From Chloroflexota bacterium (GTDB taxonomy: Bacteria > Chloroflexota > Anaerolineae > Promineifilales > Promineifilaceae): DNA of 39,987 nucleotides. The position numbers and the translations under genes were made by a program. Of the stretch, positions 1-39,987 are shown piece after piece. The stretch is from NCBI GenBank assembly GCA_022616275.1, contig JAKEFB010000208.1:1-39987 (forward strand), given 5' to 3'. The first letter of the stretch is position 1. Each line of letters opens with the position of its first letter. The notes below the pieces were generated by a model. That model saw nothing but the letters and a program-made list of their open reading frames with translations, was not told where the DNA came from and did not search any database.

Positions 1-115
1 CGGCCGGGGGATCGAAAATAATACGCCCCTCGTGAATCGTTCCTGTTAACTCAATGCTGGTTGTCACGGCCGTTTCGGCTAAACGCCGCCGGGCCGCTTC
101 CGCCAACGCTTCCAC
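1..115 (-). CDS. Partial antitoxin-like small protein, cut by the window edge
   Basis: An open frame begins at a GTG (115) 6 nt beyond the HNH stop codon and runs off the left edge. It ends in the visible stretch TSIELTGTIHEGRIIFDPPA. The pattern 'T-G-T-I-H-E-G-R-I-I-F-D-P-P' resembles the start of DUF104/AbrB-like small antitoxin proteins that precede PIN toxins (family knowledge, recalled by pattern only). A second possible start, GTG at 67, would make this strand the N-terminus, as is usual in such proteins. It follows the RHH and HNH genes on the same strand and may be co-transcribed. The partner gene, if any, lies outside the window. Confidence 0.45.
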   Translation of the reverse strand, partial: MEALAEAARRRLAETAVTTSIELTGTIHEGRIIFDPPA

Positions 116-121
116 ATGACT

Positions 122-541
122 TTATTCAGGGGGGTGATAGCCCGCCTCTACCCAGATAGCGCGAGATCGCACCCTCAACTCACTGTTTAGCGAGAGGGCT
201 ACAATCGTAGCCCGGCCGCAGGCTGTCCGGCCGGTGATGTACGTGCCATCCTCACTCCAGGCGAAGTGTTCCTTCCACTCCTGGGTGCGCGGATTAAAGA
301 GAGCAACTGTCTCCCCGCTTTCCGGGTCAACCGCTTCAGTTAACACCCCTTTCTCCTCGTTGCACAGGCGGCAGGAAAGCCACAGGTTCCATTCTTCATC
401 TGAGCCGCCAGCGGCTTTGGGAATAATGTGTTCCAATGTCAGCGGAATGCCGCTGACTACTTCCTGGGTCTGGCAGTAACCACAACGGTGACGGGCCTGG
501 GTGGCAATCCTCGCCCGCAGCTTCCGAAGCGATTGGCTCAC
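122..541 (-). CDS. HNH endonuclease
   Basis: A 139-residue protein with a compact zinc-ribbon HNH nuclease fold. Two CxxC pairs are visible (CGYC near residue 20, CRLC near residue 57). They bracket the H-N-H core in LEHIIPKAAGGS (His about 38) and the following N/H-like helix, typical of the HNH_5 group. It should cut or nick DNA using a divalent metal; its biological target is unknown. The GTG start overlaps the TGA stop of the upstream ribbon-helix-helix gene by 4 nt, so the two are translationally coupled. Possible roles are a mobile homing-type nuclease, a restriction-like defence enzyme or a toxin held by its neighbour. Family call is firm; role is not. Confidence 0.85.
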   Translation of the reverse strand: MSQSLRKLRARIATQARHRCGYCQTQEVVSGIPLTLEHIIPKAAGGSDEEWNLWLSCRLCNEEKGVLTEAVDPESGETVALFNPRTQEWKEHFAWSEDGTYITGRTACGRATIVALSLNSELRVRSRAIWVEAGYHPPE

Positions 542-960
542 CGGGCTAGGGGCAGTTCATCAAGGGTCGGAACGTGATAGCCTCGTCTCTTGAGCAGCAC
601 GGCCGCATAGCCTTTGCGGAACGTGAGCACGGCAGCCTGGCGCTTAAGGGCACCCAGTCGGGCCTGTTCTCCGGCCGTCAAAGCTTCGACCTTTTTCTTT
701 TCCAGCAACGCTTCATATTCGGCCCATTGTTCGGCTGGAAAAACTCGCCTGGCTTCCTCCTGCAATTCGACCTGGTCCATTTGCAACAGCGGATAAACGT
801 CCGCCTGGTATTCGGCCGGAATGTCTTCTAGCAATGGGGGCAGGCTGTGGGTCAGGCTTTGCTCGACAATGGCTTCAAGAGGCTGGCGTGAAAGTTCGGC
901 CGTCCGCTTAAGTTGTGAATAAAGCTTGTCGGATAGTTTAATTGTAACCGCTTGGGTCAT
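538..960 (-). CDS. Ribbon-helix-helix domain protein paired with HNH nuclease
   Basis: About 140 residues. The N-terminus (TQAVTIKLSDKLYSQLKRTA) is a MetJ/Arc/CopG-type beta strand followed by helices, which is a DNA-binding fold. The remaining charged helical region is of unknown function and ends in a conserved-looking RKGYAAVLLKRRGYHVPTLDELP. The ATG at 960 is preferred over the GTG at 963 because GGAGG lies 6 nt before the ATG. The gene overlaps the HNH gene by 4 nt, and an extended -10 promoter lies about 50 nt upstream. By analogy it probably represses its own operon. Whether it also restrains the nuclease is an inference. Confidence 0.7.
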   Translation of the reverse strand: MTQAVTIKLSDKLYSQLKRTAELSRQPLEAIVEQSLTHSLPPLLEDIPAEYQADVYPLLQMDQVELQEEARRVFPAEQWAEYEALLEKKKVEALTAGEQARLGALKRQAAVLTFRKGYAAVLLKRRGYHVPTLDELPLAR

Positions 961-1005
961 CACTTACCTCCGCTCAGGGTAATTGTCGCCTTGCCCATGA
1001 GGATG

Positions 1006-1014
1006 ATTGTACCA
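1006..1014 (-). promoter_or_regulatory. Extended -10 promoter for the RHH-HNH operon
   Basis: On the minus strand the sequence TGGTACAAT (an extended -10, TGn-TACAAT) lies about 46 nt before the RHH start codon. No good -35 hexamer sits 16-18 nt upstream, which fits extended -10 promoters. A similar GGTACAAT also occurs upstream of the DUF5678 gene (about 2133-2140). Confidence 0.4.
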
Positions 1015-1032
1015 CATTTGAGTTAGAGTCAG

Positions 1033-1051
1033 GTTTTGGCAAGGCCAAAAC
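1033..1051. repeat. Small hairpin in the RHH upstream region
   Basis: GTTTTGGC-AAG-GCCAAAAC is a perfect 8-bp stem with an AAG loop. It sits upstream of the RHH operon promoter. The same loop and terminal GGC/GCC pairs occur in the hairpin at 39213-39229. The rest of 1052-1249 shows no convincing gene. A weakly heptameric stretch (GGTTAGA/GTGAGAG) lies just beside the hairpin. Confidence 0.5.
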
Positions 1052-1249
1052 TCGGTTAGAGTGAGAGTAAAATTGCTCTGCGTGGTGGAGCGTGGTTCGG
1101 TCGCGGCCGGTAGGCACCTATTGAGGCGGAGGTAGAGTTCTACAGGCACTGCTGCATGTCTACCATGCCAGGGGCGCCGGCCGGGGGTTGTTCGTTGGGT
1201 TTCCTGGCTTTATATCCCCTCGTTCCGTAATGGCGGCCGGAAACGCTGG

Positions 1250-1411
1250 CTATGGTAGCGGGCCAAAGTAAAACGTGTTAGTCGCTGGATCAACGGCAAA
1301 ACGTAGCCTCTCCAGACAGCCACTCAATCCGATCATAAAAGGCCGTCTTTGAGAAGCCCAGGCTTGAGCCGACTCTGCGTCAGGTACAAAAACCGTTGCC
1401 TCGACATCCAT
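1250..1411 (-). CDS. Small hypothetical protein (53 aa) after DUF5678 gene
   Basis: ATG at 1411 is preceded by AGAGGGGAAAAT, giving a ribosome site about 6 nt away. The 53-residue product starts MDVEATVFVPDAESAQAW and ends in TNTFYFGPLP, with an amphipathic, compositionally normal sequence. It begins 51 nt after the DUF5678 stop on the same strand, so it is probably in the same operon. The frame stays open a further 14 codons upstream but offers no conventional start there. No family is recognised. It could be a small conserved partner protein of the DUF5678 gene. Confidence 0.5.
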   Translation of the reverse strand: MDVEATVFVPDAESAQAWASQRRPFMIGLSGCLERLRFAVDPATNTFYFGPLP

Positions 1412-1462
1412 ATTTTCCCCTCTGCCAGGTTCAGCTTTCAGGGTGATGTTTAATTAGTAACA

Positions 1463-2059
1463 TTAGCCCACCGGCGCGACCAATATACCTTTGCCTCTAA
1501 CTTCTCCAACTTCCTCTAGCAACGCTTCTAAGGAGTTGGCCAGACCGACCAACTCTCCGTTGTGAAGGGCTACCCATTTGCCCCGATGTTCGTCCCAATG
1601 GGCCTTTAACCACTCCCGATTCGCCTTCCAGGAAGTATCAGGTTCGCCCTGAACAACCCTGGCTTTAGGTGGCGCCAGGATGTAAGCCATTTTTTGTAGT
1701 TCGGCATGGTTGGGGTACTGTTTAACACCTTGCGTAGCCAGTTCGCGGGCCAGCAAGAGATCGCCAAACTTTAAGGCAAGGTTGACGGCCTGGACAAAAT
1801 CCTCAGCCGGCCGGCCCGGCCAGTCTATGGCCTCATAGGCAGCCACAAAGGCCTTTTCATCTTGAGCATCGGCCGCTGCTTCCAGGGCAGCCAACCCGGC
1901 ATCGAATGAAGCAGGAGCGTCTTCTGTTGCCTGCCACTCATCTTCCAGCACAATGGACTCGGCCAGCACTTCGCTGACTTCGCGGTTGCTGGCCCGGGCC
2001 AGTTGCTGCGCGCGCCGGTATAGTTCCTCTGGTATGGTCAGGATGACTCGCGTTTCCAT
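1463..2059 (-). CDS. DUF5678 domain protein with RHH-like N-terminus
   Basis: 198 residues from the ATG at 2059, chosen because AAGGAG lies 7 nt upstream. The GTG at 2065 is only 1 nt from that site. The N-terminus (ETRVILTIPEELYRRAQQLA) is a ribbon-helix-helix-like segment. The middle (about 45-130) is helical and alanine-rich. The C-terminal 50 residues, with HWDEHRGKWVALHNGELVG and a following GILVAPV, match the DUF5678 pattern, a short domain of unknown function often found next to RHH or antitoxin-type modules. The arrangement suggests a regulator or antitoxin-like protein. No toxin partner is recognisable unless the downstream 53-residue ORF serves. Confidence 0.65.
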   Translation of the reverse strand: METRVILTIPEELYRRAQQLARASNREVSEVLAESIVLEDEWQATEDAPASFDAGLAALEAAADAQDEKAFVAAYEAIDWPGRPAEDFVQAVNLALKFGDLLLARELATQGVKQYPNHAELQKMAYILAPPKARVVQGEPDTSWKANREWLKAHWDEHRGKWVALHNGELVGLANSLEALLEEVGEVRGKGILVAPVG

Positions 2060-2262
2060 GCGCACACTCCTTGCCGGCTTTCTTCCGGCCGGTTGAGATA
2101 CTCACCAGGTATTATCATGGTTCGACCAGCTAATTGTACCTCAGAATTGGGGAATGGGGTGGTTGTATCCGACCGGCTAACTCAGCCCGGCCGGATGCGT
2201 AAGCCTGAGTGGCTTGCCGTTTTATATAAGACAGCCTGCTTGTGCCTGGGGTATCATACAAA

Positions 2263-2397
2263 GTGTCGGGACGCCGGATGTTTGACGTCGCCGGTGCGTG
2301 GGGCGGCAAACACCCGATGGGTGTGCCGGTCGTTGTGCTGACCCATACCGTCCCACGGGAATGGGTGAAGGAAGGATCGCCGTTGCTCCGGGTGTAA
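2263..2397 (+). pseudogene. Remnant of a RibD-C/dihydrofolate-reductase-like gene
   Basis: The plus strand reads VSGRRMFDVAGAWGGKHPMG, then VPVVVLTHTVPREWVKEGSPLLRV and a stop. The order GRRMFD..WGG.HP...PV.V.TH..P..W...GSP is the core of bacterial dihydrofolate-reductase/RibD C-terminal family proteins, which normally continue with a T/F-F-V-T-D-G strand and about 60 more residues. Both ends are missing: an in-frame stop lies at 2227-2229, no start with a ribosome site is visible, and the frame closes right after GSP. I read this as a decayed fragment of about 44 codons. Confidence 0.6.
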
Positions 2398-2436
2398 CGC
2401 ACCTGACGTACCGCGTTGTAAAGTAATAGTGGCTCG

Positions 2437-2498
2437 GTCAGGAGACCGGCCACAGCAGAGGTCACGCAGAGTGGCGCGGTCGGAGACAGGCCACAGGG
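2437..2498. repeat. Two imperfect direct repeats of a GGTC..GACC element
   Basis: CGGTCAGGAGACCGGCCACAG (2437-2457, described by its core GGTC-AGGA-GACC) and a close copy CGGTCGGAGACAGGCCACAG (about 2479-2498) are spaced about 42 nt apart. Each core is a small inverted repeat. They sit between the RibD-like remnant and the hairpin that ends the exopolysaccharide operon. No gene is seen here. Confidence 0.45.
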
Positions 2499-2509
2499 GA
2501 GTGGTGGAG

Positions 2510-2542
2510 AAACCCCGTAGGTTTTGGAAACCTACGGGGTTT
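2510..2542. repeat. Nested palindrome hairpin, terminator-like, overlapping the ligase stop codon
   Basis: Arms AAACCCCGTAGGTTT (2510-2524) and its exact reverse complement (2528-2542) are separated by a TGG loop. Each arm is itself palindromic at its ends (AAACC...GGTTT). The TAG stop of the O-antigen ligase gene (2532-2534, minus strand) lies inside the right arm. The structure could act as a terminator for that operon, although no T-run follows on the minus strand. It is the sister of the element at 35303-35335. Confidence 0.8.
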
Positions 2543-4025
2543 GGAGTTGTCCGGTCTCTTCGTTTCTAGCCACGAGGATGGCGGCGCTGCCGAGGGCGAT
2601 GATCAGCCAGAAGTAGCGCAGGTAGGACAGGTGCAGGAAGATGCCGGTGGCCAGGTAGGCCAGGATGGCCAGCAAGAAAGCGGTGGCCATGTTGGCCAGT
2701 TCCGGCCGCTCGGCCAGCCACCGCTTGCGGGTGCGCCAGAGGTCACGCAAGGTGACGGCGACGATACCTATGAAAGCGATGAAGCCCAGCGCTCCGTTCT
2801 CGGCGGCCAGGTCCAGGTAGAGTGAATGGGCTTCCCGCCCCTCTTCGAGCCTGGCCATGTCTAACCGGTCGGCGTATTGCCTGGAGTAGTAAGGAAAGAC
2901 ACCAGGGCCAACGCCGACGAGTGGGTGGTCCAGGAAGACGTAAAAGGCAGCCCACATGGCGGCCGTCCGGCCCTGGATGGCGCCATCGGGTTCCTCCTCG
3001 ACCGTGTTGACTGACTCGGGCGAGATCCAGGCCCGCAGGGATTGTAACGTGGCCAGGCGGGTGGTGTATTGGGGGACGGCGACCAAGACGGCGGTGGCGC
3101 CCAGGGCGATAAGGGCCAACTGGCCGGCGTTCACCAGGCGCAGGAGGATCATGGCGACGACGATGAGGACGAAGCTGACCGCGCCGCCGCGGGAGAAAGC
3201 CAGGACAAAACTGAGGCCACTGATCATCGTGCATAGCAAAGCCAGCCAGCGCAGCCAGGCCCGCCGCTCGCCCCAAAAGCGGTAGAGCCCCAGGGGGATC
3301 AACATGAGCATGACCTGGGCGTAACGATTTTGTTCGCCGATGGCGCCGGCCATCTTGATCTGGCGTATCTCGCCGAAGATGTTTTCCTCACCGGTGCGAA
3401 AGCCCCGGTCGGAAAGCTGGCCAAAGCCGGCGTAATTGTTGTCAAAGGTGCCGGTAATTTGCTGGAGGATGGGCACGCCGCCCAAAATGAGGCCGGCCAA
3501 TAAGAGGGCCCAGATGGCGCGGCGCAGGGTGGCCGGGGTGCGAATGGCGTTAAGGACCAAGAAGTAAAGGATGATGCCTTCGAGGATGAGTTCAATGGCG
3601 AATTGGAAGGCCTCGGTCCGGTAGTCGGTGAAGAGCACGCCTAGAATTTGCACCAGCAGGTAAAAGGCAATGAGAACGACCAACTGGGCGTGGTAGATGA
3701 GCTTTTGGCGGCGGAAGACGAGGTAGGCAACGAGGGGAATGGCGAGCAAGGCCAGGGGAATGGCCCCGCCAACCATTTTGGGGACGTTGTGGAATTTAAC
3801 GCCGACGACCAGGGCGTTGGAATAGAGCAAGAAAAGGACGGTCAAGGTGGCCAGCTCGGGCAAGCGAAGGAACGCCAGGCCCAGCGGCAGAATAAGGACC
3901 AGGGCGACGACCAGCAAGGGCTGTTGGGTGGCCAGGAGGGCGGCGGCCAGGGTGAGGACCAGGGCCGCCAGCAGGGGCAGCAGGCGGCGCCTGGAGGGAA
4001 GGAAGGGGGCGCTGATGGCAGACAT
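2532..4025 (-). CDS. O-antigen ligase / Wzy-type polysaccharide polymerase
   Basis: About 497 residues, a polytopic inner-membrane protein with some 10-12 hydrophobic segments. The large loop in the C-terminal half carries the Wzy_C/WaaL pattern: a membrane segment LAFSRGGAVSF, then HPLVGVGPGVFPYYSRQYA and EAHSLYLDLAAENGALGF with its conserved His. Such proteins join or polymerise undecaprenyl-linked glycans on the outer face of the membrane. The ATG at 4025 is chosen because it lies 4 nt after the stop of the upstream Wzz-like gene. An upstream ATG at 4067 would overlap that gene by 38 nt. Whether it is a polymerase or a ligase cannot be told from sequence. Confidence 0.85.
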   Translation of the reverse strand: MSAISAPFLPSRRRLLPLLAALVLTLAAALLATQQPLLVVALVLILPLGLAFLRLPELATLTVLFLLYSNALVVGVKFHNVPKMVGGAIPLALLAIPLVAYLVFRRQKLIYHAQLVVLIAFYLLVQILGVLFTDYRTEAFQFAIELILEGIILYFLVLNAIRTPATLRRAIWALLLAGLILGGVPILQQITGTFDNNYAGFGQLSDRGFRTGEENIFGEIRQIKMAGAIGEQNRYAQVMLMLIPLGLYRFWGERRAWLRWLALLCTMISGLSFVLAFSRGGAVSFVLIVVAMILLRLVNAGQLALIALGATAVLVAVPQYTTRLATLQSLRAWISPESVNTVEEEPDGAIQGRTAAMWAAFYVFLDHPLVGVGPGVFPYYSRQYADRLDMARLEEGREAHSLYLDLAAENGALGFIAFIGIVAVTLRDLWRTRKRWLAERPELANMATAFLLAILAYLATGIFLHLSYLRYFWLIIALGSAAILVARNEETGQLQTP

Positions 4026-4029
4026 GGTT

Positions 4030-5646
4030 CTACAGGGGAACGGCCGGTTCAGCAGCCGGCTCGACATCGGGGGCCACGGCCCACTGGTCTTTTCGGAAAC
4101 GGCGGAACCGGGAAGGGCGCGGCTCCTGGCCGGGGGCGTCAGGGCTATGAGTTAAGACCAGCCCCAGGATTTCGGCGCCGACGGTGCGAAGACTTTCGAC
4201 GGCTTTTTGGACGGCGTCTCGCCGGGTCTGCCCGTGGCGGGCAACGACCATGACCCTGTCTACCTGGGAACCGAGAAAGAAGCTGTCGGCATAGGCGGGC
4301 AGCGAGGGCGCGGTGATGAGGACGAGGTCAAAGTCTTGCTCAAAATCACGCAGCAATTGGAGCATGCGCAGCGAGGCGAGGAGGCTGAAAGCATCAGCGG
4401 TAATGGGGCCGCTGGGCAGGACGGAGAGGCCAGGCACCCATTCAACGGGGAAGGGGCGCACGGGGGCGTCCGGGCTGTTTAGAATGCTGGTCAGGCCGTA
4501 GGTGCGGGGGGTATGGAAGAAGCCAGCAATGACCGGCCGGTGCAGGTCGGCGTCAACAAGCAAGATGCGCTGACCAGTTTGGGCCAGGATGACGGCCAGG
4601 TTGGCGGCAACGGGGCCGGCTTCTTCGTCATTCGTGACGCTGAGGATCAATACAGAACGGGCCGGCCGCTCGATTTTGTTAGAAAAGAGCAGGCGGGCGC
4701 CAACGGCACGGAAGTTTTGGACGACGCGGGAATCTGGCCGGGCGCGAACCACCAGGGCATTGTCGTCGCGGGCCAGGCTGTAGCGTGCTATGGCCCCTAA
4801 GACGGGCGCGTCGCCAACCCGGGCCAGATCTTCGACTGTTTCGACGGCGTTCGAGCGGTACTCGAAGGCGGCCACGACCATCAGGCTGAGGCCGAGGCCG
4901 GCGGCCGCGGCGGTCATGACCTGCACCCATAACTCTGAATCCACACTTTTCGCTTCGACGGCCGGCTCGATGATGCGCATCTCGTTGGTGGTGGCTTCCT
5001 GGATATTCTGGTAGAGGGTGGCCAGGGTACGGTGTATGTCGGCCAGCCGGCTACGCTCGGCGGTCAGGGTGTTTACGAGTTCGCGCCTGGCCTGTTCCTC
5101 GGTGGTGGCCTCCAGGCTGGCTGTCAGGGCGTTAATGTTGGCCTCGATTTCGGCTACGCTCGCTTCGAGGACGGTGGCCTGGTTGCCGATCTGGGCCTTT
5201 AGCCGGGCGGCCGGGGTAACGCCGCCGGAAGGGCTGAACAGGACTAATTCCGTAGCGACGGCGTTGGCAATGCGGGTGATCTGGATGGGGTCCTGGCCGG
5301 TAACGGTCACGTCCAAAATCTGCGTTTCTTCATTGGTGACGACGCTGATCATGTTCGATAGCCTGGCCGGCGTTAGATCCAGGTCGAGTTGCTCGATGAT
5401 ACGGGTCAGAAAAGGATGGGTCTGGGGCAGCTCGGCGTAGGTTTCCATGAGCTGGGCCCCGGCTCGCAAATCATTCAGCTCAGGGCTGGGGTTGTCTATG
5501 CCGGGACCAACGATTAGCCGTGTCGTCGTTTCGTACAGAACGGGCTGGCGGCTGATGATGTGGTAGGTGACGCCGGCGGCGACGAGCGGCATCAGAATTA
5601 ATAGCCAGAACCAGCGAACAATGAGGCGATAAAAGCGCTTTTCCAT
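4030..5646 (-). CDS. Wzz/BY-kinase-like fusion with degenerate ATPase motifs
   Basis: 538 residues. The N-terminus is a Wzz chain-length domain: membrane helix about 9-31, a periplasmic part with the typical YETTTRLIV and QILDVTVTGQDP, a coiled coil at about 145-215, and a second helix at about 240-261. A CpsD/CapB-like cytoplasmic domain follows (about 300-500). The A' motif is intact (ILLVDADLHRP, about 361-371). The Walker A position reads TNDEEAGPVAANLA without the Gly-Lys-Ser/Thr, and Walker B reads LVLITAP where Asp is expected. The tail lacks a tyrosine cluster. It probably controls polysaccharide export length without kinase activity. ATG 5646 follows GGAGTAAGGAAC. It forms an operon with the downstream polymerase/ligase. 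Confidence 0.85.
   Translation of the reverse strand: MEKRFYRLIVRWFWLLILMPLVAAGVTYHIISRQPVLYETTTRLIVGPGIDNPSPELNDLRAGAQLMETYAELPQTHPFLTRIIEQLDLDLTPARLSNMISVVTNEETQILDVTVTGQDPIQITRIANAVATELVLFSPSGGVTPAARLKAQIGNQATVLEASVAEIEANINALTASLEATTEEQARRELVNTLTAERSRLADIHRTLATLYQNIQEATTNEMRIIEPAVEAKSVDSELWVQVMTAAAAGLGLSLMVVAAFEYRSNAVETVEDLARVGDAPVLGAIARYSLARDDNALVVRARPDSRVVQNFRAVGARLLFSNKIERPARSVLILSVTNDEEAGPVAANLAVILAQTGQRILLVDADLHRPVIAGFFHTPRTYGLTSILNSPDAPVRPFPVEWVPGLSVLPSGPITADAFSLLASLRMLQLLRDFEQDFDLVLITAPSLPAYADSFFLGSQVDRVMVVARHGQTRRDAVQKAVESLRTVGAEILGLVLTHSPDAPGQEPRPSRFRRFRKDQWAVAPDVEPAAEPAVPL
5631..5642. promoter_or_regulatory. Possible secondary LacI-type operator inside the Wzz-like gene start
   Basis: TAAAAGCGCTTTT (5630-5642) shares its 13-nt core with the perfect operator at 5921-5940, which lies about 294 bp away centre to centre. 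Here it also encodes residues 2-6 of the Wzz-like protein (EKRFY). It could be a looping or cross-regulating site for the adjacent LacI protein, or a coincidence of coding. Confidence 0.4.
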
Positions 5647-5920
5647 GTTCCTTACTCCATGAATATTAAATTGTTTAATAATGCGGGTAGAAAATGGTCA
5701 GGTGGGGGTTGCTGTCACCGGCATGGTGAAACGCACTGCCCCTACCCTACCACCATCATTCTTTTACCGCATTGGGTAAAAGTTTGTCAATGTGCCTGGG
5801 ATATATTTAAGTACTTTTCCCCCCGGCTTGGGCCGGCGCCTGGGGCGGTAACGGGAACCTGTGAAGGCAAAACCGCTCATATTATTTTAATGCGAATTTA
5901 CCCCAGATAGTGTATGCTTT

Positions 5921-5940
5921 TTGTAAAAGCGCTTTTACAA
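5921..5940. promoter_or_regulatory. Perfect 20-bp palindromic LacI-family operator
   Basis: TTGTAAAAGCGCTTTTACAA is an exact palindrome with the central CG step typical of LacI-family operators. It lies 26 nt before the lacI-type start codon, just after a TGTGTATGCT extended -10-like sequence (5909-5918). It could therefore block transcription of its own gene. The remaining spacer 5647-5908 holds no gene. It is AT-rich near the Wzz start and must contain the leftward promoter, which I could not pin down. Confidence 0.8.
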
Positions 5941-5966
5941 GGGGTGAGCCACATAAGGTACGATGC

Positions 5967-6980
5967 ATGCCGTCAACGATTTATGACGTAGCCGAGAAAG
6001 CAGGAGTCTCCATCAGTACAGTCTCACGCGTCCTAAACGGTCGCAACCGCGTTCACCCGGAAACGCGCGAACGAATCTCGGCCGCTATTAAAGCGCTAAA
6101 TTATCAACAAAACGCCTCGGCGCGCGCGTTGGCTACCCAGCAAAGTGATACCTTAGGCTTTGTTATTCCTCAGGTCAACGATCCCTTCTTCTTCGAAATT
6201 GTCCGCGGTGTAGAAGATGCCGCCTCGGCGGCCGGTTATAGCCTGCTGATTGCCAGCCAGCCGCGACATGCCAATGAGCACCATTACCTCAAGCTCTTCA
6301 GGCGCAGGTACGTTGATGCCATGGTGTTAGCGGCTATTGACGCGCATCGCCAGGAAATACTGGAAATACTGGCGCGCAACGTGCCCGTAGTTCTGGTGCA
6401 ACAGGATGTTGGCGAAGATGTACCGGCGTTTCTGGTTGAGAACTACGGAGGGGCCTGCGCACTGACAGCGCATTTGCTCCAGCATGGCTACGGCCGTTTT
6501 GCTTACATTACCGGTACCGATTACACCCCCGATAACCTGGAGCGACTGCGCGGCTTGCGCGATACCCTGGCCGGGTATGGACTGGATATTCCGCCCGAGT
6601 ACATTAGCCAGGGCGATTACCTGCGTGGGAGTGGCTATCAGGCCATGTTACGGCTGCTCGACTTACCGAAGCGACCTGAAGTGGTTTTTGCTGCCAACGA
6701 TCAAATGGCCAGCGATGCCCTTCTTGCCATTCGCGAACGAGGTCTACGTGTACCGGAAGATATTGCCCTGGCGGGTTTTGATGACGTCGCGCTGGCCAGC
6801 TACGTGTCTCCCCCACTTACGACCGTGCATCAACCAGCCTATGAATTAGGTTTTCGAGCGGCGCAGGTAGCGTTGGGCATGGTCAAGGAGGAAGGTCCTA
6901 TCGAACCGATACGTGTTGTATTGCCGACAAAGCTGGTCATCCGGCGCTCGTGTGGCTGTTCGAACGAAACCGGGCGTTAA
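5967..6980 (+). CDS. LacI-family transcriptional regulator
   Basis: 337 residues, the usual length. The helix-turn-helix is at the N-terminus (STIYDVAEKAGVSISTVSRV, residues 3-22), followed by the hinge region (NYQQNASARALATQ) and a periplasmic-binding-like effector domain with FANDQMASDALL-type and IALAGFDDVALASYVSPPLT motifs. ATG 5967 is chosen because AAGG lies 8 nt upstream and the HTH starts at once. An upstream in-frame GTG at 5910 would place the operator inside the gene. It is expected to bind the palindrome at 5921-5940 and the near copy at 7013-7032, repressing the sugar operon until a sugar (probably an imported oligosaccharide) is bound. Confidence 0.93.
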   Translation: MPSTIYDVAEKAGVSISTVSRVLNGRNRVHPETRERISAAIKALNYQQNASARALATQQSDTLGFVIPQVNDPFFFEIVRGVEDAASAAGYSLLIASQPRHANEHHYLKLFRRRYVDAMVLAAIDAHRQEILEILARNVPVVLVQQDVGEDVPAFLVENYGGACALTAHLLQHGYGRFAYITGTDYTPDNLERLRGLRDTLAGYGLDIPPEYISQGDYLRGSGYQAMLRLLDLPKRPEVVFAANDQMASDALLAIRERGLRVPEDIALAGFDDVALASYVSPPLTTVHQPAYELGFRAAQVALGMVKEEGPIEPIRVVLPTKLVIRRSCGCSNETGR

Positions 6981-7012
6981 GTGATGGCGGTCGGCGCTCT
7001 TTTTTTAACCCG

Positions 7013-7032
7013 TTGTAAAAGCGCTTTGACAT
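7013..7032. promoter_or_regulatory. LacI-type operator before the sugar ABC operon
   Basis: TTGTAAAAGCGCTTTGACAT matches the perfect palindrome at 5921-5940 in 18 of 20 positions, including the whole left half. It lies about 84 nt before the solute-binding protein start codon. A TTGACA hexamer (7026-7031) overlaps its right end, so the repressor would compete with RNA polymerase. No well-spaced -10 was found (TATAGA at 7054 is 22 nt away). Confidence 0.7.
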
Positions 7033-7115
7033 CCTGACCCGACCTCCACCGGGTATAGAGCTGGCCCCGAAGCGCCAGCCTCATAACAGGATTAGTAACG
7101 GAGGAGAAATAAGAC

Positions 7116-8492
7116 ATGTTTACGAAAGCTATGCAACAGAAAGTCCTGGTGCTTTTGCTTAGTGCGAGCTTATTGGTGGCTTGCGGCGGCGCAGCAACAC
7201 CAGAGGCGACGCTGCCGGCAGAGCCGGCCGAAACTGAGGCCCCAGTGAGTGAGGAAGAGACGCCCGCCGGCGAAGAAGCTGGCGCGGCCATGGCTGATTC
7301 TATTCGCCTCTCCTCGGTTCCTGGCGCCATGCATGACACGCTGGTAGCCCTGGCCGAGAAGTACATGGCCGCCAATCCTGATGTCGAGGTGACCGTGGAA
7401 GACGAACCGGAGGGCGGCGTTTTTCAAGCGCTCATTGCCGCCGGAAACCAACCGGACCTGGTCATCACTTCATTTGGTCCGGGGTTGGGGCAACTGGCCG
7501 CGGAAGACGCCCTCATCCCCTTGGAAGAGCTGCCCGGCGCTGCGGAGTTATTGGCCCAGGTAGAACCTGGGGCTGTGGAACAATTCTCCGGGCACAACTA
7601 CTACATCCCCATTGGCGCCGACGTGACCTTGATGATTTACAACAAGCAACTGTTTGAGGAGGCTGGCCTGGATCCCGAGGACCCGCCGCAGACCTGGGAT
7701 GAATTTCTGGCCGCGGCCGAAGCCATAGACGCCTTGCCCCCCCGTGAAAACGGCGACGAAGTCTATGGAACCGTCTTTTGGAATGAAGCACTGGCCTGGG
7801 GCGGCTGGTACTGGAATATGTTGCAGCCCGTTTACCTGAACGCCAACCAGGGTGAATGCCAGTTGGTTAACCGCCTGGGCAGCGACATTGTTTTTGATCA
7901 GCCCGAATGCGGCATGGCCGACTTCTTTGAATTTGTCCAGGCAGCGCAACAATATGCCCCGCCGACAATGGAGAAGAACTTCTTCAGCCGCACGATTGGT
8001 ATGTGGGTGCAGTATGGCTATTCCTGGGAACCCAACCTGGAAACGGCCGCCGAAGAGCCAATGGTTATTGGAGAAGATGTCGGCGTAGCCCCGGCGCCCG
8101 TACCGAACGAGGGCGATACCAGCTTTACTACCTACGGCGGCCGGGCGCTGGTGATCATGAAAACCACGCCTGAACGCCAGGCGCGCGCCTGGGATGTCCT
8201 CCAGTTCTTGATGGAGGAGGAAAACAACAAGCAGTTTATTACCGAATTAGGCTATCTCCCGGTTCTCACCAGTCTCAAAGACGATCCCTATTTCCAGGAA
8301 CCGGCGCGGCAGACATTTGTGGAACTACTGGAACATGGCGTCCTGCCGCAGCAGACCTCGGCCGCCGACCTGGTGGCCAACGCTTTGCAAGGCGTATACC
8401 AGGAGGCGGTGGTGGAAGGCGAATTAACGCCTGAGGAAGCGGTTGAAGCGGCGGCGGCCGCCGCACGAGAGGCGCTGGCAGAAAACCAATAA
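7116..8492 (+). CDS. Sugar ABC transporter substrate-binding lipoprotein
   Basis: 458 residues. A lipoprotein signal (VLLLSASLLVACGG, lipobox Cys at residue 23) is followed by an acidic, Ala/Pro/Glu-rich linker to about residue 60. The family 1 solute-binding fold then begins (IRLSSVPGAMHDTLVALAEKY...NPDVEVTV, and further NKQLFEEAGLDPEDPPQTWDEFLAAAEAI). It captures an oligosaccharide outside the membrane and hands it to the two permeases encoded next. The start follows a strong GGAGGAG site. The ligand cannot be read from sequence; the neighbouring PF10091 and GH94 enzymes suggest a beta-linked gluco-oligosaccharide. No ATPase gene is in the operon, so a shared MsmK/MalK-type ATPase is likely, as is common for such systems. 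Confidence 0.92.
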   Translation: MFTKAMQQKVLVLLLSASLLVACGGAATPEATLPAEPAETEAPVSEEETPAGEEAGAAMADSIRLSSVPGAMHDTLVALAEKYMAANPDVEVTVEDEPEGGVFQALIAAGNQPDLVITSFGPGLGQLAAEDALIPLEELPGAAELLAQVEPGAVEQFSGHNYYIPIGADVTLMIYNKQLFEEAGLDPEDPPQTWDEFLAAAEAIDALPPRENGDEVYGTVFWNEALAWGGWYWNMLQPVYLNANQGECQLVNRLGSDIVFDQPECGMADFFEFVQAAQQYAPPTMEKNFFSRTIGMWVQYGYSWEPNLETAAEEPMVIGEDVGVAPAPVPNEGDTSFTTYGGRALVIMKTTPERQARAWDVLQFLMEEENNKQFITELGYLPVLTSLKDDPYFQEPARQTFVELLEHGVLPQQTSAADLVANALQGVYQEAVVEGELTPEEAVEAAAAAAREALAENQ

Positions 8493-8512
8493 CAGCAGCT
8501 CTGAATAATGAT

Positions 8513-8549
8513 CCCGGCGACGTGGGCGGCAAAAGTTCACGTCGCCGGG
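8513..8549 (+). promoter_or_regulatory. Intercistronic stem-loop between binding protein and permease genes
   Basis: CCCGGCGACGTG (8513-8524) pairs perfectly with CACGTCGCCGGG (8538-8549) around a 13-nt loop. It lies 20 nt after the binding-protein stop and ends just before the permease ribosome site (GGAGG). No T-run follows. Such stem-loops commonly protect the upstream mRNA segment and attenuate the downstream one, giving excess binding protein over permease. Confidence 0.7.
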
Positions 8550-8565
8550 TATAAGGAGGATAGCC

Positions 8566-9513
8566 GTGGCTGATATATCCTCTGTGGCCGGCCGGGAGGC
8601 TGTTTTTCTCGCTGGCCGCCGCGCGACGTTGTGGCAGCGCATGCGCCGTTACGGCTGGGGATACGTTTTTGTCTCGCCGTGGGTGTTACTGTACCTGGTC
8701 TTTGGCCTGTATCCCCTTGTTCTTTCTTTTTATTTGACCTTTTTCAATTATTCCTTCGTTCGCCCGGAGGCACGCACGTTCGTTGGTCTGGGCAACTGGA
8801 TCACGGGGACGCTCGATCCGCTTTTCTGGCGTAGTCTATTCAACATTGTCTACAACCAAACGATTTTTATTGGGCTCAAGAATGGATTGGGCCTGTTGAC
8901 GGCCGTGCTTGTGTTTCGGGCCAGATGGGGCGGCCGTTTCTTTCGCACCGTTTATTTCATGCCGGTTCTTACTTCGGTGATGGTCCTGATAGTCATCGGC
9001 AGCTATCTGGCCGACCCTAGTGGTCCTGTTCAGAACTTACTGGTACAGAGTGGAATTTTGCGCCAACCGGCTTTCTGGAAGTTTTCCGCCTGGCTGCCCA
9101 TGCCGGTCATTGCCCTTATTAACACCTGGAAATGGTTCGGCATTAGCTTTGTCATCTTGCTGGCCGGCCTTTATTCCATTGACCCGCAATATTACGAGGC
9201 GGCGGCCATTGACGGAGCAAGTAGTTGGAAGCAGTTCCGTTACATTACGCTTCCCCTGCTCCGGCCGCAACTCTTCTTTCTCCTGGTCATTGACATCATC
9301 AATGGGTTGCAGATGTTTACCGAGGTGTTTGCGCTGTTCGATCTCTACGGTGGCACGGAGCACCAGGCGCTGACGCCTGTTCTCTATCTCTACGCCCAGG
9401 CTTTTGACCGTTCCAACATTGGCTACGCCTCCGCCCTGGGGTTGCTACTGGCCTTCTTAATTGGCCTGTTGACCTTTATACAGTTTAAGTTCGTTCCGAG
9501 TGGAAATGATTGA
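8566..9513 (+). CDS. Sugar ABC transporter permease (MalF/UgpA type)
   Basis: 315 residues with six predicted membrane helices; the first is YVFVSPWVLLYLVFGLYPLV at about 30-49. The EAA loop that contacts the ATPase is visible as YYEAAAIDGASSWKQFRYITLPLLRP (about 207-232). The start is GTG with GGAGG 6 nt upstream. It pairs with the next gene, 9 nt downstream, to form the membrane channel. The N-terminal extension before helix 1 is about 25 residues, normal for the MalF-like partner of CUT1 systems. Confidence 0.92.
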   Translation: MADISSVAGREAVFLAGRRATLWQRMRRYGWGYVFVSPWVLLYLVFGLYPLVLSFYLTFFNYSFVRPEARTFVGLGNWITGTLDPLFWRSLFNIVYNQTIFIGLKNGLGLLTAVLVFRARWGGRFFRTVYFMPVLTSVMVLIVIGSYLADPSGPVQNLLVQSGILRQPAFWKFSAWLPMPVIALINTWKWFGISFVILLAGLYSIDPQYYEAAAIDGASSWKQFRYITLPLLRPQLFFLLVIDIINGLQMFTEVFALFDLYGGTEHQALTPVLYLYAQAFDRSNIGYASALGLLLAFLIGLLTFIQFKFVPSGND

Positions 9514-9522
9514 GGTAATGTG

Positions 9523-10371
9523 ATGCGTGCTGTATCCCTGCCTAAAGTCCGGAGACCAATTCCCTGGTCAACGATTCTCGTTTACACATTGTTGCTCCTG
9601 GGAACTATTGTGGTGCTTTACCCTTTCTTTTACATGGTCATGAACTCCGTCAAGCCCGGACGAGAAATCTTGCACCGCCCGACCAGTCTGCCCAGCGAGA
9701 TTACTTTTTCTGGCTACGCCGGCGTTTTTGAACGGCTAAACATGGCGCTGCTATTCCGTAACTCGTTCGTCCTGGCCACCTCTATTACCCTTCTGAACAC
9801 GTCGCTCAGTGCCCTGGCCGCCTACGCCATTGCCAAGATTCCTTTTCCCGGCCGGAATTACATCTTTAGCTTTATGCTTACCACCATGATGATACCGACC
9901 ATCCTGTTCCTGGTTCCCACCTACGTGCTTATGTATAACCTGGGCTGGGTGGGCCATTTTCACGCGCTCATCATTCCCGCGGCCGTTACCGTTTTCAACA
10001 TTTTCTTGTTGCGGCAGTTTATGCTGGGCATCCCCAACGAACTCATCGAAGCGGCCCGGTTAGACGGCGCCAGCGAATTTACCATTTTTCTGCGCGTCAT
10101 CCTGCCCCTGGCCCGCCCGGCGCTGGCGACGGTGGCTATTCTCAACTTTATGGGAAGCTGGAACGACTTCTTTGGCCCATTGCTTTACCTGAACACGCCG
10201 GACAAGTGGACGGTGCAATTAGGGTTATTGCAGTTTCGCTCTTCCGTGCCGGGCGAGAACGCGCAGCAGGTGTGGGCAGCTACGACGCTGATTACCTTGC
10301 CGCTGATCGCAGCCTTCATTTTCTTGCAGGATCAGTTTATGCGGGCCTTTGCCAACGTTTCCTTTAAGTGA
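9523..10371 (+). CDS. Sugar ABC transporter permease (MalG/LacG type)
   Basis: 282 residues, six membrane helices. It carries the MalG-like start VYPFFYMVMNSVKPGREI and the EAA loop ELIEAARLDGASEFTIFLRVILPLARPAL (about residues 168-196). ATG 9523 is preferred over the GTG at 9520 because GAGGT lies 6 nt before it. It is the partner of the preceding permease. Its stop codon TGA overlaps a possible GTG start of the next gene, showing tight operon packing. Confidence 0.92.
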   Translation: MRAVSLPKVRRPIPWSTILVYTLLLLGTIVVLYPFFYMVMNSVKPGREILHRPTSLPSEITFSGYAGVFERLNMALLFRNSFVLATSITLLNTSLSALAAYAIAKIPFPGRNYIFSFMLTTMMIPTILFLVPTYVLMYNLGWVGHFHALIIPAAVTVFNIFLLRQFMLGIPNELIEAARLDGASEFTIFLRVILPLARPALATVAILNFMGSWNDFFGPLLYLNTPDKWTVQLGLLQFRSSVPGENAQQVWAATTLITLPLIAAFIFLQDQFMRAFANVSFK

Positions 10372-10379
10372 GGGCGCCC

Positions 10380-10976
10380 ATGACCGTGAATTTGGCCCCA
10401 GGAACTACCCCTCCAGCGGCCGTGGCCGGTGGCCGCCGGCCGGCCGGCTGGCGACGCTTCTTTCTATTGGTTGGCATCGTCGCCCTCCTATTTGCGGCTA
10501 CTTACGCCCTGGCCTGGCTCGACGCCGGCCGGCTCTCGGCCGCCTATTTGCAAGATGCGGAGGCCAGTTACACCACAGGCAACTACCTGGAGGCGTTGGC
10601 CGGATACGAAGAATTTGACGCCGCGCGGAACGAGTTTGTGGTGCATGGTGGCTACCTGCAGGTAGAACAGATCTGGAAGCACCCCAGGGCCTGGCCTGTG
10701 CCCGATAGCGTCGCCCATGCCAAAGCCCGTATTGGCGAAATCATCAACGAGCGTTTCACCGTTGCCGACGCCGAACAATTCGTCCAGGAAAACATTGGCC
10801 GGACGAATCCTTACCTGGGTGACGTTTATCTGCGGCTGGGAGAGTTGTACGAGGAAGAAGGTGACAGCCGTTCGGCTGAAGATATCTACCGTGAAATCGA
10901 AGAGTTATTTCCTAACCGACCCGACTTGATCGCCCGTGCCCAGGCCCACCTGGCACGCCTGGAACAGCAGGAGTAA
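10380..10976 (+). CDS. Membrane-anchored TPR-like protein in the sugar operon
   Basis: About 198 residues. One membrane helix (FFLLVGIVALLFAATYALAW, about residues 25-44) is followed by an extracytoplasmic helical domain with two TPR-like units: AAYLQDAEASYTTGNYLEAL near 52-71 and DVYLRLGELYEEEGDSRSAE near 145-164. TPR folds mediate protein contacts, so it may dock the permeases, the binding protein or the secreted enzyme to the membrane. ATG 10380 follows AGGG; a GTG at 10368 overlapping the permease stop is the alternative. It has no enzyme motifs. The association with a CUT1 operon is the main clue. Confidence 0.7.
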   Translation: MTVNLAPGTTPPAAVAGGRRPAGWRRFFLLVGIVALLFAATYALAWLDAGRLSAAYLQDAEASYTTGNYLEALAGYEEFDAARNEFVVHGGYLQVEQIWKHPRAWPVPDSVAHAKARIGEIINERFTVADAEQFVQENIGRTNPYLGDVYLRLGELYEEEGDSRSAEDIYREIEELFPNRPDLIARAQAHLARLEQQE

Positions 10977-11050
10977 TAGTGGCCGGCCTGCTGGTCCGTT
11001 AGCTGTAGAGGTATTTGATGTTTCTGCCGTGTGCAGAAGGGAGGTCTCTC

Positions 11051-12580
11051 ATGTTTACGATAGTTCGCCGCCATTTGTATCTTGTCATGGCCGTGCTCGT
11101 GTTTACGGCTGTGGCCACACCCGTGGAGGCACAGCGATATCTGGTACTGCAAACGCCGGTTGACCCGGCGCTTAAGGTCTACGCGGCCGATACCTGGGAG
11201 TCTTTTGAAGCCATGGCCTTTCCCAGCGGCCTGCCGACTGACAATATCAGCGCCGAGGGAGTGCGCGCCGGCTACACCTCACCGACCAATATTGGCAACT
11301 ATATCTGGAGTACGTTGGCTGCCCGTGACCTGCGTCTCATCACGCCAGGAGAAGCCAGGGAGCGAATTGGCCAGACCCTGGAAACCCTGGCTACGATGGA
11401 GCGCCACGAATACAGCGGTCAATTCTACAACTGGTATGATCCGGACACGGGGGCCAAGCTAACGGCCTGGCCACCTACAGGAGACCCGATTTACCCCTTC
11501 CTTTCCAGTGTAGATAATGGCTGGCTGGCGGCCGCGCTCATAATGGTGAGCAACGCAATACCCCAACTTCGTGACGCAGCCGAGGCCATCCTGGCCGGCA
11601 TGGATTTTGGCTTCTACTACGACCCTGCGGCCGGTCTGTTGCGCGGTGGGTTCTGGGTCGAGCCGCCCCCTGGTTGCTCCATCCAGGGAAACTATTCCGG
11701 CAACGGACCAGATGTTTTTTACACCTGTCACCATTATGGCTCCTTCAATACCGAGCCGCGCATCGCCAGCTACATCGCCATCGCCTTCGACCAGGTGCCG
11801 GAAACCCATTACTTCAAAGGGTGGCGTACCTTCCCCGGGACTTGTGACTGGGGCTGGCACGAAATGCAACCACAAGGCGAGTGGCATACCTATCTGGGTG
11901 TTGATGTTTTTGAAGGGCACTACACCTATCATGATATGAATATCGTGCCCAGTTGGGGTGGCAGCATGTTCGAAGCCTTGATAGTGCCTTTGCTGGTACC
12001 TGAAGAAGAGTGGGGTCCACAAAGTTGGGGTATTAACCATCCTCTCTATGTGCAGGCCCAAATTGAACATGGCCTGGACGAGGCGCAATATGGTTACTGG
12101 GGTTTCTCTCCCGCCACTAACCCATCTGGTGGCTATCGTGAGTACGGCGTTGATGCCATTGGCCTCAACCCGGACGGCTACGCCTCAAACAACGATAATA
12201 CACTGGTTGATTATGGCTTTGGCGAGTGCCGGCCACCTCAACCACTACCGCCGCCAGAAGCTTATACCGATGGCGTTGTCACGCCTCACGCCTCTTTCCT
12301 GGCGCTTGAGTTTGCCCCAGAGGCGGCCCTGGAGAATCTGGCTAACCTGCGTAGCGACTTTGACGTTTATGGTGACTATGGCTTTTACGATTCCGTCAAC
12401 GTGGATACAGGAGAAGTGTCACGCTACTACCTGGCGCTTGACCAGGGCATGATTATGGCTGCCCTCGGCAATTTCCTGACCAATGACCGCTTGCAAGCGT
12501 ACTTTATCCAGGGTGAGGTTGAAGAGGCTATGGAGCCTTTAATGGCTATAGAGGTCTTTACAGCCGGCCCCGGTGATTGA
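11051..12580 (+). CDS. Secreted PF10091 glycoamylase-like glycoside hydrolase
   Basis: 509 residues. ATG 11051 has AAGGGAGG 6 nt upstream; the protein begins with a Sec signal peptide cut after VEA-Q (about residue 27). The mature part has the (alpha/alpha)6-barrel signature of PF10091: TSPTNIGNYIWSTLAARDL, FLSSVDNGWLAAALIMV, SFNTEPRIASYIAIAFDQVP, PSWGGSMFEALIVPLLV and a late VVTPHASFLALEFAPEAALENL. This family includes GH144 endo-beta-1,2-glucanases and the related domain of cyclic beta-1,2-glucan synthases (established knowledge). It probably cleaves a glucan outside the cell, feeding the adjacent transporter and phosphorylase. The linkage is an inference. The C-terminus ends without an anchor, so the enzyme may be free or periplasmic. 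Confidence 0.8.
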   Translation: MFTIVRRHLYLVMAVLVFTAVATPVEAQRYLVLQTPVDPALKVYAADTWESFEAMAFPSGLPTDNISAEGVRAGYTSPTNIGNYIWSTLAARDLRLITPGEARERIGQTLETLATMERHEYSGQFYNWYDPDTGAKLTAWPPTGDPIYPFLSSVDNGWLAAALIMVSNAIPQLRDAAEAILAGMDFGFYYDPAAGLLRGGFWVEPPPGCSIQGNYSGNGPDVFYTCHHYGSFNTEPRIASYIAIAFDQVPETHYFKGWRTFPGTCDWGWHEMQPQGEWHTYLGVDVFEGHYTYHDMNIVPSWGGSMFEALIVPLLVPEEEWGPQSWGINHPLYVQAQIEHGLDEAQYGYWGFSPATNPSGGYREYGVDAIGLNPDGYASNNDNTLVDYGFGECRPPQPLPPPEAYTDGVVTPHASFLALEFAPEAALENLANLRSDFDVYGDYGFYDSVNVDTGEVSRYYLALDQGMIMAALGNFLTNDRLQAYFIQGEVEEAMEPLMAIEVFTAGPGD

Positions 12581-12587
12581 TTAGCGG

Positions 12588-14975
12588 TTGTCCATCGTTG
12601 TGGATAGGTCAATTACACGATTGCAAAACGATTACGGCTACTTTAGCGAAGATGGTAAAGAGTACATCATTACCCGTCCGGATACGCCCATGCCGTGGAT
12701 TAATGTCATTTCCAACGGCGATTACGGCCTGGTATTGTCACAGGCTGGCAGTGGTTATAGCTGGCTTACCCACGCCAGCCTGAATCGCATCACTCGTTGG
12801 GAACAGGATCTGGTTCGGGACGATTGGGGCAAATATCTTTATCTGCGCGACGCCGATAGCCACGAATTCTGGTCGGCCGGATGGCAACCTTGTGGCGGCA
12901 CTCTGGAATTTTACCAGGTTCGTCATGGTATGGGCTATTCGGTTGTCGAGGCCCGGCGGGGAAACCTGGAGAGCCAGCTTACTTATCTGGTTCCGCCGGA
13001 CGATCCCTGCGAGCTGTGGCTGTTGCGATTACAAAACCGAGGACGGCGCCTGCGGAAGCTGCAACTGTTTACCTACCTGGAATGGCTGCTTGGGGCAGCG
13101 CCGGACTGGCACCGGGAGTTTCATCGCCTCTTTATAGAGGCCTGGTATGACGATACCCATGGCGCCCTGCTGGCGACCAAGGCGATGTGGGACTTACCAG
13201 GCCAACCAGGGGTACACTGGAACCGTTCCTGGCCCTACGTGGCCTTCCACAGTTCATCGCAGCCACCGGCCGGGTTTGAGAGTGACAAAGGCGCTTTTAT
13301 GGGGCGTAACGGCCGCTTGTCAGAACCACGGGCCTTAGGCGACGGCCGCTCCCTGAACACCCAGGGCCGCTGGGGAGACGCCATCGGCAGCTTGCAAGTT
13401 AACGTTACCTTGCCGCCAGGGGAAGCCGTGGAGCTGGTTTTTACGCTGGGCGTGGCGGACGATACGGAGCAGGCGCTGGCCCTCGCCGAACGGTATCGCC
13501 AACCGGCCGCCGCCCACCAGGCCCTGGCGGCTGTACGACGCACCTGGCAAGAGATTACCGGCCGGATCGTGGTGGAAACACCCGATCCGGCCCTCAACCT
13601 CATGGCCAACGGCTGGCTCCAGTACCAGGCCATTTCCGGCCGTTTGTGGGGCCGAACCGCTTATTACCAGACAGGCGGCGCTTATGGTTTCCGTGACCAG
13701 TTGCAAGATAGCCTGGTGTGGCTGTTGCTAGACCGGCCGGAGCAGACGCTGGCCCAGATTCGTCTCCATGCGGCCCACCAATTCCAGGATGGCGTTGTGT
13801 TCCATTGGTGGCACCCGCTGGCTGAATGGGGCCTGCGCTCCAAACACAGCGACGACCTACTCTGGCTCCCCTTTGCCGCGATGTGTTACCTGCACGAGAC
13901 AGGGAGTTTTGACTGCCTGGAAGAGGAAATACCTTTTTGGGATGGTGGCGTGGCCACCCTGCGCGAGCATTGCCTGCGCGCCTTTCGGGTGGCGCTACAG
14001 CGGCGCAGCGAGCGTGGCCTGCCGCTCATCCTGGAAGGCGACTGGAACGATGGCCTTAACGCGGTGGGCCCAGCCGGACGCGGCGAGAGCATCTGGATGG
14101 CCCATTTTCTCTACTACCTGCTCACTGGTTGGGCTAGCCTCCCTATCCTGAACGAGGCCGACCAGGCCCGTTTTCGAACGGAAGCTGAAGCGCTGCGCGA
14201 AGCGACCAACGCGCATGGTTGGGATGGCGCCTGGTACTGGCGCGCCACCACGGACGACGGCGCCATTCTGGGCTCTGACCAACAGCCTGAAGGGAAGATC
14301 TTTCTCAATGCGCAAACGTGGGCCGTGTTAAGCGGTCTGGCGCCGGCCGATCGGGCCCACCAGGCTATGGCCTCTGCCAGGGAGCATCTTTATACCGCTT
14401 ACGGTCCGCTGCTGTTCGCACCGGGTTATACGCGACCTGACCCGAAGATTGGCTACCTGTCTCGATATGCGCCCGGCGCGCGCGAAAATGGGGGCGTTTA
14501 CGTACACGCGGCTTGCTGGGCCGTGTTGGCCGAGCGACGCCTGCACGGGGCAGAAGCGGCCTATGCCACCTGGCGCAGTTTCTGCCCACCGTGGCGAGGA
14601 CAGGAACCGGAAGTTTATGCGGCCGAACCCTACGTCATGCCAGGCAATGTCTCTGGCCCTCAATCGGCCACGCCAGGCCGGGGTGGTTGGACCTGGTATA
14701 CCGGTTCGGCCGCCTGGTACCTGCGCGCGGCTATTGAGGGCGTGTTGGGCGTGGAGGCTCGACTGTTGGGCCTGCACGTTCAGGCCGATTTACCGGCCGG
14801 TTGGAAGGAGTTCCGTCTCCAGCGTTCTTTTCGTGGCGCTCTCTATCACATTCATGTGCGCCAGGCGTTAGAAGGCGAACAACCCGGCTGCACTGTAGAC
14901 GGCCAGGCCTGCCAGACCGAATGCTTGCCTGTTGCTGCGGCCGGTTCAGTGTCGGTGGTAGAGATCGTGATTTAA
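12588..14975 (+). CDS. GH94 glycoside phosphorylase (cellobiose/chitobiose phosphorylase-like)
   Basis: 795 residues, the usual size for single-domain GH94 enzymes. The N-terminal beta-sandwich is recognisable (YGYFSEDGKEYIITRPDTP...PWIN). The (alpha/alpha)6 catalytic domain has TAYYQTGGAYGFRDQLQDS (about 361-379) and GDWNDGLN, whose first Asp, about residue 485, is the family's general acid. The enzyme splits a beta-glucoside with phosphate, yielding sugar 1-phosphate and saving ATP. No signal peptide, so it is cytoplasmic. The start is uncertain: TTG 12588 (8 nt after the previous stop) or GTG 12600, neither with a clear ribosome site. Substrate could be cello-, laminari-, sophoro- or chito-oligosaccharide. 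Confidence 0.9.
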   Translation: MSIVVDRSITRLQNDYGYFSEDGKEYIITRPDTPMPWINVISNGDYGLVLSQAGSGYSWLTHASLNRITRWEQDLVRDDWGKYLYLRDADSHEFWSAGWQPCGGTLEFYQVRHGMGYSVVEARRGNLESQLTYLVPPDDPCELWLLRLQNRGRRLRKLQLFTYLEWLLGAAPDWHREFHRLFIEAWYDDTHGALLATKAMWDLPGQPGVHWNRSWPYVAFHSSSQPPAGFESDKGAFMGRNGRLSEPRALGDGRSLNTQGRWGDAIGSLQVNVTLPPGEAVELVFTLGVADDTEQALALAERYRQPAAAHQALAAVRRTWQEITGRIVVETPDPALNLMANGWLQYQAISGRLWGRTAYYQTGGAYGFRDQLQDSLVWLLLDRPEQTLAQIRLHAAHQFQDGVVFHWWHPLAEWGLRSKHSDDLLWLPFAAMCYLHETGSFDCLEEEIPFWDGGVATLREHCLRAFRVALQRRSERGLPLILEGDWNDGLNAVGPAGRGESIWMAHFLYYLLTGWASLPILNEADQARFRTEAEALREATNAHGWDGAWYWRATTDDGAILGSDQQPEGKIFLNAQTWAVLSGLAPADRAHQAMASAREHLYTAYGPLLFAPGYTRPDPKIGYLSRYAPGARENGGVYVHAACWAVLAERRLHGAEAAYATWRSFCPPWRGQEPEVYAAEPYVMPGNVSGPQSATPGRGGWTWYTGSAAWYLRAAIEGVLGVEARLLGLHVQADLPAGWKEFRLQRSFRGALYHIHVRQALEGEQPGCTVDGQACQTECLPVAAAGSVSVVEIVI

Positions 14976-15067
14976 AAGCTGGCCAGCACTCCGGCCGCCG
15001 GCACATCACCATCAATCGCCCCCATCTGCCCCAAACGGCCGCGGCCGGTGGTAACCCCGCTATTAAT

Positions 15068-15096
15068 TTGCTCAGGTCCAGGAGATATGGTAGCAT
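15068..15096 (+). promoter_or_regulatory. Likely tRNA-His promoter
   Basis: TTGCTC and TAGCAT are separated by 17 nt, and the predicted start point falls about 10 nt before the mature 5' end of tRNA-His. The match to consensus is moderate. The spacer 14976-15067 after the GH94 gene holds no gene. Confidence 0.4.
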
Positions 15097-15112
15097 TCTC
15101 CCTGGTCTTTAT

Positions 15113-15186
15113 GGCGGATGTGGTGTAGGGGTTAACACGTCTGGTTGTGGCCCAGAAGATCGTGGGTTCGAATCCCACCATTCGCC
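15113..15186 (+). tRNA. tRNA-His (GTG)
   Basis: Complete cloverleaf: acceptor GCGGATG/CATTCGC with one G-T pair, plus the extra G(-1) opposite C73 that identifies histidine tRNAs. Anticodon stem TCTGG/CCAGA with loop TTGTGGC (anticodon GTG), and T arm GTGGG-TTCGAAT-CCCAC. The 3' CCA is not encoded. Confidence 0.96.
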
Positions 15187-15194
15187 CTGAAATC

Positions 15195-15216
15195 AGCAAT
15201 GAGCGATGAGTCAATG
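15195..15216. repeat. Short ATGAGYR heptamer array between two tRNA genes
   Basis: AGCAATGAGCGATGAGTCAATG carries about three 7-nt units of the GAGnnnT family seen at many gene junctions in the window. It separates tRNA-His from tRNA-Arg. Confidence 0.7.
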
Positions 15217-15234
15217 TAGCTCATAGCTTTTTTT

Positions 15235-15307
15235 GCGCCCGTAGCTCAATGGATAGAGTAGCTGGCTTCGAACCAGCCGGTTGTAGGTTCGACTCCTACC
15301 GGGCGTA
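15235..15307 (+). tRNA. tRNA-Arg (TCG)
   Basis: Cloverleaf with acceptor GCGCCCG/CGGGCGT (terminal G-T pair), D arm with AGCTCAATGGATAGAGT, anticodon stem GCTGG/CCAGC with loop CTTCGAA (anticodon TCG, reading CGA), and T arm GTAGG-TTCGACT-CCTAC. Discriminator A73; CCA not fully encoded. Confidence 0.95.
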
Positions 15308-15337
15308 CCTCAGGGATAGGGATAAAAAAAGAGAAGG

Positions 15338-15370
15338 GTCCAACATCTGGGATGTTGGACTTTCGCTTTT
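15338..15370 (+). terminator. Hairpin terminator after the tRNA pair
   Basis: GTCCAACATC (15338-15347), a TGG loop and GATGTTGGAC (15351-15360) form a perfect 10-bp stem followed by the T-rich TTTCGCTTTT. It is placed about 30 nt after tRNA-Arg. Confidence 0.7.
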
Positions 15371-15438
15371 CCAGCACACTATCACAAGTCGTCGTATCAC
15401 TGGTTTTGTAATTCAAGTTATAGGATGATAACGAGCGC

Positions 15439-16383
15439 ATGATGTGGAAGGTTCCTGGTTTTCAGATAGGGCACGCGACGAATGAGGCGGGGCATACGGG
15501 CTGCACGGTCTTTCTGTGCCCGCCGGGGACAGTGGGCGGGGTGGACGTGCGCGGGCCGGCGCCGGGGAGCCGGGAGACGGTGCTGCTGGCCCCGGACAAG
15601 GCGGTGACGACGATTAACGCGGTCTTGTTGACCGGGGGCAGCGCCTTTGGCCTGGCGGCGGCCGACGGGGTGATGAACTTCCTGGCCGAGCGGGGGATTG
15701 GCCACCCGACGCCGGTCCGGCCGATTCCAATTGTGACGGCGGCAGTGGTCTATGACCTGTTTATGAATGGCGGTCGGGTGTTGCCGGACGCGGCGATGGG
15801 CTACGCCGCCTGCCGGGCGGCCAGCGACGAGCCCACAGTGCAAGGCAACGTCGGCGCCGGGGCGGGGGTGACCGTCGGCAAGTGGGGTGGCTTCGCGGGC
15901 ATTATGAAGGGCGGCTTTGGCCTGGCGTCAGTAGAGCTAGGCGAGCTGGCCGTGGGCGCAGCGGCGGTGGTCAACAGCGTGGGCGACGTGGTGTCGGCCG
16001 ACGGGACGGTGCTGGCCGGGGCGCGAGCGCCGGACGGCGGCTGGCTGGTGGAGGGCGACCCGTTTCGTCGCTTCCCCGAGCGGCCGCCGGCTAACCTGGG
16101 GACGAATACGACGCTGGTGGTGGTGCTGACGAACGCCCGGCTGGATAAGGTAGCCGCGAACCGGCTGGCGCAGCGGGCGCACGACGGGATGGCGATGGCT
16201 ATCCGGCCGGCGCACACCACGCACGACGGAGACACCGCTTTTGCCCTGGCGGCCGGCCCAGTGATGGCGCCGTTTGATTTGGTGGCGAACGCGGCCGTGG
16301 AGATGGTGGCAGAGGCAATTCGGAATGGGGTGCGGTATGCGGCGACGGTGGGGGAGGTAGTAGGACTGAGGGATGAGGACTGA
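15439..16383 (+). CDS. P1 family (DmpA/BapA-type) peptidase
   Basis: 314 residues, typical of family S58/P1 N-terminal-nucleophile aminopeptidases. Visible marks are the start VPGFQIGHATNEAGHTGCTV, the DVRGPAPGSRETVLL stretch, LLTGGSAFGLAAADGVM, and the autoprocessing region GTNTTLVVVLTNARL (about residues 221-235), where the T-T becomes the new N-terminal nucleophile. It should cleave itself into two subunits and release N-terminal residues or beta-amino acids. The last codons (ending GLRDED) and the stop lie inside a heptamer repeat array. Start ATG 15439 or 15442; the ribosome site is weak. Confidence 0.88.
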   Translation: MMWKVPGFQIGHATNEAGHTGCTVFLCPPGTVGGVDVRGPAPGSRETVLLAPDKAVTTINAVLLTGGSAFGLAAADGVMNFLAERGIGHPTPVRPIPIVTAAVVYDLFMNGGRVLPDAAMGYAACRAASDEPTVQGNVGAGAGVTVGKWGGFAGIMKGGFGLASVELGELAVGAAAVVNSVGDVVSADGTVLAGARAPDGGWLVEGDPFRRFPERPPANLGTNTTLVVVLTNARLDKVAANRLAQRAHDGMAMAIRPAHTTHDGDTAFALAAGPVMAPFDLVANAAVEMVAEAIRNGVRYAATVGEVVGLRDED

Positions 16384-16437
16384 GGACTGAGTAGGGAGTG
16401 ATGAGTGATGAGCAATGAGCAATGAGCAATGAGTGGT
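16354..16437. repeat. Twelve in-phase GAGnnnT heptamers across a gene junction
   Basis: Read in steps of 7 from 16354: GAGGTAG, TAGGACT, GAGGGAT, GAGGACT twice, GAGTAGG, GAGTGAT twice, GAGCAAT three times, GAGTGGT. The phase never slips. The array contains the peptidase stop codon (16381-16383) and the apparent hydrolase start (16429-16431). Confidence 0.9.
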
Positions 16438-17262
16438 AATGGAATTTATCCGGCGTTGCCGCGCGAGCGGCTACACGCCTTAGATGTGGAGACGAGTTAT
16501 TTGACGGCCGGGGCAGCGGGGGGGCGGCCGGTGGTGTTGTTGCATGGGATGTCGGCTTCGGCCGATAGTTTTCGAGAGCTGATGCATGACCTGGCCGGCG
16601 ATTTCTGGCTGCTGGCCCCGGACCTGCCCGGGTTTGGCCATAGCGCCGATACGGCGCCGTACACGATGCCGCACCTGGTGGAATGGCTGGCGGCGTTCCA
16701 GGAGCGGCTGGGCTTGCCGCCGGTCCACCTGGTAGGCCATTCGTTCGGCGGGGTGCTGGCTTCGGCTTATGCCCTGGCTTACCCGGAGGACGTGAGCAGC
16801 CTGACGCTGCTGGCCCCGGCCTTGCTGGTTCCCGGCAGTTACCCGGAGTGGCTGCGCCGGGTCGGTAAGAAGTTGGGGCTGATGGAAGCCGGGATTGCCG
16901 TGTCGCGGGTCTGGCTGGAGCGGCAGATCCGGGTGCCGTTTTACGATCCCTCGCTCATGGACGAGTCGCTGTGGGAGCGGCGGCGGGCCGATTACGGGCT
17001 GGCGCGGGCCTCGGCCGCGGCGATGCACGCGGTGGCGGGGTATGACCTGCGGCCGCGGCTGGCCACGCTGCGCCAGGCGACGAGCGTGATTTGGGGCTGC
17101 AACGACCCGGTGGTGCCGGCGTCGGACGCCGATAAGTTGCAAAAGATGATACCCCAGGTAGAAGTACACAAGCTGGCGGCCTGCGGCCACGCGCCGATGT
17201 TGGAGCGGCCGGGGGAGGTGGGGGAAATTGTGCGGCAGTTTTTGGGGCAGGTTCGATTTTAG
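16429..17262 (+). CDS. Alpha/beta-fold hydrolase
   Basis: 277 residues with the full alpha/beta-hydrolase triad: nucleophile Ser about 105 in GHSFGG, the acidic residue in SVIWGCNDPVVPA (about 221-233), and His in ACGHAPMLERPGEV (about 250). The oxyanion region VVLLHGMSAS is at about 35-44. It is likely an esterase, lipase-like enzyme or C-C hydrolase; the substrate cannot be told. The apparent ATG is made by the heptamer repeat and has no Shine-Dalgarno, so the true start is not certain. A conserved fold does not begin until about residue 17. No signal peptide. Confidence 0.85.
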   Translation: MSGNGIYPALPRERLHALDVETSYLTAGAAGGRPVVLLHGMSASADSFRELMHDLAGDFWLLAPDLPGFGHSADTAPYTMPHLVEWLAAFQERLGLPPVHLVGHSFGGVLASAYALAYPEDVSSLTLLAPALLVPGSYPEWLRRVGKKLGLMEAGIAVSRVWLERQIRVPFYDPSLMDESLWERRRADYGLARASAAAMHAVAGYDLRPRLATLRQATSVIWGCNDPVVPASDADKLQKMIPQVEVHKLAACGHAPMLERPGEVGEIVRQFLGQVRF

Positions 17263-17313
17263 ATTTTATTGGCTCAGGTGCTGTGTTGTTGTACGATGGC
17301 CAAGAGGTCTTCT

Positions 17314-17904
17314 ATGAATAATCTGTTTGCCGGCCGCCTGGTGCGGCTTCGTGCCCTTGAACCGGACGATGCAGAGACGCTGTTCCAGCATCTTCAGGAT
17401 ACGGAAATCTCCCGCCTGGACTCTTCTATTGAATATCCTCGCTCCCTGGCCGACATCCGGCGCTTGCTGGAAAATCCCCGTGAGGCAAGGAATCCAGACA
17501 ATAGGGAACTGGCGATTGAAACCCTGGACGGCCAGATGGTGGGTGGGATCAACGTGCAAGGTGCGGACTCTCGTAATGGAACGTTTTCTATTGGAATCGG
17601 CCTGCCGGAGCGAACCGCCTGGGGCAAAGGGTATGCCAAAGAGGCGATGCTCCTGGCCTTGCGCTACATGTTCCACGAACGGCGCTATCAGAAATGCAAC
17701 ATTGGCGTCTTTGCTTTCAACGAGCGGGCTATTGGACTGTATCGCCATCTGGGGTTTGTGGACGAGGGGCGCGTTCGGCGCGCTGTTTTTACCAATAGCG
17801 CCTACCACGACGAAATCTTGCTGGGGATGACTTTTGAGGAATTTGATAACCGTTACCCGGAGTGGCGGGTTTCTCTAGATGAAAATAGCCCGGTAATTGG
17901 GTAA
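17314..17904 (+). CDS. GNAT-family N-acetyltransferase (RimJ/RimL type)
   Basis: 196 residues from ATG 17314, which has AGAGG 6 nt upstream. The start LFAGRLVRLRALEPDDAETL is the usual first strand of RimJ/RimL-type acetyltransferases. The acetyl-CoA loop is WGKGYAKEAMLLAL (about 109-122), followed by NERAIGLYRHLGFVDEG (about 146-162). It transfers acetyl from acetyl-CoA to an amine on a small molecule or protein N-terminus; the acceptor is unknown. The last residues (VIG, stop) are encoded by a GGTAATTG repeat. Confidence 0.9.
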   Translation: MNNLFAGRLVRLRALEPDDAETLFQHLQDTEISRLDSSIEYPRSLADIRRLLENPREARNPDNRELAIETLDGQMVGGINVQGADSRNGTFSIGIGLPERTAWGKGYAKEAMLLALRYMFHERRYQKCNIGVFAFNERAIGLYRHLGFVDEGRVRRAVFTNSAYHDEILLGMTFEEFDNRYPEWRVSLDENSPVIG

Positions 17905-17915
17905 TTTGGTAATTG
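17892..17915. repeat. Three GGTAATTK octamers at a gene junction
   Basis: GGTAATTG, GGTAATTT, GGTAATTG in tandem. They contain the stop codon of the acetyltransferase gene and end 8 nt before the next start codon. The unit is related to the GTAATTG units at 31888-31910. Confidence 0.85.
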
Positions 17916-17923
17916 GAGAGTAT

Positions 17924-18478
17924 ATGGGTGGTAAAGGGCAGCAGCGGGTGATTGCGGTGTTTGGCAGCTCCAGCCCGGAGGCGGGTAGTGAGGCGTATGA
18001 GCAGGCGCGGCGGCTGGGGCGGATGCTGGCCGAGGCCGGCCTGGCGGTGTCAACGGGTGGCTATAGCGGGGTGATGGCCGCCGCCAGCCAGGGGGCGGCC
18101 GAGGTTGGCGGGCACGTCATCGGCGTGACCTGCGACCAGATTGAGTCGTTCCGGCCGTTGGGGCCAAATGAATGGGTGCTGGAAGAGGTGCGGCGGCCGA
18201 CGCTGCGGGAGAGGTTGCTGCACCTGGTGGACCACAACGACGGGATGGTAGTGTTGCCGGGCGGCATCGGCACGCTGTCGGAAATGGCCCTGGCCTGGAG
18301 CTTTTTGCAGGTGGGGGAGATACCGCCCCGGCCGCTGGTCGTGGTCGGGCACTTGTGGCAGGCGACGATTGAGGCGTTTGTCCGGCCGGAGTATGTCGCC
18401 GCCAGCCACCTGACGCTGATCCATGTGGTAGACACGCCTGAGGAAGCCGTGGATTTTATTGTTCGCCGCACGAGTTGA
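17924..18478 (+). CDS. LOG-family protein (lysine decarboxylase-like fold)
   Basis: 184 residues. Rossmann-like LOG/TIGR00725 family: VIAVFGSSSPEAGSEAYEQA at the N-terminus, STGGYSGVMAAASQGA (about 43-58) and the nucleotide-binding PGGIGTLSEMALAW (about 112-125). Characterised relatives are cytokinin-activating phosphoribohydrolases that hydrolyse nucleoside 5'-monophosphates; in bacteria the physiological substrate is usually unclear. ATG 17924 follows GGAGA and avoids overlap with the previous gene. Its stop codon lies inside a 16-nt direct repeat (TGAAAACGCGAATAAG). Confidence 0.88.
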   Translation: MGGKGQQRVIAVFGSSSPEAGSEAYEQARRLGRMLAEAGLAVSTGGYSGVMAAASQGAAEVGGHVIGVTCDQIESFRPLGPNEWVLEEVRRPTLRERLLHLVDHNDGMVVLPGGIGTLSEMALAWSFLQVGEIPPRPLVVVGHLWQATIEAFVRPEYVAASHLTLIHVVDTPEEAVDFIVRRTS

Positions 18479-18707
18479 AAACGCGAATAAGCTGTAACGC
18501 GATTTGGCAAATCGCGCCATCTACCGTCAAGCTAACTTGAGCCATGTCTGAAAACGCGAATAAGGCAAATGGACGAATGACGCGAATATTTCCTATAATC
18601 GTAGGGCGATTTTACAAATTGCCCTACACTGGAAAATGCAAAAAACGCCAGTGTCCGGTATTTTATTTGTGTCATTCGCCTATTCGCGCCATTCGCGATT
18701 AATTGGA
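18476..18707. repeat. Repeat-rich spacer with GCGAAT repeats and palindromes
   Basis: TGAAAACGCGAATAAG occurs at 18476-18491 and again at 18549-18564. The right end (about 18671-18703) carries the inverted version, with GTCATTCGCC, TATTCGCGCC and ATTCGCGATT. Inside are GCGATTT-GGC-AAATCGC (18499-18515) and a hairpin GTAGGGCGATTT-TAC-AAATTGCCCTAC (18601-18627, one G-T pair). This could be a non-autonomous element with inverted ends. No gene is seen. Confidence 0.7.
18570..18599 (+). promoter_or_regulatory. Candidate promoter upstream of the IPK gene
   Basis: TGGACG (4 of 6 matches to the -35 consensus) and a perfect TATAAT are separated by 18 nt. The hairpin at 18601-18627 would sit at the start of the transcript. 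The promoter lies inside the repeat region, about 115 nt before the ipk start codon. Confidence 0.35.
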
Positions 18708-18715
18708 AAGAGCCT

Positions 18716-19507
18716 ATGCTAGACCTGGTGTTTTTGAAGCTGGGCGGGTCGCTGATTACGGATAAGACGGGGGTGGAAGCGGCGCGAGGCGAGGTGCTGG
18801 CCCGGCTGGCGGCCGAGATCCGGCGGGCAATGGTGGCCCGGCCGGAATTGCGCCTGGTGATCGGGCACGGCAGTGGCTCTTTTGGCCACGTGGCAGCGGC
18901 CAGGCACGGGACGAGGCAGGGGGTGCAGACGCCTGAGCAGTGGCGCGGCCTGGCCGAGGTCAGCGCGGCCGCGGCCCGGTTGAACGGGCTGGTGCGCCAG
19001 GCGTTACTGGCGGCCGGGGCGCCGGCCGTCACGCTGCAACCGTCGGCTTCGGCCCAGTGCGCCGACGGGCGGATTGTGAGCCTGGCGACGGAGCCGGTGC
19101 GGGCGGCGCTGGCCGGCGGCCTGATACCCCTGGTGTATGGGGATGTGGCTTTTGACCGGGTGCGAGGGGGGACGATTATTTCGACGGAAGAGATCTTGAG
19201 TTACCTGGCGGCCGAATTACGGCCGGCGTGGTTTTTGTTGGCGGGGGAGACGGCCGGGGTGCTGGACGGCCGGGGGGAGGTGGTCCCGGTCATTACGCGG
19301 CAAAATCTGGAGGCGTTGTCGCCAGCCCTGGGCGGCTCGCGGGGGACCGACGTAACCGGCGGGATGGCCAGCAAGGTCGTGGCCATGCTGGCGCTGGTAC
19401 ACCAACACGCGGGGTTGTCTATTCGCATTTTCTCTGGGCTGGAGGTGGGGGCGCTGGAGCAGGCCCTCGTCCGGCCGGAGACGGCCGGGGGGACGCTTAT
19501 AGGATAG
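18716..19507 (+). CDS. ipk: Isopentenyl phosphate kinase
   Basis: 263 residues of the amino-acid-kinase fold. The N-terminal VFLKLGGSLITDK and the IPK-specific HGSGSFGH (about 51-58), with the His that separates IPK from carbamate or glutamate kinases, are both present. So are PLVYGDVAFDRVRGGTIIST (about 140-159) and the TDVTGGMASKV segment (about 211-221). It phosphorylates isopentenyl phosphate to isopentenyl diphosphate, the last step of an alternative mevalonate pathway known from archaea and some Chloroflexota. No other mevalonate gene is in the window. ATG 18716 has GGAAAG upstream. Confidence 0.85.
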   Translation: MLDLVFLKLGGSLITDKTGVEAARGEVLARLAAEIRRAMVARPELRLVIGHGSGSFGHVAAARHGTRQGVQTPEQWRGLAEVSAAAARLNGLVRQALLAAGAPAVTLQPSASAQCADGRIVSLATEPVRAALAGGLIPLVYGDVAFDRVRGGTIISTEEILSYLAAELRPAWFLLAGETAGVLDGRGEVVPVITRQNLEALSPALGGSRGTDVTGGMASKVVAMLALVHQHAGLSIRIFSGLEVGALEQALVRPETAGGTLIG

Positions 19508-19750
19508 TCCTCTTATAGTCACAAACGCGTGAAATAGGGTATACTGTCCGTTTTTGAAAGTAACCGGACAGTTCACAGGGATTCTTCGCTCCGAAGAGTC
19601 CCTACTCAGAAACTGATGATCCTGGTTGATGTGATGTCATCGGGATGCTTCACTCCGAAGACTCCGTTCAGCATGACAAGAGGACGTTTCTTTGCTCATG
19701 GAACGGCGCTGCGCCGTGGTAACTCTCAGTATGACAAATAGGAAATCAAA
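19508..19750. repeat. Spacer with imperfect hairpins of the CTTCGCTCCGAAG type
   Basis: GGGATTCTTCG-CTC-CGAAGAGTCCC (19579-19603) is a near-perfect stem with one mismatch. A related but decayed copy, CGGGATGCTTCACTCCGAAG (19640-19659), is followed by TTCAGCATGACAAG, and a third TCAGTATGACAAAT lies before the MFS start. The pattern looks like copies of one dispersed intergenic repeat. No gene is seen in these 243 bases. Confidence 0.5.
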
Positions 19751-21073
19751 GTGTTAGGATTGAGCGTGGGGCGACAGGCCCGGCCGGTGCCGGCCGAGCT
19801 ACGCTCGTCTTTTATTCACCTGTACCTGGATATTGCCTGGTTTGGGGTGCTGAGTGGCAGTTCCACTGCCTTCGCGGCTATTTTTGCCACCCGGCTGGGA
19901 GCCGACGCGCTGCAGATTGGTCTGCTCAACGCGGGCCCGGCGGCTATGGGATTGCTTTTTACCCTGCCGGCCGGGCGCTGGCTGGAAAGCCGGCCGATTG
20001 GCAAGGCCGTGTTCTGGACGTCCGTGTTCCACCGGCTGGGCTTTTTCTTCTGGATTCTCCTGCCCTGGTTGTTAAGGCCGCAGGGGCAAATCTGGGCCTT
20101 GGTGAGCCTGACCTTGCTGGCCGGCATTCCCGGCACGGTGCTGGCGGTGGCCTTTAACGCCATGTTTGCCACAGCCGTGCCGCCGCAGTGGCGCGGCCAC
20201 GTGGTCGGCACTCGCAACGCTCTGCTGGCCGTGACCTACCTGATTGTTACCCTGCTGTGTGGCATTATCCTGGAGAACGCGCCGTTTCCGCTGGGTTACC
20301 AGGTCGTTTTTGCCATCGGCTTCGTGGGCGCCGCCATGAGCAGCGTCCACTTGTGGTACGTTCGCTCGCGGATGGAGACCGGCCGGCTAGTGAATTTCGG
20401 CCTGACCGGCCGCGGCCTGGGGGAACTGGGCCGGCCGGGGCATTCCCGCACCTGGGGTGACGGCCTGCGCTGGGCGGTGGGATTGCGTTTCCTGACCCGC
20501 AGCCAGGGTAAACCGCTGCTGCGAACGGAGATCTTGCGGACGAGTTACGGTCGCATGGTGGGGGTGCTGCTGGCCTTTCACCTGGCCCAATTTATGGCCA
20601 TCCCGCTCTTTCCGCTGTATTGGGTGAGAGAACTGAACCTGACCGACCAGGAGATTAGCCTGGGGACGGCGCTGTTTCAAGTGGTGGTTTTCCTGGGATC
20701 GACGCAGTTGGCCAGGGTGTCGGAGCGCCTGGGATACCACCGGGTGACAGTGGTGGGAGCGGTCTTGATGAGCCTGTACCCATTCCTGACGGCGGCCAGC
20801 CACGATCTGACGTTGTTCCTGGTAACAGCGGCCGTAGGCGGTGTGGCCTGGTCATTGGCTGGCGGCGGCTTGAGTAATTATATCCTGGAGCGGGTGCCGG
20901 AGAACGACCGGCCGGCCCACCTGGCCTGGTATAACCTGGCGCTGAACGGCGCTGTTCTGTTGGGCGTGCTGTGCGGGTCGTTTGTGGCCGAACAGATCGG
21001 ATTGGCCCTGGCGCTGGGGCTGGCGGCCGGTCTGCGGTTGCTGGCGGCGCTGGCGATATGGAGGTGGGGGTAA
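19751..21073 (+). CDS. MFS transporter
   Basis: 440 residues with about 12 hydrophobic segments split by a central cytoplasmic loop (about residues 215-260, rich in Arg/Gly). The sequence starts LRSSFIHLYLDIAWFGVLSGSST and has an MFS-like loop between helices 2 and 3 (PAGRWLESRPIGKAVFW, about 75-91). The repeat motif in the second half is RVSERLGYHR (about 319-328). Substrate unknown; single-gene MFS carriers of this type are often exporters. GTG start with AGGA 7 nt upstream. It converges with the DUF512 gene across a heptamer array. Confidence 0.88.
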   Translation: MLGLSVGRQARPVPAELRSSFIHLYLDIAWFGVLSGSSTAFAAIFATRLGADALQIGLLNAGPAAMGLLFTLPAGRWLESRPIGKAVFWTSVFHRLGFFFWILLPWLLRPQGQIWALVSLTLLAGIPGTVLAVAFNAMFATAVPPQWRGHVVGTRNALLAVTYLIVTLLCGIILENAPFPLGYQVVFAIGFVGAAMSSVHLWYVRSRMETGRLVNFGLTGRGLGELGRPGHSRTWGDGLRWAVGLRFLTRSQGKPLLRTEILRTSYGRMVGVLLAFHLAQFMAIPLFPLYWVRELNLTDQEISLGTALFQVVVFLGSTQLARVSERLGYHRVTVVGAVLMSLYPFLTAASHDLTLFLVTAAVGGVAWSLAGGGLSNYILERVPENDRPAHLAWYNLALNGAVLLGVLCGSFVAEQIGLALALGLAAGLRLLAALAIWRWG

Positions 21074-21161
21074 GCAATGAGCAATGAGCGATGAGCAATG
21101 AGTGAGGAGTGAGGAGGACTGAGGACTGAGGATTGGGGTGAATCCAAAATCCAAAATCGGT
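21074..21161. repeat. Three heptamer families in one convergent spacer
   Basis: From left to right: four RATGAGY units (21076-21103), then GAGGAGT/GAGGACT/GAGGATT units (21104-21134), then two AATCCAA units (21141-21154). It separates the MFS stop from the DUF512 stop. Confidence 0.85.
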
Positions 21162-22538
21162 TCAGGCGGGGAGGTGGAGGAGGGGGGGACGGCCGAGGAG
21201 GGCGTCCCAGAGGTCGCCCATGAGGTCGGCCAGGGCGACGGGGCGGCCGAGGTGGTTGGCTAGCTGTTGGGGGGTCAGGTCGTCGAGGGAGATGACGGCC
21301 GGGTGGTCGAAGATGACGCGGGGTAGGAGGAGTAAATCGCCGGTGCCGGCCGTTTGCAACTGGGCCAGCACATCCTCAGCCATTAACAGCCCGGCCACAG
21401 TGATAGTTTCGCCCAGGCGCTGGTTGACGATGGGCAGGACGTTGACCTGTGCGCCGGTGAGGGCGGCAAATTCGGCGGCGGCAGCGCGGAGCGTGGGAGC
21501 AAAGAGGGTCCCAGTAACCAGGGTGAGGGAGGGCCAGGCGGCCGGGCGGCCGTTTTGGGTGCGCTGCCACTCCTTAATTTCCTGCTTGACTCTCGCCCAT
21601 TCGTCCAGGAAGTTGCGGACCATACCCAGGCCATTTTCCTGTAGCTGCAGGCCATCGTAGGCGTCAAGAGGAGGCACTTCCCGGCCGGCGACCAGGTACC
21701 ATTCGTCGGTAGGGTAGACGATGCGGGCGCCGAACTTCTCCTGGTAAAGCGGCTGGAAGGACTCGACGTAGTCGAGGGTGGCGGCCGCTTCCTGGCGGGT
21801 ATGGGGGCGCATGCCGTACTTGTGATGCTGGGTGAGCCCAACGGGGACGACGCTGATGGAGTGGACGGCCGGCCACAACCCGGCCAGGTCGGCGATGGAG
21901 CGTTCTAACCAGGGGCCGTCGTTAAAGCCGGGGACGACGACAAGCTGGGTGTGCATGTCAACGCCCCAACCGGCCAGTTGGCGCAACTGTTCCATGATGT
22001 CGGGAGCGGCGGCGTTGCGCAGGAATTGGCGGCGCAGTTCCAGGTTGGTGGTGTGGACGGAGATGTAGAGGGGGGAGAGGCCCATTGTCTGGATACGCCA
22101 CCAGTCGTGGTCGGCCAGGTTGGTGAGGGTGACGAAGTGGCCGAAGAGGAAGGAGTAGCGGTAGTCGTCGTCCTTGATGTAGAGGGTGCGGCGGAAGCGG
22201 GGAGCCATCTGCAGGACAAAGCAAAATTCGCACAGGTTGTTGCAGCGGCGAATGTCGGTGTCGAAGGTGGGGTGTTCAAATTCCAGGCCCAGCGGCTGGT
22301 TGTAGGCTCGCTCGGCTTCGTAGAGGTAATATTCTTCGCCCCGGCGGACCAGTAGCTCGAAGGATTCCTCGGCGGCGTAATATTGTACGTCAATGACGTC
22401 CTGCACGGGGTTGTCGTTGACGGCCAGAAGTTCGTCACCTGGCTGCAGGCCGATGTCGCCGGCCACGCTGCCAGGTTCGACGGCGGCAATGCGGCCACCG
22501 GGATGGGTGGTCCAATCAATTTCGGTGAAGTAGGTCAT
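21162..22538 (-). CDS. DUF512 protein: PDZ plus radical-SAM-like domain
   Basis: 458 residues. An N-terminal PDZ-like module (GRIAAVEPGSVAGDIGLQPG, about 15-34) is followed by a radical-SAM-type cluster motif CNNLCEFCF (C-x3-C-x2-C, about residues 99-107) and by the DUF512 domain (about 240-445) with TDEWYLVAGREVPP. The cluster should bind a 4Fe-4S centre and SAM; the reaction is not known for this family. It follows cmk by 3 nt on the same strand. DUF512 genes often sit with cmk or the GTPase gene der in Firmicutes and Chloroflexota, which hints at a role in ribosome or RNA maturation (inference). Confidence 0.85.
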   Translation of the reverse strand: MTYFTEIDWTTHPGGRIAAVEPGSVAGDIGLQPGDELLAVNDNPVQDVIDVQYYAAEESFELLVRRGEEYYLYEAERAYNQPLGLEFEHPTFDTDIRRCNNLCEFCFVLQMAPRFRRTLYIKDDDYRYSFLFGHFVTLTNLADHDWWRIQTMGLSPLYISVHTTNLELRRQFLRNAAAPDIMEQLRQLAGWGVDMHTQLVVVPGFNDGPWLERSIADLAGLWPAVHSISVVPVGLTQHHKYGMRPHTRQEAAATLDYVESFQPLYQEKFGARIVYPTDEWYLVAGREVPPLDAYDGLQLQENGLGMVRNFLDEWARVKQEIKEWQRTQNGRPAAWPSLTLVTGTLFAPTLRAAAAEFAALTGAQVNVLPIVNQRLGETITVAGLLMAEDVLAQLQTAGTGDLLLLPRVIFDHPAVISLDDLTPQQLANHLGRPVALADLMGDLWDALLGRPPLLHLPA

Positions 22539-22541
22539 GGG

Positions 22542-23282
22542 TTACGGCCGGGCCTGGGCCGGTTGGAAAGCAGGCAGGGCCAGAATTTCGCGGAGAACGG
22601 CTTCCGGAGAGCGGCCAGTGGTGTCAATGATGAGGGCATCGGCCGCCGGCCGCATGGGCGAATGTTCGCGGCTGCTGTCAATCCGGTCCCGGCGAATAAT
22701 GTCGGCCAGGATCTGGTCGTGATCGACGTCCAGGCCTCGCTGGCGGCGTTCTAACATGCGCCGCCGGGCCCGTTCTTCGGCGGAAGCAACAATGTACAGT
22801 TTAACGGGCGCGTCAGGTAAAACGACGGTACCGATGTCCCGGCCAACCATCACGACCCGGCCGCGCTGGGCCATCGAGCGCTGGCGCTGGACCAGGTTCT
22901 GGCGTACCCCTTTGTAAGCGGAGACCTGGGAGACATGGCGGTCCACAGCCGGGGCGCGCAGTTCCCAGGTCACGTCCCGGCCGTTCAGCCAGACGGTGTA
23001 CAGGCGGCCATCATTTTCGTTCTGGACAGGAATAATGTCCATGTCCAGTTGCTCGGTCAGGGTGGTGACGGCCGGTTCGTCGTCAATGGGTACACTGTTT
23101 TGCAGGGCGGCCAGGGTAGTGGCCCGGTACATGGAACCGGTGTCCAGGAAGAGGCAGTTGAGATAATCGGCCAACATCCGGCCGATGGTGGTTTTGCCGG
23201 AAGCGGCCGGGCCGTCAATGGCGATGGCGTTAGGGATTTTAGATTTTAGATTTTGGATTTTGGATTTAAACTCATCGCTCAT
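22542..23282 (-). CDS. cmk: Cytidylate kinase
   Basis: 246 residues from ATG 23282. P-loop AIDGPAASGKTTIGRMLA (about 21-38), CMP-binding FLDTGSMYRATTLAAL (about 44-59), and VMVGRDIGTVVLPDAPVKLYIVAS (about 148-171) are all standard for (d)CMP kinases. It makes CDP from CMP and ATP. The first 18 residues (MSDEFKSKIQNLKSKIPN) are mostly encoded by a heptamer array and look unlike the family, which normally starts two or three residues before the P-loop strand. No conventional start exists between the array and the P-loop, so either the array is translated or a rare start codon is used. The gene overlaps nothing and lies 67 nt after rluB. Confidence 0.93.
   Translation of the reverse strand: MSDEFKSKIQNLKSKIPNAIAIDGPAASGKTTIGRMLADYLNCLFLDTGSMYRATTLAALQNSVPIDDEPAVTTLTEQLDMDIIPVQNENDGRLYTVWLNGRDVTWELRAPAVDRHVSQVSAYKGVRQNLVQRQRSMAQRGRVVMVGRDIGTVVLPDAPVKLYIVASAEERARRRMLERRQRGLDVDHDQILADIIRRDRIDSSREHSPMRPAADALIIDTTGRSPEAVLREILALPAFQPAQARP
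23234..23268. repeat. Five RGATTTW heptamers inside the cmk 5' end
   Basis: On the plus strand: GGATTTT, AGATTTT, AGATTTT, GGATTTT, GGATTTA, exactly 35 nt in phase. On the coding strand they give the peptide pair KSKIQNL / KSKIPN, a 7-residue period as expected when a 7-nt repeat is read in triplets. Confidence 0.9.
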
Positions 23283-23349
23283 TGCGCATCGCTCATTGCT
23301 CGGAGTTGGCGGAGTTGGGCCGCCCAACTCCGCCAACGGCACTCATTGC
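23271..23349. repeat. Composite element: ATGAGCR heptamers plus GTTGGC hairpin
   Basis: Minus-strand GAGCGATGAG units flank a long perfect inverted repeat, GTTGGCGGAGTTGGGC (23305-23320) and its complement (23322-23337) around one C. More ATGAGCA/ATGAGT units (23341-23355) reach into the rluB 3' end. The same heptamer-plus-AGTTGG hairpin combination recurs at 26364-26436 and 39189-39298. Confidence 0.8.
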
Positions 23350-24090
23350 TCATCGCCTTTTAGTCAGAGCAGCCACTTCGGAGGCAGAGAGGTGGCGCCA
23401 CTCGCCGGGTTTGAGATCGCCCAGCCTGATGGGGCCGATTTGTTCGCGGATGAGCCGGGTGACCGGGTGGCCGAGCATGGCGGCAATGCGCCGGATTTGT
23501 CGTTTGCGCCCTTCACGCATGGTAAGGCGCAGCCAGGTGTGGTCTTTTTGTTGGTGCAGGATCTCGATTTGGGCCGGGATGGTTGGCCGGCCGTCGAGTT
23601 CCACGCCCCTGGCCCATTGTTCCAGGGTGGCCAGGACGGGCTTGCCCTCGACCACGACACGGTAGATCTTCTCGTGGCCGTAGCGGGGGTGGGTCAGGCG
23701 GTGGGCCAGCTTGCCGTCGTTGGTTAGGAGCATTAAGCCTTCACTCTGCCGGTCCAGCCGGCCAATCGGATAGAGGTGGCCCTGTACGTTGACCAGGTCG
23801 CGCACCGTCGGCCGGCCCTGGGCCAGCTCATCTTCGGTCGAAGATAGAACGCCTTTGGGCTTGTGCAGCTTGATATAGACCAGTTTTTCAAGCTTGAGCA
23901 GCCGGCCGTCTACCTCGACGCGATCCACGTCGGGGTCGGCTTTGTCGCCCAGCCGGGCGACCTGGCCATTGACCCGGACCCGGCCGGCGGTAATGAGCGC
24001 TTCGTTTTTACGCCGCGAGCCAAGCCCCGCCTGGGCCATTAATTTCTGCAAGCGTTGACGCCGTTCGTGCTGTTCGTGCCGTTCAGGCAT
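23350..24090 (-). CDS. rluB: Pseudouridine synthase, RsuA/RluB family
   Basis: 246 residues. An N-terminal S4 RNA-binding domain (RLQKLMAQAGLGSRRKNEAL, about 12-31) precedes the catalytic domain with GRLDRQSEGLMLLTNDG (about 113-129), whose Asp is the nucleophile of the family. The C-terminal REGRKRQIRRIAAMLGHPV (about 192-210) is also typical. It modifies a uridine in rRNA, most likely the 23S site of RluB given the scpB-rluB-cmk order, but RluE/RluF/RsuA specificity cannot be excluded. It begins 15 nt after scpB with GAGGT somewhat far from the ATG. Confidence 0.88.
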   Translation of the reverse strand: MPERHEQHERRQRLQKLMAQAGLGSRRKNEALITAGRVRVNGQVARLGDKADPDVDRVEVDGRLLKLEKLVYIKLHKPKGVLSSTEDELAQGRPTVRDLVNVQGHLYPIGRLDRQSEGLMLLTNDGKLAHRLTHPRYGHEKIYRVVVEGKPVLATLEQWARGVELDGRPTIPAQIEILHQQKDHTWLRLTMREGRKRQIRRIAAMLGHPVTRLIREQIGPIRLGDLKPGEWRHLSASEVAALTKRR

Positions 24091-24105
24091 GGGGCCGATT
24101 CTACC

Positions 24106-24777
24106 TCAACTTTCCGGCTGTGCCGCTACCGTCTGGCCGGCCGCGCCGTCTTTGGCCGGACCACTATCCAGCGAGGGCAGCTCGTCAAGGGAACGCAGCT
24201 CCTCAAGGGAGCGCAGTTCGTCGAGCGAGTGCAGTTCGGCAAGCGAACGCAATTCGGCAAGCGAACGCAGTTCGGCAAGCGAACTGAGGCCAAAGTGCTG
24301 GAGAAATTCCGGGGTGGTACTGTACAGGATGGGCCGGCCGGGAGTTTCCTGCCGGCCGACTTCTTCGATGAGGCCCTGGCCAAGTAGCGTCCGCAGGGCG
24401 CTGTCGGAATTGACGCCGCGAATCTGATCAATGTGCGGCCGGGTGGCGGGCTGCATGAAGGCGATAATAGCCAGCACTTCAAGGGAGGCCTGGCTGAGAC
24501 GGGTCGTGAGTTCCAGACCCAGAAAACGCTCGACGACGGCGCTGCTTTGTGGGGCAGTGGTCAACTGGACGGCGTTACCGCTCCATTGCAAGCGCAGGCC
24601 GCGGTGGCGATATTCCCCTTCCAGGGAGCGCAAAAGGCTTTCCACGGCCGCCGGCGTTGTTTCTAGCGCCCGGGCCAGACGGGCAGGAGAAACCGGCCCG
24701 CTGGCGACAAATAAGAGGCTTTCAAGGAGAGCGGCCGGGCTTAATTCTTCACCGGCCGGTTGCCCGGTTATCATCAT
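24106..24777 (-). CDS. scpB: Segregation and condensation protein B
   Basis: 223 residues. Two winged-helix modules, with marks ALLESLLFVASGPVSPARLARAL (about 16-38) and ASLEVLAIIAFMQPATRPHIDQIRGVNSDSALRTLL (about 97-132), identify ScpB, a partner of SMC-ScpA in chromosome condensation. The tail is unusual: six hexapeptides of form SLxELR (about 166-201) followed by a Gly/Ala-rich end. ATG 24777 has GAGG 7 nt upstream. scpA, normally just upstream, is not in the window; the preceding gene is divergent. Operon order is scpB-rluB-cmk-DUF512. Confidence 0.92.
   Translation of the reverse strand: MMITGQPAGEELSPAALLESLLFVASGPVSPARLARALETTPAAVESLLRSLEGEYRHRGLRLQWSGNAVQLTTAPQSSAVVERFLGLELTTRLSQASLEVLAIIAFMQPATRPHIDQIRGVNSDSALRTLLGQGLIEEVGRQETPGRPILYSTTPEFLQHFGLSSLAELRSLAELRSLAELHSLDELRSLEELRSLDELPSLDSGPAKDGAAGQTVAAQPES
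24175..24282. repeat. Six 18-bp tandem repeats in the scpB 3' end
   Basis: Units of the form CGCAGTTCGGCAAGCGAA on the plus strand encode SLAELR, SLAELR, SLAELH, SLDELR, SLEELR, SLDELP. The three units nearest the folded domain are almost identical in DNA; the distal three have drifted. Confidence 0.9.
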
Positions 24778-24820
24778 TCACTGTCCTCGCCATGCTGTTT
24801 TCTGTTTTTGACCTGCACGT

Positions 24821-24944
24821 TATAATCCCTTGCATCGCGCCAATCTAGATATGCCAGGCACTGGAAAACGGCGACTTAACCAGGGCTACCTCTAGAAAAA
24901 AGCTCCTGGCAACTGAACGGTAGCTGGCAAAGTAACCGATTATA
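24821..24944. promoter_or_regulatory. Divergent promoter region with two TATAAT boxes
   Basis: The 191-bp spacer between scpB (minus) and the M20 gene (plus) has TATAAT on the plus strand at 24821-24826 and on the minus strand at 24944-24939. Each lies 140-160 nt before the start codon it could serve. Neither has a convincing -35, so the calls are tentative. Confidence 0.3.
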
Positions 24945-24968
24945 CCCGGAAATTGCAGTAACAGGCGA

Positions 24969-26384
24969 ATGAGTATAGATAACTTAACCTCCGAAACACA
25001 GGCCGCGCTGGCTTATGCGGCCGGCCGCCAGGAGCAACACCTGGCCGAATTGTTAGAGTTCTTACGCATCCCCAGCGTGGGAACGGAACCGGTACACAAA
25101 GCGGATACGGAGGCGGCCGCCAACTGGCTGGCGGAAGCGATGCGAGCGGCCGGGCTGGAGAACGTCCGGCTGGTGGCCACGCCCCGCAACCCGCTGGTCT
25201 ATGGCGATTGGCTGCACGCCGGCCCTGAAGCGCCGACAGTGTTGGTTTATGGCCATTATGACGTGCAGCCGGCCGATCCCCTGGATAAGTGGCAGACGCC
25301 GCCGTTTGAACCGACGATCAAGGATAATTATATCTACGCCCGCGGGGCTTCGGACGATAAGGGGCAGGTTTACATTCACGTGAAGAGTGTGGCAGCTTAT
25401 TTGCAGGGGGCCGGCCGGCTGCCGGTGAACGTAAAGTTTATCGTCGAGGGAGAGGAAGAGAGCGGCGGCCACAGCCTGGCGGCCTTTGTGCCGGAAAACG
25501 AGGAGCTGCTGGCGGCCGGCGTGGCCCTGATTTCCGACACCCAAATCCTGGGGCCGAACCAGCCGGCGCTGGTCTACGGGCTGCGCGGCATGTGTTACGT
25601 TTTCCTGGATATTACCGGCCCGGACCACGACCTGCACTCCGGCTCCTTTGGCGGTGGGGTGGACAATCCATTGAACGTGCTGGGCCACATCGTCGCCCGG
25701 CTCAAGGAGCCTGACGGCCGGGTGTTGATTCCGGGTTTTTACGACAAGGTCCGGCCGCTGACGGAGCAGGAACGCCGGTTGCTGGCCGAATACCCGCTGG
25801 ACGAGGCGGCCTGGTTGCGGGAAACAGGCGCGCCCCAGAGTTGGGGTGAGCCGGATTATAGCCTGGTGGAGCGCCTGGGTGCCCGGCCGACGTTGGACGT
25901 TAACGGCATTACCGGCGGCTACACCGGCCCCGGCGTCAAGACAGTTTTGCCGTCCACGGTCCACGCCAAAATTTCGATGCGCCTGGTGCCCGACCAGACG
26001 CCGCAAGAGATTTTTGCTCTTTTCCGGGATTACGTGACGGCTATTGCGCCGCCGACGGTGCAGGTGCAGTGTACGTTTGTTCACGGCGGGCCGGCCAGCT
26101 TGATAGATTACACCATCCCGGCGATGAAGGCGGCGGCTGCGGCTTATGAACGAGTTTTCGGCCGCAAGCCGGTTTACATGCGCGAGGGAGGCTCGATTCC
26201 CGTGGTGGGCCTCTTCCAGCGCTACCTGGGTATGCAAACGGTCCTGATGGGCTTCGGCCTGACGGACGACCGGATCCATTCGCCCAACGAGCGCTTCTAC
26301 CTGCCGAATTACTATCGAGGTATCGAAACGGCGATTCATTTTCTGGCCGAATACGCCAAACGAGCGATGAGCGCAGTTGGTTGA
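24969..26384 (+). CDS. M20 family dipeptidase
   Basis: 471 residues, the length of M20A/C dipeptidases. Metal and catalytic marks in order: VYGHYDVQPAD (His about 94), ARGASDDKGQ (Asp about 127), the catalytic Glu in VEGEEESGG (about 160), and the late HSPNERFYLPNYYRG (His about 437). The dimerisation domain lies at about 200-370, with HDLHSGSFGG. It hydrolyses dipeptides with two zinc ions in the cytoplasm; no signal peptide. ATG 24969, weak ribosome site. The last residues (KRAMSAVG) and the stop codon fall inside a repeat hairpin. Confidence 0.92.
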   Translation: MSIDNLTSETQAALAYAAGRQEQHLAELLEFLRIPSVGTEPVHKADTEAAANWLAEAMRAAGLENVRLVATPRNPLVYGDWLHAGPEAPTVLVYGHYDVQPADPLDKWQTPPFEPTIKDNYIYARGASDDKGQVYIHVKSVAAYLQGAGRLPVNVKFIVEGEEESGGHSLAAFVPENEELLAAGVALISDTQILGPNQPALVYGLRGMCYVFLDITGPDHDLHSGSFGGGVDNPLNVLGHIVARLKEPDGRVLIPGFYDKVRPLTEQERRLLAEYPLDEAAWLRETGAPQSWGEPDYSLVERLGARPTLDVNGITGGYTGPGVKTVLPSTVHAKISMRLVPDQTPQEIFALFRDYVTAIAPPTVQVQCTFVHGGPASLIDYTIPAMKAAAAAYERVFGRKPVYMREGGSIPVVGLFQRYLGMQTVLMGFGLTDDRIHSPNERFYLPNYYRGIETAIHFLAEYAKRAMSAVG

Positions 26385-26436
26385 GTTGGGCTGCCCAACT
26401 CAACCAACTATAAGCAATGAGTAATGAGTGATGAGT
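26364..26436. repeat. Composite element: heptamers plus 17-bp AGTTGG hairpin
   Basis: GAGCGATGAGCGC precedes AGTTGGTTGAGTTGGGC (26375-26391), one T, and its exact complement (26393-26409), followed by RATGAGT heptamers (26413-26436). The TGA stop of the M20 gene (26382-26384) is inside the left arm. Confidence 0.85.
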
Positions 26437-26453
26437 CAGGAGGAATTGGTCAG

Positions 26454-27842
26454 TTGTTTACTTCATTCTTTACGCGAGTACGGATTTTTTCTATTCTTAT
26501 TGTTTCTTTGTTGTTAATGGGCCTGTGGCTGGTTGGCGAGCCGGCGGCCGAGGCGGAGCCAGAGATAGCGCCCGGTTCCGGCCTGGTGGAATCGGCCTGG
26601 GCCGGGGCGGTGACCCAGCAGTCGGTGAAGGTGAACGCCAAGCTGGCCCAGGACAGCACGACGGTGCGTCTGCTGGTCAGCCTGAACCCTAACCTGAGCA
26701 ACGCCCTGTACTCCGGTTATTACACGGCCAACACCGGCACTAATAACCGGGTGGTCTCTATCCCCATGAGTGGGCTGATCCCCGACCGGCAATATTATTA
26801 CGCCATTGAGACGGGAGGGGTGGTGGATACGGCGATGATCGGCCGGTTCCGGACGTTTGGCACGGGCGCCTTTTCATTTACGTTTGCCTTTAGCGCCTGC
26901 GCCGAAAGCGGCTCGAACCACGGCGTTTTTGAGACGCTGACTAATTTGAACCCCTTGTTTTTCTTGCATTTGGGGGATATGCATTATGAAGGAATTGCGG
27001 TCAACGACCGCAGCCTCTTCCGCCAGGCGTATGACGAGGTGCTGTCTCAACCCCGGCAGGCGGGGCTATACCGGAACGTGCCGCTGGCCTACATATGGGA
27101 CGACCACGACTTTGGCCCTAACAACGCCGATGCCAGCGCGCCCGGCCGGGAGGCGGCGCGGCTGACGTACCAGGAGTATGTACCCCACTACCCCTTGCCG
27201 GCCGGCAGCGGCAACGTGCCCATTTACCAGGCCTTCACCGTCGGCCGGGTGCGAATCATCATGACCGACGTGCGCTCCGAGCGCTGGCCTTATTATTTCC
27301 CGGACAGCCCTGACAAGACGATGTTAGGCGTGGCCCAGAAGGCCTGGTTTAAGCAGGAATTGCTGAACGCCAACGGGGTTTACCCGGTCATTATCTGGGT
27401 CAATACGATACCCTGGATTACTGATCATGACGACGGCGATGGCTGGGGCGTTTACACCTATGAGCGGGTGGAGCTGGCCAATTTTATCCGCGACAACAAT
27501 ATTACCGAGCTGTTTATGCTCAGCGGGGACGCCCACATGGTGGCCATTGACAACGGGTCGAACAGCGACTTCGCCACCGGCGGCGGGGCCGGCTTCCCGG
27601 TAATGCACGCCGCCGCTTTGGATCAATCAGGCAACGTCAAGGGCGGCCCCTATAGCCACGGGGCGATTCCCGGCCGGGGCCTGTATGGGGTTATGACGGT
27701 TACAGACAACATCACGTACATTAATATTCAGTGGAGCGGGCGGGACGCCGGCAACCACGAAATCATGTATTACACGACGAACGTTACCGTTCCTGTCACT
27801 TACGACGAGTTCTTTTTCGTGCCGCTGTTATTGAAGTCATAA
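26454..27842 (+). CDS. Secreted PhoD-like metallophosphatase
   Basis: About 462 residues. A signal peptide or N-terminal anchor (IFSILIVSLLLMGLWLVG) is followed by a fibronectin-like domain with SGLIPDRQYYYAIE, then the PhoD catalytic domain: LHLGDMHYEGIA (metal Asp), YIWDDHDFGPNN and LSGDAHMVA (metal His). Relatives cleave phosphodiesters or phosphomonoesters outside the membrane. I prefer the TTG at 26454: a strong AGGAGG (26438-26443) lies 10 nt before it, and the product then begins MFTSFFTRVRIF. The ATG at 26424 lies in a heptamer repeat upstream of that ribosome site. The C-terminal end has a nearby decayed duplicate at 28854-28967. Confidence 0.87.
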   Translation: MFTSFFTRVRIFSILIVSLLLMGLWLVGEPAAEAEPEIAPGSGLVESAWAGAVTQQSVKVNAKLAQDSTTVRLLVSLNPNLSNALYSGYYTANTGTNNRVVSIPMSGLIPDRQYYYAIETGGVVDTAMIGRFRTFGTGAFSFTFAFSACAESGSNHGVFETLTNLNPLFFLHLGDMHYEGIAVNDRSLFRQAYDEVLSQPRQAGLYRNVPLAYIWDDHDFGPNNADASAPGREAARLTYQEYVPHYPLPAGSGNVPIYQAFTVGRVRIIMTDVRSERWPYYFPDSPDKTMLGVAQKAWFKQELLNANGVYPVIIWVNTIPWITDHDDGDGWGVYTYERVELANFIRDNNITELFMLSGDAHMVAIDNGSNSDFATGGGAGFPVMHAAALDQSGNVKGGPYSHGAIPGRGLYGVMTVTDNITYINIQWSGRDAGNHEIMYYTTNVTVPVTYDEFFFVPLLLKS

Positions 27843-27843
27843 G

Positions 27844-27887
27844 GCGATTTGGAAAATCGCATTACTTGCCGCGATTTTCCAAATCGC
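27844..27887. terminator. Nested palindrome between convergent genes
   Basis: GCGATTTGGAAAATCGC (27844-27860) pairs over all 17 bases with 27871-27887 across the loop ATTACTTGCC. Each arm is itself palindromic (GCGATTT...AAATCGC). Placed 2 nt after the PhoD stop and just before the asparaginase stop, it could terminate both transcripts. A single arm of the same type occurs at 18499-18515. Confidence 0.7.
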
Positions 27888-27888
27888 G

Positions 27889-28800
27889 CTACGAGCCGCT
27901 TTGCAACCGTTCGTCGCCGAGGGCAAAGGCGTGGGGCATGGCCGTGGTGTTGTAGGCCAGGCCGACGTGGCCGCGGGCGTCTACGGCAATAAGCCCGCCC
28001 ACGCCGTTCACCCGCTCTTCGAGCAAGTGGATAGCGGCCTGGCACGCTTTTTGGGCGGATAGGCCGGCGGCGACGAAGTCGCAGACCTGCTTGCTGATGA
28101 GAATGCGCATCAGCGCCTCGCCGTGGCCGGTGGCGCTGACGGCCGCTGTCCAGTTGTCGGCGTAGCCGCCGGCGCCAACCAGCGGGCTGTCGCCTACCCG
28201 GCCGGGCATTTTGTTCCGGGTGCCGCCGGTAGAGGTGGCGGCGGCCAGGTTGCCGGCCGCGTCCAGGGCCACAGCTCCCACCGTGTCTCCCATTGCACCT
28301 GGCTGGGTGAAGATTTCGGCCGTCTCGTAACCGGCCGGATGTTGCAGGGCCAGGTAAGCTTCCAGTTCCCCGCCCACCAGCAGGTCGGCCAGCTCGCAGC
28401 GTGGGAAGCCGATGGCGTCGGCAAAAGCCTCAGCCCCGGCCCCGACCAGGAAGTTGTGTTGGGTATCGGTCATAATCCGCCGGGCCAGGCTAATGGGGTT
28501 GCAGACGCGCTGGACGGCGGCCACCGCTCCCAGGCGCAAGGTTTGCCCATCCATAATGAGCGCGTCGAGTTCAATCTGGCCGGCCGTGTTCAGGTAGCTG
28601 CCCCGGCCGGCGTCCAGGGGCGGCGCGTCTTCCAGGATGCGGGTGGCCGCTTCTACGGCGTCCAGGGCCGGCCCGCCGGTGAGTAAAATAGCCTGGCCGG
28701 CGGCGGCGGCAGCCTCGCAGGCGGCAATGGCTTCTCTAAAACGTTCTGAATTCAAATCCCAGGCCCCGGCCCCACCATGAACGACAATTATTGGCTTCAT
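27889..28800 (-). CDS. Isoaspartyl peptidase / plant-type L-asparaginase
   Basis: 303 residues of the Asparaginase_2 Ntn-hydrolase family. The start IIVVHGGAGAW, the PLDAGRGSYLNTAG loop (about 61-74), the autocleavage site GDTVGAVALD with nucleophile Thr about 173, and the TSTGGTRNKMPGRVGDSPLVGAGGYAD stretch (about 188-214) are all present. The proenzyme cuts itself before the Thr into alpha and beta chains. It removes isoaspartyl residues from damaged peptides and hydrolyses asparagine. GGAGG precedes the ATG at 28800 by 5 nt. It lies between the intact PhoD gene and the remnant of a second PhoD copy, in opposite orientation. Confidence 0.92.
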   Translation of the reverse strand: MKPIIVVHGGAGAWDLNSERFREAIAACEAAAAAGQAILLTGGPALDAVEAATRILEDAPPLDAGRGSYLNTAGQIELDALIMDGQTLRLGAVAAVQRVCNPISLARRIMTDTQHNFLVGAGAEAFADAIGFPRCELADLLVGGELEAYLALQHPAGYETAEIFTQPGAMGDTVGAVALDAAGNLAAATSTGGTRNKMPGRVGDSPLVGAGGYADNWTAAVSATGHGEALMRILISKQVCDFVAAGLSAQKACQAAIHLLEERVNGVGGLIAVDARGHVGLAYNTTAMPHAFALGDERLQSGS

Positions 28801-28853
28801 TCAATCCTCCACTATACCATAGTACCTGAAGCTGTAGGGCAGGCAAGACAGTG

Positions 28854-28967
28854 GTAATTGAGTGGAGCGGCCGGGACGCTGGCAACAATAAAATCATGGC
28901 TTATACGACGACTATCGTCGCCTCTGTCACTTATGAAGCGCTGCTGCCGGTGTTGCTGCGGCCGTAG
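28854..28967 (+). pseudogene. Remnant of a second PhoD C-terminus
   Basis: Reads VIEWSGRDAGNNKIMAYTTT, then IVASVTYEALLPVLLRP and a TAG. This matches the end of the PhoD gene (IQWSGRDAGNHEIMYYTTN, then VTVPVTYDEFFFVPLLLKS). Similarity begins abruptly about 54 nt from the asparaginase start. Only the last 37 codons remain and there is no start. Confidence 0.85.
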
Positions 28968-28973
28968 TACCGG

Positions 28974-29001
28974 TTGACATAGAGGGGACGTTTGCTATAA
29001 T
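28974..29001 (+). promoter_or_regulatory. Consensus sigma-70 promoter of tRNA-Asn
   Basis: TTGACA (28974-28979) and TATAAT (28996-29001) are both perfect, with 16 nt between. Transcription should begin about 10 nt before the mature tRNA. Confidence 0.85.
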
Positions 29002-29018
29002 TTCCTGCTGGGATGTTT

Positions 29019-29090
29019 TCCTCAGTAGCTCAACGGCAGAGCAATCGGCTGTTAACCGATGGGTTGTTGGTTCGAGTCCAACCTGAGGAG
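29019..29090 (+). tRNA. tRNA-Asn (GTT)
   Basis: Acceptor TCCTCAG/CTGAGGA with discriminator G, D arm with AGCTCAACGGCAGAGC, anticodon stem ATCGG/CCGAT with loop CTGTTAA (anticodon GTT), T arm GTTGG-TTCGAGT-CCAAC. CCA is not encoded. Confidence 0.97.
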
Positions 29091-29098
29091 CAGCAAAG

Positions 29099-29128
29099 GC
29101 GGTGGGTTGGTGAAACCCACCGCTTTTT
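29099..29128 (+). terminator. Rho-independent terminator of tRNA-Asn
   Basis: GCGGTGGGTT (29099-29108) pairs with AACCCACCGC (29114-29123) over a 5-nt loop, followed by five T residues. It starts 8 nt after the tRNA. Confidence 0.88.
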
Positions 29129-29171
29129 GTTTGACGCAAAGGCGCAAATTTGTTTGACGCAAAGGCGCAAA
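29126..29171. repeat. Perfect 23-bp tandem duplication
   Basis: The 23-nt unit beginning TTTGTTTGACGCAAAGG and ending CGCAAA occurs at 29126-29148 and directly again at 29149-29171 without a mismatch. The first copy starts in the terminator T-run. Downstream, 29174-29218 has further inverted repeats of the type GGTTATTG/CAATAAC. Confidence 0.9.
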
Positions 29172-29280
29172 GGTTTGGTCATTGGTTATTGACCAAGCAC
29201 CAGTAACCAATAACTGTAAAGTTATTCCGGAACAACTCTTTAGCGCCCTTGCCTCAGGAGAAGGCTTCAGGAGAAGTGAG

Positions 29281-30822
29281 ATGACGACATATCCGTTGGT
29301 GGCGCTGATTATTCTGGATGGGTGGGGATTGCGGGAGATGGAGCATGGCAACGCTGTGGTCCAGGCCAGGACGCCTAATTATGACCGCTGGACACGGGAA
29401 TTGGAGCGGACGATTGTGGATGCTTCGGGCGAGGCGGTGGGCCTACCGGAGGGACAAATGGGCAACTCGGAGGTCGGGCACCTGAACCTGGGTTCCGGCC
29501 GGATCGTCTACCAGGACATGACCCGCATTGACAAGGCGATTAAGGAGAGGACCTTCTTTAAGGACCCGACACTGGCCGGCTGTATGGAGGGGGTGAAGGC
29601 CCAGGGAGGCAAGCTGCACCTGATCGGCCTGCTGGGACCAGGCGGGGTCCATAGCCACGTGCGCCACTTGAAAGCGCTGGTGGAGCTGGCCAAACAGCAG
29701 GGCGTAGACCCGATCATTCACGTGATTACCGACGGCCGGGATACGCCGCCCCAGAGCGGCATCGAATTTGTGGCCGACCTGGAGGAATTTCTAAAGCAAG
29801 AGGGGCTGGGGACAATTGCTACAGTGGGCGGCCGCTACTATGCGATGGACCGGGACAAGCGCTGGCCACGCACAGAGCAGGCTTACCGGGCCATTGCCCT
29901 GGGCCAGGGCCGGACGGCGACATCGGCCCGAGAAGCGGTGACGCGGTCGTACGCCGAGGGCGTGACCGACGAGTTTATTGTGCCGGTGGTTATTGATTCG
30001 AGCAGCGACCGAAGCACAAAGGTGGAGCCGGGCGATGGCCTGATGTTCTACAATTTTCGGGCTGACCGGATGCGGCAGATCGTGGAAAGCTTTGCCCTGC
30101 CGGATTTTGCCGGCTTTGAACGCGAGGGCGGCTTTCTCAAGGAGCTGGACGTGGTGACTTTTACGGAGTACCACAAGGATTACCCCGTCCGGGTGGTCTT
30201 TCCAGAGAAGATAATTATCAACCCACTGGCCGAGGTGTTGAGCCTGCAAGGGTTGGACCAGTTCCACGCGGCCGAGACGGAAAAGTACGCCCACGTGACT
30301 TACTTTTTTAACGGCGGCCGGGAGGTAGCTTTTGAAGGGGAGGACCGGTCGCTCATTCCGTCGCCGAAGGTAGCGACGTATGATTTGAAGCCGGAAATGA
30401 GCGCCTATGAACTGACCGAAGCCGTGGTCCAGCGGGTGCAGAGCCACGACGACGCCTTTATCCTGGTTAACTATGCCAACCCAGACATGGTTGGGCACAC
30501 CGGCGTGCTGGCCGCGGCCGTGAAGGCGGTCGAGGCGGTGGACGAATGCGCCGGCCGGTTGGTGAGCGCCATTGTGGCTAAAGGGGGCGTGGCGCTGGTG
30601 ACGGCCGACCACGGCAACGCGGAGCGGATGATTGACGAGGTGACGGGCACGCCACACACCTATCACACGACCAGCCCGGTGGCTTTCTTTATCATTGGCG
30701 ACCGCTACTTCTTTCCCCGGCCGCGCGGCATCCTGGCCGACGTAGCGCCGACGGTGCTGGAGCTGTTGGGGATTGAGCTGCCAGAGGAGATGACGGGTAA
30801 GAGTCTGTTGCAGCATATGTAG
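29281..30822 (+). CDS. gpmI: 2,3-bisphosphoglycerate-independent phosphoglycerate mutase
   Basis: 513 residues, standard for iPGM. Marks: LVALIILDGWGLRE at the N-terminus, the phosphoserine site EGQMGNSEVGHLNLGSGR (Ser 63), HVITDGRDTPPQSG (about 147-160), YYAMDRDKRWPRTEQAY (about 183-199), YANPDMVGHTG (about 399-409) and TADHGNAERM (about 441-450), which supply the two manganese ions. It interconverts 3- and 2-phosphoglycerate in glycolysis. ATG 29281 has AGGAG 7 nt upstream; an upstream in-frame extension lacks such a site and runs through repeats. Confidence 0.96.
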   Translation: MTTYPLVALIILDGWGLREMEHGNAVVQARTPNYDRWTRELERTIVDASGEAVGLPEGQMGNSEVGHLNLGSGRIVYQDMTRIDKAIKERTFFKDPTLAGCMEGVKAQGGKLHLIGLLGPGGVHSHVRHLKALVELAKQQGVDPIIHVITDGRDTPPQSGIEFVADLEEFLKQEGLGTIATVGGRYYAMDRDKRWPRTEQAYRAIALGQGRTATSAREAVTRSYAEGVTDEFIVPVVIDSSSDRSTKVEPGDGLMFYNFRADRMRQIVESFALPDFAGFEREGGFLKELDVVTFTEYHKDYPVRVVFPEKIIINPLAEVLSLQGLDQFHAAETEKYAHVTYFFNGGREVAFEGEDRSLIPSPKVATYDLKPEMSAYELTEAVVQRVQSHDDAFILVNYANPDMVGHTGVLAAAVKAVEAVDECAGRLVSAIVAKGGVALVTADHGNAERMIDEVTGTPHTYHTTSPVAFFIIGDRYFFPRPRGILADVAPTVLELLGIELPEEMTGKSLLQHM

Positions 30823-30838
30823 TAGCCATCTGGACATT

Positions 30839-30873
30839 GGATTTGAGATTAGGGATTGGAGATTAGAGATTAA
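30839..30873. repeat. Five RGATTNN heptamers before the ABC ATPase
   Basis: GGATTTG, AGATTAG, GGATTGG, AGATTAG, AGATTAA, exactly in phase over 35 nt. Same family as the array inside cmk (23234-23268). The reading frame of the following ATPase is open through it. Confidence 0.88.
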
Positions 30874-31852
30874 CGTCATTGAGGTTGAGGGGTTAAGGAA
30901 AACGTTTGAGCTGAAGCAGAAGGCGCCGGGGTTGCGGGGTAGCTTGCGGGCGGTGTGGCGGCCGGTGACGAAGCTGGTGGACGCGGTGCGCGGCGTCAGC
31001 TTTAGCCTGGAAGAGGGGGAATTACTGGCTTTTATCGGCCCGAATGGGGCGGGCAAGTCTACGACGATTAAGATGTTGACCGGCATTCTTTACCCGAGCG
31101 GCGGCCGGGCCTCGGTCCTGGGGTACGTGCCCTGGAAGGAGCGGCGCAAGCTGTCTTACCACATTGGCTCGGTTTTTGGCCAGAAGCCGCAGTTGTGGTA
31201 CCACCTGCCGCCGGAGGATACGTTTCGACTTTTTGCCCGCATTTACGAGCTGGATATGGACGCTTACCGGGAGCGGCGGGCTTTTCTGGTGGAGGCGTTT
31301 CAACTGGGTGAGCTGCTGCAAACGCCGGTGCGCAAGCTGAGCCTGGGCCAGCGGATGAAGTGCGAGATTGCCGCCTCGCTGCTGCACCGGCCGCGACTGA
31401 TTTTCCTGGACGAGCCGACGATTGGGCTGGACGTGGTCGCCAAGCAGCAAATCCGGGAAGCTATCCGCACACTGAACGAGACGGAGAATACGACCATCTT
31501 TTTAACCAGCCACGACGCGGGCGACGTTGAGAATTTGTGCAAGCGGGTGATTGTGGTCAATCACGGCCGGATTATCTTCGACGACCGCACTTCGGTGCTC
31601 AAGCGGCAGTACCTGACGCGAAAAATCGTGGACGTGCGCTTTAGCGAGCCGCTCAACGAGCCGTTTCACCTGCCGGGGGTGACGACGTTGAAGCAGGGGA
31701 CGTACGGAGTGAAGCTGGAATTTGACGGCCGGGAAGTGCCGGTGGAGCGAGTGGTCCAGCAAATCATTGCTACGCGGTCGACAACGGACATTAATATTTC
31801 TGATCCGCCGATGGAAGAGATTATTCGGGAGATTTATACGCAGCAGGAGTAG
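30869..31852 (+). CDS. ABC-2 type exporter ATP-binding protein
   Basis: About 327 residues. Walker A GPNGAGKSTT, signature KLSLGQRMKCEIA, Walker B LIFLDEPTIGLD and the H-loop LTSHDAGD are intact; the C-terminus has the usual DrrA/NatA-like beta-rich tail. The first conventional start, TTG 30932, would delete the conserved first strand and A-loop, which are visible upstream in frame as VIEVEGLRKTFELKQKAPG. No ATG, GTG or TTG precedes that strand. I therefore place the start at the ATT codon 30869, which has GGAG 7 nt upstream, but it is not certain. It energises the two permeases that follow. Confidence 0.85.
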   Translation: MNVIEVEGLRKTFELKQKAPGLRGSLRAVWRPVTKLVDAVRGVSFSLEEGELLAFIGPNGAGKSTTIKMLTGILYPSGGRASVLGYVPWKERRKLSYHIGSVFGQKPQLWYHLPPEDTFRLFARIYELDMDAYRERRAFLVEAFQLGELLQTPVRKLSLGQRMKCEIAASLLHRPRLIFLDEPTIGLDVVAKQQIREAIRTLNETENTTIFLTSHDAGDVENLCKRVIVVNHGRIIFDDRTSVLKRQYLTRKIVDVRFSEPLNEPFHLPGVTTLKQGTYGVKLEFDGREVPVERVVQQIIATRSTTDINISDPPMEEIIREIYTQQE

Positions 31853-31910
31853 GGGGCAGGTGGCAGGTGGCGGGTGGCAAGTGGCAGGTAATTGAGTAAT
31901 TAGGTAATTG
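31853..31910. repeat. GTGGCAG and GTAATTG heptamer arrays
   Basis: GGGGCAG, GTGGCAG, GTGGCGG, GTGGCAA, GTGGCAG (31853-31887) in phase, then GTAATTG, AGTAATT and AGGTAATTG. They fill the whole gap between the ATPase stop and the next start codon, leaving no room for a ribosome site of normal form. Confidence 0.9.
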
Positions 31911-31912
31911 GT

Positions 31913-32713
31913 GTGGTTAAGAGTGTTCAGAAGTACGGGGCGATTACGCTGACCAACTTGCAGAACCAGTTGGCCTATATTTGGGATGCCTTAAACCGGG
32001 CGTTTTTTATTGTCATTATCTTGCTAGTCTTTGTCCAGTTGTGGACGGCCGCATATGGGGCGCGGGGGGAGACGGAAATTGGCGGGCTGACGCTGGCCGA
32101 CACGATCTGGTATTTCCTGGTGGCGGAGATGGTGGAGTTGGGCAAGTTCCGCCACGACCAGAAGATTTCGGAGGAGGTCAAGGACGGCTCGATTGCCTAT
32201 ACGCTGGGCCGGCCGTACAACTACCTGGCTTACCACTTTTTTAACGGCCTGGGGGATACGGTGGTGAAAATGGGGCTGATTTTCCTGCTGGGCGCGCCGA
32301 TTGCCCTCTATTACGCCGGCCGGCCATCGGTCCAATGGCAACACCTGCCGGCCGTGCTGCTGGTGGCGTTCCTGGCCCTGTTATTGGACTTTTTCTTTCT
32401 GAGCATGATTGGCCTGCTGGCCTTTGTCGTCGAGGATACCTTTTCCTTTCGCCTCATTTACCAGAAGCTGGTCTTTATCCTGGGCGGGCTGCTGATCCCG
32501 GTGGACTTCTTGCCGGGCTGGCTGCAAAACGTGGCCCGGTTGCTGCCTTTTAGCCTGACGGTTTACGCCCCGGCCAGGCTATTTGCCTCTTTTTCCTGGA
32601 GCCAGTTTAGCCAGGTGGTCGCGCTGCAAGGGTTCTGGCTGGCGGTGATCGGCGTGGCGCTGTATGGGCAGTATCGCTGGGCGACGCGGCGGTTGGTGGT
32701 GAACGGGGGGTGA
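31913..32713 (+). CDS. ABC-2 type permease (DUF990-like), first
   Basis: 266 residues with six membrane segments, e.g. FFIVIILLVFVQLWTAAYG at about 31-49. The loop EISEEVKDGSIAYTLGRPYNYLAYHF (EISEEVKD near 84) resembles the coupling region of the ABC-2_4/DUF990 group. Start GTG 31913 lies right after a heptamer repeat and lacks a clear Shine-Dalgarno. With the next gene it forms a hetero-dimeric channel for an unknown substrate. The group is found in many Gram-positive and Chloroflexota exporters. Confidence 0.85.
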   Translation: MVKSVQKYGAITLTNLQNQLAYIWDALNRAFFIVIILLVFVQLWTAAYGARGETEIGGLTLADTIWYFLVAEMVELGKFRHDQKISEEVKDGSIAYTLGRPYNYLAYHFFNGLGDTVVKMGLIFLLGAPIALYYAGRPSVQWQHLPAVLLVAFLALLLDFFFLSMIGLLAFVVEDTFSFRLIYQKLVFILGGLLIPVDFLPGWLQNVARLLPFSLTVYAPARLFASFSWSQFSQVVALQGFWLAVIGVALYGQYRWATRRLVVNGG

Positions 32714-32752
32714 AGTGTGGTCATGTGGTTGTGTGGTTATGTGGCTGTGTAG
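32714..32752. repeat. RTGTGGYY octamer array
   Basis: GTGTGGTC, ATGTGGTT, GTGTGGTT, ATGTGGCT, GTGTAGGA in tandem directly after the first permease stop. Another array at a gene junction, with 8-nt units. Confidence 0.85.
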
Positions 32753-32779
32753 GACTGTGGGGTTGGCAAGAGGCAAGTA

Positions 32780-33583
32780 ATGAGGCGGCGGGTGAAGAGC
32801 GAGTTGTTGTTTTTGCGGGATTTGATGGCGATGAATCTGGCGTCGGCGATGGAGTACCGGGCCAGTTTTATCAGCCAGATTGTGGGGATGTTTATCAATA
32901 ACGGCATCTACTTTGTCTTCTGGCTGATTTTCTTTGACGAGTTTGGTGGGGCGGTGCAGGGGTACGAGGTTCAGGACATTTTCTTATTGTTTGCTATTGT
33001 CACCCTGGGGTTTGGCCTGGCTTATATGTTTGCCGCCAACACCGGCGCTTCCCTGGCCCAGTTGATTGCCCAGGGACGGCTGGACTATTACCTGGTTTTT
33101 CCGCGCAACCTGTTGCTGCACATCATCTTTTCCCGCATGTCGGTGAGCACCATTGGGGATATTACCTTTGGCCTGACGGCTTACCTGTTTACCGGCCGGT
33201 TCCACCCGCTAGACGTGCTGTTGTTTCTGGTGGCGTCGGTGCTGGCTGGCTCTATCCTGGCCGCCTTTGCGGTGACGGCCGGCTCGCTGGCCTTCTACAT
33301 GGGCAATGCCGAGCAGGTGAGCCAGCAGGCGACGAACGCGGTGCTGACTTTTGCGCTGTATCCCAACTCTCTCTTTTCCGGACTCGGCCGGTTTATTCTC
33401 TACACGTTGATTCCGGCCGGTTTTGTGGGGGCTGTGCCGGTGGAGATTGTCAAAGAGCGCAACCCAGCCCTGGTCCTGGTGCTGGCCGGGGTGTCGCTCA
33501 TCCTCTGGGTGGTGGCGGCCGGCACCTTTTACTATGGCCTGCGCCGCTATGAATCGGGCAGCGCGATTAACGTGAATGTGTAG
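32780..33583 (+). CDS. ABC-2 type permease (DUF990/ABC-2_6), second
   Basis: 267 residues with six membrane segments and the ABC-2_6 (DUF990) pattern: AMEYRASFISQIVGMFINNGIYFVFWLIFF near 23-52, QGRLDYYLVFPRNLLLHI near 99-116 and a late YPNSLFSGLGRFILYTLIPAGFVGAVPVE (about 198-226). ATG 32780 has AGAGG 6 nt upstream. It is the partner of the preceding permease and shares its ATPase. No regulator is attached, so the substrate is open. Confidence 0.88.
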   Translation: MRRRVKSELLFLRDLMAMNLASAMEYRASFISQIVGMFINNGIYFVFWLIFFDEFGGAVQGYEVQDIFLLFAIVTLGFGLAYMFAANTGASLAQLIAQGRLDYYLVFPRNLLLHIIFSRMSVSTIGDITFGLTAYLFTGRFHPLDVLLFLVASVLAGSILAAFAVTAGSLAFYMGNAEQVSQQATNAVLTFALYPNSLFSGLGRFILYTLIPAGFVGAVPVEIVKERNPALVLVLAGVSLILWVVAAGTFYYGLRRYESGSAINVNV

Positions 33584-33625
33584 GGGGAGCTGGAGCTGGA
33601 GCGAGAGCGAGAGGAGGGGAGAGCA
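33584..33625. repeat. Hexamer repeats GGAGCT and GAGCGA
   Basis: GGAGCTGGAGCTGGAGC then GAGCGAGAGCGAGAG follow the permease stop codon directly. The short-period array pattern of the window continues here with 6-nt units. The rest of 33626-33838 carries a nested palindrome and no gene. Confidence 0.75.
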
Positions 33626-33654
33626 GTCTCAGTAGAGACAATTTTGCTCGGCCT

Positions 33655-33695
33655 GGATTGACAAATCCGGGTTAATGCCGGGGATTTGTCAATCC
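33655..33695. repeat. Nested palindrome GGATTGACAAATCC
   Basis: Arms GGATTGACAAATCC (33655-33668) and the exact complement (33682-33695) are separated by 13 nt. Each arm is palindromic at its ends (GGATT...AATCC). It lies between the exporter and the glycosyltransferase gene. Confidence 0.85.
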
Positions 33696-33838
33696 CCGAC
33701 GAGCTGATTTTGGATCTACTGAGTCTGAAATTGGACGATCTGTGGACGGCTTATGGACGGCCGGTGATTATCCTTTGTGGCAGTGTGTTGACAACCAGTT
33801 ACCTGTTTATGGGTAGTTTGATAAGGAGAATAATCACC

Positions 33839-35278
33839 ATGCGTTTTCTATTTACCGTCCACCCCGGTTTTGGCCATTTTCTGCCGATGGTATCGCTGGC
33901 CAGAGCGTTGCAGCAGGCCGGCCATCAGGTGGCTTTCGCGACAGCCCGCTCTTTCGAGTCAGTGGTAACCCAGGCCAGGTTTGAACACATCCCGGCCGGG
34001 CTGGATTGGGACGAGTCCCGGATCGAAGAGACGGTGCCTGACATCCGCTCCGTGCCCCGTGACCATCACGGCAAATGGATTTTCGACGAAATTTTTGTTG
34101 ACCGTTCGCCGCGCCAGATGGTTCCTGACCTGCTGGCCGCTATCGAGGAGTGGTCGCCGGAGGCGATGGTCATTAACAATTACGAGCTGGGCGGCGTCAT
34201 TGCCGCCGAGATAGCGGGCGTGCCCTACGCTAACCTGAACATTTCTTTCCGCTGGTCAAGAACGCCAGTCAAGGTTATGGTCGGGAAACAGATCAACCAA
34301 CTGCGCCAGGCGTTTATGCTGCCCCCTGACGCTGGAGGCCAGGCGTACGGCCGTTACCTGGACCTGTGCTTGATGCCACCGACCTGGACGTTGCCCCAGG
34401 CATTAGGAAATCAGGGTATTACCCGCCTGATGGGCCATAACGTTATCCACGGCGGCAACGGGCAAAGAGCATTGGCGGCCAAGGGGCTTTTCCTGGCCGG
34501 GATGATGGGGCTGGGTAAAAAGAGCGGGCAGTTAACGAAGGCACAGGGAACGGAATATTACATCTCGCCCTGGTCACCACCGGCCCGGCCGGCCGAGGCG
34601 CCCGAGTGGCTACGGCAAATGCCGGCTCAGCCGGCCGTTTACGTCAGCCTGGGAACGGTCTTCAGCAAGTTGTACCCGGAGGTGTTTGACCTCATCCTGT
34701 TGGTGCTGCGCGACGAACCAATCAATTTGATCGTCACGCTGGGTGCGGAGGGGGACCCGGCGCGCTTTGGGCCGCAGCCGGCCAATGTGCGTCTGGAGCG
34801 CTACGTTCCCCAGGAGGAGATCCTGCCCTTTGTGGACGTGTGCCTGAACCACGCCGGATATGGGTCGGCGATGGCCCCGCTGGCGGCCGGAATTCCGCTG
34901 GTGCTGCTGCCGCTGTCGGCCGATCAACCGATCATTGCCCAGTTGTGCCAGAGCCACGGGGCGGCCGTTCCTTTGCCTTTTGAAGCGATGAAGATAAACA
35001 GTGGTGGCTTGCCGGTGATAGACCCGGCACGACTAACGCCGGAAATGATTCGCGCGGCCGTACGCCAGGCGCTGACCAATCCCATCTATCGCTCGGCGGC
35101 CCAGGCAGTGGCCCAGCAGATCAACGCGCTGCCCGGTCTGGATTACGCGGTGCAATTGCTGGAACGACTGGCCATACAGCGGGCGCCTGTCATTGCACCG
35201 GCGGCGGCCGACGACGAGCAGATCTTGGGCTGGTTGCAAAGATCGGCGCAATTTAGCGAAGCTGCCTCGGGTGATTGA
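33839..35278 (+). CDS. GT1-family (UGT-like) glycosyltransferase
   Basis: 479 residues. GT-B fold with N-terminal MRFLFTVHPGFGHFLPMVSLARALQQAGH (His about 13 as the likely base) and C-terminal nucleotide-sugar domain: VYVSLGTVFSK (about 266-276), VRLERYVPQEEILPFVDVCLNHAGYGS (about 317-343) and the following GIPLVLLPLSADQP. It is similar to macrolide/EryCIII-type glycosyltransferases that glycosylate small lipophilic molecules. ATG 33839 has AAGGAG upstream; an in-frame extension to 33686 adds a non-homologous leader and crosses a repeat, so it was not used. A TTGACA at 33788 may belong to its promoter. Confidence 0.9.
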   Translation: MRFLFTVHPGFGHFLPMVSLARALQQAGHQVAFATARSFESVVTQARFEHIPAGLDWDESRIEETVPDIRSVPRDHHGKWIFDEIFVDRSPRQMVPDLLAAIEEWSPEAMVINNYELGGVIAAEIAGVPYANLNISFRWSRTPVKVMVGKQINQLRQAFMLPPDAGGQAYGRYLDLCLMPPTWTLPQALGNQGITRLMGHNVIHGGNGQRALAAKGLFLAGMMGLGKKSGQLTKAQGTEYYISPWSPPARPAEAPEWLRQMPAQPAVYVSLGTVFSKLYPEVFDLILLVLRDEPINLIVTLGAEGDPARFGPQPANVRLERYVPQEEILPFVDVCLNHAGYGSAMAPLAAGIPLVLLPLSADQPIIAQLCQSHGAAVPLPFEAMKINSGGLPVIDPARLTPEMIRAAVRQALTNPIYRSAAQAVAQQINALPGLDYAVQLLERLAIQRAPVIAPAAADDEQILGWLQRSAQFSEAASGD

Positions 35279-35302
35279 CAAGGAATGTAGCCCAGAAATC
35301 AC

Positions 35303-35335
35303 AGACCCCGCAGGTCTCCGAGACCTGCGGGGTCT
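35303..35335. terminator. Nested palindrome between convergent genes, sister of 2510-2542
   Basis: AGACCCCGCAGGTCT (35303-35317), loop CCG, and the exact complement (35321-35335). Arms are palindromic at their ends (AGACC...GGTCT). It separates the glycosyltransferase and metalloprotease stops and could terminate both. Length, arm size and loop size equal the element at 2510-2542. Confidence 0.75.
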
Positions 35336-35352
35336 TATTAATGAATGATTGT

Positions 35353-38163
35353 TTACCTGGACCAACGGCGATTGGTGAGCCATACGGTGGCGCCCAACAG
35401 AACGAAGGCCAGGCCGGTGGGCAGGGCTACCGGCAGGATGGCGCCGGCGCTGGCGTTGCTCATCAGGGCCGGTAGGTAGATAAACCAGCCGGTGACGGTC
35501 ACCGTCACCGAGTCACTGGCCTGGACGACGATGGTGTTCTCCACCACGTTGCTGGTTACCGGGCTGCCGGGATCCTGGGGCGAGACGGCCGTGGCGCTAT
35601 TACTGAGGGTGACCCCACCCGTCACCGTGGCCGTGTTGGTCGTGTCGGAGACGAGGACGTTGTCGGGGCAGACGTAGGTCTGGCTGGCCAGTGGGGCCAG
35701 GGTAATGGGGGTCCCCAGGCCGGGCGTGCAGCCGCTCACATCCGGGTCGTCTACAATGACGTTCTCCAGGGTGAGGGAGGCGTGGGGGTTGGTGACGGTG
35801 ATAGTATAGGTGACGGCCTCGCCAGCGCCTATTTCTGTCCGGTCTGCCGTTTTACTGATCTCGATGGCCACCGAGGAGTCAGCCTGAGCCAGGCATTCAT
35901 AGGTCGTGATGCTGGCCGGGCCAAGGTCGGTGGTCACGATCAGATCGCCGGGCACGGCGTTGCAGACGGGGTTAGCGATGCCGGCCGGGAAGACGTCGGT
36001 GACGGTGGTGGTGGCCGTCAGGTTGCCGCTGTTGGTGACGTTGATGGTGTAGGTGAGGGGCGCGCCGGGGTTGAGCGTGCCGGCCGGGTCGGCGGCTTTG
36101 CCAATAGATAGATCGGCAAAGGGGGCGGCGCTGGCAATGGTGAAGTTGGTGTTGGAAATGTCGAAGAAGATGTTGTTGGCGCACTCGACCCGCACGCGAG
36201 CGGTGGTGGAGGGGTTATTGGGTACCACGACGCTGTGGGAGCCGTCATTGGCGACGTTGGTCGCCAGCGTCGCTGGATAGGTGTAGCCACCGTCGGTAGA
36301 GAGCAAGATGTTGGCGCCGGTGCAGTTAACCGGGGCGGTGTTGGTGTTGGCCACGTCCCAGCTCACTGTTTTCAGCGTGCCAATGGGCCAGGTTACGGCC
36401 GTATTAGGATTGGTTACCAGGAAGGGGCCGGCCTGGTCGGTGACAGAAAAGTTCATCTGCTCGAAGGCCACGCCACCGGCGCTGGGCGATTCGTGGTTGT
36501 CACGAGCCGTAAGCCGGAAGGTGAGGGCCCGGGCATAGGTGGGCAGGATCTCGCCAATCGTCTGGGTGTTGTTGACGATGTCGGACATCTTGGGGAAGGT
36601 CCGCGATGGATCGGCCACGGCCTCGAAGGAACGGAAGATGGGCGCCGTGCCCACCGGGCTGTTGGGGTGGCCGGCCGGCCCCAGGTCAAACTCTTCCCAG
36701 TTATAGGTTAGCGGGTCGCTATCCGGGTCGGTGGCCGAGCCGGTGAGGACAAAAGGTGTCTGCATGGGGATGGTAAAGCCACCGGCCGGGACGGTCACGG
36801 CCGGCGGGTTGTTGCCGGTGGACGTCGTCGTGCCACAGGTGCTGCCGTTGCCGGTGGTGGTGTAGGTGACGATTTCCTGGAAGCTGATGACATGGAAGTA
36901 ATCGTCGCTGTTGGGTTGCAAGTCCTGACTGCCACAAATGCCGGCGTAGGCCATGATCGTGCTGCCGCTGCCCGGCTCATAGGCGCTGCCGGCGCTGCGA
37001 TTGCCGGCACAGGACCCTTCATTGCCATTGAAGCTGTGCCGGCCGCCATATTGGTGGCCCATTTCATGGGCGACGTAGTCAATGTAGAAGGGGTCGCCAA
37101 TGGGGTTAGACAGGCCGGTGACGCCGCGCGCCTTCAGGCCGGTGGTGCAGACCACGCCCAGGAAGGCCACGCCGCCACCACCGGTACTGAAAACGTGGCC
37201 GATGTCGTAGTTGGCGTTGCCGATGACGGCGTCCAGGTTGGTCTGGTTTTCTCCCAACATCATGGAGCCGTTATTATTGGTGTAGGGGTCGGTGGCCGGG
37301 TTGGTGTAGACGATGAGGTTGTTGTTGGGGATAAGTTCCATGCGGACGGCCACCTCGCGCTCGTAGACGCCGGTGACGCGGTTGACGGCAATGACGATTT
37401 CGGCCATCGCCAGCGGGACGGTGCCGCCGTGGTAGATAGTGTATTCGCCGGTAGCGGCCACGGCCAGCCGGTGGGTGCGCAAAGTTGGGCCGGTGGTTGG
37501 CCCGCCACTCATTTCCAATGGAGGCAGTGAGCCAGCTTCAATAGGGCCAATCTCTTCCAGTAGCTCCTCTTCTTCCCGGGTGAAAGCGTCCTTGTAATAG
37601 CTAAGGTAATGAACGATGTCGCCCTGGCTGTAGGGGTCAATGTAGAACGTGCCGCCGGGGGTGTAAATCATGGCGTGGAAGCCCTTGGGCGTCCAGTCCA
37701 GCCGGCCGGAGGCGTAGACGTCGTCTACCCCCCTGGCGGAGTACGTCTTGATGGTCGGGAATTTGGCAGCCAGCTCTGGGGCCATGACCGGCGACTCGTA
37801 GAGGCGGAAATATTGATAGCGGCCGTCTGGCAGGGGCAGGGTCATGACGACGGCGTACTCATCAGTACGCTGGTTGCCCTCGGCCGCCGGGGTGAATTCC
37901 AGGGGGACGGCCGCCAGGCGGGCCCGCAACAGGTTGGCCTGGATGGCGACGGTCCGGTATTGCTGGGGAATAATCAGCCGCCGTCCCAGGACCGGGACGG
38001 CGGCTTCGTCAACGTCGTGCCAGATGCCGTCTGGTGAAAGGTCGGCCGGGGGCGCGGCGGCGGCCGGCCGGGGGCCAGAGGTGGCTAACATGGCCAGCGC
38101 CAGCAGGAGAAAGAAGAACAACCGGCGGCCGGCTGTTCTAAAACGGTGGTGTGCGTCGTTCAT
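35353..38163 (-). CDS. Secreted M12B-like zinc metalloprotease with DUF11 repeats and C-terminal anchor
   Basis: 936 residues. Signal peptide (LFFFLLLALAMLATSGPRPAAA), a propeptide to about 230, then a reprolysin-like catalytic domain with zinc site HEMGHQYGGRH (His 366, 370, 376; Glu 367) and Met-turn STIMAYAG (about 401-408). A beta-rich domain with PKD-like features follows (about 450-690). DUF11 repeats come next: SIGKAADPAGTLNPG.. and EISKTADRTEIGAGE.. . The end is a membrane helix and a basic tail, RRWSR. It digests proteins at the cell surface. No ribosome site was found closer than TTAATGGAGGTAACC, which is well spaced for ATG 38163. Confidence 0.9.
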   Translation of the reverse strand: MNDAHHRFRTAGRRLFFFLLLALAMLATSGPRPAAAAPPADLSPDGIWHDVDEAAVPVLGRRLIIPQQYRTVAIQANLLRARLAAVPLEFTPAAEGNQRTDEYAVVMTLPLPDGRYQYFRLYESPVMAPELAAKFPTIKTYSARGVDDVYASGRLDWTPKGFHAMIYTPGGTFYIDPYSQGDIVHYLSYYKDAFTREEEELLEEIGPIEAGSLPPLEMSGGPTTGPTLRTHRLAVAATGEYTIYHGGTVPLAMAEIVIAVNRVTGVYEREVAVRMELIPNNNLIVYTNPATDPYTNNNGSMMLGENQTNLDAVIGNANYDIGHVFSTGGGGVAFLGVVCTTGLKARGVTGLSNPIGDPFYIDYVAHEMGHQYGGRHSFNGNEGSCAGNRSAGSAYEPGSGSTIMAYAGICGSQDLQPNSDDYFHVISFQEIVTYTTTGNGSTCGTTTSTGNNPPAVTVPAGGFTIPMQTPFVLTGSATDPDSDPLTYNWEEFDLGPAGHPNSPVGTAPIFRSFEAVADPSRTFPKMSDIVNNTQTIGEILPTYARALTFRLTARDNHESPSAGGVAFEQMNFSVTDQAGPFLVTNPNTAVTWPIGTLKTVSWDVANTNTAPVNCTGANILLSTDGGYTYPATLATNVANDGSHSVVVPNNPSTTARVRVECANNIFFDISNTNFTIASAAPFADLSIGKAADPAGTLNPGAPLTYTINVTNSGNLTATTTVTDVFPAGIANPVCNAVPGDLIVTTDLGPASITTYECLAQADSSVAIEISKTADRTEIGAGEAVTYTITVTNPHASLTLENVIVDDPDVSGCTPGLGTPITLAPLASQTYVCPDNVLVSDTTNTATVTGGVTLSNSATAVSPQDPGSPVTSNVVENTIVVQASDSVTVTVTGWFIYLPALMSNASAGAILPVALPTGLAFVLLGATVWLTNRRWSR

Positions 38164-38187
38164 AATAAGGTTACCTCCATTAAGTAA

Positions 38188-38221
38188 AGGTGACTGTCAC
38201 TTGTGGAAGTGACAGTCACCT
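38188..38221. repeat. Nested palindrome upstream of the metalloprotease
   Basis: AGGTGACTGTCACTT (38188-38202), loop GTGG, and the exact complement (38207-38221). Each arm holds GTGAC-T-GTCAC. It lies in the short spacer between the metalloprotease start and the epimerase-like stop, so it may be a terminator of the upstream minus-strand gene or a regulator-binding site. Confidence 0.8.
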
Positions 38222-38246
38222 GACCCTAGCGTGCCCGGCGGCCTGC

Positions 38247-39173
38247 TTACCGGAGCAGGTCGCGCAGAGCGGCTTCTAGTTCCGAGAATTGAAAAGTGTA
38301 TCCCAGTTCTTGCAATCGTTTGGAAATAGCCCGCTGGCCGTCCAGCGCGACAGTGGCCGTCTCGCCCACCAGGAGGCGCATAGCGAAGGCGGGGACCGGT
38401 AGCCAGGACGGCCGGCCCAACACCCGGCCTAACACCCGGCCAAATTCGCGGTTGGTGACGGGGTTGGGCGCGGTGAGGTTATAGGGGCCGGTAGCGGTTT
38501 CGGTGGCCATGAGGAAGCGGATGGCCCCAATCTCGTCGGCCGGGTGGACCCAGGGCCACCACTGCCGGCCGCTGCCGTAAGGGCCGCCGGCAAAGAGCTT
38601 GTAGGGCAACAACATCCGCGGCAACGGGCCGTTGTGGCGGTCCAGCACCAGCCCGGTGCGCACAATGACCTGCCGGACGCCCATCTTTTCGACGGGGGCG
38701 GTAGAGGCTTCCCACTCGACACAGAGGGTAGCCAGAAAATCGTTGCCGGGTGGCGTCTCTTCGGTGACGATCTCATCGCCGCACGGCCCGTAATAGCCGA
38801 CGGCCGAGGCCTGGACCACCAGGCCGGGCTTCTGGCTGGCCGCTTCGACCGCCTGGACCACGGCCCGGCCGGCGTTCAGGCGACTTTCTCGTATTTTGCG
38901 CTTTTTCTCGTGGGTCCAACGGTCAGGCAGGAAACCTTCCCCGGCCAGGTTCTCCCCGGCAAAGTTGACGATAGCGGCAGCGCCGTCGGCGGCCGAGGCC
39001 CAGCCCTCGGCCGTTTGGGCGTCCCACTGGAGCAGGCGGATGCCGGCCGGCTGGTCGCCCTGGTGTTTTTGTGGATTCCGGCTCAAGACCACCACTTCGT
39101 GGCCGTCCTGGACCAGGCTGTTGGCGAGCCGGCTACCTAATGAGCCGGTCCCACCAGTGATAATGACACGCAT
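38247..39173 (-). CDS. TIGR01777-family NAD(P)-dependent epimerase-like protein
   Basis: 308 residues. Rossmann start MRVIITGGTGSLGSRLANSL with GGxGxxG, IVNFAGENLAGEG (about 68-80), SAVGYYGPCGDEIVTEE (about 123-139), and a C-terminal domain with WPWVHPADEIGAIRFLM and PNPVTNREFGRVLG. Members are of the SDR39U1/YfcH type, related to the cell-division inhibitor SulA annotation; the reaction is not established. ATG 39173 has AGGAGG 9 nt upstream; an in-frame longer version would begin inside the heptamer repeat. Confidence 0.9.
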   Translation of the reverse strand: MRVIITGGTGSLGSRLANSLVQDGHEVVVLSRNPQKHQGDQPAGIRLLQWDAQTAEGWASAADGAAAIVNFAGENLAGEGFLPDRWTHEKKRKIRESRLNAGRAVVQAVEAASQKPGLVVQASAVGYYGPCGDEIVTEETPPGNDFLATLCVEWEASTAPVEKMGVRQVIVRTGLVLDRHNGPLPRMLLPYKLFAGGPYGSGRQWWPWVHPADEIGAIRFLMATETATGPYNLTAPNPVTNREFGRVLGRVLGRPSWLPVPAFAMRLLVGETATVALDGQRAISKRLQELGYTFQFSELEAALRDLLR

Positions 39174-39188
39174 TGGAGTTGGCCTCCT

Positions 39189-39298
39189 AAAATAGCAATG
39201 AGCAATGAGCGCAGTTGGCAAGGCCAACTACGAGCGATGAGTAATGGAGTGCGCCTGCTTTTATACTCATTGCTCATTGCTTTGCACTCATTGCTTTC
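39189..39298. repeat. Composite element: RATGAGC heptamers, AGTTGGC hairpin and inverted heptamers
   Basis: AGCAATGAGCAATGAGC is followed by the hairpin AGTTGGC-AAG-GCCAACT (39213-39229) and more GAGCGATGAG units. About 30 nt later come inverted units (ACTCATTGCTCATTGC and ACTCATTGC). It fills the gap between ogt and the epimerase-like gene. Confidence 0.85.
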
Positions 39299-39832
39299 TT
39301 ACCAGGGAAAACGCTGCTGGGCGGGGAGGTGGTAGCCTTCCAGGCGCAGGAGCCAGGCTTTGGTGGTGATGCCGCCCGGCGCGCCGTAACCGTGCAGGCT
39401 GCCGTCGGCCCCCAGGACGCGATGGCAGGGGATGATAATAGGCATCGGGTTGGTGGCCATGGCCCGGCCGACGGCCCGGGCGGCGCCCAGGGAGTGGCCC
39501 AGTTGTTGGGCAATCTGGCCGTAGGTACGAACCTCGCCATAGGGAATGGCCAGGGTAGCGCGCAAGGCTGCTTCCTGGAAGGCGTTCAGGTCAGACCAAT
39601 CAATGGACAGGTCAAAGTCGCGCCGCCGGCCGTGCAGGTAGTCGTCGAGCTGCTGCACCACGCCGGCCGTTGCTTCTGCGTCAAACACAACGGGGCCGGC
39701 CGGATGGCGGGCCAACGCTCGCCGGAAGCCGGCTTCGTCAGCCTGGATCTGGACGGCAGCCAGACCGTATTCGGACAGGGCCAGCCAGATGGGGCCAAGG
39801 GGTGTAGACTCAACCTGGCCTATTTTCAGCAT
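39299..39832 (-). CDS. ogt: Methylated-DNA--protein-cysteine methyltransferase
   Basis: 177 residues from ATG 39832. Active-site IIIPCHRVLGADGSLHGYGAPGG (Cys about 138) and the DNA-binding helix region YGEVRTYGQIAQQLGHSLGAARAVGRAM (about 97-124) are standard. It repairs O6-alkylguanine by moving the alkyl group onto its own cysteine and is used once. It is single-domain, without the Ada regulator part. ATG 39832 is preferred over a GTG at 39859. The gene precedes the epimerase-like gene on the same strand, with a repeat-filled spacer of 125 nt, and may share a transcript. Confidence 0.93.
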   Translation of the reverse strand: MLKIGQVESTPLGPIWLALSEYGLAAVQIQADEAGFRRALARHPAGPVVFDAEATAGVVQQLDDYLHGRRRDFDLSIDWSDLNAFQEAALRATLAIPYGEVRTYGQIAQQLGHSLGAARAVGRAMATNPMPIIIPCHRVLGADGSLHGYGAPGGITTKAWLLRLEGYHLPAQQRFPW

Positions 39833-39859
39833 TGACCTGCCTGTTCCCACATTCCGCAC

Positions 39860-39987
39860 CTTAAAATCATGCTTTTGAATAATTAAATTTCAGTAGGTGA
39901 AAAATTCACATACAACATTGCGCGAAATTTCACAATGAGGTCTGCTGGATAGCAGCGTCCCATCGGTTCTCTAATCCTGCCAGGTAG
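39860..39987. other. AT-rich end spacer without a gene
   Basis: A 13-nt palindrome GTGAAAAATTCAC (39897-39909) and two similar AAATTTCA/GAAATTTCAC words (39885-39892, about 39944-39953) lie upstream of ogt. They may mark its promoter or a regulator site. No coding frame is convincing here. Confidence 0.35.

Follow-up and report, generated by a model that had tools for sequence, protein, structure and literature searches.

A heptamer array across a peptidase-hydrolase junction and the period-7 and period-8 repeats dispersed through its Chloroflexota genome

An excess of heptamers in bacterial intergenic DNA has already been published, as has the proposal that polymerase slippage favors a 7-nt unit (PMC4692102), and its cause is not agreed upon. 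The closest known system is the cyanobacterial STRR family (short tandemly repeated repetitive sequences, unit of 7 bp), and its closest functional precedent is the STRR hairpin between hupS and hupL in four filamentous cyanobacteria, for which a role in transcript stability or translation coupling was suggested (PMC2670836). The hyp operon of Nostoc PCC 7120 is reported to contain conserved short intergenic sequences, some of them able to form hairpins (PMC2408588). The heptamers GGGAATC of Xanthomonas and GGGGAYT of Nostoc are mostly intergenic and lie on average 28 nt from the 5' ORF versus 160 nt from the downstream ORF, with 70 and 75 inverted pairs in two Xanthomonas genomes and few inverted pairs reported in Nostoc (PMC4692102). 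In a broader survey, repeats with units of 4 to 11 bp were normally or weakly overrepresented in prokaryotic genomes (PMC4060949). The TAACTGA repeats of Beggiatoaceae are heptamer direct repeats that carry stops in one orientation and lie in the reverse orientation when within ORFs, and indels between two Cyanothece strains came mostly in 7-nt steps (PMC4679880). REP elements tagged with GTAG/CGTC are palindromes, often species specific and mostly located in co-directional and convergent gaps (PMC3733652).

The DNA analyzed here, referred to below as the window, is a stretch of 39,987 nucleotides from a Chloroflexota bacterium. Two genes on its plus strand are joined by a heptamer array, and the features of this junction, with gene calls from our own simple caller, are as follows.

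15439 to 16383, plus strand: upstream gene, peptidase of family S58 (PF03576; Pfam match)
16354 to 16367, plus strand: the words GAGGTAG and TAGGACT, probably for the most part conserved C-terminal codons of the peptidase (GEVVGL)
16368 to 16437, plus strand: heptamer array proper, 10 in-phase units of which 9 are exactly GAGnnnT
16381 to 16383, plus strand: TGA stop codon of the peptidase, supplied by the array
16389 to 16398, plus strand: the single nonfitting unit GAGTAGG (16389 to 16395) and the next bases, inside the array
16401 to 16418, plus strand: five-codon mini-ORF ATG AGT GAT GAG CAA TGA, ending in a stop that overlaps the following ATG (ATGA)
16415 to 16432, plus strand: second mini-ORF ATG AGC AAT GAG CAA TGA, whose stop overlaps the hydrolase ATG at 16429
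16429 to 17262, plus strand: downstream gene, alpha/beta hydrolase (PF00561), whose ATG (16429) lies within the array

The sequence-only reading that preceded this work had cut the 84 bp from 16354 to 16437 into twelve GAGnnnT words without loss of phase. The phase is indeed kept throughout, with a lag-7 identity of 57/77 and an identity of at most 0.41 at every lag from 1 to 29 that is not a multiple of 7. The pattern itself is exact in only 9 of the 12 words and fails in GAGGTAG, TAGGACT, and GAGTAGG, and the extent of twelve units was a slight overcount that arose from the first two words. We read GAGGTAG and most of TAGGACT as conserved C-terminal peptidase codons; the peptidase ends in ...VGEVVGLRDED here versus ...VAGVPGLASLEVRE in one relative, G019 (GEVVGL versus GVPGLA), and the Pfam match to S58 extends to residue 305 of the 314. 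Since these words would thus be mostly peptidase sequence, the array proper has ten units (GAGGGAT, GAGGACT, GAGGACT, GAGTAGG, GAGTGAT, GAGTGAT, GAGCAAT, GAGCAAT, GAGCAAT, and GAGTGGT), and the AGGACT just before 16368 may be a partial first unit. As to the impression that few neighbors are identical, 4 of the 11 adjacent pairs are the same (two GAGGACT, two GAGTGAT, and three GAGCAAT units). The array is real and far above chance expectation: the longest perfect GAGnnnT run in the window has 6 units, whereas its 200 dinucleotide shuffles gave no run above 2, and three-unit matches number 7 (five of them within 16354 to 16437) compared to none in 100 shuffles.

As had been noted, the array contains both the stop of the peptidase and the start of the hydrolase, and the peptidase residues RDED just before the stop are array encoded. 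Stops occur in all three plus-strand frames of the array (4, 7, and 3 by frame), and there are none on the minus strand. AGGGAG at 16393 to 16398, from the nonfitting unit and the bases that follow it, could be a Shine-Dalgarno-like stretch. A nearby gene at 17314 to 17904 gave no match in Escherichia coli genomes by megablast. As RNA, the array folds no better than its shuffles (z of +0.70, and likewise +0.44 for 16340 to 16480), and it has no inverted partner. No terminator-like site was found on either strand of 16250 to 16550, nor any promoter-like site there, and an intrinsic terminator, with a GC-containing hairpin and a T tract, was rejected. A G-quadruplex was rejected as well: unlike the quadruplex-capable G-runs of GGGAATC and GGGGAYT, 16368 to 16437 has two GGG runs where a minimum of four such G-runs (three G or longer) would be required. 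Finally, the site is not a REP or GTAG-tagged palindrome, as the array is not palindromic (z of +0.70) and no GTTGGCnnnGCCAAC is found there.

Period 7 is not confined to this junction. A lag-7 excess in intergenic DNA relative to neighboring lags had been proposed as a check, and in 1.26 Mb of the window genome (77 sources, picked by contig number and size and not for arrays) there were 98 intergenic arrays at lag 7 versus 0, 4, and 5 at lags 5, 6, and 9. A second excess that had not been foreseen was found at lag 8 (45 arrays). Lags 4, 10, 11, and 13 gave 0, 1, 2, and 1 arrays, lags 12 and 15 gave 7 and 4, and lags 14 and 16, which are multiples of 7 and 8, gave 26 and 20. In coding sequence there were 14 arrays at lag 7 and 12 at lag 8. 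These counts exclude the window and L096, a region picked because of its GAG array; with both included (1.32 Mb, made up of a maximum of 20 kb from every one of contigs C1 to C60, additional sequence from six long contigs, the window, and L096, after removal of two contigs that read all N), there were 107 lag-7 and 46 lag-8 intergenic arrays compared to 0 or 1 per lag after block shuffling. In 150 kb of E. coli K-12 we found no array at lag 7 and one at lag 8. Over the whole assembly (8.53 Mb, 309 contigs), a BLAST-type search gave at least 41 matches to the array, a lower bound because 40 of 218 first-look candidates were scored, and four consecutive GAGnnnT units matched 63 times on one strand and 92 times on the other, overlapping matches included.

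The words repeated with this period are many, GGAGATT, ATTGGTT, GGATTTT, GAGnnnT, and others, so that GAGnnnT is one of several families; the period is constant and the word is variable. The same holds between genomes, where the words listed are GAGCAAT, GAGTGAT, and GAGGACT for the window genome, GAGCAGT, GAGCGGT, and GAGTGAT for the relative G022, and GAGGAAT, GAGGGAT, and GAGGACT for G010. Within units the variation is uneven: mismatches fall at position 7 in 26/40 cases for GAGATTR and 19/24 for GATTTTR, and at positions 4 to 6 in 65/98 cases for GAGnnnT, a spread that is not predicted by slippage plus random mutation. Recognition of GAGnnnT by a repeat protein, or by a protein with a 7-nt footprint, would be favored by the much lower variation of GAG and T than of nnn and by the presence of 77 GAG arrays of three or more fitting units in 1.98 Mb (a sample chosen in part for such arrays). 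Such a binding array is nevertheless very improbable in our view, since the families GAGATTR, GATTTTR, TTATTGG, and GTGTCAR have other cores at the same period, octamers are also common, and the words change between genera.

The likeness to STRR repeats that had been suggested is apt. Like the arrays here, STRRs are tandem in-phase heptamers with dispersed intergenic copies, and in 56 cyanobacterial loci we found 180 arrays at lag 7 versus 16 at lag 8 and none at lags 5 and 6; these loci were fetched for a GAGYRAT array and picked by record title from the matches listed, and 121 of the 180 lag-7 arrays are free of the search words. Records of Symploca, Calothrix, Nostoc, and Mastigocoleus are among the matches listed for GAGYRAT words, and those listed for four GAGYRAT units in named genomes include many cyanobacteria, Bacteroidota, a few Chloroflexi, and others. 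The cyanobacterial loci differ in that 7 of the 121 arrays have inverted partners (a count without a computed null) versus 43 of 107 in the window genome, and units of 7 nt would carry too little signal to argue for descent from the cyanobacterial repeats. In comparison to GGGAATC and GGGGAYT, the window genome has several different words with a common period. The doubt over whether a Chloroflexota equivalent had been described is answered by the 22 (GATAGRA)n satellites reported for Chloroflexus aurantiacus (PMC6749651). They too form a dispersed heptamer family in a Chloroflexi species but consist of a single word, and the part of that report drawn upon here describes no hairpin or gap architecture. 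Heptamer hairpins running from stop to start in Chloroflexota were not found described in those parts of the open-license literature that were covered.

Absence from every related genome, named beforehand as a refuting result, is likewise contradicted: arrays recur among relatives, and the locus itself is only partly matched. Of 40 related genomes, 10 hold four consecutive GAGnnnT units, and in a wider phylum-level sample 40 of 300 further genomes do so; a reversed-pattern control also matches in several relatives, sometimes more often than the pattern, but it matches GAGTnnn arrays and therefore is not a neutral control. In 57 loci of relatives that were fetched for their proteins (five overlapping loci left out), there were 18 arrays at lag 7, 8 at lag 8, and 0 to 2 at each of lags 4 to 6 and 9 to 13. 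The peptidase-hydrolase neighborhood is conserved in nine relatives. Seven of the junctions have no comparable array by eye, among them that of G051, which is GAG rich but irregular, and the remaining two, in G010 and G047, show short heptamer tracts built from different words. Because most syntenic junctions lack the array, that of the window appears to be a lineage-specific gain. In G019, the peptidase and hydrolase genes overlap by ATGA and ATGAGTGG matches the final unit of the window array, and therefore growth of the array probably took place within a compact, coupled junction of two genes that probably once overlapped. Of the family's 52 other genomes, none carries the genus label of the window genome, and this set therefore gives no view of unit-number change at 16368 to 16437. 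One further relative, G013, has a GAGCAAT tract just past the 3' end of the hydrolase gene (L098:1453-1494) and not at the peptidase-hydrolase junction.

Replication slippage, one of the purposes proposed for the array, is supported by our data both within the genome and between species. In the 77 GAG arrays, adjacent units were identical in 97 of 307 cases, compared to a mean of 65.5 (standard deviation of 5.3, maximum of 84 in 2,000) when units were shuffled within arrays, and such an excess is what slippage predicts. In a sister genus, g23, five of six species carry a hairpin built of GCAGTRA-type heptamers in the gap after the pyruvate:ferredoxin oxidoreductase (PFOR) gene (in the sixth, G041, this gap was not found), and by eye the 5' arms have 5, 6, 3, 4, and 4 units and the 3' arms 5, 5, 5, 4, and 5. 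These whole-unit differences at an orthologous gap point to slippage. Related hairpins with similar words and different loops are present at other loci in the g23 genomes. Copy-paste of array segments was examined as a source of new arrays and rejected: four-unit strings common to several arrays numbered 16, compared to 24.8 under a first-order Markov null and 8.8 under the within-array shuffle, and longer strings of up to six units were not in excess of the Markov null either. Recent copying is therefore not claimed.

GAG arrays are placed with a clear polarity relative to stop codons. In co-directional gaps, arrays with GAG on the coding strand (n = 32) start at a median of -2 nt from the stop and 26 of them lie within 12 nt of it, while antisense arrays (n = 17) start at a median of 76 nt and none lies within 12 nt (Mann-Whitney U test, p of 4.7e-7). 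The stop is inside the array in 20/32 coding-strand cases versus 0/17 antisense cases, and when every type of gap is taken together, 50 of 67 sites have the GAG strand closer to its gene with its 5' end than with its 3' end. The window array is of the coding-strand kind. TAACTGA repeats differ in this respect, as those of a Beggiatoaceae genome are mostly upstream of start codons and coding-strand GAG arrays are on stop codons. When all lag-7 arrays were pooled by purine strand, with 25 purine-ambiguous arrays and 22 in divergent, convergent, or edge positions set aside from the 107, the contrast in distance to the stop was not significant (p of 0.40 for paired and 0.14 for lone arrays), and the polarity is therefore demonstrated for the GAG family only; for lag-8 arrays, p was 0.025 for lone arrays and 0.67 for the three paired ones. 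The four GAG arrays inside called genes always have the gene on the strand without stops, although an open strand also favors gene calling and the PFOR case is the only one of them compared with orthologues. The regions L137 to L175 were chosen for GAG arrays and were used for the orientation, word, and palindrome statistics only.

From these observations, we favor, with some reserve, the explanation that the window array belongs with many other heptamer and octamer tracts, dispersed and specific to the lineage, in the intergenic DNA of this bacterium and its relatives, tracts that change by slippage and disperse through the genome. Some form of copying, for which shared words are the evidence, would carry the tracts from locus to locus, and they would persist where they are least harmful, just past a C terminus with the GAG strand providing TGA or TAG in all frames. 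At the window locus, a compact junction like the ATGA overlap of G019 would have expanded to ten units, so that the stop of the peptidase now lies close to the array's 5' end and the start of the hydrolase in its last unit, and the likely effect would be that peptidase translation is ended in every frame and its coupling to the hydrolase loosened. Counting against this explanation, the tight placement at stops could mean selection instead of tolerance.

Selection is also brought to mind by the hairpins. More than one in three lag-7 arrays has an inverted partner, and the co-directional hairpins mostly reach from the stop to a short distance before the next start, a feature newly described here. 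Inverted 10-mer partners, lying inside the array itself or no farther than 90 nt from it, were found for 43 of 107 intergenic lag-7 arrays compared to a mean of 3.9 (maximum of 9 in 200) under a swapped-flank null, and for 37 of 98 without the window and L096; direct partners numbered only 3 of 107. For lag-8 arrays the inverted count was 9/46 (null of 1.0), and in relatives it was 10/18 at lag 7 (null of 0.85, maximum of 4) and 1/8 at lag 8 (null of 0.11), where direct partners numbered 3. Because arms were counted singly, the 43 paired arrays correspond to 35 hairpin loci. Lags 7 and 8 together give 44 loci, of which 33 are co-directional, 5 convergent, 4 divergent, and 2 at source edges, set against 691, 122, and 124 co-directional, convergent, and divergent gaps called in the 1.32-Mb sample. 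Of the 33 co-directional loci, 28 start at positions from -23 to +6 nt relative to the stop and the other five start 113 to 871 nt past it; at the median, the loci end 14 nt short of the following start codon. Over the 9 nt that follow paired heptamer hairpins, T makes up a fraction of 0.25, and the purine-rich arm comes first in 27/35 hairpins, which is suggestive only.

The tracts could thus be selected as RNA punctuation, forming the arms of intercistronic hairpins that separate genes in a polycistronic mRNA through stability, processing, or attenuation, with the window array as a half element whose 3' arm was lost or is yet to be gained. Pairing far above the swapped-flank null and the stop-to-start placement argue for such a role, and so does the PFOR locus. 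Among the 22 parsed gaps 3' of the PFOR gene (L178 to L201) that measure 20 nt or more (of 25, those of the window genome and G012 were not parsed and one is 11 nt), 17 fold with z below -3. Their sequences resemble each other hardly more than shuffled sequences do: across 210 pairs, local similarity exceeds that of shuffles by a median of 0.2, two strongly similar pairs are within a genus, and the next best exceeds its shuffles by 5.5 score units. The window genome has a 12-bp hairpin in its own PFOR gap. Several of the 22 gaps come from the same genus and are therefore not fully independent. Folding with so little common sequence suggests repeated gain of a hairpin at the PFOR gap, by selection or by repeated invasion.

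Other results speak against such a role, and we regard selected punctuation as a possible but rather unlikely explanation of the window array. The window array does not fold (z of +0.70) and has no partner, and a hairpin role is therefore not claimed for it; among GAG sites, only 7/75 have an inverted array within 70 nt and 13/75 a GTTGGC-like palindrome within 45 nt. Pairing in the best register exceeds that one unit off in 31/35 hairpins, a comparison that by construction cannot come out lower. Five of the 22 PFOR gaps (G019, G004, G018, G049, and G007) have z above -3, and genus-specific repeats that repeatedly invaded a tolerant gap would leave the same pattern. Intercistronic hairpins are also not exceptional here, an idea that we considered and dropped, as E. 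coli co-directional gaps fold too: z is below -3 in 83/294 co-directional gaps of the window genome, 34/65 of relatives, and 8/26 of E. coli. Below -5, the class is larger here, although on small numbers, with fractions of 44/294, 20/65, and 2/26 compared to 0/365, 1/72, and 0/37 for the respective coding controls.

A bolder version is that heptamer arrays are lineage-wide mRNA punctuation, with hairpins conserved in structure, free in sequence, and running from the stop to the Shine-Dalgarno site, and with unpaired GAGnnAT arrays acting as an ATGA relay; we hold this to be doubtful. The 7-nt unit would be favored since 7 is not a multiple of 3, and one arm therefore has stops in every frame, and the ATGA stop-starts at 16401, 16415, and 16429 would pass ribosomes to the next gene by termination-reinitiation. 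Beyond the window locus the case for an ATGA ladder is weak, with 7 of the 77 GAG arrays holding a same-strand gene start and 4 of these beginning with ATGA. What the group of genomes offers is a period of 7 or 8 that is kept while words change, with many inverted partners between stop and start and with whole-unit changes between species at an orthologous gap. Slippage, spread, and selection should thereby be separable by comparing genera; for RNA data, the prediction is that the hairpin is kept and the word replaced.

The window holds further arrays, some of them associated with palindromes.

21066 to 21139, plus strand: second GAGnnnT array, in a convergent gap, beginning at the stop of the gene at 19751 to 21073
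23225 to 23338, unstranded: GATTTTR heptamers followed by a CTC-strand GAGnnnT array, between two minus-strand genes
26406 to 26446, plus strand: short GAGnnnT array between co-directional genes
30837 to 30875, plus strand: GAGATTR-type heptamers, starting 15 nt past the end of a gene that stops at 30822
31843 to 31913, plus strand: AGGTGGC heptamers and then GTAATTGA octamers, filling the gap between one gene's stop and the start of the gene that follows
39190 to 39290, unstranded: composite of GAG heptamers, an AGTTGGC-AAG-GCCAACT palindrome (39213 to 39229), and CTC heptamers, in the gap between two minus-strand genes

The array at 23225 to 23338 bears a longer GTTGGC...GCCAAC variant of the palindrome (about 23300 to 23338). 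A related case is the PFOR gene of the window genome (PF01855 and others), which has an in-frame GAGGACT array and a GGTTGGC...GCCAACC palindrome (L014:4963-5030), a tract that makes it 14 residues longer than 21 of 24 orthologues and 16 to 20 longer than the other three (the second copy in the window genome, on contig C288, was left out of the alignment), a further sign of gain in this lineage. Such palindromes raise the alternative that the arrays are the arms of a REP-like mobile element remnant moved by a Y1 transposase. The AGTTGGC-nnn-GCCAACT palindrome (AGTTGGCnnnGCCAACT) has 49 exact sites in the window genome and one in the 52 other family genomes, 14 of the 19 sampled GTTGGCnnnGCCAAC sites are accompanied by paired GAG/CTC heptamers no more than 25 nt away, and the genome has six matches to Y1_Tnp (PF01797). 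We nevertheless find this origin improbable, as there is no such palindrome at the window array, 62/75 GAG sites have none nearby, and the palindromes at the examined Y1 loci have GCCGGC-type arms and not GTTGGC. Compared to REP elements, the arms here are tandem heptamers and the window array is not a palindrome. A link to a Y1 transposase is itself unlikely, with no GTTGGC palindrome seen at the four of six Y1 loci examined; a loose palindrome pattern matched twice in these loci, and one locus has a two-unit CTC match. Palindromes of the GAGACG...CGTCTC type number 5 in 1.32 Mb.

Repeats of other kinds also occur in the window. Octamer arrays (GGTAATTG and others) are located at 17892 to 17916, 31888 to 31910, and 32716 to 32750. 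An 18/54-nt tandem repeat at 24170 to 24284 overlaps a called gene (24106 to 24777), and a perfect 23-nt tandem duplication, TTTGTTTGACGCAAAGGCGCAAA, lies at 29126 to 29171.
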